A program made the position numbers and the translations under genes. From Eunapius fragilis (lineage: Eukaryota; Porifera; Demospongiae; Spongillida; Spongillidae): a stretch of 64,000 bases of DNA. The stretch covers positions 11,021,820-11,085,819 of the forward strand of contig OY811972.1 in the NCBI GenBank assembly GCA_963681505.1, read 5' to 3'. Shown one piece after another: positions 1-64,000 of this stretch. The notes beneath the pieces are model-generated. The model saw nothing but the letters and a program-made list of their open reading frames with translations. It was not told the origin of the DNA and did not search any database. How positions within the stretch are numbered: the first letter of the stretch is position 1; every line of letters begins with the position of its first letter.

Positions 1-109
1 AACCTGTAAACAAAGGGCAATGTAGCATTATTGTAATCCGAGCATATGTGCATTCAGTGATTCATGATATACATGTACTCTCGTTTTTGGCTGGCAACTC
101 ATACATATT

Positions 110-332
110 GCATTATTAGAAGCAATTGACTCACCAGAGATAGCCACACCCTTCAGAGTCACGTGAATTTTAGAAGACCATTGGGGTGAGGCTTCAGACC
201 CATTTTAAGCACAATCCACAAACCCTGGGTCAATACACTATAATGTACAGATACACACATGCAAGTGTGTTTTGCATTATTATAAGCAAATGACTCATCG
301 AAGATAGCCACACACCCTTCAGAGTCACGTGA
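110..332. repeat. Imperfect direct duplication of about 58 bp
   Basis: Positions 110-166 and 274-332 are near-identical. Both run from a gcattatta start through gatagccacac and end in cttcagagtcacgtga, about 165 bp apart. Nothing coding is seen around it. The rest of 1-1600 shows no recognisable gene; its 3' part is probably the downstream flank of the minus-strand gene ending at 1604. Confidence 0.7.
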
Positions 333-1411
333 CCATTTCTGTCACAAAATTGGCAACAATCTGTACCAGAATATAAAGAGCAGATCACTTGTAAAATCAA
401 TTCTTGATCTCAGGTCCTTTTAGCTGTGGAGCACACCATATGGCAATGATTGCTGGTATATAAAAAGCACTTCTAATGGTAATAGTCAATGGGAAAAATA
501 GAGATGTACATCACTTTTGGTGGGTAGGCAGAGTAAAGAGTGAACTACCCAAGATATAGGTTTTAAAGTTCAAAAGGTATATAATCGGAGTTTCAACAAA
601 GGTACAATTTGGATACTTATGATCAAATAATCCTTCATTTGTAGACAAGTTTCTCAGCTTAATTTATTCCACTGGTGCTGATAGATTTTAATATGAATAT
701 GATCTGTACTGGAAATCAAAACTTGCCCAAAGAATAATGGTTACAACCTTCACAAGTTCATTTAAAGCTATTCGGAAACTACAAAAAAGGCTTGTTATAC
801 AATAAATAGTGACAAAAATAAGGTTACCATACACGAAAATAAAGGAATTAGTTCTGAGGATGAGTTGTATGTGAAGAAAATCTTTGCCAAAAATGAATTG
901 CATGACAGTGCATGGTAAATATCATGAACACTTTTCGTGACCTAGGACTTAAATTATATCGAAGGTCATATCATGTGTAGTGCTGAATAAACTATAAAAA
1001 TTTACATGTGTACATGTGCATTTAGGAGTAGTAATGGAAGCACACCCCTTATGGATGGTAGAGAGAGACACGCTTTCCTTGATCCATTTATAAATTAAGC
1101 TTCCTTATATCACAGCTGATACATGTTTGTATGTGTGAAATAAAGTTGTACAAATATTATTTGATTTTCCTTTAAATTCAAGGTGTTCCATTTTGTATTT
1201 TCCCACAAGTGCATGAACATTAATCTTGTTATACACAATGTACATATCAACTGACCAAGTTCTCTTTTATTGCCCCTTCAGGGAGAAATATTGATGACAG
1301 TAATTGTACTGTTGTATAATGGATTCACATGAAATATATATGTAGGTTGAATGATTTCCATAGCTCTTTGTACATTTACTTATGCTTTGTCTTGTTCATC
1401 AATCACAAGTT

Positions 1412-1417
1412 TTTATT
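1412..1417 (-). terminator. Candidate polyadenylation signal of the VioB-like gene
   Basis: The plus-strand tttatt reads AATAAA on the minus strand, about 190 nt after the stop codon at 1604. It is the closest canonical signal, but there is no direct evidence of use. Confidence 0.4.
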
Positions 1418-1603
1418 AATTGGAAATGTGTACACGTGTTCAAAAATTGGGAGGTGTATGCCATTAATGAGTACTTCACTGTGACAATGTACCATTAAAA
1501 AATTTACTGTTTAATGATTAATCAAGTTGTGGGATTTATACTCTCATGTTCCAACTGGTATACATAACAAAATATGGTTACACAGACAAATCCACAATCA
1601 CCA

Positions 1604-4600
1604 TCAGTCCCAGTTGTAGTCCCAAACTGGTCCGCATGTTGTCTCTTCATGTGGATGCAGCCTGGTCTGCATCACCTGATGTGCATGGATGCCCAATGAC
1701 TCCATTACAGCAATGGCGTCCTTTATCCTTTCACTGTGACCATCAAGTACCACCTGAAGTATCCTCAACAGCGCTCTGTAGATTCCATGGAATGCCTTTG
1801 CCTGTGTATAACAGTTTGTGTTGGGTCTTATCTTGTCTTTGCTGGGATTGGACTGCATAGGCCACACCCCTGATGAGTTGTATGGTATCAGTGAGCCACT
1901 GTAACAGTAGGAACCATGTTTCTTCACAAGGTGTCGCTCACATACGATTTCTTCAAATTTGTAGAAGTGGGCTATGTTGTCTTCAGAAATTGGTAAGTGA
2001 TTTACTGTTGGATCAAGTGGACTAGCACCTTCTCCCTGCTCAATTATCTCACTGATGGCCTTCTTTGCTGCAGTAGAATCCGTGATGATATGGATGCTGC
2101 CACCGATGAAGGAATCGACCCAAGGCCAAACAACTTGTTTTCGAGCCTCAGCGGAGATAAATATGTCATCACCAAGAAAGCCAATGCATTCACTAATTTC
2201 GTTGTAGAATTGTCCAATGGTGTTATTAAATACAATTGGATTATGTGTATCAACAGAGATGTCATGAGGGACTTCAATTCCCATTAAGACTTTGTACACA
2301 TGCTCCCTGGAAAGCCTCTCTAGGTTAATGACCAGATTGGGTAGCACCCCTCCAGGTAAACCTTTGGCTGGATATGAAGGAGCTACATCGCTTCTGTCTA
2401 TGACTGGATGACCTCCTATTGCGGTCAAGATATTGGCAGCATGTGTCATGTGTTGCATCTCCTGCTTAACCACATACTGAATGATTTTGCGTATTTCCTG
2501 GTTGCAACCATCAACTATTGAGTACAGAGATGTCAGGTATACTGGAATTGTGTAAAATTCAAGCTCAATTGCAGTCTGGAGTTGCTCTCTGAGTGTTTGT
2601 AATGTGCAGGAATCTAATTGAGCTGTGAGGCCAAACTTAATCAGTGGTCTGCGATGAGCATTAATAGTGTTTGGTAAGTAGTAGGCTTGTGTATATAAAT
2701 GCTGAAAACCACTTGGTTCTAGTTCACTTTGACAATATAAACATCTCTGTGGAAGAAAGATTGGTTTTGACATTTCATGATCTTTTTTTCCATGCGACAC
2801 ATTTAAAGGAATGCAGATGTCAGCATTCTTGCCCTCGATGGCACGATCAAGTTCATTTTGAATTGGTGAATAGCTTGGTACTGGTTTTTGCCTAAGCCAC
2901 TTTTGAATCATTGCCCTTTTTGATGGGGACAGGTCCCTGGTCACTGGCATGTAGTTGGGATGATTAACATCCAGTCCCATTGTATAATCAATTAGATGAA
3001 GGTTTCTAATACTTGTGACATCAATGTAGTTACCGAGGTTCACCACATGCTTCATGGCAGGAAAAAGTCGCTCATATAGCTGGAAGATGGGTTGAACATG
3101 TTCTACCCAGTTAGGGTGTTTTGGTTCCTTAAAATATGAAAATGCTAAAATGGCAATGAAGTTATTTTTTTGAATTATGTTTGCATACTTGAATGTACCA
3201 TTATCAGTAGGTGCTCTACTAAGGGAGTACTCAAAGCTATACAGCTGCCCTTCAATGGGTAACTCCATTCTGTTGCATGGTGTTTCTGGTGCTGAAAATT
3301 TCCTTAGCAGTGGTATTTTATTCATTGCATGGAATGTTATAGTGGCTATTCCTTGTTCATTGGTAGTACTGATCTGTGGTGTTACTATGATACCATTTAG
3401 TGGAGAGGCAGATGAGTGCTCATAAACATATACAGATTGATCCCTAAGAGGCCACCCATACTGAGTGACTTTTAAATCAATCTTCATTGCTTCTTTATAT
3501 TCCAGTTGGCCTAAGTAGTTGCCCATCGGCCGTATGAATTTTTCTATTTCTTGCAGCATCGGCCTAAGAAAAATAATTTCGTTTGAACATGAGTGATCAA
3601 AAGTAGGGGAAAGCTTTAAGGTGACACCTCTCCTTACTTCAAAAACATAGAGTTGTGAAGACAAAAGATGGTCATAATTGTTTTTAGAGAGAATGTGATC
3701 ATGTATGCAGCCTTTATGAACCCAACCTATGTCCAAATAAGAAATTGGTCCACTTATCAAATGAACACATTTCAGGGTTTGATCTCGCACACCAAGCCAT
3801 AGTTCACCTAGGTTCACAAAGTTACCATCAACATCAAGTGATATGGAATTGCTAAAATCCACAGTTAGTCTTAATGAATTGTGATCAATTTGAAATGGTG
3901 CATTGTACATCAAGGTATTCGGCCTGGACCCATTCTGAATGCTGTTGTCGTACAGATGTGGTTGAGGGACACCTTCATATGAGAGCATTCTCTCTCCTGC
4001 AATCAGTACTGGGTTGTTTAGGCTAGGAGGTCCAATCGTCCCAATAAGATGTGCTAACGTTTCATTATTCAACTCCTTGCGTGGATTTATTGAAATATAA
4101 GAATATATTGTCAGTGAAATAGAAAGCGTTCCACCTTGCTGATCAGATGCTTCTTTGAGTTCCTGCAGTGAGGGAGACCCAAAGATCTTGCCCCACTTAA
4201 GGTTGCTAATGACTGAGGCAGACTTAGCACTTAAGCAGTAGTCTGGAGGGTTGCAGCTCCTGACTGTATTACCATCCGTGATGTGGATATCTCTACGCCA
4301 CACATCCTGTCCCAGAACAAATGGGGTGACCTTGCCTTGAATCAGAACTTCTCCATCAACTCCTACCACAGCTAGGGTTAATCCATACACAGTTGTTAAC
4401 ATCAGCTGTACATCAAAATCAACTGCCTTTGCATATGGTTCATCTAAATTGTTCACCACTGCACTATTAATGACAGCGTCATCAACAGGCTGCTCTCCAT
4501 CCAATCCTATGGCTGACATTACTCTGCAGTTAAATAATGAGAACTCTCCTGTACCTTGGAAGTTCCAACCTTTATCAATGGGCTCATCAGGATGAAAGTT

Positions 4601-4729
4601 GCATGGCATGTTGTTCCCCGTGGCTGCATCAACACGCACTTGACCATTGAAGCTTAGTCTGGGAAGATCCAGATGTGAGCCACTGGCAATGTGAGGTCTG
4701 TAAAGATCGATGATTAAAAATATAATCAT
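1604..4729 (-). CDS. VioB/RebD-like iminophenyl-pyruvate dimer synthase family protein (ferritin-like)
   Basis: A single open frame of about 1,041 codons from the first ATG (4729). The N-terminal signature LDLPRLSFNGQVRVDA matches the start of VioB-type proteins, which dimerise the imine of indolepyruvate in violacein and rebeccamycin synthesis. A YMPVTRDLS-type motif near residue 610 precedes a C-terminal ferritin-like domain (about residues 700-930). This has helix LQTAIELEFYTIPVYL and then KQEMQHMTH, which supply Glu/His metal ligands; a GGSIH...IIEQGEG stretch follows. Length is close to bacterial VioB (about 1,000 residues). On the minus strand a good 3' splice site (tcgatctttacag) ends at 4698, so the real coding exon may begin at 4697 and be joined to an upstream exon I cannot locate; otherwise translation starts at 4729. 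There is no in-frame stop or frameshift. Family membership is firm; the substrate is unknown, and no tryptophan-oxidase partner is visible nearby. Confidence 0.85.
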   Translation of the reverse strand: MIIFLIIDLYRPHIASGSHLDLPRLSFNGQVRVDAATGNNMPCNFHPDEPIDKGWNFQGTGEFSLFNCRVMSAIGLDGEQPVDDAVINSAVVNNLDEPYAKAVDFDVQLMLTTVYGLTLAVVGVDGEVLIQGKVTPFVLGQDVWRRDIHITDGNTVRSCNPPDYCLSAKSASVISNLKWGKIFGSPSLQELKEASDQQGGTLSISLTIYSYISINPRKELNNETLAHLIGTIGPPSLNNPVLIAGERMLSYEGVPQPHLYDNSIQNGSRPNTLMYNAPFQIDHNSLRLTVDFSNSISLDVDGNFVNLGELWLGVRDQTLKCVHLISGPISYLDIGWVHKGCIHDHILSKNNYDHLLSSQLYVFEVRRGVTLKLSPTFDHSCSNEIIFLRPMLQEIEKFIRPMGNYLGQLEYKEAMKIDLKVTQYGWPLRDQSVYVYEHSSASPLNGIIVTPQISTTNEQGIATITFHAMNKIPLLRKFSAPETPCNRMELPIEGQLYSFEYSLSRAPTDNGTFKYANIIQKNNFIAILAFSYFKEPKHPNWVEHVQPIFQLYERLFPAMKHVVNLGNYIDVTSIRNLHLIDYTMGLDVNHPNYMPVTRDLSPSKRAMIQKWLRQKPVPSYSPIQNELDRAIEGKNADICIPLNVSHGKKDHEMSKPIFLPQRCLYCQSELEPSGFQHLYTQAYYLPNTINAHRRPLIKFGLTAQLDSCTLQTLREQLQTAIELEFYTIPVYLTSLYSIVDGCNQEIRKIIQYVVKQEMQHMTHAANILTAIGGHPVIDRSDVAPSYPAKGLPGGVLPNLVINLERLSREHVYKVLMGIEVPHDISVDTHNPIVFNNTIGQFYNEISECIGFLGDDIFISAEARKQVVWPWVDSFIGGSIHIITDSTAAKKAISEIIEQGEGASPLDPTVNHLPISEDNIAHFYKFEEIVCERHLVKKHGSYCYSGSLIPYNSSGVWPMQSNPSKDKIRPNTNCYTQAKAFHGIYRALLRILQVVLDGHSERIKDAIAVMESLGIHAHQVMQTRLHPHEETTCGPVWDYNWD

Positions 4730-4802
4730 TGATTGTGGCACACGGTATCAATGCATAGCAGAGTGTCTAAACTTATGATTATGCAATTAATTGTGTTAAG
4801 AA

Positions 4803-5039
4803 TACCGTAGAGTACCACGATATATCCCCCCCCCCCCCCCCCCCTCCTCCTCCCCGACCGGAAAAAAAATGGCCCGTATTTAGACAAGCGTATCTTCGTA
4901 CTCATTAACACTTCCATGACTCATGGAAGTGTTAATGAGTACGAAGATACGCTTGTCTAAATACGGGCCATTTTTTTTTCGATCGGGGAGGAGGAGGAGG
5001 GGGGGGGGGGGGGGGGATATATCGTGGTACTCTGCGGTA
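4803..5039. mobile_element. Foldback MITE, almost perfect 118-bp arms
   Basis: The two halves are reverse complements over nearly their whole length, with the centre near 4921. The ends read taccgtagagtaccacga and, inverted, tcgtggtactctgcggta, with one mismatch. Each arm contains a homopolymer (C on the left, G on the right). The outermost dinucleotides are TA on both sides, compatible with a TA target site as in Tc1/mariner or related elements. There is no coding capacity. It lies just upstream of the large exon of the VioB-like gene. Confidence 0.85.
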
Positions 5040-5679
5040 AGTCTAACTTGAAAAAAATGTAATTAAACTTGAAAAAACCACTCACAAATGACAGAATGTC
5101 ATACCCTTTCTCTCCCTGTCCTGTTTTTACTCTTGTCCCCCCCCCCCCCCCCCCCCCCTTACATAAAAAAGACTTAAGTAACAGGATTATTATAGTTTAC
5201 CATTAATATTGTTAAGATCACCAAACTGCCTACTTCGAGTATTTAATATGATGCTCAATACTATTGTCTGTTTGCATTCAAAAAGGTAAACAGATGCTCA
5301 CAGTTTGCACCATTACTTCCTCATCATGGTAACTCGCAAGGAAAACAGATCAGATCATGGTTCATACATAAAATACAAAAAGGTAGTCCTGATTTATGAC
5401 CTTAAACTACTTGAAACTGCTATGTAAGTCCTAAAACAACATTTGATACCATCACTACACAACATGGTGTGCATGCAGTTTTAATTAATATGTTATTTGT
5501 GACTAAATTAATGAGGCTTAATAAAAATGTGAACATGTGTTTACTGAGGTAACTTTAAAAATGTTTTCCCATGAGATGATATGATGAATCATGATGGGTT
5601 AGTGGTTTTCATGGCCTACACCTCATCTCGGTTCATCCTAATTTGCTTGTATAATGAATACAGGCATTTTTATTTGCAT
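5040..5679. other. No gene seen; poly-C run
   Basis: A run of about 21 C lies at 5138-5158. Otherwise this is AT-rich sequence without a recognisable coding segment. It could contain the upstream exon of the VioB-like gene, but I cannot pick one. Confidence 0.5.
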
Positions 5680-5878
5680 CCAGCAAAATCACCCTTGTGA
5701 TACTATTTCAAAATTTCCAGGACAAGTAAAGAAAAGTAACACTCTCATTCAAATGTATGGCTAATTACAAATTCAGTGCCTAATAACTTTGTGATGGATA
5801 GTCCAATTGAGGATGCATAAGCAACATTTGATAGAAGCTCTTTGGAGTTCATGGAAAATCAAAAACTTTGAAAACTAG
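5680..5878. repeat. Dispersed repeat family D, copy 1
   Basis: It shares long stretches with 24611-24808 and 34423-34612, all in the same orientation. Shared blocks include ccaggacaag...aaaagtaacactc, atgtatggctaatta.aaattc.gtgcc and tttggagttca.ggaaaat. The family is noncoding as far as can be seen. Confidence 0.75.
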
Positions 5879-7856
5879 CGTATAAGGATCTGGATCATAT
5901 GTATATGTACATGTGCACGCGCAAAGTCATTTGTGCCCATACCATCTATAAGGCTGCAGAGATAGCATGCATGCAAGGGAAATTCAGTGCCATCAGCTGC
6001 ATAAATTAAAAAGGTAAATATTTAATATTTGGGAGTTGCCATAGGCAAATGAAAGACAACCATTGTGTCATGTAATATCATTTACATTATGAGCACACAC
6101 ATACTCTGTGTGCATCCTCCATGTGTGTCTAGTGAGCCTCTTCAAATTCATCTTCCTCATCTGAGTCTAGGTGACAATTATAAGACCTGGCTTCCATAAA
6201 CAATGTGCTAACTTCGTTAAGCTGTCATAAGAACCTATCCATAAGGTTGAACCTAGATCATTTATTTCTAGCTCTACAGTGGGAGTTATGGAACCAATAG
6301 TAACCACAGTTTGCATCATTAATTGCTGACTAATGCCAAGAATCATATTCTACTACACTTGTTTTGTTGTGATGCAAATTTACTTTAATTAGCTATCATG
6401 CAAGTACCATTGTGGAACCAGGTTTTTTCATCTATATCCTCAAGACCAATCTATACCAACCAATGGCTTGTGCAAAAGACAATGATCATTATTTTATTTT
6501 GGGCAACATGTAGCTCATCTCATTTATTCACTGAATAATTGTGTTCATATCCAGTGTATACCCCTGCGGCCTTTAAAACAAAAAAAGTAATACCTCACAA
6601 TGTGACTTACAAAATAAGAAGTAATAGGTACACTTGTGACAGCAGCTGAAATAGAGGTAAGCAAAGGTGGTAGAACCACTCCAGCATTTTCAATCAGTTC
6701 TAGGCAGAGATTAAACAAAGCTAAGTATTAAGAATATGTACTGCATACCATGTACTATTCATTTCAAACACATACATACCATCATAACCATATCACACAT
6801 TGAATGAACATTTAAAAGCTACTGGAAGCAATGAATCATTATGCATGTTTGGATGTGTTTTGCCTGTGTTATTTGTGTATGTGTGTGTGACTTATGATTT
6901 GGTACAAAAGACAACTTCAAATTACATCCTACACATTAATACAGAAACATGTGTTTTTAGTCATCATTTGACCTGTGCCCCTCCCTAACACCCCATACAT
7001 TTATATAAGGTAGCAGAAAGTGTGACACCTATTCACAATGGGTCTATTCAAAACACTTCATGGGATATTGTCTCACAGTCTACACTTGCCATGGCTATAT
7101 GAGAGTGTGATTATATGACTATTATGTCGTTCTTGACTCACACATGCATGTTCAAGTCTTTATAAGAACTGGTACCATATCATTATGAAATCCTAAATGA
7201 TAAAGTTTTACCAAGAGTTGGTTCAGGCATTATTGCTTAGCATGCATGTATGCAACATAAAAACCGTTATGATACCATTACATGTTTATGGTATACAATT
7301 ACCATACAACAATGCAAAGGATCTTGCCGAATACATAGATACTTTGAGTTGTCCGTTCAATTTCTAATAGGCCACACCACTTACAATGCCTAGGAGGTAA
7401 ATATCTAGAAATCTTATTGCTCAACTTATACGCATGCTTCAAGGCCATAATCTCTGTCAGCTCCTTTTACGAGTGCCTGAAGAACACCACATGCTGAAAT
7501 GGCTCTATACACTCGCTTCATCAAGCCTATCGCGGTGAACACAAAATGGCGCCTTTTTGCAGTCTGTAGGCAATATCGAAGTTTTAAATCAAAGTCGCGG
7601 GGTTATAAACGACACAAAACGCAAGATCAAGCCAATTGCTTTGATTTATATCTATTCTGGTCATTTTGATTTTACATATGAATGTAATATCAATTCGTAG
7701 AAAACTTTATTCACATTCCAATTTGAAAAGCCACGTCTGCATTCTTCATAGAAGTATGACTCGATGGATCGCTCAGTTCTTTCGACTCCCGAAATGACGA
7801 ACTCACGTGCACCCATCATATTATACTGTATGAGCTTATTCACAAACGACACTCAT
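5879..7856. other. No gene recognised
   Basis: AT-rich sequence with short chance frames only. A slightly GC-richer patch at 7440-7620 could be a promoter region, but nothing specific supports it. Confidence 0.4.
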
Positions 7857-7975
7857 TGAGAAATTTACGGTCATCTTGCGTTTTATTTCGAATGGAATTC
7901 AAAATGACCTTAAGACAAAAATTTCGTCACTATCGTAGGCAATTACTGCCAATAATAACTGCAATTAGTCGTTAA
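7857..7975. repeat. Diverged fragment of the 45.5/61.8-kb repeat block
   Basis: The order ggtcatcttgc.ttttatttc, agacaaaaattt, tcactatcg.aggcaatta is shared with 47375-47510 and 63635-63780, in the same orientation. It is an older, diverged copy of part of that block. Confidence 0.55.
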
Positions 7976-9037
7976 TTTTTGAGCTCATTTTTTGTCCGAT
8001 AAAGGTGTAATTTGATCAATGCTAAATGTACAAGAATAATGGCGTTGTAACAGTAACTCATTATCTTAGGTGCCTGTTTAGAAAGACTGCTTGTCAACTA
8101 GATAAAGCGCAGCTACATGAACGGTCTAGCCATACAAGTCCATCAGTGTTACCGCGGCCCAGCAGTTTTAGGTGAACCATTGACCGTGGTCTCTTCGCGA
8201 ATTCAGACAGTTAACCGTGATCAATATGAAACCATTAAAAAATTTATGTCTGCGACTGACGAATGGTCGGATCGTTTACACGTGACATGTATAAAATTAT
8301 CCTTGCATCCGCCTCCCAATATACCCTTCTTCGGTTACCCACGCCCACTTCTCATTTAACGATAACTTTTAATAATTGCTGCCCCGCTACAAATCATATT
8401 GCGCCTAGTGCCCACCGAAGAACCGATTGGTGAAATTCACGGCACAGAAGTTGTATTTTTTGATTAGCTTATGCATGTACCGCATGGCTACAATTGTGAA
8501 TATATACGTGTCTGGGTACAAGGTGGATTGCGGTTTAATCGCGGTCTATTGACTGTATTAGACCTCAAGTCAACGCAGTCTTCGTAGTAGACTGAAGTGA
8601 AGTAACGTTGTCGAAGCTCGTGATCCAGCAGTAAGTAATTAAGACAGCGGTCTGGACTGCGGCAACACTGAGATTCATACCTAATTCAGACGCAGACAGT
8701 GTTCTTTTTTTTTTTTACGCTGCGAAGGGGTTTCTATTGTACTCGTGTGCATTTGGTGCGCGAGAATTCTATTAGTCCGATTCAAAGTGCTCGCTTCGTG
8801 CTGACGTGTTGACATTGAGGTGTATACAGAGGTAGATTTCAAAGTGGCTCTGTTATAATCTTTTGGAACACAAATATTCGATATAAGGTAGTCTGTGTAA
8901 TACGACACAACGCTGTCTTGAGGAATGCTTTCCTTAGTGTCATTGCTTGTGGGGCAGCTACGCCTGGTTTGGCACGGGGCTAGAGCTAGTTGGTTATGGA
9001 ACCAAAGCTGGTTGGGCCGTTGTGGGGTTGGGTATGT
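7976..9037. other. No gene recognised
   Basis: Several short open frames on both strands lack recognisable motifs, plausible splice sites or codon bias. I see no support for a gene. Confidence 0.4.
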
Positions 9038-9270
9038 GTTGCGCGCGGTCGATCGATTTGCGCTATCCATCGACTCCTCTGCGCGAACAATAAATCGATC
9101 GTTTGCGCACGCAGAAATCTGTCGATCGCGAAACCATCGATGGATCGCGCAACAATCGACCGATTGTGCAGCAAGCCGCTTGCGAAATCAAACAAATACG
9201 AATGAAAAGCAATGCGCTTGCCCAGTGGATTGATAGCACAAGTGTGCGAATAGGTGCAAAAGCATGGTCA
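9038..9270. repeat. Dispersed repeat F (TTGCGC/ATCGAT-rich), copy 1
   Basis: It starts gttgcgcgcggtcgat and ends gtgtgcgaataggtgcaaaagc. The same sequence lies at 45186-45413 in the same orientation. It is packed with TTGCGC/GCGCAA and (G)ATCGAT half-sites in both orientations, so it can fold into several alternative hairpins. Confidence 0.8.
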
Positions 9271-9284
9271 GAGGCGTAGGAAGG

Positions 9285-9375
9285 TGGGGGGGGGGGTGTG
9301 TGTCCTTGGCCCCCTCAATCTTATAGGTCGGGGGGGGGGGGGGGGGGGGGGGGACGTCGGCCCCCCCCCCCCCCA
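9285..9375. repeat. Poly-G / poly-C foldback tract
   Basis: Runs of G at about 9287-9296 and 9331-9353 are followed by a C run at 9360-9374, with gacgtc between them. It can form a long G:C hairpin. Similar low-complexity tracts recur in this window. Confidence 0.7.
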
Positions 9376-10779
9376 ATGTTGTCCCTTTTTAGGTACTTTC
9401 AAATCATTTCACGTAACGTACTTCCGCATATCCAAATATCTGCAGTAAAAATTGTGACTGGTTTTTACGAAGGTTAAGAGAGGTAGATATTTTTGAAAAT
9501 CTAGTTCTCAATAGTTTTTAAAGACGATAAATTTTCAAATTTGCCTGAATCATGAAGCTTTGAGCGCTATTTCACGCAGTATGTATGTAACATCGTACGC
9601 AATATCTAAATTAAGGATGTACTGCTTTCTAATTAGAGTAAAAAGTCAACGTTGTTTATTGTACTCTTCCAATGACGGGTCCTCCTCAAAAACGTCAAAA
9701 AACGTTGCAGGCAAGCAATTTCTATCTACCATGAAACTTTTAGGACGATCTGGCTATGCGCAATTGCTCATTTTCAGCTCGCCGTTGAATGTGTCACAGC
9801 TAAGTCATTGCTTATCGTATTAAAACATAATTTGGTTTTCATAGAAAGGAATCAATACTCTGTTAGGAGATATAGTAATTGGATTTATAATGCACTTCTT
9901 TGTAGAACTGTGTAATCCAATCAACCTTCGAGCCACATAAGTACGCCTTTTTTTGAGGGTATATACTCGGGTCCTATGTATAAACACATTGCATCGTTGT
10001 ATTGATCTATGAGCGCTATTATATGCAACTTTCAGAAATTTTGGACTGTGTGCAATAATTTATTTTCGCCACAGACCAAGTTATAGGATTGCGGGAGATG
10101 CGTTAACCATCATGCAAAGACCGTTTTATCAGCCTGAAGTGTGAATGCTTAATATGATTCAATCGCATGCCATATCAAATGTACTATGAGTGATAGGGTT
10201 AGTGTCAATCACTGTGTATGTTTAAACTCGAAGAACTGTTTCAACACTCACTTTTAGAGTTAAGGGTAATGTGCATACACTGGATGATATATCAAATGTG
10301 CATTTATTGTATATGACAACGACAATGGGATACAAAGTTGCACATTTGGCAGTGATTGTGCAGTGGCAAATGTAATGTATGGGCTAACCAAGATGCGATT
10401 TAAACAGGGCACAGGAGACATAAGGGGCTTTAAGCACTTTTTGCGTTGTGAAAATATTAAACCAGGACTGTTATTTGATATGTAGGAAATGGATTCAATG
10501 TTTTATTATATTTGGCAGGAAGTTTTTTCTAAGATCAAAGGGAGATTATTGTATTATCTGCTAAATATGTGTTAATGCAAAAACAGTTAGAAGTCTAGCT
10601 TAATCAGAGATCATATCTTAATTAATGATGACAGAATAAATCGATAATATACTTCAGCTAAGAAAACTAGGATTGATTTGAAAATTCATCACAGGGCCTT
10701 GGATGAAGATCTTTTACATTAATAGTGAATGTAAGGGTAACCTTGAAATGGTTCCCATGATTTTAAGATGTGAACAATA
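9376..10779. other. No gene recognised
   Basis: AT-rich sequence. A frame at 9560-9823 has no identifiable motif. Some of it may be decayed 5' sequence of the coding relic that begins near 10780. Confidence 0.35.
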
Positions 10780-11690
10780 ATATTGCTGGACCTGATACAG
10801 AAACCAACTTTCTTTCTAACTGCAACATCAAATGTCTCTGGAGAGAAGCTAAGTGAAGGGGATGAGACTCTACTGTGTTTGCAAGCACAATTATCAAGTG
10901 ATGAGGAATCCCAATTTCATGAATTTGAAGTTATGAGCTTGGCTGCAAGAAGCACTCAGGAAGTTCTTGAGCATCAGCTGGAGCCATACTTGCATGGTTC
11001 TCTCAATAACACATCAAAAGATAATCTAGTAAGAAGTCAAGTCTCTCCATTGCATAATATACTATCTGAACAGACCTTGGTCTTGTCGATTACCATGTTC
11101 GGCATGCACCTAATGCAAATATAGGCTTCATTGATGGGAATTAAGACGAATGTACAAAAAATCAAACTATCCTGGCTTCAGGACTACGATGATAAAAACT
11201 TATATTGTTTGCTATAAAGAGAGCAAGATTAACATGGCAGCAAAGAAAAGCCAATGATGAACTGAGAAAACAAATTCAACATTATAGACTTCAAGAAGAA
11301 CAAAGCAAGCAAGATAAAGTTTCAAGAGGCAAAACTGAAAAAAAGTAAAGTCTATACTTGCTAATGAATGCAAAAGAGAAAAAACATTTCCTCAAATCTC
11401 AACAGATACATTGGAATTTTTGTTATAAACCCTTCATAGTTGTTAGGTAAATTCATAGCGCAGGAGTGGAACACGTCACCTGGAATGAACAAAAAACTTA
11501 ATGGAAAAGTGCTGTCTGTAAAGAACAGTAAACGAGGTACTAAATTAATTATTTCATATTGGACATTGGAAGAAACTGAAGATGATAGAGAAGATCAATC
11601 TATAACTTTGGGGCAGTTTGTTACTGATGTTATTCACAAAGATTTAGTTGCACTTGTGTCAGTGTGTACTATTCATGTGATTTTATTTTT
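10780..11690 (+). pseudogene. Decayed transposon-associated coding relic, copy 1
   Basis: Three discontinuous coding-like pieces lie in order: 10783-11124; a Lys/Gln-rich coiled-coil-like stretch at about 11220-11350; and 11440-11690. The last piece contains LNGKVLSVKNSKRG, then ISYWTLEETEDD and a LGQFVTDVI-type helix. It aligns by eye with 20440-20612, which has the same G-x-V-x-V-x-SK, Y-W-x-x-(E/D)ET-(D/E)DxxED and FVxDxI pattern. The small beta-rich pattern resembles Tudor-like modules of some transposon proteins, but I do not recognise the family. Stops and frame changes mark it as dead. Confidence 0.5.
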
Positions 11691-12276
11691 TAAATACATA
11701 TTACAGATTTTATGTATTCTAAATGTACTCCAATGTCTTTCAGATCATTTATTACCTGGGGTAATTTGATCTTAATTTATTTCAAGCATTCAAGCGGACG
11801 TCAAAAATCTAGTTTTATACATAATACATCGATACATGCACGTTGAAATTCCACTACATATAACTTATAAGGAAATAGTATTTCTTCCCTAATGCACATT
11901 CTTTGTGTAGGCCTACAACATGCCATTCTCCATATAAAATTTGGAATCGTAATATTGAAAGACAAAAATCGTATGACCGTTTGAGTATAGTCATTACGGG
12001 GATCACAGTTTTTATAGTATCTCCGCATCAATCACCATACATTGTTTTATTGGTAGGTTAGGATTAAGCTACAACAAAGATAAAAACTGTTTTGAAAACC
12101 ATTCAATATGGTGATACATTTAGTTATGTGTGAAAGATTGTTTGAAACTTTTTTTGTAAAGTACCTACCCTTTTAGTTTATAGTTTAGTAACCGTATGTT
12201 ACGTATTCATTAAACTGCGTAACAGTTTAATAAATTGTTATTGGACCGTATACTGGCCACTAACTAAAACCGCCCA
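11691..12276. other. No gene recognised
   Basis: AT-rich sequence between two transposon relics. It probably includes the 5' end of the hAT element, but no terminal repeat could be fixed. Confidence 0.35.
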
Positions 12277-12674
12277 ATGAAATCGATTCTATCCTACTTC
12301 AAACCGACATCGCCGATTCGGGAAGGACAACCTTTTGCAGGACCATCGGCTACAAATCCCTCATGTGTTCCAGGACCATCTGTTGCAGGTCCATGTACCA
12401 TCTGTTGCAGGTCATCATATGTTCCTGGACCTTCTCTTGCGGCAGGTCCCTCATGTGTTCCAGGGCCATGAATTCTCCACATAATCCCAGTCTAAAACCA
12501 CTGTGCCCAACACGATGGACTTGTCGAACAGCACAGTGCAGTGATTGAAAATTATGAAACCTTGCTAGACGTACTCGATGAGATACGTGAAACATGTAAA
12601 GATGAATACGGTAGAAAAGCTGGTGGATATCATGCATTAATGGGAAAATTTTTGGCTTAAAACTTGCACATTAA
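12277..12674 (+). pseudogene. hAT-family transposase relic, 5' part (interrupted)
   Basis: It starts with an MKSILSYFKP-type N-terminus and has a short repetitive stretch built on CVPGPS. It then jumps to LKPLCPTRWTCRTA and ENYETLLDVLDEIRE, which belong to the core of hAT transposases of the zinc-finger/THAP0-like group, so the middle is deleted. The frame runs into KFFGLKLAH and is cut by another transposon at 12675. The continuation starts at 16314. Confidence 0.75.
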
Positions 12675-15600
12675 GGCCAAGCAAACTTGATTATTAGTTT
12701 CTCGTCCGCCGGTTTTCAAGAAAGGTTGCGGGCGGGCGGTAATTATTCATTATTCATTATTAGTCTATTTGTTCATTATTTTACATTGGATGCTATAGCT
12801 AGAAGTTTTAATAAAGATGTGCACGCGAAATACGATTGCAAACGACACATGCACAAAACATTCATGGCCAGTCATCAAACAATAGACTTCCTTCTTTTGA
12901 TATGCTCCTTCGTTTGGTTGCACACAGAACACATGGGGTAAGAAGACTCTGAGACTTTTACTAAGTCGGCTGTTGCAGCACAGTGCACATAGATGTCTTC
13001 AAATCCAGCTGAATAATATAATGCTTCAATTACATCCCCACACCGGTGATCACGAACCACTACACCTGATAAGCTCTCAGGAAGTGAAAGATCATCAAAG
13101 GAGGCTCCACATGAGTATGAAACATCTTCCAGAATGGATTGCAAAGTACTACGTTCACCAACTGAGAGTTTTCTTTTTGAGAATACCAAGCACCACATGT
13201 TGCATTCTTCACACTGAATAACTGTTCCAGTGTTGTTTATGTGCTGCACGCTTGGACTGAAAGAAAGAGGTTTTGCCTTTAATTTTCCCTTCAGTGAAGG
13301 GCGGTCTTGCTCAGTAGTGTCACGGGTAAAAACTTGGTCAAACGGCAAATAGTGACCATCTTTCTGCATAAGTGGATCAGGAAGAAACCGTAGCTTTACA
13401 AAACTAGATTTGTCCATCCGTAGTGGCTTGCAGATTGTACACCTTTCTTGCCCACACTTTGTTATGCAGAATGTATAATGATGCATCTGGCAACAGTGAC
13501 CAAGGAAGGCTTGAAGCCTTTGTTTGTCATTTGTTTTATCCTTGGTAGTATCATTATTAGAAAGAGATGGGTCAATCTGTAACAGAATTTCCCAAAAAGC
13601 TTCCATGTCTCCGTCAGAACATGCTGATCAAACTTCGAAGGGCTTACCTTTCAACTCCAACCTTTGCATGATGCCTGACAGAAGATCTATAGGCTGCAAT
13701 ATTGACTCTGTAATTTCCTTCTTGTACTGCTCTCCAGTTGAGCGAACTTGTTTTAGTGAGTTACAATTCCTTAGTGCGTTTTCAGCATCGGTATTCATTT
13801 CCTTTCGCATGAGGCCTATGGATTGAAGTCCCAGATTTACCACACTCATGATCCTTTCAACAGGGTTTCGCCAAGACTGGTTTGGTGCTGTCCTTGCTGC
13901 ACACAACAGATCCAGATTGAAATTAAGAAAAAGTGCTATAAGAGACAGCTGTGTTGAGACATATGTGAGCCGATGATCTGGTCCACCATCTGTGTATAAA
14001 AACATGATGGACTTATCACCTATTTGTCTAGTTAACCATGAGTTGAGTTCAGCTCCATGTCTCATGGGTGATGAGGGTTGAAAGACTGCATCTTTAAGCA
14101 TGACACAGACTTGACCATCATACCAAGAACCATCGATGCTTTCTGGAATATCAATGCGAAAGAGGACACTAGGGATTATGCTAAAGCAGGTAAAGTCATG
14201 ATCACCAACTTGAAAAACCTCCTGTAGTGAGACAATGACCCTGCAACCTCTTTCAGCAGCTGCAACTGGGAAATTGGGCTCACCAACTTTGAGTCTATGC
14301 TTATCATCAAGACAGATAAATAGGCTTTGACTCTTGAAGAGCAATGCATATTCTCGCATATAACGGAAGATTGCAGCACAGTAGTGTTCATCAATGAGTG
14401 TTTTCCTGAATTGCCTCTTTTGGACCATCATCTTAACAGGTAAACGTTTGTAGTACTGTTCAGCGGTACTTGTACGTGGATTCTGTGGATAAAATTGCAA
14501 GCGCAAAAACTGCTGGGAGGGGATAGGTGTGTCTGCAGGACATAGCTTACTTACTTGTTCCAAAAGATCTCTGACAGATATAGCACGCGCTAAATAAGTA
14601 GCATTGTCATGTCGGCGTTCATGCACAGCAGTACATTCCTGCAGGTAAGATTCACATTTCTTCCAGAAAACATTGTACTTGTCACTTTGTTTCAAATTGA
14701 GAGCACGGAGATCAACAAGTAGGTCTGGATCTTCCATTAGAAGTGCTTCTTGCAACCGTTGGTCAATTTCAGCTTCATGAGTGTTGAGTGATGCACTATG
14801 ATCACCTATTGATGTGAGTAAAAGTATTAATGAGTAAATGGTATTTACATATATTGTACAAGTACACTGGTTATGTGTTATATGGGTGTGAGTTCAAATG
14901 ATAATCATGTGTGCGTGATCCAGCACTCACCAGTCAATTCCCTGTAGATCTCACGAAGGACATATGGTTTAGCTGATGAACTGATCAGACCAAATTTATT
15001 AATGAATTCTCTTCTCATGCTTCGAGTATGGTACACGGGAAGCTGATCCAAGATTAACCTGATAATTCTTTGGTTCTCCACCATAGCATTCTCAAAACTG
15101 ACATGTGGTGGGATTTTCCAAACATAGTGATAGTTTCCAATGTTGGATCCAAAAGATTTAGTGAGCATGATGCACCTAATTTGAAGCCCTTTCTCCACTT
15201 AATGTAAGTATATCGCTTACGTTTGTCAACTGGGGCAAAGTCATTAACAAAAATGGGCTTGTAACTCTCTATTTTCTGCAGCTCATCAATAATTCCATTC
15301 AGTAGTATGGGATGCTCATCCCTTGTGTTTATAACAGCAAATGACAGCAACTTCCGCTTGAATCTCATTATGCTTTTGCACAGATCTATTCTTCTCCATT
15401 AGTTCAAAACCATAACTCTCCAATGCTTCAGCTAAAGCTTCAGTGGCAGTTCTAATAGTAGCCCACCCTTGTGTTTTCATCCATGGGCACAGAAGAAAGT
15501 TTTTGAGGTTACCTGCATGCAATCTCAGTATATCAGCTTTTAAGTTGGAGTGAGATCTCTTCTGGTGCTTAGTAAGCTCTGGTGTATTGTTGCCGGAGAA

Positions 15601-16313
15601 CTTTTCAAACAGACTGGGAATACAATGGCAACGACTAGCAAATGTTTTGTGGTGTCCGTCTATGTATCACAGGCATTGCTGGAGTTCCATTAGGAATTTT
15701 TGACCATGTGATCTACCACCAGTGCTCCACTCCAATCCCTTATTCTCAAAAAAGGAAACAAGGTCATTGAACAACTTGTCCTTCTTGTTTCTTTCCTGGA
15801 TTTTTAATGGTAGCGTTGCCTTATCTACTGTTATCTGAGAGGCCATCAAAACCTCAAACGCATTGGGAAGTGTTGAAGAAGCTGAGGCTGATTGAGCATC
15901 TTCATGAACGGTCTGTGACACGATGAGCTTAACATGCTGACCAAACATTGCGCAAACATCGTCGACGTTGAGCTGCTCATCCACAATGCTTAACGAATCT
16001 TTCGTAAGGCCAATATGAACTTTATCTAGGAATGAATATGACAGTTCTTCATCGATAACAAGACGAGGATGAGCTCCGGCGACAATTTTAGAAAACAGTG
16101 AAGAAAACGTCAGACCCGTCTCCACTTGAACGACTGTCCATGGTATATGGGTCTTGTAAGCCCCTGAAACAGTCAAATTAAGAAGCGGCATGGCGGCACG
16201 TCATATATTGTCACGTGATGAGTGCATGAATAATAAAATAATGAAATTTGGTGCGTGGCTCCAGAAAATGATGCGGGCGGGGACGAGAAACTAATAATCA
16301 AGTTTGCTTGGCC
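12675..16313. mobile_element. 3.6-kb TIR DNA transposon, unrecognised superfamily
   Basis: The ends are inverted repeats of about 33 bp beginning GGCCAAGCAAACTTGATTAT. Flanks are ...cattaa on the left and taagtg... on the right, giving a possible 3-bp TAA target duplication. The insertion splits a hAT transposase frame exactly: the hAT protein is broken in ...KLAH / VFSASEQLS... on either side. It carries one long minus-strand gene. TAA targets and GG-ends recall PIF/Harbinger, but the encoded protein does not look like a Harbinger transposase. Confidence 0.85.
12875..16191 (-). pseudogene. Transposase-like protein of the 12675-16313 element, recently disabled
   Basis: It starts at 16191 (ATG in a strong gccgcc context). 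One frame runs 16191-15316 with a single TGA at 15669-15667. Frameshifts lie near 15360 and 15195. A 125-bp intron (14930-14806, gtgagt...aatag) follows, then one frame 14805-12875 with a second TGA at 13630-13628. The core has spaced acidic motifs (FICLDDKH, FLYTDGGPDHR, NPVERIMS) that could be a DDE-type catalytic triad. The C-terminal third has Cys/His clusters (HHYTFCITKCGQERCTIC and VIQCEECNMWC), likely zinc-binding. Both stop codons are TGA, as expected from CGA decay at methylated CpG. I do not recognise the superfamily. Confidence 0.75.
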
Positions 16314-17044
16314 TAAGTGTTCAGTGCATCAGAGCAGCTATCCAAAACACTTCGATACAAAGATACGACAGCACAAGATGCAACCAACTTAGCTAAAGCC
16401 TTTTATGTCCAACAGCGAGATTTAGCAGCATTTCAAAGCTTTTATCAAAGTGTTATAACAAATGCTGAAGGTAAAACAGAACCACCAGCTCTACCTAGGT
16501 ATAGCAATTTCCCACGGAGGCATGATGATGGATCTTTGCAATACAGGTTAAAAAACCCAGAAGAGTATTGTGGACAACAATATTTTTAAGTAATGGAGAG
16601 CTTACCAGGGGAATTAAAAGGACGATTTGACCAGAAAGGCTTTTGCCTTACATCAAAGGTTGAAGCAGTTATTTTGAACTCCTGCATTGGCCAAGCATGT
16701 CCAATACCTGATAAAATCAACAAACTTGTATTCCAAAGATCTCAACCTTGAGCGACTGCAGGTACAACTATCCATGCTTCCAGATCTTGTTATTATAAGT
16801 CTAAGGCTTTATACAGCCACTCACAAAAAAGTGTGACCTCAATTCGTACGATATGTGATATATTCAATGAATCTCTTGTCATCAAGAATAGGTTTAGCGA
16901 AGTTCATTCATTGCTCCAGTTGTTTATGACCATTCCTGTAACTTCGGAAACTGCTGAGAGAACATTTTCAATCCTAAGGCCCATGAAAACATACATGTGA
17001 TCTACCATGACACGAGAGAGGCTAAATAAAAGCCTCAAAGTTTA
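16314..17044 (+). pseudogene. hAT-family transposase relic, 3' part
   Basis: This continues the relic at 12277-12674: VFSASEQLSKTLRYKDTT, then PRYSNFPRRHDDGS, EYCGQQYF and the hAT C-terminal dimerisation motif TSETAERTFSILRPMKTYM before 17044. Stops and frame changes are scattered. The order matches hAT transposases of the 52-kDa-repressor/THAP0-like type. It was dead or dying when the TIR element entered it. Confidence 0.8.
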
Positions 17045-17086
17045 ATTTGGTCTAGTACTTATATTGCATTAAGTGCAGGACCACAG

Positions 17087-17422
17087 ATGGCGGCGAACTG
17101 GATATCCGTTGTTGCATGTGCTTGCAGCAAACGCTTCCATTCAAACTGTACATGTATTGGAATCAATGCGACTCAGCAAAAAAAATGGATGTGTGACTCA
17201 GTTGCATGTGCTCGAAAAACCTGTCATAAGGATTCTGTCAGTATTCTGTCAGTATGCTTCCGATCAAGCGTTACAAACAGCGACTCAAGATCAGCTCCAT
17301 CTAATTCGACAAGAGGTGTATCTTGTAATACTTTTCCAAGAAAGCAAAAGGCATACAGAAATCATGCGCCCGTCATGACCACCCGCCAGATCGCGTTATC
17401 TTGTTATGTCAATGAGGGCTAG
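17087..17422 (+). pseudogene. PHD-finger-like fragment, possibly transposon-derived
   Basis: The translated frame contains CACSKRFHSNCTCIGI followed by KKWMCDSVAC. The spacing C-x-C...H-x2-C...W-x-C-x3-C resembles a PHD-type zinc finger. It follows directly on the hAT relic and no start, stop or splice context confirms a gene. Confidence 0.3.
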
Positions 17423-17459
17423 TCAATTCAAAGCTAACTATTATAGAGTGCTACATGTA

Positions 17460-17790
17460 ATTATCGGAACCTACGCGAGTAGGTTCCATATAGGAACCCT
17501 GCAGTATCATGAATGTCATTAAAAACGTCACTCGCGTCTAGCGGGATAGCCAAGAGTCGGGTCACTTCGCTCTTAGTGGCAATCGAGCAATACCAAAAAG
17601 GAGAACAGTTCTGCGCTGTATCTGTGTCATAAGACGGTGTACTTTTAGAGAACAAAAATACTCGTCCCCAGCGTCCGTACCCAGTCCCACCTAAAATTTC
17701 TCCTCCGTCGTCGTCTTCTTCTTCTTCTTCCTTCGGGATAGCATAACTCACGACAGGAACGTTTGTAAAGCACGACATGTGTACCAATCG
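17460..17790 (-). repeat. Dispersed repeat G, copy 1, hairpin-ended and coding-like
   Basis: It reads on the minus strand an acidic run (EEEEEDDDGGE) followed by SPFWYC and a NDIHDT-like segment. The corresponding order is found on the plus strand at 37350-37680. Both copies end in a small hairpin: ggaacctac-gcga-gtaggttcc at 17466-17487 here. The protein family is not recognised; both copies look like fragments. Confidence 0.5.
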
Positions 17791-18561
17791 CTTCAGGATG
17801 TGCCCGCATGTTATCTTCAGGTATCTGTTAGACGCCTAACCGATCGGGCAATTAACTGAAGCTAGTTGTACCTTATTTGGTATTGATCTACAGATAGCAC
17901 ATTACATCAGCTATCGCAATGTTCATGACGCACCAGTATAATATATCCAGCGTTATCAAATTCGATGGTTTTACCATGCAATCTCAAGGACAATTCTGAT
18001 TCCACTCGAGCATCTAAAAGTGGAAAGATCCAGATACTGCCAGATCTGCCAAACGTGCGTATGTCAAGCGCGGTACCGAAAGTAACAACAAAACGACCAC
18101 CCAAATGTACGTTACGGTATCGATAAATGTTGGATCGATAAATGATGAGCATGCATGCATGGTATGTCGCTAAAATGGAAGGAATAGTTTAGTTACAGCG
18201 GTAGATACTGCGTCTTCCCGTTTTATAGTAATATGCGCTGTTTGAAATGTGTGTATAACGCCAAAGTTGCTTACGTCAATTTGGTCATGTATTGTGGTGC
18301 ATGGTTTATCTAGTTGATTATAGCGTGAGATCAGTTTACTTAGAGTACATTTATCCTATGTATTATATGGCTTCACTTTTAACCTTTATGATTCCTTTGC
18401 TCCTCAATGGAGATAGTCTGGGGACTAGTGTACACACTTCAACAGAATTGCAGATTCTAAAATAAACCTGTCATGATCGCGCAAGTTGACGTTTATGCTA
18501 CCTGATTCTATGCGTTTCAAGAGCTAAATACAATACCAAATCCACCAGAAAAATTTAGGAA
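17791..18561. other. No gene recognised
   Basis: No convincing coding segment. A short frame on the minus strand (17907-18152) has no motif or neighbour that supports it. Confidence 0.4.
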
Positions 18562-18826
18562 ACAAGTAATAAAAACGAGAAGGTTGGTGGTATATAGGAA
18601 TTAAAGATGATGGTGGTGTAAAAAGTAAGGGAACAAGGCTTCTTATTGAAAAGGAAAAATGAAATAGACCTATATTAGCACAATATGACAACATGCTGCT
18701 AATATAGGTCTATTTCATTTTTCCTTTTCAATCACAAGCCTTGTTCCCTTGCTTTTTACACCACCATCACCTTTGATTCCTATATACCACCAACCTTCTC
18801 GTATAGAGAATGTTTTTATTACTTGT
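18562..18826. mobile_element. Foldback MITE family 2, copy 1
   Basis: It is 265 bp with long inverted arms beginning and ending ACAAGTAA/TTACTTGT. The arms contain gttggtgg.atataggaatt and ttacaccaccatca. A second copy with the same layout is at 36835-37128. It is noncoding and its centre is unpaired. Confidence 0.85.
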
Positions 18827-19625
18827 AAACTATACGTACTGCGCTTTTAGTTTAGCTAGGTACTTGGACATTTAACGTACGCGTACCAAAAAATGATGAT
18901 CTAATAAAGCGATGAAAATTGTGACTGGATTTGTCTATTGAAAGTGCGCACCGTGCGAAAAAGGAAGCTCGTTTGTGTTGGTTTAACTGCAATTTTGAAC
19001 TCTGCTTGTGTTCCTATAGTAGCTGAGTAAGTGTACTATGAATTGATGCTATTGGAACAGATCGTAATTTACTCATCTAGTTACCTTCGCACATTGAAAA
19101 ATAGGTACTTTTTATAAGTTGAACATTTTCTTCATATGTTAAGGGGCAGGGAAAAATACGTTTTCACCATTTAGGAAGGGTCATTATCTATCTGTCTTTA
19201 AAATGGTATCAACTTCGGTTGATGCGCAAGGGGTCATACGATGGGGTGTGTCTATTCGTTTGATACTGGCGTCGGGTGCACCCATATTATCTGAAAACAC
19301 CAATATGCCTTAAGAAGTGTTTTCTGCATTTGAGTTTATGTTTTAACAAAACACAGCATCGTTCTTTCAACCGCCAAGGTTCTGTGTCGAGCGATTCTAA
19401 TTAAAAAGCACCTAATCCTTTGAGAGGCAGGAATTTAGAGTTCAGTTACATGTAGCTTGAGCACTAGAAGTCAAGTCCTTAAATTTTCGTAACTCTTGGA
19501 TGATGCGCAAGGCTTGTTTTATGGGTGGTCTGGTCCCCAGACCCACATAGTGCACCTGAGAAATCGATGGAATAGGTTTAAGATTTGGTTACCAAATTGC
19601 ATTTTTAATTGTATTTCATGTTAGG
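18827..19625. other. No gene recognised
   Basis: Probably the upstream part of the relic starting at 19626. It carries two imperfectly repeated blocks (gatgcgcaaggggtcata at about 19221 and gatgcgcaaggcttgttt at about 19501). Confidence 0.35.
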
Positions 19626-20612
19626 ATGACGACTGCTGCTGATTTGGAGAAGTGTATTGATTATTTCAAGAGTGACATCAGTGAAAACCTTGACCTTGTT
19701 TCTGCATATGCAATCTTCTATTTTAACCATTCATGACACATGAGGGAACGTCAAGGGGGTATGTACATGGGGTTTTGATGGGTGAAAAAATCAATGAAAC
19801 ACATTCAGTGTGACCCAGTACATATTTTCAGAGTGGTAGAAAAAGGAAATTGAAAAAAAGCTGAATAGTGATACTTTATTGTTCAAACGTTATAGTTGCA
19901 TCTAACGTAGTTGCAAGTCTCTTCAGGATCTCTAATTCTAGGTAAACATGGGGTAACTCTAGATTCCCACAAGGAGGCAGCAAAAAGGTCAAAGCTCATA
20001 AAGCAGTTCCAGGTCAGAGAAGGGATTAGATATTGGTGTGCCCCCTTCCCCTCTTCCCTCTGCCCCCGGGACAGGATCATGCAGCAGCTACATAAGGGTC
20101 TGTAACTCCCCCCTGTGGGGGCTCCCAGCACAGCCACACCTCCCACATCAGGCACCCCCTCTCCAACAACGAGACAGCCTCTGGTCCAAGAGCTCTCTCA
20201 CCTCAAACGAGGGTAGCGACCCCAGTTTCTTTGAAAAAAAAATAGCAGATTCCGAAAAACCCTACAAGAGAAATTAATTAGTGTTGCAGAGGGCAAATCC
20301 GAGTTGTCTGTAGAGTTTTCAGACCCAACTGATGACCATATGAATACAATTCGGAAGTACTAGCCAATCCTTGCATGGTAAATAGACTCTACTGTGAACA
20401 CTTGTGGTTTTTTAACCAGCAGAATGCAATGTATAAAGGTCATATTATCAATGTAAAGTGCTCAAAAAAAGTCAACAACACCTAAAGTTACAGTTGCCTA
20501 TTGGAAATACGACGAAACGGACGAAGGAGAAGACGTTACAATGACATTGATTGAATTTGTAGTGGACTATATTACAGTTGATCTACAGATCAATGAACCT
20601 GCTACATTTTAG
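19626..20612 (+). pseudogene. Decayed transposon-associated coding relic, copy 2
   Basis: It begins MTTAADLEKCIDYFKSDISE and is broken by stops. Middle pieces include SKLIKQFQVREGIRYWCAPF. The 3' piece (20400-20612) has FFNQQNAMYKGHIINVK.SKK, then VAYWKYDETDEGEDVTMTL and FVVDYI. The 3' piece matches the end of the relic at 10780-11690. The element it belonged to is not identified. Confidence 0.5.
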
Positions 20613-20944
20613 TAATTAGAAATGTATATCCAATATGGTAGTAATGTTTGGCGTATTAACTATTTGTTTTCTAACAACTGTGGCACAAAAAAGTCAAACC
20701 GTCACAATTTTTTCTTCCCTCTCGCATCATACCGCATACATCCAAAAATGAGTGTTTGAAATGCCACAACTTCTGAAATACTGCACCAATAAATACAAAA
20801 AAGGCATTATTGTAATCCGCATTTTTTCCTCTTTCATTTGATATAAAAATCGCCGCATTTGATGCGATTTGAAAAAAATGTTCAAGTACCTAGTTTAGCG
20901 CTTTGCTGGCTTAGCACTGATGCATTTGCATTGTGATGTCACAA

Positions 20945-21443
20945 TTGAAGAATGTGAAGCATTTATCAACAAACACAACAGGAAAATGTTTCAATCTTGT
21001 ATTTTGTACCAGTAAATGATATTGCAGTAATCGCACATTTTACTGTTATATTAGTTCAATCAAACGTGAAATCGGATAAATACGTATTTTCCTGTAATTC
21101 CACAGCCATCTGCAGTGATAGGAAAATAAGTCTGTTCAATAGGTCATGAATTTAGGATACGCAGTTTATGAGTTGTACTGAGACAAGCCGAACCACGCAC
21201 TTTATTCGCCGCCATTTTATAGCCTTTCGCTCCAGTTTCAAGTTTCAGCAGACTGTCGCCAATTAAGTGCGGATCCTTCAAAAGCTTTCTCCCGCACTCT
21301 CCCTTTTGATTATTCATGTTGGACCCCCCCCCCTCCCCCACCCCCCCCCCCTTCCAAAATTCCTGTATCCGCCCCTGATATCCTCAATTAAATTGCCACC
21401 TTATCCCTATAGACCATAATTTCTTTACTTTGAATTGGAATAG
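20945..21443 (-). repeat. Dispersed repeat H, copy 1 (inverted relative to 28.5 kb)
   Basis: This is the reverse complement of 28531-28992 over about 450 bp. It includes gaagcatttatcaacaaaca, acgtattttcctgtaatt, cgcagtttatgagttgtact, and a C-rich tract followed by attcctgtatccgcccctga. It is noncoding and moderately diverged. Confidence 0.85.
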
Positions 21444-22543
21444 CATTAACGGTATCCCTCCAGTACTTGTGTATTGTCGGTATGGTCTGTGAAGTACAGG
21501 AAGAATACCGCCAATACATCTGAACACATTAATGCATGGTTGCGAGGGAAGTAATGACATGTGGCTAGGCGGACACATTTCAGTGCACTGCCATGGATAT
21601 GCGCCTCTTCGTATTAATGAGGTGCAATATTTTGAATAAAGAATGCATCGACATCATTCACGTAGCACATGTGATACGCTGAACGCACACAAACAATGAT
21701 TCGCATCGCTTAAAAAGACGCATATGCTCACATACATGTAATAGATCACTACTTACAACTAGTGAGTACGCCTTCCAGTTCCAGGGACCTGATAAGGTTT
21801 TATGTAATCTATTTAAAAAACCGCCCAACAGGATGTGACGTACCTAAGATAGAGATGTAAGGGATACAAGACTTTAAATGCACGTGCCTTTACTACCGTA
21901 AGTACAAGGTTCGGTCCCTAACCCTAGAAACGGAAAGAGTTTAGTACCACCACCCATTCTTAAGGAGAGGGAGGATGGGATGAGAATAGCACACATGTCG
22001 TATACAGTGGCTTCAGTCCTGGGGCAGTGGCGCAGGATCTTTCCCCTAAGGATCATGCGCTGATCAATGTTATCTGCCTTACGGGCGATGGGGATTAATA
22101 CAGGGCGGATCTAAGAATTCAGTAGGAGGTTCGAATTTACTAGTGATTAGCAACGTGAATGTATAATGATGCGTGTTGCAGCATTAACAAATTAAGCGAC
22201 ACGCATACGTTGACAATTAAATATGTGCGCAATTAAAGCACTGATAATTTGCTAAATGCATGCGCTATAAAGCTGGGAGATATTCTCAAGTTGCTTGAGG
22301 CAGGATGTGTGAATAGTTAATTTGTATCATTGCATAGGCCTATAATGGGCTTTTTGTGCTCCTAAGGACTACCCTCAGCAAATTCATCAAGCTCTGGGTC
22401 CAACAAAATTTTGATAGTTCTGACGGGATCTGTACGTGCATGTGTTAGCACTGGGGCATACATTTGCTATGTTGAAGAGTCTTGCTGGGCTAACTGATGT
22501 ATTGCGGCATGCACATGCAGCTATAGACATTGATCAGATGGGT
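21444..22543. other. No gene recognised
   Basis: Short chance frames on the minus strand only; no motifs. Confidence 0.4.
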
Positions 22544-22732
22544 ATGATGTAGAAGTGTGGCCTCTCCCAGCCCTAATGATTTCCACAACATCTAGCTGTT
22601 GACAGTATAGGGGGATGTAGGAGAAACCCCGCGGTACAATATGCACCGCGGTTTCCCCTGTGCGGTTAACCCTAGACATTGCGGAACTGGGATGAATGAT
22701 TAGGGCTGGGAGAAGTCGCACTTCTACATCAT
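22544..22732. mobile_element. Small foldback element
   Basis: Outer arms read atgatgtagaagtg..c..ct and, inverted, the same with about three mismatches over 33 bp, each including ctcccagccctaat. An inner pair, aaccccgcggt/accgcggttt, nests inside it. Size and shape fit a MITE; no target duplication was established. Confidence 0.6.
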
Positions 22733-24282
22733 CCATTAGCATGATCGAGGTCTGCGTGCCATGCATGATGCATAGCTATAACGTATAGCAGAACTTGGAT
22801 GAAATCGTTAAGAGTGTAACTTATATATAATTAGATGATATCATTAAAGGTCTATAGCGGTGCATGCCACGAGATACCTAGCTGGTGCTGCCGCCTACAT
22901 GCACCCCCGCGTATTGGTACATGCACGCTATTGACTTCCTGTTTTCACACCTCATACTACACCATTTCTATTTGGTAAAGTAGATTTTGGGGTCTTGCAT
23001 TAGCTTTGTGCTAGTTTTACAATGTCCGATACCGCTTAGGGTTCAAACCCGCCATATCTTTCGGCAGAAAATTCAGGTGAAATGGCAACTCAGTTCTCTG
23101 CTTGAACCCGCTCCTACAACTAAAGCTATTTTTTACGGATCGCCTCAACACCTTTGTTAAAACTCACTAGTATCTCAGATTGTTGTGTCAGTTCAACTGT
23201 AGTTTTTCTGCATGTACATGTACATGTAAGCGCAGCAACCGTTTAGATTATCATATTGGCACTGCATGCATAAAAACCTAGAGCTTCATTTCGTTCGATC
23301 TTACCAAAGACTCTGGACAACAAAAATCAGGGCAGTAACGATATTTTTACCCCAACTGCAGCCCATAGAAAGCCTTATCATTTTCTGATATTGGTTGGTC
23401 GGGGTACTTGGTGGCACGTTTTGCAATATTTAAGTAACATATATATGTATCAGTATAAACAAAAACTGGAGATGATCTTGATATATATACAAGAATTGCA
23501 GTTGAAAAGGTGTTCAGGTAATCTGAAAGGAATAACTATTGGTAAACATGCATGGCCGGGTGGAGTTCACTTCTGCTTTTTTAAAACTCCACAGCTGCCT
23601 GCCATTGGGTTCAATCTATATAGTGTTGCCTATAACTCCACAGCCTGCTGTAGGGTCTCCTTCTTGGCTGTCTTATTCACTGACTACTCCATGCATCCAG
23701 CATGATGTCAAATATTGTTTATTTATATATGGATGGGGGATTACATGCATGGATAAGTGCATTATACAGCTTTGACCTCTTTCCGGCCACATGCAGAGTG
23801 CATAACAAATGCATGTGAAGCCACTGGGGGTTCTCGCGGCCCCTAAGGTACGCGGATAGGCCCCTGCCCGCCCGCATGGCCGTTTGCTCTCTGCAAATGC
23901 AGGGCCCTGTCACGGACCTAGGTCTTCTTCGCAAGGCTTGAGATAGCCGAAGTTACAGTCAAGAGCTTAATACATAACAACAGACAGACTACTTGGCATA
24001 GCATAGTTATTACTACAAACATGACATCAGTAACACGAGGTCTAACCAGGGTTCAATTATGGACAATAATTTTATGGGCTAGCTATATCCCCAGATCTAC
24101 TTAATTTTTCAGGCTATGAGACTGCGTCCAGTAAAATAACACTTATTGATGCTGTTTTCAAAAATTAACTTTTTTGACAAGCGAAAGGTAACGCTCGCAT
24201 TGAAATGTTAAGTAAGTTAATTAAGAAAAGTGCAATTTTGATGAGTGGCAGATAACTGCATGATACTTAAACATTTTGAAAA
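22733..24282. other. No gene recognised; fragment of repeat D
   Basis: No coding segment is supported. The stretch around 24170-24215 (gacaagcgaaaggtaacgct, cgcattgaaatgt) resembles repeat D, so the hAT element at 24291 probably landed in another copy of that family. Confidence 0.4.
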
Positions 24283-24290
24283 CTTGAAAG

Positions 24291-25089
24291 TAAGGTTTGA
24301 AACCGGTTGTGCCGGAGCTCCGGTTAACCGGTTAACCGACGGTTAACCGATCGCGAGAATTAAATAACCGCCTCAACCGGTTCTATTTCAGCGAAATAAC
24401 CGCTTCAACCGGTTGATAAAATATTAAGCAACCACAACCGACCGGTTGATATTTTATTGAGGAGTTGTAAGTGGAGTCACGTCCGTCTTACATCTACCAA
24501 TAATGCTGGGCGCGAGAAAACAATAAGCGGACGAAAGTGAACTGTTACAATTGAGAGATTCATCTCTTCGTTGTATGCATGGTGATACTTACAGTAACTT
24601 TATTAGTTTTGGAACAGTGTCTAGCAAAATCACCCCTATGATACTATCAAATTTTACAGGACAAGCAAAACAAAAGTAGCGCTCGAATTGAAATGTATGG
24701 CTAATTATAAATTCAGTACCTATAACTTTATGATGGATAGCCCATGCGTAAGGACCATTTGCTAGAAACTCTTTGGAGTTCACGAAAATTTTAAAAACTT
24801 GAAAAACTATCCAGACGGGGGACTTTGCTGGACACTAGCAACAAGGCCACATTCTTAGGGGTACGCCGCGGATCGTCTTTCTTGCCATGTGGCAAAGCCC
24901 GAGGTTGTGCTGGTTTAACTTTTGGTCCCATCGAATAATCGTTAAACCGGCAACAACCGGTTGTTTTAAAACGAAAAACCTCAACTGACCGGTTATTTTT
25001 TTTAAAAAAATCATCTTAACTGACCGGTTTTTAAATTTTAATAACCTCTTACAACCGGTGTTTTCTAAACTAACAGGTTTCAAGCCTTA
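24291..25089. mobile_element. Nonautonomous hAT-type element with perfect 8-bp target duplication
   Basis: The ends are TAAGGTTTGAAACCGGTT and, inverted, TAAGGCTTGAAACCTGTT. Each is directly flanked by cttgaaag (24283-24290 and 25090-25097). Both subterminal regions are full of AACCGG/CCGGTT motifs. An 8-bp duplication is the hallmark of hAT transposition. There is no transposase frame. It contains copy 2 of repeat D (24611-24808). Confidence 0.93.
24611..24808. repeat. Dispersed repeat D, copy 2 (inside the hAT element)
   Basis: It matches 5680-5878 and 34423-34612 in the same orientation, for example ctagcaaaatcacccctatg and atgtatggctaattataaat. Its position inside the hAT borders shows it was carried or captured by that element. 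Confidence 0.75.
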
Positions 25090-25351
25090 CTTGAAAGCTA
25101 CCAGAAGTACAAGCCAAAATGTCTCATCAACATGTGTACATGCATCATGCAGAGACCACTAGTATGAAGATCTTCGAATTACATTTTTAATTTCATTAGG
25201 TCCCTTTTGCAGCAATCATCCGATTGATCTAGTGTGTATAGGACACTGCTAGCTCAGCAAGATCACCAACGTATTTGCAGTGCGGCTTCCGATTGGGTTG
25301 TTATTTAATCAACGTTTCACTGCACGCATGCGTATGAGCATTGCCCGTCAA

Positions 25352-25359
25352 TATAAAAG
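25352..25359 (+). promoter_or_regulatory. TATA box of the microexon knottin gene
   Basis: TATAAAAG lies 65-72 nt upstream of the ATG at 25424. Transcription would start near 25382-25390 and leave a 5' leader of about 40 nt without an upstream ATG. Confidence 0.65.
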
Positions 25360-25423
25360 GTAACGCGATCGACTTCACGGCACTTTGCGCTTGAACTGTG
25401 TCAACAGAGCAGACGGATAAGAA

Positions 25424-28062
25424 ATGTACACTGGAGCGGTTCTTCTCGTTGTGGCTCTGCTGACCATCGGTGGGGAATGTCGTCAAGTGAAGGTGAGAAT
25501 ATAATCCCGTCATCTATTCCGTGCGCCAATCATTGATGCAATGGTTTTGTATCCATACAGTCCAAATACGCCAACGGTAACTTCTAAATTGATTCATGTC
25601 AGTAATGGTGAAATGTCATCGGTTTGACAGTTGACCTACAGGCTCTCAACAACATCGTTGGTAGGTTTACTTGTCTGCAGCGCATCGTACGTTGTATTAG
25701 AATTATCTTGTTTTTCTGCAGATGCCATTCTAGCTTCAGGCCGGTAGGAGCGGCATCTGTTCAGTTTTGCTATGCACTCATCTATACCATCTTCTTGCTT
25801 CATGCGAAATAAAAAATTCAATTAAGCGTAAGTATTCTATATTGCAATGCAAACTATTACGTTACAGTAATTTATTTAATTAACAAATGAAATAGCTTCC
25901 TGACCTATCCGCACAAATCGTAAGTTTGGTATTAAAATGCCACACTTCTTTATGTTTTCTTCCGTTTTTCTATATGCATCGCACGTGACTTATAGTATGT
26001 ACGTATGTCTAACGGTCTACATATTGCACGTGCATCATTATCTCAATCAATTCAATTCACTCGCTCATTGATAACATAAGTGCGACAAGGTGGGTGTATC
26101 TTTCATTGCTTGTACAACATTAATAGATCTGTTTGTTCCGCTTTGTGTAACCTCGTGACGTAACAGAACGGGGTGAGTCATGTGTACCAGAATTATTAAT
26201 AGCTCACATTCATACTGCGTCTTTGTCCTTTTAATATGATGGACATGCTCATTTACACAGGAATGCGTAAGTACTACCAGCTATGTTTATAGTGCCAATG
26301 GCTGACTTTTACCTCCGACATGAAACACTGACGAATTGATGTAAAATTACAGCCAGTAAGTTACTCGTGATTTTTCGGATTTCTATTTCTGGGGTATAGT
26401 CGTTTAAACGAATACATGCAATGCTCAGTGTATGTACTGTGTATACTTTATATACGAATGTACATACCATATCACCAGTTTCTCTGGTATATAAATTATG
26501 AATTATAAATATTGCTTTTAGAGGATGTGTGTAACATGATGCATTTATCCTCTCCATTTCTCCCATGTAGTCTGTGAGTTATCATGTGCAGTTCTAGCGT
26601 TGATGTGCATATTCTATTCTTCACTTCAATATCGATATACAACATACTAGTGGGTAAGTATATACAAAAATACGTTGTACAATTTTAAGCATCATGCATT
26701 TTTTCACTATGCTACCATTTTGCAGACCGTAAGCTTATATGAATCCAACATTGCATGTACCTAATGTCGTCTATCTCGCCATCGCTCTGTCATGAAATCA
26801 ACTGCAAATGCATAATCATATAGGGAGTAAGTCCATCGTTTTTATTTTTTATATGTCATTACCGCGATTCTTTGCTTTGACATCCTTGCTACGTATAATG
26901 AAGACTCAATGCGTAAGTACACATATCTGATCACTGTACACGTGGTTCAACGATTTCCGACATCTGATAACACTGCAGTGTGTAAGTGCACATTTTATAT
27001 GCCGATCGGTTGTATACGACGACACTATTACGTCATATTTCACTTATTATTGGAATGAACTCTTCGTCATTAATAAATCCAGCCCGTATGTTTAAAACCT
27101 TTGTACGCCTGTATAGTGTTACTTTAATCCTTCCTCTCTCTCCTCTCTAACTGTATATGATAACGATCCATGCAGGATGTAAGTACACGTATATAACTAT
27201 TAACTTCTGACTCACCTCATCTATGTGTCATGGTGATAATGGATTATACTGTACTAAACATGATGGATATTTCATTTTCGTAGAAAGTAAGAATATGAGG
27301 TTCATTCTTGCTGCATTGTGATTAACCTTCCCACCCTCGTCTTTCTTTAACAAAGATCGTAAGTCACAACGCATACGTGCGTAAAATAGTGATTCGAAAT
27401 GTGATTGCATTAACATTCACTTCTTCCTCTCCGTTCTACGCCAACTGCTCCCTTAGTGCGTAAGTTCAATTATATACATGCAATCAGAGTCTTTTGAATT
27501 AAATAATCCTTCCATCCTACTTACACGCAATACTCAAGTGGGTAAGTGCCGATAACCTACGATTCGTGCAAGTTTTGCCAATTAATTCATTACTATTCCA
27601 CGACTTGCTCAACCAATTACGAACAACAGTTTGTAAGTATACAGTGGGCTAATTTCGTCTGGCTATTAATTCACTAATTTCTTCTGCATTGCTGGATATT
27701 AACAATATTGACGGCATAAGACTGTAAGCGTTGGTATTGAAAAGGATAATTAAACTCACAATGACATTGTTTACTCCTTTTTGGTGTTGAAACTGTATCT
27801 GGTATTATTAATAATTCAGTGGGTAAGTTGCAGGACTATACATGCATTCAATGGCATTATTAACCCACTGTGTATAATACATGCCCAAATGATGAAATAC
27901 ATCATGTAGCACGGAGTAAGTTATTAGCTGTTAGTGTAATGTTTTAACATTTATTTTGTTCTCGTCATGTTCCAATTTACAGTGTGTAAGTTATTTGAAG
28001 AGATTAGTGTTTCAAATGTGGATATTTCTTTTCTTCACTAGCCTCCAAGTCAATCGGACTAA
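25424..28062 (+). CDS. Secreted six-cysteine knottin precursor built from 29 exons, 17 of them single codons
   Basis: The predicted product is 89 residues. Exon 1 (25424-25492) encodes a signal peptide, MYTGAVLLVVALLTIGGEC. The propeptide is in 25561-25576, 25631-25660, 25722-25743 and the 1-nt exon 25827. The remaining exons are 25896-25919, 25996-25998, 26081-26089, 26167-26172, 26261-26266, 26353-26355, 26571-26573, 26651-26653, 26726-26728, 26824-26826, 26904-26912, 26979-26981, 27083-27085, 27176-27178, 27284-27286, 27356-27358, 27457-27459, 27539-27541, 27630-27632, 27721-27723, 27820-27822, 27910-27915, 27983-27985 and 28042-28062 (TAA stop). Every exon is framed by AG and GT; 16 of 28 donors are GTAAGT. 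From 25896 on, every exon is a multiple of 3 in phase 0. The cysteines fall at C-x5-C-x7-CC-x4-C-x6-C, the inhibitor-cystine-knot framework of sponge asteropsin-like and many animal knottins. Introns are 54-105 nt except one of 215. Activity is unknown; exon calls need RNA support. Confidence 0.85.
25808..25813 (+). terminator. Intronic polyadenylation signal (possible short isoform)
   Basis: AATAAA lies in intron 4 of the knottin gene, about 60 nt after an in-frame TAG (25745-25747) that is read if exon 4 is not spliced. Together they would allow a short transcript encoding only the signal peptide and propeptide. Confidence 0.4.
25827..25827 (+). other. Putative single-nucleotide exon (exon 5 of the knottin gene)
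   Basis: The base C sits between AAG and GTAAGT. Exon 4 ends with two bases of a codon and exon 6 reads in phase 0, so exactly one base is missing. This C supplies it and makes an Arg codon (CG+C). The flanking introns would be 83 and 68 nt, typical for the locus. Confidence 0.6.
25996..27985 (+). other. Single-codon microexon array
   Basis: Twenty-two consecutive exons lie here. Seventeen are 3 nt, three are 6 nt and two are 9 nt, typically 66-105 nt apart. Each 3-nt exon has the form AG-NNN-GT(A/G)NGN. The six knottin cysteines are in 26081-26083, 26264-26266, 26910-26912, 26979-26981, 27457-27459 and 27983-27985; three of these (26979, 27457, 27983) are whole exons on their own. All introns are phase 0, so skipping any exon would remove only whole residues. 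Confidence 0.85.
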
Positions 28063-28484
28063 AAACTGGTAGGTCGCCATCTGATAAAAAGTGAAATATG
28101 TATCAACTTTTGGTGCACCTTGCCGTACTTATCATGTATCCAAAGCCGGGTAAGTCGTGCATCACCTGGATTGCCGCTTTCCTAATATTATGTGTGTCAT
28201 CCTTCAAGCTACTGACAAACTGCCGCCTGCTGATAAGCCAGAAGGACAATTTTCTTTTAATGTGTAGTTGCTGCATCATTTTTGAAACACGATTGCTTTT
28301 ACAACACTATATTCGGGGAGATTCGGAGGGTGAGGTTAAACGAAAGCCGATTCTTATAACGCGGTGGAAGTATTTTTTCCATGAGGAATAGTGGATATTA
28401 ATCAAAGTTTAGGACATAGATACTTGCGATGGAATGTTAAACCAAGTATTTATGGACACTTGATGGTCAGGAGCAAGAAAAAAA

Positions 28485-28490
28485 AATAAA
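28485..28490 (+). terminator. Candidate distal polyadenylation signal of the knottin gene
   Basis: AATAAA lies about 420 nt after the TAA stop. The interval 28063-28484 is then 3' UTR; a frame there starting at 28098 has no recognisable motif and I do not call it a gene. Confidence 0.45.
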
Positions 28491-28530
28491 ACAAAGGATG
28501 GATTTTAAAAATACAATTCCGGTCTGGTCC

Positions 28531-28992
28531 TGGTCCAATTCAAAGTAAAGAAATGATGGTCTATTGGGGTAAGGTGGCTGTGTATTTGAGGATATCAGGG
28601 GAGGATACAGGAATTCTGGAAGGGGGGCGTGGGGGAGGGGGGTCCGACATGAATAATCAAAAGAGGAGGGTGCGAGAGAAAGCTTTTGAGGGATCCCGCA
28701 CTTAATTGGCGACAGTCTGCTGAAACTAATGTGCGTCGTTCGACTTGAGGGACTCTAGTCTCAGTACAACTCATAAACTGCGTATCCTAAATTCATGACC
28801 TATTGAACAGACTTATTTTCCTATCACTGCAGATGGCTGTGGAATTACAGGAAAATACGTATTTATCCGATTTCACATTTAATTGAACTAATAAAACTGT
28901 AAAATGTACAATTACTGCAACATCATTTACTGGTACAAAATAAAAGATTGAAACATTTTCCTGTTGTGTTTGCTGATAAATGCTTCACATAT
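28531..28992 (+). repeat. Dispersed repeat H, copy 2
   Basis: This is the reverse complement of 20945-21443. It includes gaggatatcaggggaggata, a G-rich tract, cgcagtttatg in inverted form and aggaaaatacgtatttatcc. Confidence 0.85.
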
Positions 28993-29439
28993 TTCATCAA
29001 TTTCAATTGCGTGCGCTGCATTATCTGTCGTTGCGCTGCGCGTGAACGACTTTTGGCACTAATCACATCCCATATTATCTAATCTGTAGCAGACTTTGTG
29101 AGTATGTTCCAAAGATGATATCATATATGTAACGTTTATGACTGGCAAACATTTTTGTAAGGATTTGGCTGTGTACAACACGTAGTGTGCGTGCGCAACT
29201 ATGTTTCGAGTTTGCAATATATGTACGCGTATCGCTCACGTTCATAGTGAATTCAAATTTTGTCCAGTGTGAAAGGAATAAAGCGTAAGAATAACAAGGG
29301 GTTCCAGTAATAACCATTTCCATTAGATTTTAATCACAGCAAATATATTTGTGACTCATCTTTACCAATCGTAGGTTTGAGTAGCTAGGATCAAGTATGC
29401 GTTAGTCCTATATCTGTTGTCTGAGAAATCTAAGTGCCA

Positions 29440-31330
29440 TTGCTTTTATGTAATCACAGTTCGCTTATTCATCAGCTCACGGTAGTCGACACTCAGCCTC
29501 ACCTCCCCTGACTTATTTGTCCACATACAGAGCTGGTGACAGCCATGGACTGCAGCTTTCCACAATGATTCCATTGTGCAACAACTGCCTGCCTGTACCG
29601 CCACTTCATCTCCTAAGTAGGTTGGGATCCAGTTTGTGTACCACCTCGCAGGATAGCAGCCCACTTTCGAGATGAATTAGAGTTACAGATCATTGTTGCA
29701 CAATGGAATCATAGTGGAAAGCTGCAGCAGTCCATGACTAGTTCCTGCACTGCATCCACCAAAGAAGTCAGGGGAGGTGGGGCTGTGTGTCAACTACCGT
29801 GAGAGGAATAAGCAAGCTGTAAAGAATGCCTACACCCCCTGCCACTAGTGGATAAAGTCCAGGGCAGACTAGCAGGAGCAGCCATATTTAGTAAACTCCA
29901 TGGATAGCAGTCGAAGTGTGGCATACACCCAACACAGCAAAAGAAGTGCAGCAATTCCTTGGGTTAGCCTCATACTACTACAGGAGATTTGTGTCAGGGT
30001 TTGCTGATGTTGCAGCACCCCTGGACCAACTAACACAAAAGGACATCCAGTTCAGCTGGTCCAAGGATTGCAATGAATCCTTTCAGTGCTTGAAGTAGTC
30101 GCTGACAGAAGCACTAATGATAGCATTCCCACACTTTGACTTTCATGCCAGCCCCTTTATCCTTTAAACTGATGCTAGTGCTGGGCGGGGGGAGGGGTGG
30201 GGGGTTGGGGGGGGGGGGGAGTGCAATGCTGCAGCAGGATGGACATGTTATTGCCTATGCAAGTCGTGTGTTGAACAAGGCCGAATGTAATTACAGTGTC
30301 ATTCAACAGGGGGACTTGGCAGCAGTGTATGGTATGAAGAAGTTCAGGTATTACCTGTTGGGGCAGCCATTTGAACTTTGGACTGGCAATGAGCCATTAA
30401 GGTGGTTGCCAAACCAAAAATTGGAGGGAATGCTGGGACGCTGGGTTCTGGCTCAGCAGGGGTACAGTTTCACTGTTGTGTACCCCAGAGGCAGCCAGAA
30501 CACCACTGCTGATGCATTATCCAGTCATCGAGACCCAATTATGGCCACACTTCCAGCAGCTGTAACCAGAGCAGACATTCAAGTACTGTTGACTTGCATC
30601 CTAAGCAGCTCAGAAGCAGGACCAAGTGATCTAGCTCGTCACTCAGGAATTACAATTTTCAACTCACCCAACAACTATCAATTGACGGAAGCCTCCATTG
30701 ACAAGATACTCCCAATTGTGGGCACAGCTTCTCCTAAAAGGAGACACTACTCATCTGGACCAACTTCAGATACTGTAACAGTCCCAATCAACCCTCCAGA
30801 AAGAAACATTGCAGCAGTGCCATGACTCACCTCACGCCGACCACCAAGGTACACATAATACCCTTTACTGACTGAGATATATGGCATACTGGGTTAATAT
30901 GGCACTAGATGTGGAACGTCATTGTAAAGAATGCACTGTTTGCCAGCAGACAAAGCCTACTATGCCGATGAGAATGCAGATGACAAATGTGCCAATCGGA
31001 AGACTGTGGCAAATGATAGCAATGGACATCTTGGAGGTGCCAGTGTTATACAACAACAATAGATATCTTCTATTAGTTCAGGATTATTTTACCAAATGGG
31101 CTGATGCTATACCACTACCTGATCAAACTGCCTCATAGATAACCACTGAGCTGGTGGATCTGCTCACCACATATGGAGTACCAGAAATTGTACACTCAGA
31201 TCAGGGCTGAAATTTTGAGAGTGCAACTTTTCAGCAGGTCTTAAAGGCATTTGGGGTTAAACTACTGCCTATCAACCACATGGTGATGGCATGGTTGAAA
31301 AATTCAACTGCACTTCCAGTTGCTCCGCAC
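29440..31330 (+). pseudogene. Decayed Ty3/gypsy-type retroelement (reverse transcriptase, RNase H, integrase fragments)
   Basis: Recognisable pieces in order are: an RT fragment (VNYRE region, about 29750-29810); QQFLGLASYYYRRFVSGFAD (29948-30007); an RNase H segment with VIAYASRVLNKAECNYSV and NTTADALS; a zinc-binding CKECTVCQQTKP motif near 30912; and an integrase core start (DILEV...DYFTKWADAIPL) with a DQG further on. The frame is broken many times and no LTRs were found. At 29480-29600 the same RT stretch occurs in reverse orientation, so the 5' part is an inverted duplication. Confidence 0.8.
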
Positions 31331-32091
31331 ATATGTCACTAGGCAGGAAGAGTGGGAGAAGCATCTCCCTCTGGCTCTATACGCCTATAGAACAACAGTA
31401 CAAATAGTATAAATATGATTAGACATCTCATGGACCAGCCAGCTATGCAGCCTCCTGCAGAAGATGCTCTTCCAGAAGCAAACCAGGGTGGTCCTCTCTG
31501 TACATTGGCAAGCATCTCATGTCGACCATCAGTTCCTTTATGTCATACCAACTGAGGATCACCAACCAGGAGACCCACAAACTCTGGTCCCAGTAGAGGA
31601 CCATGCTGTTGAAGACCCAATCGAGGTGCCTCGCAGGTAACCTTAATGTGCAAGACACCGACCTGACTATTTTTAGACCACTTTTGAGCTTGAGGTCAAG
31701 CTTAAAATAGATGCTTGAGCAGCTATATGGCACTGAATAATCTGACTAGATGACTAGTTGTGTGTGCTACCCATGCATGCAGCAAATGTGTGAACCCCTC
31801 CTTTTGGTGTGTGACTTGTAAGTATATAATAATGTATGTGCATTGCTGAAGAGATCAGAATGTCAGTTGTTATTGTTATTGAGATCAGAATCCATACTTC
31901 CACTATAGTAGTCATTCCCTTGTTAAATCCAAATGCTAAATTTGTTGTAGTACATGATATGGATTGCATAGTTTGTCAAATGTCTACAGCTAGCCCATAT
32001 ATCTGTGTTTATAATGTTAACTAAAAATAAAAGTAGTGAAAAAGACATCTCAAAAAGGTCACTTGTTCAACACTGATACATTACATAATTC
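31331..32091. other. Retroelement tail and 3' flank of the TRPA-like gene
   Basis: The first part is degenerate retroelement sequence. 31700-32091 carries no gene and includes the 3' UTR of the minus-strand channel gene, with a variant polyA signal (TATAAA on the minus strand, near 32008). Confidence 0.4.
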
Positions 32092-35000
32092 CTAAGGTCC
32101 CACTTTCTGTTGAATTTTTTCCAGAATTTTCCTAAGTTCTTCTTGCATGCTTGCATGTCGATTCTCTATGTTTTTGTTTCGTTTCTCCATTTCTTCTCTT
32201 AACTCTTGCAATTCCTCCATAACCTTGTCTTGCAGTAAAAAAATATCTTCTTTCACAATCTCACCATTATCATCATCGTCATCATCATATTGACTTTCTT
32301 TGGTTAAAAAAAACCTTTCAAATATGTTGCTAGTACAGAGCAATCTACAAAACGATGATATGTGTTGCGGCTCACTGTGGTCTTTTCTGTTCACCAGCTC
32401 TACTTTTGAACATGGAAATGCATCTTCTGTTAGAATAATGTACTCGACCTGAAAATATGTTCGTATGCATTATAAATGCTTATAAAAAGACCAGACCACA
32501 AACACATTCATACACAGCCTAGTTTATGTTGAATACAACTAATATAAAATACTATATTGAATACACAAAGCAGAAAACTAATTCCTTTTAGAAAGTACTT
32601 CAATATATTCTACACTATTAAACTCTCCCAATAAAAGCCCACTCCTAAAACTTCTCACCTGGCAACCAAGGTTGATTAAGTCTGCTTCTTGAAGTGCATT
32701 ACTGGCATCACCAACTGCAAGACCAACCTAGAACAGAACCTAGTGTGAACCAATCAATTGTTCTAATCACCCATTACCAGCATGTTGTTAAACAGAATAG
32801 ACACAATAACCACAAAAATCATGAATAGCACTATTGAAGCTGGCAAATACAAGAGTGGATTATTCAAAAATATGTCGCTATATCCAAGGCCTCCTGAGGT
32901 TGCAGCAAATGTAGTCAGCAGAGACCATGGTGAGGCATCTAATCCTGTGATGCTAGGCTGCGCATACAGAGCATATTATATTTAATATGAAGTGGTATAG
33001 CTGTACTTACATTCACAGGTCCATTTATAAATAGCATGTAGAATGGTAGGGCAAAGGATATGACCAATAGTATTGGTAGATAGATGAGTTTTATATACTT
33101 ATAGCATATGCGGAATAAAAGGTTGATAGGTGCTCCAATGATTGGAGCATTCTTCAGCAGGACGATTAAGTTAAACCATGCACAAAATAGAATGAAAGCC
33201 CCCAGCTGCCATAGTGATGGAGTCTTGCAGTAGCAGCTGTATCCAAATTGTGAAGCAAATACGATTGCTCCAGAAAACATAAAAAGTTGTAGGTAATTTT
33301 CCCAATCTAAGAAATAATCAGAACCTCTTTGGTAAATTTGCTGCAATTCAATGGAAATGTGCAGAACAGACAATATTATCACAAAGATTCCACCAACAAA
33401 TAAGTATGGATGCTTCTTCACTGCAAAAGTATGACATATGAATACTATATCATTTGCTGGTGCTGTGGAACTTACAGCAAGTAGGGGATATGGTCATTGA
33501 GCTTAAGGTACTATTGTCCTCATTTTGCATGTGTGCAAGACTCAGATTTGAACCTGAATGTAATGTTAAATTATATAATTTATGCATGGTCAAAAATAAT
33601 CCAACTTACAGGTAGAATCCAAAGCAGGAATTGGGGAGACAACAATATATGCAGTGAGAATAGCAAGAAACACTAAATAGAGCATAATGAATGTGGCATA
33701 TATTATTCTTGTTCTTTTCCATTTTTGTTGAATCCAACTTGTAACTAAAGGATGCTTCAGGAGCTTCAGTGTGTCATGTTTAATCTGATAAATTATTCAT
33801 ACGTATGACATAAAAAATATGTATATACAGCAAACTTCAAACGTACCATAAAATTGAGCACATGGTTTCTTGGCTTTTGGTGTTTACTCTTGAACATTTC
33901 TTTAATCTTTGTGCATATAGAGCCATCGTTGTCAACTTCTGTAGTCTCTGAATTCTGTTCTTCCTTCACCCATTCAAAGTCATCAATAAAGTCATAATTA
34001 TAAGTCGTTTCTTTTTTTCCTACAAAGTCAGGGTGTGGTGAAGTATAAAATTACAATGATTGTGTTGTCTTTGCATGAGCTGTATGTACTAAATGTAATG
34101 CCGGTTACAATATATATAGTACAAGTACAACTGTATGTCATATGTAGATTATGTAAGCGAGTCACATTATACGGAGTTGAGGCACATAGCGCATATAATA
34201 ACAATCTCCAGGAAGGAGCATCAAAGTCCACGCGTGCAATAAAAATTTACGCGTAATTAAAACTTCAGGTCCCTGTAACTCCATGATGGATAGACTAATT
34301 GTCTGTGAGTAAGAAATATATTATAGAGGACATAGGTCTCTCATTGAATATGAAATAATTTGAAAACTTGAAATAATATGTGCTATATCACTTTCGCTGC
34401 CTCGATTCCATATAATAATATATGGAACAGTGTTGATCCAAAATAAACCCTATGATACTTCCAGGACAAGCAAAGGAAAAGTAACACTCGCATTGAAATG
34501 TATGGCTAATTATAAATTCGGTGCCCAATAATATTATGATGGACAGTCCATTTTTAGGATGCATGAGGACCATTTGATTTGGAGTTCACGGAAAATGAAA
34601 TGGATGGAAAAACCTAACATATGGACAGGGATTGTTCAAGTTCTCTATTTTCAGAAGACTGCTAAAACTACCAAAATGCTGCTCATGCACAATATTACGC
34701 AGCCACAAGTATCATACCAAGACTGATACTTTTACATATTTCATGCAAAGTTAAGAATACCGCACGTATAATAATCATACCAACTAAAAAAAAAAGTAAG
34801 GTGAATGAGGGTCAAATATTTCAGTTCTATAAATTCCTGCTTGCCTTTTCTCTTCTCATTAACACAAACATCAAGAAATTGCTTTGCCATGTCTAAATAC
34901 ATGTAATGCAACAAAAATATATATGTTAATAACCAAACACTTTCACTTGTACATACCTGGCATGGTTTTGATTAACCATCGAAGTGGTGTCTCATATGTA

Positions 35001-36369
35001 GCGCCTAATATGCCTCTTTTCCAACTTACTGATGTTTTCATCAAACAAACTATTTCAGCACCATCAACAATGTTAAATATAGTTCTGACAACATCTCTAA
35101 AGGTGCATATTAATTTTTGCAAATTAAAATATTTCTTCACTAGACATTACCTGTGCTTCCCTTTAATTGCTCTCATAAGAAAATTATGTCCATATAAATC
35201 TGTTTTAGTAATGAGATCTTGATCTTGATTTTTTTTCAGTAAGGTTTTGACACAATCCTTATAACCACATCCAGCTGCAATTAATAATGGCCATTCCTTG
35301 GTACAAGAAATGAGCAGTGTAATAAACTCAAGCAATTCTCAGGAAAAGTATCAGTTTTGAGTTGAGTCTGCTATTTTTAGACTTTTTTTTTAAAAGGTAC
35401 TCAAATAAATATAACATGGACAGGCTACAGTGCATCATGTGAGGGAACTCTTGTGTTGTAACAAACTGTAAATAAATACTCTTTCCGCAATGGTCTCATT
35501 TGGTTACTTCCACTGTATGGAAAATGTGTGCACCAAACCTGTGTGCTATGTATGTCATGGGGGTATATGCTTCTGTATGTTTGTCTAAGCCTGTGTTGCC
35601 ACATGAGGTAGAGGTAAATCATTCAAGCAGCATGTGAATACTCACATTTTTAGTACTGCATCCGTCCATTCTGTCTGCTGTAGTTGCTGCATTAACCAAT
35701 GCTTTTTCAATAGCCTCTTCATTATGTTTATACACTTTGTCAAAGATCTATTTGATGCAAATACTATAAATGACAAATATAATTTTCATGTGCTTACGTC
35801 AGTAACATAATCAAAGTCATCGTCTTCTTCTTTAGCTCTCAATCGATCAGCTTCGTATTTTGTCTCACTCATTAGGTGACAGACTATCATGTCTATTTCT
35901 CTTTGCTCATCATTCAGAGCAGCTTTTTTTAGAATTTGGCTTAAACTATGTGACAAACTATACCCTTCTCCATATTCCATTTTTTCAAACGCCTCCATCA
36001 TAAGTGATGGTTTTTCTTTGGACATCAGTTTTTCTAAACTGATGTCAAAAAAATTGAGAAACCTGCTATAAAAATTGAGAAAATAACGTTAAGTAGCATA
36101 CATGAAGATCATAGCACACCATCTTATTATATAAAAATCAGTTAGAATAGTATAAAATTGTAAAGTACTTGTAATTCATAGTTGGAAGGCTGCTTGATCA
36201 GATAACAATTGGGTCATCATAAGTACGCAATTTTTTCAAACGGTATACAAATGTCTCACCTGTCCAATGTAGTGCAATCGTTATTTGATACTTGTACAAC
36301 TCTTGATTGGCTTTCTTGTGTCATTGGTGCAATTTCCAACTGCTGCATCTCAATTGCTTCACTTGCCAT
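32092..36369 (-). CDS. TRPA-like cation channel, 12 exons, 725 residues
   Basis: Exons on the minus strand: 36369-36260, 36065-35798, 35747-35646, 35296-35151, 35096-34957, 34892-34845, 34019-33847, 33784-33610, 33420-33011, 32957-32778, 32727-32659 and 32448-32092. The phases fit throughout and sum to 2,178 nt with stop. An in-frame TAG lies four codons before the ATG. The protein has a polar N-terminus, a few ankyrin-type repeats in exons 4-5 (WPLLIAAGCGYKDCVKTLL), then S1 in exon 8, S2-S5 in exon 9, and the pore helix and S6 in exon 10. NNMLVGLAVGD after S6 matches TRPA channels. The last exon holds a DDDDDD-type acidic stretch and a coiled coil (about residues 675-720). Exon 6 ends AAAAG|GCAAGC, a predicted GC-AG intron needed to keep the frame. 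TRPA channels usually have many more ankyrin repeats. It is likely a plasma-membrane sensory channel; the stimulus is unknown. Confidence 0.88.
34423..34612. repeat. Dispersed repeat D, copy 3 (in a TRPA-like intron)
   Basis: It matches 5680-5878 and 24611-24808, for example ccaggacaagcaaaggaaaa and atgtatggctaattataaat. It lies in intron 6 of the channel gene (34844-34020). Related flanking blocks occur at 34260-34380. Confidence 0.75.
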
Positions 36370-36573
36370 TGTAAATATCTATCAAAGTATACATGTATAT
36401 AGTTGCGTAGCTACAAGCATGAGTGCATACTGATCCACTGTATTACTTATTGCACCAGTACATGTGGACAACTGGCATTAAAGTGAACACATGTTAAATT
36501 TTTAAGGTCGCTGTGATTGTGGTTGAACTTAATCTTGATATAATATTAGGAATTTCATTATACAATAACCTGT

Positions 36574-36716
36574 CACCATAGCCTTCATTACATGATCCAG
36601 TCTCATAGCCTTCACTTCATGATCCTGTCCCATAGCTTCCTCTACATGGTCCTGTCCCATAGCCTCCTCTACATGGTCCTGTCCCATAGTCTTCACTACA
36701 TGATCCTGTCTCAGAA
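36574..36716. repeat. Minisatellite of about 31 bp, 4-5 units
   Basis: Units follow the pattern catagcct.cactacatgatcc, then tgtcc, repeated in tandem about 200 bp upstream of the TRPA-like start codon. The copies differ by a few substitutions. Confidence 0.8.
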
Positions 36717-36834
36717 TTCTATGTCATTATTCCAACCTCTCAATGGTGCGCAGTCTTTTTTTTAGGATTACTTTTTTTTTTACATGTACATGAACACAGC
36801 GTTAGATACGAGTTAAATAATGAAGTTAAATGAT

Positions 36835-37128
36835 ACAAGTAAAGAAAAAAATTCTCTAACGAGAAAGTTGGTGGGATATAGGAATTGGAGGCAATGGTGG
36901 TGTAAAAAGGGATCGAAGGGAACAAGGTTTTGAGAAAAGGGTAATGAGACAAAAATCCTATGTTTAGCACTTCTTTTGGTTCTGTTACATTTACGCGTGC
37001 TAAATATAGGATTTTTGTCTCATTAACCCTTTTCTCAAAACCTTGTTCCCTTCCTTTTTACACCACCATTGCCTCCAATTCCTATATCCCACCAACTTTC
37101 TCGTTAGAGAATGTTTTTCTTTACTTGT
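36835..37128. mobile_element. Foldback MITE family 2, copy 2
   Basis: It has the same layout and terminal ACAAGTAA/TTACTTGT as 18562-18826, with arms containing aaagttggtgggatatagga and ttacaccaccattgcctcc. Its central loop includes tgttacatttacgcgtgct. Confidence 0.85.
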
Positions 37129-37349
37129 TTCCTCTATTTTTTATTATCATTTTTTATCGATTATTAATATGGCAAGTGCCCCCCCCCCCCCCTCCGCTTC
37201 AATTACCGCTCCTCTTTTGTTTGCACAATTCTAAATATACGTAAATATCGCCATGGGAACGCTTCTCACTACGCATTACGTAATGATTACGTATATCAGT
37301 TCTATGCTTTATTCATATATCTGATACCTGAAAATGTCCTTCCAGGAGA

Positions 37350-37680
37350 TTCTAAAGCGATTGGTATAATTTGCGCTCTTTTAAACCATTCCTATCCCGA
37401 GTTGTACTTGCGCGAGAACAATTAGACGATGACGACGGAGAAGAATTGGCATTGGACGAGGTAAAACACGAGCTTTTTTGTTCTCTTGAAGCAAACAGTT
37501 TGAAGACTGGAACAAAACATTTAAATGACAGTCTTTGCCTTCTGGTTCGATAGGAACAAAGAGCTAAACTATCCGTTTTTTGGTACGCGAGTTGTACGCT
37601 GGTTGCGTTTTTTTTTAATGATTTCATGACCCGGGTCAATTCCTATATAGGAACTACTATCGTAGTTCCTAATAGATCAA
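37350..37680 (+). repeat. Dispersed repeat G, copy 2
   Basis: Read on the plus strand: RTRVVLAREQ-like start, DDDDGEELALDEVKHELF, then SVFWYASCTL. It ends at the hairpin ggaactac-tatc-gtagttcc (37650-37669). The order matches the minus strand of 17460-17790, so the copies are inverted relative to each other. It is a fragment, not an intact gene. Confidence 0.5.
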
Positions 37681-37749
37681 CTAGTTGCTTTCTAGTCCAG
37701 AGTGAACCTAGATTCACTGTGCACTAGGTCTACAGGGAGAGGGACACTG

Positions 37750-38526
37750 CAGGGTACACGCCCCTTTGAAGAACGAGCTCATCTGATGCATAGGATGGAT
37801 GTGTGGAGGAGAGAAAAGGACAGACGGCATCGCAACCATCCAATGGTTTGGCTATAGGATGAGTTCCATTTGGAAGCTAGCCGGTCTGCCAGGCGTTTAT
37901 AGAAAGTGGTTGCAATTGGACCCATTCCACCAGTAGTGGAGAGTACAATGGGGGTGAAAGAGGCATGCTCTATTTCCCTGATGCGTTGCTCATATGCTCT
38001 TTGTTTTTCTTTTTCATGTCCGCAGTAGCAAGCACTGGGTGGGTGTGGCTGTGGTGTTAGAGGGAGCTAGTGGGTTAAAGACTCTGACGTCAAAAAACGT
38101 TTTTTCAAAGTGGCCACCCCAGAAACCATCAGGTGCAATGTCTGATCTTGCTCCAATGTCAGTGATGGCAGAGGCAAGTTTGAAGGTTTCCCTAATAACT
38201 GGTTGTAGGGTTGGTTCGATAGTTACATTGTGACACACTTCAGACAGTAAATTTGCAGTGAGGTTCCGAATCTCATTGTGGCGTAGGGTAGGAAAACCTT
38301 CAAAAGGACATGAGAGTGCATGTTCTACAGTGAATGATTTCCCACAGTTGCAATGTGAAGGTGTGTTAGGAGGGTCCCATCCATATCTAAGAGCAAGGGC
38401 ATCGCGAAAGGTACCTTTGTGCAAAGCAAAGCCGTGTTCGGAGATAGGAAATGGTCTGGATTTAAGCATATGTAGTGCAGACATGACACGTCTGTAGTAG
38501 CTGTATGTGTTTTTAGGTGTGTGCAT
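37750..38526 (-). pseudogene. Retroelement C-terminal module with CCHC and restriction-like endonuclease motifs, copy 1
   Basis: The minus-strand frame 38526-38014 has CNCGKSFTVEHALSC (C-x-C-x7-H-x4-C), then LRHNEIRN, an R-x-DI segment and FFDVRVFNP. This RHN...(P)D...D order recalls the restriction-like endonuclease of R2-type non-LTR retrotransposons. After a frameshift near 38020 it continues as RAYEQRIREIEHASFTPIV and further to about 37750. No intact reverse transcriptase lies upstream, so this is a truncated fragment. Confidence 0.65.

Positions 38527-38528
<2 letters not shown>

Positions 38529-38559
<31 letters not shown>
38529..38559. repeat. (TG)n microsatellite
   Basis: About 15 TG units at the 5' edge of the retroelement fragment. 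Confidence 0.95.
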
Positions 38560-38563
<4 letters not shown>

Positions 38564-38589
38564 CTAAACTAAAGGCGCACATGGCCAAA

Positions 38590-39364
38590 TATAAAATGTA
38601 TTACTGCATGCAAGGATGATTAGCAATAGTCGTTGGAGAGAGTTCTATAGGACATTTACATGCATGTAATGGAGTATGGGGCTCGAGTATGAGCTTATGT
38701 CCCACAATGATCTGGCCTCATAGCCTCCAGTAATATTCTGATGCCCCTTGGCAACACAACCAGTCCAGTACATGCAACACACTAGCCCAGTACTGGGTGG
38801 GTTGGATATGTGCGAATGAGTTTATTCAGAGTCTTAGTCTTGGTTCCAGACCCAACGGACACAGCTGTGGATAGACCACCGGGAGGGGGGGTCATTAGAA
38901 AACTTACCCCCTACCCCTTGCTGTGGCCTTGCAGTACTCGTGGGTATACGCAGGGACAGAACAGGGCTAGAATGAGAGAAACTCCGATCGAATTACACAC
39001 CAGCGATCGCCTAAATACTTATGCAGATCATGGCCCCCGGTCTTCGCCATATAAAATTGACAAGGATTATAGTGTTTGATCAGACTCTAGAGAATTTCAA
39101 ATTTATATTCTGAGTTTGATGTCCGTGTATTAGTGTAGCGTTGGTTACAGGTGTGGCAAAAGGATCATCAATGCAACAACATACGTGCTTATTTAATACA
39201 GATACAAGTACAATGGTCATAGCGCATGCGCTAACCCCTTGCTGTGGCCTTGCAGTACTCGTGGGTGTACGCAGGGGAGGGTGCATGGGTTCACATCAGC
39301 CAGTCACATCAGTCCAGTGCATACAACACATCAGCCCAGTATATGCAGCAGACCAGTTTAATAT
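38590..39364. other. No gene recognised; internal duplication
   Basis: The phrase ccccttgctgtggccttgca, then gtactcgtgggt.tacgcaggg, occurs at about 38914-38957 and again at about 39234-39277. The interval is otherwise noncoding. Confidence 0.6.
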
Positions 39365-39564
39365 AGGGTGATTGTAAAGTTGCGCAAAATGGCATAACTC
39401 CAGAACTGAACATTTAAATAAACTGAGTAGTAACTTTAAAAAAAATACTTTACATTAATCGCCGGCATGATTTCGGTTTCAATAGAATAATGTTTCAATG
39501 CTCAGTTTTGGAGTTATACCAGTTCTACCACTTCAACGATTTTGCACGACTTTCCGATCACCCT
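39365..39564. mobile_element. MITE with AGGGTGATT...ATCACCCT ends
   Basis: It is 200 bp with inverted ends: AGGGTGATTgtaaagttgcgcaaaatgg on the left and, inverted, AGGGTGATcggaaagtcgtgcaaaatcg on the right. The internal arms also pair (ctccagaac, ctcagt). A single end of the same family is at 51454-51520. Confidence 0.8.
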
Positions 39565-39566
39565 GT

Positions 39567-41297
39567 ATGTGCAACACATCAGCCCACTCAATGGAAAGGT
39601 ATATACTGAACCTGAGGATGCAATCAGGTATTTAGAGTATGTATGCCCCGTGGTCAAGGGGAGAGGGTGGTTGTGTGTGTGTGTGGGGGGGGGGGCAACC
39701 ACTGGTAGATAAAAGAGAAGTAATTGGGGAGCAGTATTTAATTCCCTCACCAACCCCCCCCCCCCCCCCCCTCATTAAAATGATATAAATAAATTAAAAG
39801 CACGTCCCCAGACCAAAAACGTGAGGTTGTATACAAGCTTCTTTCTATACTTTTCAAACGGGACACGCAGATAACTTCCATAGCGGTGTTGACGTGTTGA
39901 TAGGGTGAGGGAGGCAATTTTCGGTAACGACACAAATTTTAAGCAATACGAGGTGTGTCTCAACCGTGCATGATGTGTGGGTCTGGGTACGAAAATGCAA
40001 TATGAGATAGATACCGTAACCCAGCGGCTAATCCACGGCTTGGGGACTCGGTAGGCGTTGTATAGCCACCCACGCCAGGTACGGGGTAGTGGCGCTCAGC
40101 CACAGAAGCTTTGTATAGGTTTAAAACTTCTTGAGACGTGCAACTAATATGCTTGAAGGAGAGGAGGGGCACTGGCGTGTCCTGATCCACCCTGATACCT
40201 AACGCAAAGGCACATACCTAAATTGAAAGTATGTACGCACACGTACCTAATGCGGAGGTATATACACCCAATTAATGTAGAGCCTGAGGATGCGCTGAGG
40301 TGTGCAGAAATGAGGGGTACACCCATGGATATTAGAGTAATGGAACAGGTCTAAGAATCTAATTTCTTACGTATCATTCCGCGTTTCGCCGGAGGTGAAT
40401 CGTGGCTTCAAATCTTACGGGCACATGTGCGTTCTATTGTTAGCAATGACTTCATAGCACACATTACCGATAATCGCATCGCGTCACCAACCGATGTTCG
40501 ATCACTATACGATGTTCAAACCAAAAAAAATACCTACTAGACGATGCGATCCAGTCGTGAATTTTATACACATGTTTCACACTACCGATACCCAACGTAA
40601 CGCAGTGTCGTACGGACTACCAGAAAACGTATAGAAGGCTCTCCGGTAGCTTACCGTACTCAGCGTGCAGTCCCACAAAGCTTTTAAAGCCGATTGCAGG
40701 GTCAAACTAGTATACATCCACGCCTCATATTAGCGGAGTGCACGTAGAACGTGAATGGATCTAGTGAGATAGCGATATACCTATTGAATGGAGGCATATA
40801 CCCAGTGTGGTACACATAATTGATTTAGCCAGTGTCTATATAGTGCGGTAGAGCTGATATACGAATCCGCGCCCGACATTTGTATCCCACCCATCCGGGT
40901 TTTTTCGTACCAACATCGATGACTGCATGGGGTGGTTCAAACTTCAAAAAACAAAGCATCCGTTGGCTTACAGAAGTCAAACCGAATATTTGGTTTGACA
41001 TATCAACCGGATTAATTGCAGTGTGCATGCATATACAAAAATCGCGCAATACTGACTATAATTAAAAATCATTCAGCCTTGCAATCATAATCGTTAATTG
41101 TTACGCTTACCTACTATAGGTTACAAGTAGTCTTTACAGTCAGTTCTGCTATCCCAAGCCGATATGACTGATACAATAACCGACGCGTGATACTGATTAA
41201 ATACAAGTAATTGCCAGGAAGCGGTCACGGCCGTTTCCGGCCAGGGATTATAGGCTTACAATTAAAATTATCTTACTAAATGGCTCGGAAATATACG
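39567..41297. other. No gene recognised
   Basis: A (TG)/poly-G stretch lies near 39675-39695 and a C run at about 39757-39771. No coding segment is supported. Confidence 0.4.
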
Positions 41298-41347
41298 TAC
41301 GGAGCCGTCCATAAATGACGTTAGACAGTAAGGGGGGGGGGGGGGGG
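41298..41347. repeat. Single end of the CCGTCCATAAA MITE, with poly-G run
   Basis: gagccgtccataaatgacgt resembles the terminus of the element at 42007-42205 and is followed by 16 G (41332-41347). The other end is not found. Confidence 0.5.
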
Positions 41348-42006
41348 TCTGTGACGAGGGTGGTGAGAGGGGCGATGAAAGGTGACATCACACATTTAAA
41401 TATTAACCCCCTCTATTCTTAAGCGTAGTGATTGCTGAAAGGACAGTGGATAAAGCTAAGCTTTATGCTGCGTTGTATAATGCATATGTGGCAGCCTATC
41501 CAAGGAGTCAAAGAAGGTCTGTCAGCAGGAGTTCAATGTCAAATGGACTGAACTAAAGAAAGGGGAAGGCTTGGAAGAGAAAGTAGCGGCGTTACTCCAG
41601 GAATGTCAAAGTTGAGTCTGACAACCCATCATTAATAACTCCTACATTTACAACTCCGTATAGTGGTCAAAGCTAGTGCACTCGTCAATGGTAACTGTAC
41701 CCCCCCCCCCCCCCCCCCCCCCCCCCTCCTTCCCCCCTCCTGGACATATGGGGAATTTGACATTTATTACATCAAATGCCCCATGTTGAAGACTAATAAC
41801 TGGTCAAATGACCCCTCCTCGACCCAGTCCCGTTACATGTTTGATAACTTTTATAACCTACAGTTTCGTTCCTGCTATTCAAAACAAACGCGCATTAGCC
41901 TTTAATTTGTAGATTTACCGCTGATATTGTGCCGCTATAAGAGTTGTAGTTATAATTGTACTAGTAGTACTAGACTAAGTTTGGTATTAAAGCGCATGTT
42001 CTTAAA

Positions 42007-42205
42007 AGGGGCTGTCCATAAAGTACGGCACGCTTTTTTTTTGACCATTATGGACCCCCTCCCTCCCCCCGTTCGTCACGCATTATCCCATACTGATGGT
42101 ATACTTAATATATGCATCGTCACGCTGACTGAAACCCCCCCCCCCCCCGCCCCCCCCCCCCCCCGCCCTCCTCCCTGTGCGTGACGTACTTTATGGACGG
42201 CCCCT
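42007..42205. mobile_element. MITE with GGGGC(T/C)GTCCATAAAGTAC ends
   Basis: It is about 199 bp. The left end aggggctgtccataaagtac is matched by the inverted right end aggggccgtccataaagtac. Long C runs lie near the right end (about 42137-42164). It is noncoding. The flanks both read (t)taa-like, so the target duplication is uncertain. Confidence 0.85.
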
Positions 42206-42411
42206 AAGGCTAGGTATGATGTTGCGTACCTACCGTGAATGTGTTATAGTAAGGCCGTCACAAGTTTAATTTTGACCTGCAAAACACGCCGATAAAGGGA
42301 AGTCACAAGCACTTTGGTTTATAGAGCTCTTTCATGGTCACATGACAAAAAGCAATTAATCACGTAAATGTAATGACGTTATCGTGTCCGCCATATTGGT
42401 GCTCGGCTGAC

Positions 42412-42927
42412 ATGGGAGTCTGCGTTGTCGACCATTGTTTGACCAATTCTATGGTAGGCAAGGGCACAAGATTGTACGGGATACCTAAAGTAAGAGCCCA
42501 GTATGGTGAATATGAGCTAGAATTGTCACAGAGACGAAGGAACGGCTTCCTGGCTGCAATCGGTCGTAAAGACTCGGCGTCACTTCATAACGCTCGGATA
42601 TGTTCCCTGCCCTTCATCAAGGGCAAACCAGCGCAGTCACTGTATAGTGAATTAGTCCCAGATTGGCTGCCTTCACTGGATCTTCCGGGTATATGTAAGA
42701 AAAGCCCAAGTAACAGCTACATTGAACGGCTCCTTAGGTACTCGAAAAGACGGCGCGCAGCTACTAAGCGAGAACAAAATGCGAATAAAAAGTGCAGTGT
42801 ACCAGGAGTTGCGGCAAAGTCAAAGGCTGTGGATAGTGAGCTGAATGAAAGTAGCGGGGGTATGTCCACCGAGACGATGTGCGTTTGTAGTATGTCTTTC
42901 ACCCATCCACTAACAAACTGGTTATAA
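42412..42927 (+). pseudogene. Truncated THAP-domain transposase N-terminus
   Basis: The likely start is 42412. The THAP pattern is CVVDHCLTN...RRNGFLAAIGRKD...ARICSLPFIKGKPA...PDWLPSL. The zinc-binding His expected after the third Cys (CS-x-HF) is Pro here. The frame ends at 42927 with sequence that overlaps the opposing gene, so the catalytic part is missing. An upstream ATG at 42373 is in frame. Confidence 0.7.
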
Positions 42928-43154
42928 GCCTCCAGAGATTTATGGGCTTTGAACTGTTTGCTAGTTATAAAACTGGTCTGCAATACTAAATACGATACCA
43001 AATCGCATCCACTAACTGGTGGTACAACGTCCGATTTTTCTCCAACGAAGTCAGATGAGAACGGATCTAACCCACCAATGCTTTCGATTTTATCCACATA
43101 TCGAGTCTTTGCATCTGGAGGCAAGCTATCTGCATACAAAGACAGCTTTGACAT
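42717..43154 (-). pseudogene. Truncated second ISL2EU-like protein, N-terminal part
   Basis: It starts at 43154 (MSKLSLYADSLPPDAKTRY) and continues through VSYLVLQTSFITSKQFKAHK and FVSGWVKDI. I assign it to the YqaJ-type partner by its position in the element and general resemblance; the nuclease core itself is absent. The last 70 or so residues are read from the back of the THAP gene. Confidence 0.5.
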
Positions 43155-43639
43155 GCTAAAAGAGCGGAATACCCGAGCACCAATATGGCGGATAATTGAT
43201 TACGTCAACTAATATATCACATGATTGCTGCTACGGATCACGCGATGAAAGAGCTCTATACGATCATTTTCCGCGGTTGAAGTCAAAACCCCGTGTACGG
43301 TCAAATGCGTACCGCAATACTATGATTAGCCTGTCAAATTCCCCTGGTAGCTAGGGTTGTTGAAGCGTAAGTCATTAGGATTGCTGACAGATTCACAAGA
43401 AGATAATTTAAAAGCTAAAAACCAGATAAAGGTGAAATTAAAAACCATATTGGAAAAGAAACGTTATGATCAAAAAGGCGGCACGTGATAAAAGCAGGAA
43501 AAATTTGTGATAACAACCCTGATAAGAACCCAAATCTGGGAGACCATCTTTGACAACGTACAGCCCAACCTGAACTTCTAAAGAGTATTGTTGACATTGC
43601 ATTGCATGGGTGTGCTGCTCGTGAGGAGTTATTGGGAGT

Positions 43640-44990
43640 GCTTATGCAACCAATTCGACCCTGTACTGCCTAAACCTAAACGGTGCCCCCGCCCTGTTTC
43701 TGTTAAGGCAGTATCTGGAAAAATTAACACTTACTTTAATGCACGAGTAATTACCCTGTGGCTACATTTATAGTGCTCGTCCAATTAACCTATTCGATCC
43801 TATACAGCTCTACTTACATGCCTAAACTTAAACCGTACAGCGGTCGACAACCCCCGCGCTCTGTTTATGTTAAGGCACTATACTTGCAACAACAAAAAAA
43901 CAAAGGCCTTGTTTTATTAGGGAGAAATTGCGCTGTGGCTTTTGTTTTAAGAGTGCATACAACCTATTTTACTGCATAAACTAATACGGTTGCGGTCGAC
44001 CATATAAGTTTATGCGGTCGACCAGCCCCACCCTAGCTGTTTATATTAAGGCAGTACTGCAAATAAAACTTTAATGCAGGTGATGTGGTTTTTCGTTGTT
44101 AGGAGTGCGTATGGCTTTTGTTGTACCATGATCCAACGTCACTGCCTAAACTAAAATGATTGCGGTCAACCAGCCCCCACCTAGCTGTTTATATTAAGGC
44201 AGTACTTGCAAGTAACACTTTAATGCAGGCGATGGGGCTTTCGTTGTTAGGAGTGCCTATTCGACCCTGTACTGCTCTACATATACTTAAACGGTACAGC
44301 GGTCGACCACCCTCGCCGTGTTTATGTTAAGGCACTTTACTTGCAACGACAAAAAACTAAGGCCTTGTTTTATTTTGGACAAAATAAAACAAGGCCTTTG
44401 TTTTTTGTTGTTGCAAGTATTAGTGTGCATGCCTTAACATAAGCAAGGCGCGGGGTTTTCGACCCCTGTACAGTTTATTAAGTTTAGGCAGTAAGTAGAG
44501 CAGTATAGGATCGAATAGGTTAATTGGACAAGCACTATCGATATAGCCACAGGGTTATTACTCCTGCATTATAGTGTGTTTTTTTTTTTTTTTTTTTTTT
44601 CCAGATACTGCCTTAACATAAACAGGGCGGGGGCACCGTTTAGGTTTAGGCAGTACAGGGTCGATAAGGTTGAATAAGCCTAACAATGAAAGCCACATCG
44701 CCTGCATTAAAGTATTATTTGCAGTACTGCCTTAATATAAACAGCAAGGGATGGGGGGGAGGGCTGGTCGACCGCAACCGTTTTAGTTTATATATAGGCA
44801 GTAATATAGGTTGGATCATTGCTTATAATAAAAGCCACGGCGCAATTTCTCCCCCAATAAAACAAGGCCTTTGTTTTTTGTTGTTGCAAGTATAGGGCCT
44901 TAACATAAACATAAACAGGGCGCGGGGGTTTTCGGCCGCTGTACCGATTAAGTTTAGGCAGTAAGAAGAGCAGTAAGGAGAGCACCCAGA
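43640..44990. repeat. Head-to-head array of about nine 130-170-bp units
   Basis: Units carry tactgcctaaac at one end and gttaaggcagta at the other, so each is itself an inverted-repeat element. About five face right (43660-44375) and about four face left (44376-44985). The centre is near 44376 in the palindrome ccttgttttattttggacaa/aaataaaacaagg. Variants share internal blocks (cggtcgacca, aacaaaggccttgttttatt). A run of about 21 T lies at 44580-44600. Confidence 0.8.
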
Positions 44991-45185
44991 CATGGTTGAT
45001 CTCCTTGTGATATAAGTGATGGCTAACCACGGTAGCGTTATTTAAAAAATAATCTGGAACAGCGAGCCATTGAATACGAGAGTTCCAAGCTATTATTATC
45101 ATAGGTATACAAGTATATGGTTAATGAATACGTTAATTGTGGTTAAGTCATTAATTATTCATAGCGGCCGTACGGCCGTGCCTTT

Positions 45186-45413
45186 GTTGCGCGCGGTCGA
45201 TAGATTTGCGCTATCCATCGATTGCTCTGCGCGAACAATAGATCTATCGTTTGCGCACCAATCTATCGATCGCGCAACTACCGATGGATCGCGCAACAAT
45301 CAATCGATTGTGCAGCAAGTAGCTTGCGCAATCAATAGAACACACTTAAACAGCAATGCGCCACGCAGTCGATTGATAGCGCACGTGTGCGAATAGGTGC
45401 AAAAGCTTGGTGA
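45186..45413. repeat. Dispersed repeat F, copy 2
   Basis: It matches 9038-9270 in order and orientation, from ttgcgcgcggtcgat to gtgcgaataggtgcaaaagc. The ATCGAT and TTGCGC half-sites are better preserved here than in copy 1. Confidence 0.8.
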
Positions 45414-45547
45414 CTAGTGTTGCCAATAGTAATACAGCTTCAAAAAAGAGCTGCATTTTAACTAAAGCAAAGTTTGACGCCATTGTCAATCACCTTCTGC
45501 ATCCGGCAGACAAGGTTGATCATCACTTCAAACACTGGGTGAAAACT

Positions 45548-46057
45548 ATGGAACGCCGTTTGGGTCAAAATTGATCACATCTGTAATTCGATCAAATCTT
45601 TTGGATCGACGTAATTTTCTAACCGATCATTTGCATTCGATGCTTTATCTCATTCGATCATGCGGATTCGACACAAAATTCTTTTTGATGGGATTAAATC
45701 GATGGTTGATGATCGATCGATCGATCACGATCACCGATCTGGATCATTCGATGGGGAACGAGGTGGTACGAGGTTACCAGAATAGGTATACCGAGACTTG
45801 GACTGGAGTAATAATAATAGTCTTCTTCGATGCACAGGAATGGGCTTTGCAGCTATGAAACCAGTGGGGCGGCAGAGACGCTTTCTTAAGCGGAACATCC
45901 TAGACTTATATAAGCGCCTCGTTTCGATGAAGAATGGGTATGGAGGAGGTGTGAGCATATAGTTTAGCGTAGCTGTAGAGCTCTACGTGTTTTTGTGTGT
46001 GCGCATTCAAGTGCTGTAGGCCAATGTGTGTATAGATTAAGGTCTTTAATCTAGGCG

Positions 46058-46115
<58 letters not shown>

Positions 46116-47740
46116 CGCGAGTGTGTTGGTACCTCTAGGTATATTTAAAGCTCTGTGTGCATTTTAATGGGAGACGTAGGCGTGTATGTAGAGCCTTGTT
46201 CAAAATGTCTAATGAGGTGTTGTTCGTTTTATGGATAGGTGATAGAGCTATATTGACTACACTTAATAACTTAACAAACTTTTGCAAGTATTCCACTATG
46301 TTGGGTGTATGTGGTCAATTGATTACTATGCATGTATGTACATGTTGGAGGAGAGTTCATCAGTATTTTTATGCCTGCCTGTTTAAGATGTGTAATTTCG
46401 GAGAGGTGTTATGAATATATGTGGGTGAAAGGCTTGATTAGAGTTGCTGCGTTTAGAAAGTAAAACCAGGTCATACCTTGTCTTGTTATATGGGCCTACA
46501 TATGGATTGGTGCCACCTTCCTTGTGAGGGGTGTGGGGGTTGGTGGCATACACGAAAGCATCCAAAAGGACCTCTTATCAATATAGGAACAAAAACTGTT
46601 GTGTGGATGTGGTATCTGGACCCACGCCCATGATACATGTACATATGGTATACATATGCTAGACATATGAAAAGGCCTACATACGCATGAGCACTCCCAC
46701 CACATGCCTTCCATGGTACGTACCCCCTTCCCAGATCACATGACAATTGGTGCAGCGTCGCCTGTGCACGCCAACTTAATAATAGCACCTGATACATACA
46801 TGTACATGGACCAATATTGACCACAACAACCACAATCCAGCACAACGAACACATCCACCATTAAAATCCACATATACACCTCCACAACATCCCAACATCA
46901 CTTACAACAAAACAATACACAATCACACAACACACAAGGCTGGGCAGGGGCTCACATATACCTATATTTTAAAGGAGATGCGCCCACATCTCCTTAAGGA
47001 AAAAGCCCCAGTGGAAAAACCTCTAATAGGAAAAAATCCATCATACATTGGGGAAAAAACCTCTAACTAGCACTGCCCAGCCACATACAACAACAAACAC
47101 ATTCAGTCTACAAACAGTCCAACAGCTGCAGCCTTCTCTGTGCCCAGGGGTCATCTGTCATCGGTCTCTGCTCTTGTAATAAGACACACACAATGCTACC
47201 CTTTGGCAACAAACAGAGAATAAACAAATAAAAGTAAAAATTTCTGGTGCTTGCCGTGCACGAACGCTTAGACTGAACAACAGTCTCCAGCAACTGCTTT
47301 TACCAGTGCTGTCAGCTGCCACTTACAGCTGCCCCCGCCAATCATACGGAGAAATGACCCATACATCGGCGGTCATCTTGCATTTTATTTCAAATTGACT
47401 TCTAAACTAAAAAAAATACTAAAAATTGAATTTTGTTTTTCAGTGCATTGTAAGTATGCAACATTATACAAAAATCAAGACAAAAATTTAATTACTATCG
47501 CAGGTAATTATAATATTCAACACTGTCGTTAGCATCAATAACTACAATAAGCAGCATTTCGTTAATAAACTCATATCCACATGCTCCCCAGGCCAGCCCC
47601 ACTTCATCTGACGAGGGGTGGATGTGCATCAATTAGCACATAGACGACCAACCACATTTTTGTAAAGGTGGGTTATGTACAATTGCGGATTGTTACTAAG
47701 TGCAGAATGGCACATTGTTACTGTTACAGAAGTGGCGGAT
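45548..47740 (+). repeat. Long dispersed repeat block, copy A
   Basis: It begins tatggaacgccgtttgggtc and matches 61841-64000 in the same orientation. Shared blocks include gatcgatcgatcgatca, a TG microsatellite at 46062-46111, gattggtgccaccttccttg and cacaatccagcacaacgaac. Compared with copy B, it has about 300 extra bp (about 46190-46490) and lacks the insertion found at 62831-63085. A minus-strand 61-codon frame (47108-47293) is kept in both copies, but I cannot assign it a function. Confidence 0.9.
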
Positions 47741-48789
47741 ATGCATCAGTACTATGCTTACATATAGTACACGTCACGATCACCATAATACTGATTGTTT
47801 AAACTTAATGCACTGACACCGATGGGGGCCGGGGACTGTGATCGCATATTGTACTCCTTCCAGCCAATCAATTTGCCCCCCCCCCCCCCCCCCCCCATAA
47901 TTCAGGAACCGCAGTATACCCGCAATCATGACCTCATCCTTTGATCAACCTGTTCGTACTGTCTGAAAGTACTGCACATACATGTATAACCGTATAAAAG
48001 TTAGCAACGCATATTCGTATGGGCCTAATAGGGGTGGTCCTTGCTATGAAAGGAACGGTGAGTCTCAATTATTTAATGCTTGAGTATCCTTTTTGCTTAT
48101 GTGTCTTGTGGCTTCTTGGGGTGCATAAATTTGTTACTGGGACAGGGGTTGAACTCTAACAGGGATTTATTAGAAGGGGTTGGGGGTGGGGCACCATTGA
48201 GTCTCAAAGGGGAAGGGGGGGGAGGGAGCACAGCCCGTGGGTGCCCATGACTCCAAGTTCACAAAACACACAGTCACACTCAGAATTCTATATTACTCAC
48301 CCAACACACCAAATAACATTTTTCACCCCCAACATGAGCGTACACTCCCAGCATACACAACTATATGACCCCCCATCAGCATACACACCCAACTCATATT
48401 CTCCGCTAACCACATACCAGTATACACTAGCAACAGTGTGTACATTCTCAATGACCCTACACACCAGTATAGATGGGGCGGGAGTGCCCCACACCTACCA
48501 TGTTTTTGCCCCCTCTTGGCAATGAAGGGATAACAAGTTACACAACTCATGCACAGAATTGGCTCCCTTGGTATAAAGTCCTCCTAAATGTTTCAACTTA
48601 ACATTTATCTCATTCCCCCCCCCCCCCCCCCCCCCCCCCCCAACTGATGTTTTTTCTCGATGATGGATCGTGTCACTTTTTATCCCTTAATAACAGCATG
48701 TACACACCAGGTTACCCCACAGGCACACCAGCACAGCGTATAGCCGGCCAACCACCTAACCTACACATCGTTAGACCAACATGGGTTTA

Positions 48790-48792
<3 letters not shown>
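47741..48792. other. No gene recognised; two long C runs
   Basis: C runs lie at about 47877-47896 and 48616-48640. A CA-rich low-complexity stretch (48260-48460) gives chance frames only. Confidence 0.5.

Positions 48793-48875
<83 letters not shown>
48793..48875. repeat. (CA)n microsatellite
   Basis: About 41 uninterrupted CA units. Confidence 0.97.
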
Positions 48876-48876
<1 letters not shown>

Positions 48877-50862
48877 AATAGCTCTACACAGAACAGTGAG
48901 CATAACAGTGAACAGCACACAGTCCCACACACTGGGTTTCTTTGGATAAAAACCTTAGAGGGGGAATTTTAAAAATTTGTTGCTAAGGCAACTCTGAGGT
49001 TATATCACTTATTGCCAAGGGGTAACAATATGGCAAATGTCCCACATGCACCCCATATACCAGTTCATACATGTATGTACACCAAAAGGCATGCACTACA
49101 TGTAACAACAAGATAACATATGCAGTTCCCTTCATACATGTACCCATAATTCTACATGTGGTGTGTTCCCCTATCAGAGGTCATCTGCCCCACATAAAGG
49201 GGTAGTGATCAACAGGATAGGCTAAGAACACTAACAGTTTCTTTTATTTATTTTTCCTACTCTGCTCCCTAGATGATCAGTGTGATACAGCCAGCATGAC
49301 AAAAAAGCTTCAGCAACAACTCAAATAGAAGGGACATTGCAGGCTTTGTGTGGTCTGCAAGGCTCTGCGGACTTCATGTGATGCATGCATGTAGATTTGT
49401 GGTGTGCTTGGCATTTGTATTTGGTGATGTAAGATCTGTATGTGTGAATGTGGATAGTTGCAGAAGGTGCTGGTATGGAACTTTGGACAATTATCGACTG
49501 AAAGCAGGGTCTTTTAGATAAGAACTATGTATATAGGTAGTTATGGGTGATTATGTAAACTTTTCCTTCCCACTTTATAAAAACTTTACCTGTTGAGTAC
49601 ATAGCAATACAGCTAGATGCCTGTGCATGTAATAATATAACATCCAGCCATTTTTGCCACTGAGTATCCACATGTGTGAGGTGTACTGGTATGTCATCAT
49701 AGTGTGTAGGTGATGGTCTGTATACATGTGATGGTGTGTAGGTATGGTGGCCTGGTAGGTTACACTCTTGTCTGATGTGCTTCAAGTGTTTATTGTGTTG
49801 TGCTCAAGACATTATGGTACCTCTGTTTTGCTCAAAGCAATGACACAATTAGCGTTTTGACCATAAGCAAGAGGAGTGTATACACTATGAGGATGATGAG
49901 TACCGGTCAGAGGGAATTAAACTATGCAAAGAATATGAAAAGCAACACTGTCAAGATGTCACCCATGCACTAGTACTAGATATGTGTTGGCACATTACTA
50001 GTACTGTACAACGACGATGGGAAAACACCATGCTATTAGACTAAAAATAAATGTGGTATGCGTTAATGTCTAATATGTCCATCCGGGGACCTGAGTGTAC
50101 AGCAAAAATGTTTTTACCATTCGGTTGAAGGGATCTAGTTACATTGGATGCTACCGATATGATTACCAACCTTCCGAGGAGTTTGATATTGTAGTTTGAT
50201 AAACACGACGCAGTCTCGAAGCCATGGTAGCAGAGGAGAGGTTGGGGGGGGGGGGGGGGGGGGGGGGGGTATGAACGACCCTCCCTCCCCCCACCCCAAA
50301 GCTAGGTTTAATACCGTCACCATTGAGTAAGTATATACCGTACGGGGGCGGATACAGGGCCTGAAGCGTACAGTTCCCCCCCCCCCCCCCCCCCCCCCCC
50401 GCTTTACGTATTGCGGGTCTGAACTGTAAACCCCCCTTTTTGAAAATCCCCTGTCATATGATGCATTATGTTATTGTAAGGTCATCTATTAACCAAATTC
50501 GAACCCCCCTCTTCCTGAAGGCTGTGTACCCCATTGAAGCTTTGTTAGAAATAGCCATTCGTCCATGAAACAAATATTGAAGTGTTCATGGCAAACTCCT
50601 TTGTGTAATCGCCACCCAGGGCCCGCGGAGAGTATTATAAAGTGGGGGGGGGGGGGGGGGGGCAGATTTCAGTACTCCTCCATGCTAGCAATTAAGTTGT
50701 AACACAGATGGCTTTTAGCACTCCGCAAATAGGCATCATAAAATGTGCCAAGTTGCCATAACACAAGGCTGTTATTAGCAGTTATTAGAATACATTAATT
50801 TAAAACATAAGCACTACAAATAACTAAAAGTCATAGCAAGTGTTTGGTGAGACACATCTGGC
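48876..50862. other. No gene recognised; G and C homopolymer runs
   Basis: Runs include G at about 50246-50269, C at about 50377-50401 and G at about 50644-50662. The phrase gtacgggggcggatacaggg at 50340 resembles the G-rich part of repeat H. No coding segment is supported. Confidence 0.45.
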
Positions 50863-51426
50863 CTAAATTGCCCTGGCATTCTGCCTCATGAGGGTGAGGC
50901 TGAGGCGACTGTAGATGCCCGACATAACCTCATTCAGAGGTCGACAGAGTTGAGTGGCTACCTTTTTGGATATGGCCAAAAGTACATTGATGGCTTCATT
51001 GCCCCATCCCCCAAACACTTCTACAACCAAAGGGATGCATGACCATCCTCTAAGAGCACATGCCTCATCATTTCTTGAGTGCTTGGCCTCTTCTCCCATC
51101 TCAGCTGCATGACCACAGGTTTGAGCCGCTTCTTGTATAAATTGCAAATTAAGCGGATTGATGACCTTTATGTCAAATGCAGCTGGGCGTGAGAGGGACC
51201 AGTTTGGCACTAGGATGTCTGCTGGTCTTGATTGGTCTTTGGGAAGAATACCACTTCCTTTCTCAATTTGTGGGGAAAGGCATGCCTTGTGGCAGAAGTC
51301 AGCAATGCAGTCCCTGAGTTGGTTGTGTCTGGTTATTACATCTCCCCCAGAGCGACAAGTGAGCATGTGATGTCCCCAAGCATCTTCATAGTTATAACGC
51401 GCGTATAAATACACAGTAAAATGCAC
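50863..51426 (-). pseudogene. Retroelement C-terminal module with restriction-like endonuclease motifs, copy 2
   Basis: The frame contains GHHMLTCRSGGDVITRHNQL, then RPADILVPNW and AAFDIKVINPLN. This is the same HxxxxC...RHN...(P)D...D order as at 37750-38526, but diverged. The stretch after this (HAAEMGEEAKHSRNDEACAL, FGGWGNEAI) is typical of the tail of such retroelement proteins. It lacks an upstream RT and is a 5'-truncated fragment. Confidence 0.65.
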
Positions 51427-51453
51427 AATAATACCTCATATCGATCTATTCAG

Positions 51454-51520
51454 GGTGATTGGAAAGTCGCGCAAAATGGTATAACTCCAGAATTGAACAT
51501 TTAAATAAACTGAGCAGTAA
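51454..51520. repeat. Single end of the AGGGTGATT MITE family
   Basis: cagggtgattggaaagtcgc and ataactccagaattgaac match the left arm of 39365-39564. No inverted partner is found; it abuts a hAT transposase fragment. Confidence 0.7.
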
Positions 51521-51524
51521 CTTT

Positions 51525-51870
51525 TTAATTTGATTCATGCTTGAACAAAGCCAAGTTTTCAATTAAGCTACGAGCGGTCGAAAATGATCTTTCACTAACT
51601 GCCTTAGTAGCTGGATTGACCAAGATCAGTTTAAGTATAGTAAAGTCTGTAACAATCTCTGTAAGATGGCACTTTTTCACATTGCAAGTATGGCTATCCT
51701 CGGGTGCAGGTATGTCGTCTGGTAAAGTATTGCCATCCAATACACGATCATCATCTTCGTTTGGCACATCTGCAGTACCACGTGCTTCATTACTCGAATT
51801 TAAAGATACTGCCGATATCTTTAAGCATGGTTGGATTACTTGGAAGAACGTAGCTATGCTATATACACTG
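51525..51870 (-). pseudogene. hAT transposase C-terminal fragment
   Basis: On the minus strand LILVNPATKAVSERSFSTAR is the conserved hAT C-terminal dimerisation motif, preceded by an acidic linker (PNEDDDRVLDG). The open part is 80 codons; upstream sequence to about 51870 is plausibly the same protein. It differs from the hAT relic at 12277-17044. Confidence 0.75.
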
Positions 51871-54800
51871 CTTTTTAAGGAGATTCGCCCATTGCGTATG
51901 TAGCGGACCGACTCGGCAATTAGAGTTCGAATCCAATCGGTTGGCAGGCTATCTTACACAAGCAAATATATTTCAGAGTTTCCTAGCCCTTCTTCAAGCA
52001 AACAATCAATCACTATAACTTGAGGTGGATACACTGCACAATAACAACAAAAGGTTGGTTGCCTGCATGCTTGTATGTGCATAATTATACTGCATCGATA
52101 ATTTATACATTTTTAAAAATAAAAATAATCGGCCAAAAAAGTGGAGGGGGAGAGCAGCTGCCCCCCTTGCACCCCCCCCCCCCCCCCCTGGCTCCGCGGG
52201 CCCTGCCACCTCCGTCATTGCAATAACATGTCAATAATTCCAATTAGTGCAACCTAGCCACTCCTACATGTGGTCATGCATGCTAAGTCAGTACATTACT
52301 TTGGTCATTTAACTACAACATCAAAAAACAGCTAGGTTTGGGCACGACTGACTGACGATAAGTGGCACGTGATGATCGTGTTACGCATCTTGTATGTGGG
52401 CTGTATCTCACTAACCATTCAACGGAAGTACGATTTGAAGACCCTAAGCTCTGATGATAAATAAGTACACTGACTGCTCTCTTATAATCCGTTAGCACCT
52501 AAGGAAAATATCATTTGGTTGGGAAACTATTGATGATTGAATAACGAAATGAGATAAAATGAATGGACATTGGAAACCTTGCATAATTAATGTGGAAGTG
52601 CGGATATAAGTACCTAAGATGCAAAAACCTACTCATAAAATGCCAAATAGTCCCCACATTGCAAATCCGAGAGCACCTAGTCAATATTTGGTTTTATTCT
52701 GCAGTAAGTTGCAGTAATGCGTCAATACATTTTCTATGGACATCGAAATACGCAATGACCGAATACCGCGTAATCCTTTGACCGCTCGATATGTACATGT
52801 AACGAAGCACAACCCCGCCAATGTACCATCCCGCTTGTAACCATGAATACCGGCCATATTATGGCGGAAGGTTATTTCCCGTCTAATTCAATGCTTTCAA
52901 ATGTATAAGTAAGCGACAGGGTAATAACTTTCTGGTTGTTGTGCACTAAATAGAATACCACACCACAATACTGAGACAACACGTAAATGTAAAATAGTTT
53001 GTCTGATCAGGTAAGTATGTTAGGCCTACTTACGCATACAAACTGATAATGTGTGAATTTAATGAGGCAGTAAGATCTATATACTATCTCTGACATAAGC
53101 GATCCGCGCCGAACAATATATTCGTGACAACTTATATACTCAAGAGGGAAAACGTATAAAACCGATCGTAATTTAACTTGCCATTCAAAAGTTGCTTAGT
53201 TTTGTCAAGATGAGCTGGATGTTTGCCCTTCTAAGAGACCACGCACACGTGGGCGTTTATTGGTTTCCTTGAATAACGCCCACGGGTGGTATTTGATTAA
53301 AGCCCACGGGTTGATCTGCAGTGGCGCATATTTATAGTTACATGTATTGTCTCACGCGCATGCAAGCCATATCTAGATCTACATGTACCTACTTATTATA
53401 ATCGTTATTGAACGGTCGACAAAACATGGAGCAGTATATAGTAGCCGGACCATAGATATTAACTCGAATATCTATGGTCTGGCAAGCGAGACTGAAGCGA
53501 GTAATATACGCGAATAATGCTAGGTTTTGTGACTTCAAAAGTGCTGAAGTTGCGGGGCCGGAGGCGAAATTATCACTCTATAAGTTATATGTGTAATCCA
53601 AAGCGGTTTATTGATATACTTATTGGCAGATCAACTATCTTTGTGGCATAGAGGGTGGCTGGGAAGGGGGGGGGGGGGGGGGGGGGGGAGGGGGGGCGGG
53701 AGGGGGGGGGGCAGCTTGTGCTAGACGCTTAAATTTGCCCCCACCCCTTCCCATAAAATAGCCTACCTTCACAATAATGTAGTAATCTTGTACACATTGA
53801 AAAGAAAAGGCAAACTGTTGCAATTGATTGATTATCTAAGCTCATTGCAAGAATACAAAGAAATGAAGATTATAATAATTGATCTTGGCCCTTACCTAAT
53901 AAGAAACCTGCATGCAAAACAAATCAATCCCACCACCCAGCTCAAATGCATGCATTCCAATGTTATTATAAGTGTATCAAAACTGTCATGCACATACCAA
54001 CACAAAGCCACTCATGCCACTAATCTTAAACATAGGAATAATGCATGGTATAATGAAAAATCTAGAAACACCTTACAAGAAACACAGTTATGCTAACATA
54101 TATTGACATTAACTTTTTGTTATACATATATATACATTTTGTACTAGCATTCATTACATTGTAAATTGATGACCAAATAGTGAAATTGTGTTTTATGTTT
54201 GAGCTAATATAATTTCTCCTTGGGTGTTTAAAAGTACAACTATGCAGCTACAATTACATTTAAAAAAAAGAAATGTATACTTAACCTTAACTTCCATTTA
54301 CTTTGCTCTTTAGGTTATTCAAACTTGATTAGTTGTTTCTCAGGCAAACGTATAATAAAATTCAGTCAGTATATAGGTAGAAAGATAAATAATAATTAAC
54401 CCATACACACTGCTCGGTGCAATTCGTTGCCTCTTGACAACGTTGTTTTTGCGTTTTGTCATCTGATTGACACATGGAGCACAGGAGACGTACAACAGCA
54501 TACTGCCTTTCAGCTCCGCTATGCCTTCAGTTACAAATAAAAACTTCTGTCATACCTTAGCATTCTGCTTTAATATTCCGAGTGCAATTGGCGGCTACTG
54601 CTGAGCTTGTGATGACGTTTTTGACGTAGTGACAGATATAAGTCTCAAGCAAAGTGATTGTAGCATCTGAAGGAACTGTGCGCGCTTAATGCACGGACGT
54701 ATCGTCTGATGGGATTGCGACCGTTCGCTACTACATTCACTTCCATGCAACCTCTCCATCAGGGCGCCAACATTTGATGATGCTTCTCTTGACAAATACA

Positions 54801-56109
54801 CCACCGGACTCTATATAAACTGCTACATTCAAATCAGCTAATTTGCCGTATTTTTTTTGGCAAAGTATATATATTTTTTGGGCCGAGAAATAACTAATTG
54901 AGTTTGAATGGCCTTAGTGGAGAAGTGGTTAGTTGAGCCATTTGCAAAAGGGTTAGTTGAGCCTTACACTTTAACTGCAATCTTAAATAATGGCATTAAA
55001 ACAATGTTTTATTACTCATCTAACAGAAATAGTGAGTTGGGCTTATTTGGCATGCAGCAGTCTCAGAGGCATTCTGTTTTTATAACATGGAGTTGTGAAT
55101 CATGTTTAAAACACTTACCAAGGACTCTCGTTGGTGAGGTGTCATGAATTACAATGTAATACATGAATTTGCTTCGATCATAATTTGACAATACCTAGCA
55201 ATTGGACAAGAGATGGGAAGGCCTAGGCCTACCCATGCTAGCATACGCACCAAAATTTGGCTTAAGACAGCATATGGCTCCAACTGACCCACTTGGTTGG
55301 GTTAGTTGTGCAATTTGACACCTGTTGAAGTGAAGCATGTAGCAGAAATACTCATGTGATGATAGGAGACAGATCTTTGTAGCATGATTGTATTTTTTGC
55401 TAACTATATAAACGGCATGTGAAATTAAATTTATAACATTATTAAAGATCTGATCGTTTAGCTTGTTGTTGTCTTTAGATGATAAATTTATAACCCCCAT
55501 AAAGCTTATTTTGCTGGACACTTTAAAATGCAGTTATATTCTTATAAGGCTGTCTCCTAATACCAATAAAGTTAGATTTTGTCTACATACATGTATGTAA
55601 ATTGCAATTGTTAATGTTGCATGCACAGATAATGATGTAGGAGGAGCAGGTGAGGCACCACTGCTACCTGCAGTTGACCATTCATTTTGTTTCATGAGGG
55701 TAAGGTTGACAAAATAAACTCAGAGTTTGGGTTAAAAAATTCAGTACCCTACTGCAGATCAGAAGTTTGAACCACTTCATTAAGCAGGTTTATAACCTTG
55801 ATGTGAAATGTACATCTGCTGCCATGTCTGTGGTTTTCTTGTGCCTGGGGAAAGTGATACCTTGTTGGTCCTTGTAGCCGAACTCAGCTGTGCAATCTGT
55901 GGGCTGATATATCTTGTGATTATGTCAGTCATCCAAAAGAACAATTTAGTTGCTTGTATACCTGAATATTTGCACTGTTGCAATTGTATGATGCTAATTA
56001 TTAAAAATTAGTTAACATAGCTTAAATGGTTTTCCACTGAATTTCAGTTAGTGTACAATATGTATGGTAGTAAATGAAATATTGGAAGGACATCTATTGC
56101 ACAGACAAG
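51871..56109. other. No gene recognised; foldbacks and homopolymers
   Basis: A C run lies near 52171-52189. A perfect hairpin (gccggaccatagatatt/aatatctatggtctggc) lies at 53444-53483. A G-rich tract lies at about 53660-53710. Small frames (e.g. 54595-54804 minus, 54908-55147 plus) lack motifs or supporting splice sites. Confidence 0.45.
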
Positions 56110-56262
56110 TGTAGTGAACGGTCGCCATTTGCACAATGCGCGCTTGCGCAGTGAGCCAAGATTTGTCTAGAACTGCCAATATTTCAGTATATAAAGATTG
56201 ATATCATTTTTGTATGGTGTCTTTGATTCTGCCGCGATTCAATACTATTGGCTACTATTACA
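56110..56262 (+). repeat. 5' LTR
   Basis: 153 bp, TG...CA ends, with a TATA-like tatataaag at about 56195. See the retrotransposon entry. Confidence 0.93.
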
Positions 56263-56283
56263 CTTGGCGTAGTCGGCAGGATT

Positions 56284-56700
56284 ATGTCCAACACGGAGGG
56301 AGCACAGACGGCGGCCAGGAAGGCTCGATCTTTGGTGTTGCCGGACGCTTTCGCAGGGGATACTAGCTGGAGTGATTGGGTGGATCACTTTGAAGCAGCT
56401 GCGAGGGTGAATGGATGGGATGATGCGACCAAACTCAACTGGCTACCGGTACGGTTGAACGGAAGTAGCTGTGGCAGAGAGAATTGAAGAGCACCACTTG
56501 GCTGTTGTTGCTCAGGAGTCAAACCATCCATTGTACAGTCCTGGGGAGGAGGTGCCTTTGCACAAACAAGACATCCTACACAATTTGGTCAAAGAATGTG
56601 AGGAAAACATATCAGAGAAGGAACGTGAGCAATTATTTAGGCTGTTGTTGAAGTTGTTGAAGTTGCCGACGGATTTACTGACAGAGATGATGAGCTAGGT
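56284..56700 (+). pseudogene. gag remnant
   Basis: It starts at ATG 56284 with PDAFAGDTSWSDWVDHFE, typical of a gypsy gag N-terminus. It changes frame near 56480 into a segment (KQDILHNLVKECEENIS) that leads toward pol. The capsid C-terminus, zinc knuckle and protease are absent, so an internal deletion joined gag to pol. Confidence 0.65.
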
Positions 56701-58140
56701 CGCTCATCTGCAGTTCAACACTCAATCAACACAGGTGATCACCCGCCCATTAAACAACCTTGCAGACTGATTCCATGCATTGGCGAGACAGGAGCATGCT
56801 CACAAGTTGGTTAAAGAAATGTTAGCAAGAGAAGTTATTCAACCATCAAACAGTCCGTGGGCATCACCAGTGGTTCTGGCCCAGAAGAAGGATGGCACAT
56901 ACCGTTTTTGTGTCGATTATCGGAAGCTCAATTTTGTGACACGCAAAGATGCCTATCCTCTTCCTCGGATTGACGAAACATTAGAAGCCCTTGGGGGATC
57001 ACGTTGGTTTTCCACACTACATCTGCTGACTGGCTATTGGCAAGTGGAAGTAAAAGAGGAGGACAGACCGAAGACAGCGTTTTCAACACGGGATGGAATT
57101 TAAGGTAAATCCCTTCGGTTTGTGCAATGCACCTGCAACATTTCAGAGGTTAATGGATATGGTACTAGTACTAGCAGGTGTGAAATGGAGTAGTTGTCTA
57201 GTATATATAGACGACATTGTCATAATGGGCAAAACCTTTCAGCAGCACGTAGACAACTTGGGGCTATAGTACTTGAGAAGTTGAGGAGGGCGGGGCTGGA
57301 GGTGAAACCATCTAAGTGCTTTCTTCGCCGCAAAGAAGTTCTTTACCTAGGGCATAAGATAACTCGGGAAGGCATCGCTACGGATCCAGCAAAGATTGAG
57401 GCTGTGAACAAGTGGTTAACCCCCACCACAGTGCAAGAGCTTCAAAAGTTCCTAGGACTGGCTGGATATTATAGGAGGTATGTGAAAGATTTTGCTAGCT
57501 TGGCACAACCTCTATTCCGATTGATGGAGAGGGGCCGCGAATTCAAGTGGACACAGGAGTGCTCAGAGGCATATGCAATATTGAAATTACGACTAACATC
57601 GGCTCCAATCCTCGCTTTTTTTCCTGACTTTAAAGCTGTCTTTGTCCTTGATACAGACGCAAGCGAGTCCGGAATAGGTGCTGTGCTGTCTCAGGTGGAT
57701 ATTGATGGAGAGGAAAGAGTTATAGCCTATGCAAGCAGAGTCCTTAACAAGGCGGAACCGAAGTACAGTGTAACGAGAAAAGAGCTGTTGGCTGTGGTAA
57801 CATTTATTAAGCACTTTAGATCTTACCTACTCGGAAGGCACTTTATCCTCAGGACAGACCACAGCTCATTGCAATGGCTGTACACCTTCAAGAAGCCGGA
57901 GGGGCAAATTGCAAGATGGTTAGAAAAGTTGCAGGAATTTGATATTGAAATGGTCCATCGGAGTGGGCGGAATCATGGGAATGCTGATGCCCTTTCGCGT
58001 TCCAGACTTCTACCTGAACAAGATGTTAACGTTAACACTCTCTTAGGCCTGGTGGTGTCCGAAAAATCCATACAACAGCTTCAGCTCCAGGACAAGAGTA
58101 TTGGCCCAGTGTACCAGGCTATGCAGGATGGTTCGTAACC
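56700..58140 (+). pseudogene. Reverse transcriptase and RNase H of the gypsy element
   Basis: Motifs in order: SPWASPVVLAQKKDGTYRFC, RKLNFVTRKDAYPLPRIDE, a frame change near 57100, the YIDD catalytic box near 57205, LGLAGYYRRYVKDFA, and RNase H with VLDTDASESGIGAVLSQ and NADALSRS. A frameshift at about 57100-57230 splits fingers and palm, so it is not translatable as one protein. Confidence 0.85.
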
Positions 58141-58182
58141 CGGACCAGAAACTACGCGGACCAGGGTGGCTCTCGAGAACTT

Positions 58183-59448
58183 TTGCAGTTGATTGAGCAG
58201 TGGGATCAGCTGACGTTGAAAGATGGAGTATTGTACAGACAGCATGAAGATGCAAATGGACATATGAAATTCCAAGTTATCTTACCAGAGGTGAGTAGAG
58301 AAGAGGTTCTAGATAGCCTGCATAATAAAGGAGGGGGGGGGGGGCATCTTGCCTTAAGTCAAGTGCAGGAGTGCTTTTATTGGCCGGGTCATGTAGACGC
58401 TGTGAAGCTGTGGTGTAGAAATTGTCCATACTGTGCAGTCAGAAAAAAACCCATGTCAGGAGCGCCGGCACCGTTGCAGAGTGTTCGAACGGGATATCCA
58501 TTATAATTGCAGGCCATTGCAGTCGATATTGTGGGTCCTTTTCCACCAGTGCAAAGTGGAAACATTTATATCATGGTGGTGTGCGTGCGACTATTTCACC
58601 CGATGGGTTGAAGCATTTGCCATACCCAACCAAGAGGCCACAACTATTGGTGGTGGAGGAGTTTATCTACCGTTTCTCTGTACCGGAACGTTTGCACTCT
58701 GATCAAGACCGACAATTTGAGGCAAACATCATGATGGAGATTTTCAAGCTGCTCCACATCAACAAAACACGCACCGCACCATACCACCCACAATCTGACG
58801 GACTGGTGGAACGGTTTAACCGTACACTAATTGGGATGCTAGCGGCAACCGTGGAAGAACATCCAGGGGACTGGGATAAACATCTGCGGGCAGTGTGTAT
58901 GGCCTATAATACATCTGTCCATCCATCTACAGGGTTTTCCCCATTCTTCATGATGTTCGGGCGGCAAGCAAAAATACCACTGGATCTGGTCTATGGTTCA
59001 ACGCCTACAGAGGAAGTGACGTACCCCGAACATGTAAGACGTATTAAGAGCACTCTAGAAGAGGCTTATTCTAGGGTGAGAGAGCACATGGACACAAAAT
59101 TAGACAGGCAAAAAAGAGCAGTACGATAGGAGAGTGCATGGAGAGGAAATTAATGTTGGGGATCTAGTCTGGTTGCATAACCCTGCAATTAATAAAAGCA
59201 GAGGGCGGAAACTGCATTGCCCATGGTCTGGGCCATATAGGATCATTAAGAAACTGTCAACAGCTGTGTATAGGATCCAGGATACAAGACCAAATAAAAG
59301 AAAGCGGTTAGTAGTGCATTTCAATCGCCTTAAGCCCTGTCCACCAGGTGTTCGAGTACCTGTAACTTCTAGTTCTCAAGAGGTTTCCCCCCCCCTCCCC
59401 CCCCCCCCCCCCCCCCCCCTCCCAGGGTTCAGCCAAAGTGACACATAG
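58183..59448 (+). pseudogene. Integrase of the gypsy element
   Basis: A zinc-binding HHCC region (H near the G run at 58330-58343; C-x2-C in CRNCPYC) precedes a core with the first Asp in VDIVGPF, the second in HSDQDRQFEA and the Glu in DGLVERFNR. A C-terminal segment with INVGDLVWL...GPYRI follows. The pieces lie in three frames, broken near 58500, 58660 and 59125. Confidence 0.82.
59388..59419. repeat. Poly-C tract inside the gypsy element
   Basis: About 30 C with two interruptions, between the integrase end and the right LTR. It has apparently expanded after insertion or is a variable part of the family. Confidence 0.8.
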
Positions 59449-59879
59449 CACGGTGGATCTGTTACCAGCTGGGACCAATTTGAAGTTTATTGAGTCTGAA
59501 GAAGATATGGCTGTGGACGTGCCGCAAGAAACAGATATTGCAGATGGGGGACAAAGGGCAGATGGAGAACTGCAACTGGAAGATGCAATTGAAGCTATAC
59601 ACCTTATTGTTCTACCATAGTCAGTGCAAATGGCGACTCAACAGCCAGTACAAATTGTGGCTCTACGGCGATTCAATAATATAAATATCCATCCGCGATC
59701 GCTGTCAACGGGTGGGGGGCCACATACTTGTATAATTACGCTACCATGAAGAACTGCAACTACATGAAAATAGGATTCCGGGCCCAGTGGAAATAGTTCC
59801 TGCCAGATCTAGGTATCCTAGAAGACAACATCGACCACCTGATAATTATGGAGCGGTACCTTACTGAAGGAGGGAGCAG

Positions 59880-60032
59880 TGTAGTGAACGGTCGCCATTT
59901 GCACAATGCGCGCTTGCGCAGTGAGCCAAGATTTGTCTAGAACTGCCAATATTTCAGTATATAAAGATTGATATTATTTTTGTATGGTGTCTTTGATTCT
60001 GCTGGGATTCAATACTATTGGCTACTATTACA
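59880..60032 (+). repeat. 3' LTR
   Basis: 153 bp, three differences from the 5' LTR (one near 59975, two near 60003-60005), indicating recent insertion. Confidence 0.93.
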
Positions 60033-60959
60033 CAAGCATACAGAATATGCTAAATGTTTCCATGATGAGAATTGGGAGGTTAGTAGAATATGGCCTACAA
60101 CATTACAGTTTGTATTGTGTATGGGTTGAAAGATGGACAGTATTGCAACAAAGACCCAATATGAAGAGGCATGGCACAATAATCTTAGGATATTTTGTAT
60201 TGGTCTTTCTCAAATGTCTGCATGATGATTGCCACTCCCATTCCATATAGGCAGATTCATGTATAGCTAACATATCCATCATCTTCTCCAGACACAAAGG
60301 GTATACTTTTCGCTAAACCTAACCCTAATAACTTGACAGGATTAAAATTAAGTACCTCCAATCCTGGTGTATGGCTGGAATCTGTGCAACATGTGATGCT
60401 ATGTGAGTTGACTATTAATAATCAGAGAGGAACTTTGTGTTTGGATTAGTATTTGGCAGCATGCATGTAACCTCTGATTATACCCATTGTCTGGATGGGG
60501 TACAGTCTGCTAGTTAGATGCTTTCATATATGATGGATTCTCTGCCCAAACGTTGAGAGGAGGAGGGCCCTGAACATACACACAAGGATATAGGTGGAGA
60601 TCAATATTAAAATGATAGGCTCGAACCGACTTCCATGGATGCTTTCATGCATTGCACAGTAATACACCAAAGAAGGTGGGAACATTCCATATTTAGGTTT
60701 CTAATCCATGACCTGTTGTATGAGTCGCCCTCTATTACAGCCACATGCCCTAGGAGCATGCAAATCAGGGTATGCCTGGTTTTACAGCAGCTCGATAGGC
60801 GTTCTAAAAGCAATAACCTTGCTACTCAAATCATGGACTGTCTAATCTTGCCCTCCACCCAGTAGTGGACACCTGAACCACATAAACATGTATATTCCTA
60901 GCTGGGCATAACACCTCTCCGAAATTACAAAGCAGAGACAACTCACACAAATTGTTATG
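60033..60959. other. No gene recognised
   Basis: Short chance frames only. Confidence 0.45.
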
Positions 60960-61124
60960 CTTTCAGCTGTGGCAATCAAATGAACAACACCTCCCATAGG
61001 ACATTTTGAACACATGCTCCAATAGGCTCTACATGTTATGGCTCCCATTAAAATGCACACAGAGCTTTATACACTAATATACACATCCCTAGAGGTACCA
61101 ACACACATGCACACACACATGCAT

Positions 61125-61170
<46 letters not shown>

Positions 61171-61733
61171 CCCTAAATTAAAGACCTTTAATCTTTACAC
61201 ACATTGGCCTACACCACTTGAATGTGCACACACAAAAACACGTATAGTTCTACAGCTACGCTGAACTATATGCTCTGCCTCACACCTCCTCCATACCCAT
61301 TCTTCATCGAAACGAGGCGCTTATATAAGTTTAGGGATGTTCCGCTTAAGAAAGCTTCTCTGCCGCCCCACTGGTTTCATAGATGCAAAATCCCATTCCT
61401 GTGCAACGAAGAAAACTATTAATACTCTAGTCCAAGTCTCGGTATACCTATTCTGGTAACAACCTAACCTCGTACCACCTCGTTCCCATCGAATGATCCA
61501 GATCGGTGATCGATCGACGATGGTCGATCGATGAATGGTCGATCGATCGATCATCAATCGATGTCCATCGATTTAATCCCATCAAAAAGAATTTTGTGTC
61601 GAATCCGCATGATCGAATGGGATAAAGCATCGAATGCAAATGATCGGTTAGAAAATTGCGTTGATCTAAAAAACTTGATCGAATTACAGAAGTGATCAAT
61701 TTTGACCCAAACGGCGTTCCATAGAAAACCAGA
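60960..61733 (-). repeat. Long dispersed repeat block, inverted copy C
   Basis: On the minus strand it starts tatggaacgccgtttgggtc at 61733 and matches the first part of copies A and B, including the ATCGATCGATC stretch, a (CA)n at 61126-61166 and the segment missing from copy B (gtagagcct, ttcaaaatgtc). It faces copy B across a 107-bp spacer (61734-61840). Confidence 0.88.
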
Positions 61734-61840
61734 AAGTTACAGGTCGTCGATCTTCCTCTCCCGCAAGTCCTTGTATAATTCCGATTGACGAAAGCGTCAA
61801 GGTTTGGTGTAGTCCACAATGAGTATATCCCCTTGTATGT

Positions 61841-64000
61841 TATGGAACGCCGTTTGGGTCAAAATTGATCACATCTGTAATTCGATCAAATTTTTTGGAT
61901 CGACGTAATTTTCTAACCGATCATTTGCATTCGACGCTTTATCTCATTCGATCATGCGGATTCGACACAAAATTCTTTTTGATGGGATTAAATCGATGGT
62001 TGATGATCGATCGATCGATCATTCGTCGATCGATCACCGATCTGGATCATTCGATGGGGAACGAGGTGGTACGAGGTTAGGCTGTTACCAGAATAGGTAT
62101 ACCGAGACTTGGACTGGAGTAATAATAGTCTTCTTCGTTGCACAGAAATGGGCTTTGCAGCTATGAAACTAGTGGGGTGGCAGAGCTTTCTTAAGCGGAA
62201 CATCCCTAAACTTATATAAGCGCCTCGTTTCGATGAAGAATGGTATGGAGGAGGTGTGAGCATATAGTTTAGCGTAGCTGTAGAGCTCTACGTGTTTTTG
62301 TGTGTGCGCATTCAAGTGTTGTAGGCCAATGTGTGTATAGATTAAGGTCTTTAATCTAGGTGTGTGTGTGTGTGTATGTGTGCGCGTGCGTGTGTGTGCG
62401 TGTGCGTGCGCGAGTGGGTTGGTACCTCTAGATATATTTAAAGCTCTGTGTGCATTTTAATGGGAGACGTAGGCGTGTATGAGCCTACATATGGATTGGT
62501 GCCACCTTCCTTGTGAGGGGTGTGGGGGGTTGGTGGCAATACATGAAAGCATCCAAAAGGACCTCTTATCAATAGAGGAACAAAAACTGTTGTGTGGATG
62601 TGGTATCTGGACCCACGCCCATGATACATGTACATATGGTATACATATGCCATGCAGACATATGAAAAGGCCTACATACGCATGAGCGCTCCCGCCACAT
62701 GCCTTCCATGGTACGTATCCCCTTCCCAGATCACATGACAATTGGTGCAGCGTCGCCTGTGCACGCCAACTTAATAATAGCACCTGATAGATACATGTAC
62801 ATGGACCAATATTGACCACAACAACCACAAGGCCGTAGTAAGGGGGGGGGGGCTTGGGGGGGCTTAAGCCCCCCCAAAATTTTGGTTCAGCATATTATTT
62901 ATAATAGGATACACGTTGATGAACATTATAGTACGCGCGGTACCACATTGTACACATTCCGGTATTGCAAGCCGCCCGTAAATTTAGAACGAGGTTAACC
63001 GTTGATCAATCCGCAATGCATCGTTTTATCAAGATCATGAATATTAATTAGCCCCCCCAAATTTTTGTGATTGACTACGGTCATGAACCACAATCCAGCA
63101 CAACGAACACATCCACCACTAAAATCCACATATACACCTCCACAACATCCCAACATCACTTACAACAAAACAATACACAATCACACAACACACAGGGCTG
63201 GGCAGGGGCTCACATACACCTATATTTTAAAGGAGATGTGCCCACATCTCCTTAAGGAAAAAGCCCCAGTGGAAAAACCTCTAATAGGAAAAAATACACC
63301 ATACATTGGGGAAAAACCTCTAACTAGCACTGCCCAGCCACATACAACATCAAACACATTCAGTCTACAAACAGTCCAACAGCTGCAGCCTTCTCTGTGC
63401 CCAGGGGTCATCTGTCATCGGTCTCTGCTCTTGTAAGAAGACACACACAATGCTACCCTTTGGCAACAAACAGAGAATAAACAAATAAAAGTAAAAATTT
63501 CTGGTGCATGCCGTGCACGAACGCTTAGACTGAACAACAGTCTCCAGCAACTGCTTTTACCAGTGCTGTCAGTTGCCACTTAAAGCTGCCTCCGCCAATC
63601 ATATGGAGAAATGGCCCATACATCAGCGGTCATCTTGCATTTTATTTCAAATTGACTTCTAAACTAAAAAAAAAAAAAATTAAAAATTGGTCTGAATTTG
63701 AATTTTGTTTTTCAGTGCGTTGTAAGTATGCAACGTTATACAAAAATCAAGACAAAAATTTAATTACTATCGCAGGTAATTATAATATTCAACACTCCCG
63801 TTAGCTTCAATAACTCCAATAAGCAGCATTTCGTTAATAAACTCATATCCACATGCACCCCAGGCCAGCCTCACCTCATCTGACGAGGGGTGGATGTGCA
63901 TCAATTAGCACAACATAGACGACCAACCACATTTTTGTAAAGGTGGGTTATGTACAATTGCGGATTGTTACTAAGTGCAGAATGGCATATTGTTACTCTT
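61841..64000 (+). repeat. Long dispersed repeat block, copy B (runs off the window)
   Basis: It matches 45548-47740 nearly throughout, with a 300-bp deletion near 62480, a shorter TG tract at 62361-62405 and the 255-bp insertion at 62831. It has the same conserved minus-strand frame (63365-63550). The match continues to the end of the window. Confidence 0.9.
62831..63085. mobile_element. 255-bp insertion with 8-bp target duplication, hAT-like MITE
   Basis: The ends are GGCCGTAGTAAG and, inverted, (CAT)GACCGTAGTCAA. The direct flank aaccacaa occurs at 62823-62830 and 63086-63093. Copy A has the empty site (acaaccacaatccagc at about 46827-46842), which proves insertion. Inside are G and C runs and no coding capacity. 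Confidence 0.88.

Follow-up and report, generated by a model that had tools for sequence, protein, structure and literature searches.

Can a secreted peptide be encoded by a gene in which most residues occupy an exon of their own? The question is raised by a locus in a 64,000-nucleotide stretch of the genome of the sponge Eunapius fragilis (the window, from contig OY811972.1), where an earlier note had described a knottin gene assembled largely from 3-nt exons. The chain that we rebuilt at 25424–28062 on the plus strand has 28 exons, comprising a signal peptide, a propeptide, 21 micro-exons and a last exon terminated by TAA. Its start at 25424 and its TAA ending at 28062 coincide exactly with those of that note, and the frame is open throughout. 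A coding span of 2.6 kb gives a 267-nt coding sequence and a precursor of 88 residues. The micro-exons, exons 7–27, include three of 6 nt and two of 9 nt, as described earlier, and sixteen of 3 nt where seventeen had been counted. All are in phase 0 and together they encode 28 residues, 16 of which sit on a single-codon exon of their own. We consider it highly probable that this is a working gene in a freshwater sponge, a codon-by-codon spliced array for a secreted six-cysteine peptide, in a class that appears to grow by copying an intron along with its codon. The features are listed below; exons derive from the rebuilt chain unless stated, and "site" marks those that also form an AG-NNN-GTAAGN site.

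25352–25359 (+): putative TATA-like core promoter TATAAAAG, from the sequence, 72 nt 5' of the ATG
25424–25492 (+): exon 1, 69 nt, putative signal peptide of 23 residues with a hydrophobic stretch, ends in phase 0
25561–25576 (+): exon 2, 16 nt, propeptide
25631–25660 (+): exon 3, 30-nt form, propeptide
25722–25743 (+): exon 4, 22 nt, propeptide
25827–25827 (+): putative exon 5, 1 nt between AG and GTAAGT, would restore the frame
25896–25919 (+): exon 6, 24 nt, propeptide end
26081–26089 (+): exon 7, 9 nt, framework Cys 1 and two residues
26167–26172 (+): exon 8, 6 nt
26261–26266 (+): exon 9, 6 nt, Cys 2
26353–26355 (+): exon 10, one codon, Pro, site
26571–26573 (+): exon 11, one codon, Ser, donor GTGAGT
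26651–26653 (+): exon 12, one codon, Trp, site
26726–26728 (+): exon 13, one codon, Thr, site
26824–26826 (+): exon 14, one codon, Gly, site
26904–26912 (+): exon 15, 9 nt, Cys 3
26979–26981 (+): exon 16, one codon, Cys 4, site
27083–27085 (+): exon 17, one codon, Pro, donor GTATGT
27176–27178 (+): exon 18, one codon, Asp, site
27284–27286 (+): exon 19, one codon, Lys, site
27356–27358 (+): exon 20, one codon, Ile, site
27457–27459 (+): exon 21, one codon, Cys 5, site
27539–27541 (+): exon 22, one codon, Trp, site
27630–27632 (+): exon 23, one codon, Phe, site
27721–27723 (+): exon 24, one codon, Thr, site
27820–27822 (+): exon 25, one codon, Trp, site
27910–27915 (+): exon 26, 6 nt
27983–27985 (+): exon 27, one codon, Cys 6, site
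28042–28062 (+): last coding exon, 6 residues and TAA
28485–28490 (+): AATAAA, possible poly(A) signal, a consensus match only

The 27 introns are of the GT-AG type and 54–215 nt long (median 83), with four of 100 nt or more. They exceed the coding exons about 9:1 in total length (2,372 against 267 nt), and retention would bring an in-frame stop for 20 of the 27. The strong borders noted earlier are present, the micro-exon donors being GTAAGN, GTGAGT, GTGGGT or GTATGT with AG acceptors throughout; GTAAGT is the donor of 15 of the 22 exons of 9 nt or less. Exons 1–4 have GTGAGA, GTAACT, GTAGGT and GTAGGA, the 24-nt exon 6 has GTAAGT, and the acceptors of the 27 introns are CAG (13), TAG (8) and AAG (6). 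No RNA family matched in 24800–28800.

The mature framework, C-x5-C-x7-CC-x4-C-x6-C, is reproduced from our chain as first reported, and the product is best read as a secreted, knottin-like peptide whose six cysteines have the order and spacing of an inhibitor cystine knot (ICK). A knottin, or ICK, is defined by disulfides I-IV, II-V and III-VI and a knotted fold. Here the label refers to cysteine order only, and the knotted fold is a proposal. Apart from that order and spacing, the earlier identification found no echo in databases: the predicted precursor matched no Pfam family, the protein database search gave no relative at E <= 10, and no knottin was among the two PDB matches. Those two were designed PPR/solenoid repeats aligned to the propeptide, and we take them as spurious.

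A propeptide is present, as had been proposed, but our chain adds to it a 1-nt exon that the earlier description lacks. A single C at 25827 (AG-C-GTAAGT) would serve as this exon 5, and the propeptide stays open only with this exon and with exon 3 in its 30-nt form; with the 19-nt form (25642–25660) the following exon would begin inside a stop, as read by eye. There are two additional 3-nt candidates, AG-TAT-gtacgt at 25996 in the propeptide and AG-GAT-gtgtgt at 26524, and the chain is complete without either. The required 1-nt exon and the two extra triplets give some room to the idea that the class is real while the window locus is decayed or silent, or has a different true exon chain in the propeptide or at these triplets. 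So does the search for paralogs of the window gene in the genome, in which the array DNA (26060–28070) and the leader plus propeptide, as protein, each matched only themselves; the spliced coding sequence matched only its own exons 1–4, with no retrocopy or intronless paralog. Yet the frame is open from ATG to TAA, the micro-exon splice sites are strong, and the spacing of the TATA-like box resembles that of other array genes, five of which have a leader exon with such a box 51–77 nt upstream. We regard decay or a different chain as improbable. As these searches revealed no paralog, the window gene's own case rests on its anatomy and on its class.

Could such an array arise by chance, or as a degenerate tandem repeat that reads well by accident? 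The plus strand of the window holds 18 AG-NNN-GTAAGN sites, 14 of them packed into 1.6 kb. Markov simulations of 26093–28000 at orders 1, 2 and 3 (1000 runs each) gave means of 0.043, 0.106 and 0.251 sites and at most 3, against 14 observed; at orders 4 and 5 the model partly memorises this stretch, and the means rose to 1.9 and 6.1 with at most 8 and 17 sites. Around 24 donor-like sites of the same region, with upstream distances of 0–19 nt tested, an AG lies at 3 nt in 16 cases, at 6 nt in three, at 9 nt in one and at 1 nt in one, and at no other distance. This clustering, far above the order-1 to order-3 expectation, bears out the original appeal to improbability; the ordering of the micro-exons is by itself a weak argument, as a loose six-cysteine spacing of the ICK type survived the shuffling of all 21 in about 1% of trials (1,933 of 200,000). 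Repeated introns, spaced near 91 bp, are common in other arrays and would suit a repeat origin, but the introns of the window gene resemble one another no more than shuffled sequences do (mean pair score 3.3 versus 1.9, sd 5.1).

Nor is the gene the one-off that it was first taken for. A search of the 219-Mb Eunapius fragilis assembly for two adjoining Cys codon-exons with a further codon-exon behind them gave 42 places, whereas the reversed pattern gave 3. A looser codon-exon pattern was rejected (1,999 places versus 1,282 for the reversed control, with simple repeats among the matches). Null scans with the CysCys pattern show that matching repeats do occur in prokaryotes, with five stretches in a collection of 257 billion bases and one more among the virus contigs of IMG/VR. 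All six are repeats, five regular tandem and one an irregular TGC-GTAAG; the triplets within each are identical, though the pattern forces two of three to be Cys, whereas the triplets of sponge arrays differ.

Runs of at least seven codon-exons number 30, from 28 of 30 fetched loci and the window; L044 and L059 held no run of that length. The 492 non-identical units of these runs include 80 Cys against 37.2 expected and one stop against 20.9, a depletion partly confounded because AG followed by TAA or TGA re-creates a donor; TAG, the unconfounded stop, is found 0 times against 3.8 expected. Two of three stop triplets counted at first were artefacts of reading inside gtaagtatg and were excluded by a tighter rule. 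The strict pattern has no match genome-wide when its middle codon-exon is set to TAA or TGA, nor has its reversed control; this is weak evidence, as both triplets re-create a donor. Across 25 of 31 stretches, the YAG nearest to a GTAAGH donor lies 3, 6 or 9 nt before it in 434 of 487 cases, 7–8 nt in 3 and more than 24 nt in 46. One leader-exon query had 29 matches, 19 of which lie within 3 kb upstream of a listed array on the same strand and none within 3 kb of one on the opposite strand; two more are 4.4 and 6.1 kb away from arrays. A second gene, L035, can be assembled from 18 exons into 99 residues, open to its stop. The window gene shares the runs of AG-NNN-GTAAGN, the short spacing, the open frame and the upstream leader exon, and is one of a genome-wide class of codon-exon arrays.

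Paralogs of other members show how the triplets evolve. In 13 pairs (223 codon-exons), divergence at exon positions 1, 2 and 3 is 0.238, 0.224 and 0.143, against 0.091 in flanking intron, and codon changes are non-synonymous in 79 cases and synonymous in 13; among 48 Cys codon comparisons, five changes are synonymous and none non-synonymous. Pairs inside one family are not independent, and it is by construction that AG and GT(R)AG show zero divergence in this set. The set left out near-duplicates or partial copies (L036, L042, L044, L056, L062) and the small pair L040/L060; a wider comparison of 18 pairs takes in most of the omitted pairs. AG..GT is retained in 428 of 443 array comparisons versus 1724 of 2467 in intron control sets, each pair being counted in both directions. 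There is no codon excess in L054/L055 (0.037 versus 0.061 in intron) or L037/L043 (0.063 in both), and L041/L042, L061/L062 and L052/L056 have zero codon change at intron divergences of 0.009, 0.061 and 0.006. The faster divergence of exon bases, the non-synonymous excess, the retained cysteines and the leaders upstream indicate that the triplets act like codons that are translated and, Cys apart, diversified by selection. The earlier view of a peptide gene made mostly of single-codon exons gains from these paralogs and has stronger backing from the genome as a whole than this one locus could provide. The codon changes and the AG..GT retention also strongly disfavour a chance or repeat origin for the class, and we consider such an origin extremely improbable.

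The triplets might instead go untranslated, as decoy exons or as stepping stones in recursive splicing that are passed through or removed. AG-NNN-GTAAGT does look like a recursive splice site with a 3-nt spacer, and the ninefold excess of intron over coding exon would fit. The codon-like pattern of change, the unbroken record of cysteines, their enrichment and the scarcity of stops all argue otherwise, and introns this short would hardly need ratcheting. We judge this reading to be very improbable.

A more serious alternative concerns how the arrays arose: one mobile, introner-like intron may have been inserted between the codons of a formerly continuous exon, rather than units being copied. 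Introners are similar introns multiplied through a genome (PMC9860276), and other sponge arrays resemble them in this, although the listed copies sit in codon arrays and the window gene's own introns form no repeat family of near-identical, dispersed members. One array intron has at least 542 matches in the genome, and its family lies on at least 10 contigs among the matches listed. Similar introns also flank different codons, 12 of 34 unit pairs differing at 1.1% flank divergence and 94 of 128 at 3.2%. Insertion would however have had to strike near every codon boundary, in phase 0 and in 3-nt steps; repeats at the peptide level in L071 suggest copying of multi-unit segments, and related leaders suggest gene duplication. 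We think insertion unlikely.

We propose a model where a TATA promoter would drive a pre-mRNA from which 27 short, ordinary introns are removed to leave the 267-nt coding sequence. Splicing would probably be stepwise, since a 3-nt exon is too small for both splice complexes simultaneously: one intron would be removed first, and the codon joined in this way would bring along an almost perfect GTAAGT as the 5' splice site of the following round, so that the process would ratchet forward much as in recursive splicing. The splicing chemistry itself is presumably ordinary. Arrays would grow by duplication of intron-plus-codon units, with selection diversifying the codons except cysteines, and the peptides may be defensive or may mediate other interactions with microbes, predators or competitors.

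It is tempting to speculate, though we hold the idea as possible rather than probable, that in this superfamily each residue is a cassette that can be duplicated, lost, swapped or skipped with the frame untouched, so that peptides are edited residue by residue and codon skipping yields a combinatorial library for defence or self/non-self marking. If so, peptides could gain, lose or change single residues as the genome evolves, and skipping of individual codons could make a single gene the source of many peptides. Codon-sized cassettes with a duplicable intron would be a new route to peptide diversity, and would alter ideas on minimum exon size and on how peptides are built and diversified. Such genes would also test the fidelity of each spliceosomal step on dozens of exons too small for any exonic signal. 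Gene finders, RNA-seq mappers and six-frame searches are expected to miss such peptides.

Among the matches listed from open-access PubMed Central alone, there was no report of a gene or class in which most mature-peptide residues are separate exons. The nearest kin are the micro-exon genes (MEGs) of schistosomes, which produce variants by alternative micro-exon inclusion. Both have many tiny exons, mostly multiples of three (here all of exons 7–27), and secreted products, predicted here with a hydrophobic leader in exon 1. According to PMC10526429, a MEG has between 10 and 20 very short exons, for the most part of 15 bp, with a range of 6–81 bp in the body and 3–81 bp in the abstract, rather than the 6–36 nt quoted in the earlier note, and introns of about 0.1–5 kbp. 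Of the window gene's 28 exons, 16 measure 3 nt, a single one measures 1 nt and none measures 15 nt, and its introns span only 54–215 nt; because these two features differ, we keep it apart from MEGs. The sponge is further set off, as far as that text goes, by its six-cysteine product and by sister arrays with repeated introns.

Asteropsins and stryphnines are likewise six-cysteine sponge peptides, known knottins, and stryphnine precursors have signaling, intermediate and peptide regions (PMC13418204). The search pattern in that source opens with C-x6-C, whereas the window gene has x5, and the words exon, intron and splic- are absent from its main text. Single 3-nt micro-exons are already known in Ncam (PMC8042270) and Drosophila homothorax (PMC7392893), where, as in the sponge, a lone codon can be an exon; as far as those sources go, there is one such exon in an otherwise normal gene, rather than a run building a peptide. 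Plant micro-exons measure 1–15 nt, about half being multiples of 3, and are conserved within genes; the portion of PMC8831610 consulted describes no single-codon array, unlike the sponge. They resemble the sponge exons in reaching down to 1 nt, in their strong intronic signals and in neighbouring introns that are probably removed sequentially (PMC8831610).

The window gene is a predicted plus-strand chain of 28 exons, running from an ATG at 25424 to a TAA at 28062, obtained by listing closely spaced AG/GT pairs and joining them in phase. Exons 1-6 measure 69, 16, 30, 22, 1 and 24 nt, and exons 7-28 follow as 9, 6 and 6 nt, five of 3 nt, one of 9, ten of 3, then one each of 6 and 3 nt; the coding sequence closes with an exon of 21 nt. 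An earlier note on this DNA, which claimed a knottin gene here, had counted three exons of 6 nt and two of 9 nt, as do we, and seventeen of 3 nt, which on recount are sixteen. The same chain reproduces the cysteine framework read in that note, C-x5-C-x7-CC-x4-C-x6-C, within a predicted product of 88 residues composed of a hydrophobic leader, a propeptide and the six-Cys part. Introns of 54-215 nt (median 83) sum to 2,372 nt against 267 nt of coding sequence. Strong splice signals border the micro-exons: GTAAGT is the donor in 15 of the 22 exons of 9 nt or less, whereas donors are weaker in exons 1-4, which are longer. The putative exon at 25827 is a single base, which we infer because the propeptide is otherwise out of frame. 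Two further AG-NNN-GT triplets in the introns, at 25996-25998 and 26524-26526, have weaker donors (gtacgt and gtgtgt) and are possibly optional codons.

Single-codon exons of the AG-NNN-GTAAGN type (codon-exons) are clustered at this locus. The plus strand of the 64 kb holds 18 such sites, 14 of them within 26353-27985, and the minus strand of the whole window holds four. Against the 14 observed, simulations of the same 1.9 kb gave means of 0.04-0.25 with models of order 1-3; orders 4 and 5, which partly memorise the simulated region, gave means of 1.9 and 6.1 with single-run maxima of 8 and 17. Upstream of 24 donor-like sites in the array (the run of codon-exons), an AG stands at 3 nt in 16 cases, 6 nt in three, 9 nt in one and 1 nt in one; the other spacings between 0 and 19 nt have none. 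Searches of the genome gave no paralog of this gene, so the case for its reality rests on the anatomy of the locus and on the class to which it would belong.

Codon-exon genes form a class in this sponge's own genome. The search covered 218,937,333 bp in 24 contigs, the window being G000:C2:11021820-11085819; for Eunapius fragilis, 23 chromosomes totalling 218.91 Mb and a mitochondrial genome of 28.5 kb have been reported, with 5.69 exons per transcript in the annotation (PMC12616128). A loose pattern of three codon-exons occurs at 1,999 places genome-wide versus 1,282 in the reversed control, simple repeats counted in, and many arrays are present among the roughly 100 places listed, all on contig C1. 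A tight pattern of two adjacent Cys codon-exons plus a third, which forces two of its three triplets to Cys, occurs at 42 places on twelve contigs versus three in the reversed control. Elsewhere it matched five stretches in a prokaryote collection of 257 billion bases and one in IMG/VR; the clustered triplets are identical within each of the six, and five are regular tandem repeats. When 30 loci fetched around pattern places were surveyed with the window for runs of at least seven codon-exons, 28 of them and the window yielded 30 runs, with 565 triplets and 492 non-identical units.

Cys-rich arrays with CCC or CC motifs occur at loci C20, C22, L033, L058 and L072. The class reaches beyond Cys-rich peptides, since the array of L070 (G000:C21:1469500-1474000, minus) spells a glycine-rich chain, rich also in Arg, Pro and Lys, without cysteines. 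At L039 (C1, 21.52 Mb) a leader exon precedes a codon array spelling CCPDK, shared by eye with the window gene. L071 (G000:C11:3595000-3602000, minus) is a single run of 52 codon-exons; a segment of its spelled peptide, about DPSKVIN...FCPPDK, is present twice, an arrangement that could reflect duplication of a block comprising many intron-plus-codon units.

Comparison of paralogs argues that the array triplets are codons. The data are 223 aligned codon-exons in 13 pairs drawn from 14 loci of five families, and pairs that share a family are not independent of one another. The first, second and third exon positions diverge by 0.238, 0.224 and 0.143, versus a flank mean of 0.091 and a highest single flank position of 0.161. 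Changes are non-synonymous in 79 cases and synonymous in 13, and 48 Cys comparisons hold five synonymous changes and no non-synonymous one. Codon excess is lacking in L054/L055, which falls below intron divergence, and L037/L043, which equals it; in L041/L042, L061/L062 and L052/L056 the codons are unchanged, with intron divergences of 0.009, 0.061 and 0.006. The AG..GT borders are conserved in 428 of 443 aligned units versus 1,724 of 2,467 four-base intron control sets, pairs being counted in both directions. Stop triplets appear once in 492 units versus 20.9 expected, a depletion partly confounded by TAA and TGA, which after AG also make a donor; the unconfounded TAG appears 0 times versus 3.8 expected. 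The nearest YAG before 487 GTAAGH donors in 25 stretches lies at 3 nt in 407, a length belonging to the array-finding criterion, and at 6 nt in 20 and 9 nt in seven, lengths outside that criterion; the remainder lie at 7 or 8 nt (three), 16-24 nt (four) or beyond 24 nt (46). One codon-exon of L043 (G000:C1:18027000-18032000, minus) is a stop where its paralog L037 is open, which suggests that the copy is dead or that this exon is skipped.

Array gene products look like secreted precursors, judging from predicted chains. That of L035 has 18 exons, 300 nt and 99 residues and is open throughout; its leader is followed by a pair of propeptide exons, of which the first is acidic, then by the array and a terminal exon that carries the stop. 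As a query its leader has 29 matches in the genome, at least 19 within 3 kb upstream of listed arrays on the same strand and two more within 6.2 kb; none of the 29 lies within 3 kb of a listed array on the opposite strand. The window-gene leader is absent from these matches and as a query finds only itself. A TATA-like box lies 51-77 nt upstream of the leader ATG in six of 24 stretches scanned (L035, L039, L043, L044, L058 and the window); in five of the rest the ATG/TATA pairs are spaced differently and were not taken for leaders, and the remaining 13 lack such pairs. In having a leader and propeptide, in keeping their cysteines and in changing fast at other residues, the array peptides recall, by analogy, secreted defence or venom-type peptides, with no claim of toxicity or activity; for two sponge knottins, asteropsin and stryphnine, a lack of toxicity to the cells tested is reported (PMC13418204).

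Splicing could plausibly proceed by stepwise intron removal, in which the codon joined to the growing exon supplies the next GTAAGT. For plant micro-exons, flanking introns have been argued to be removed one after the other (PMC8831610). Introns are mutually similar inside arrays L032-L035, L038 and L040, and one such intron has at least 542 matches in the genome (40 of 139 candidates scored), often at 91-bp spacing. This similarity and spacing suggest that arrays grow by copying of intron-plus-codon units. In the window gene, L037 and L039, by contrast, the introns show no greater mutual similarity than shuffled sequences do, as if older. However, units whose introns are 97-99% identical often differ in codon (L033, L040, L049, L058, L070 and others), and several units of L033 share only a third codon base T. 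Near-identical introns beside different codons speak against simple copying and would require that introns are homogenised, that introns were inserted, or that diversifying selection is very strong; how fast the codons alone diverge among such units is not accounted for by any simple model of copying.

Other features of the window are as follows.
1604-4747, minus strand: open frame of 1047 residues, stop to stop, with a Ferritin-like domain (Pfam PF12902) at residues 723-935
56771-59448 and 30124-30825, plus strand: LTR-type retroelement-like remains, with RT_RNaseH domains (PF17917 and PF17919) in 57194-58138 and 30124-30825
36569-36710: tandem repeat of 27 bp, 5.2 copies

Frames adjoining the RT_RNaseH domains of these remains resemble, by eye, reverse transcriptase and integrase.
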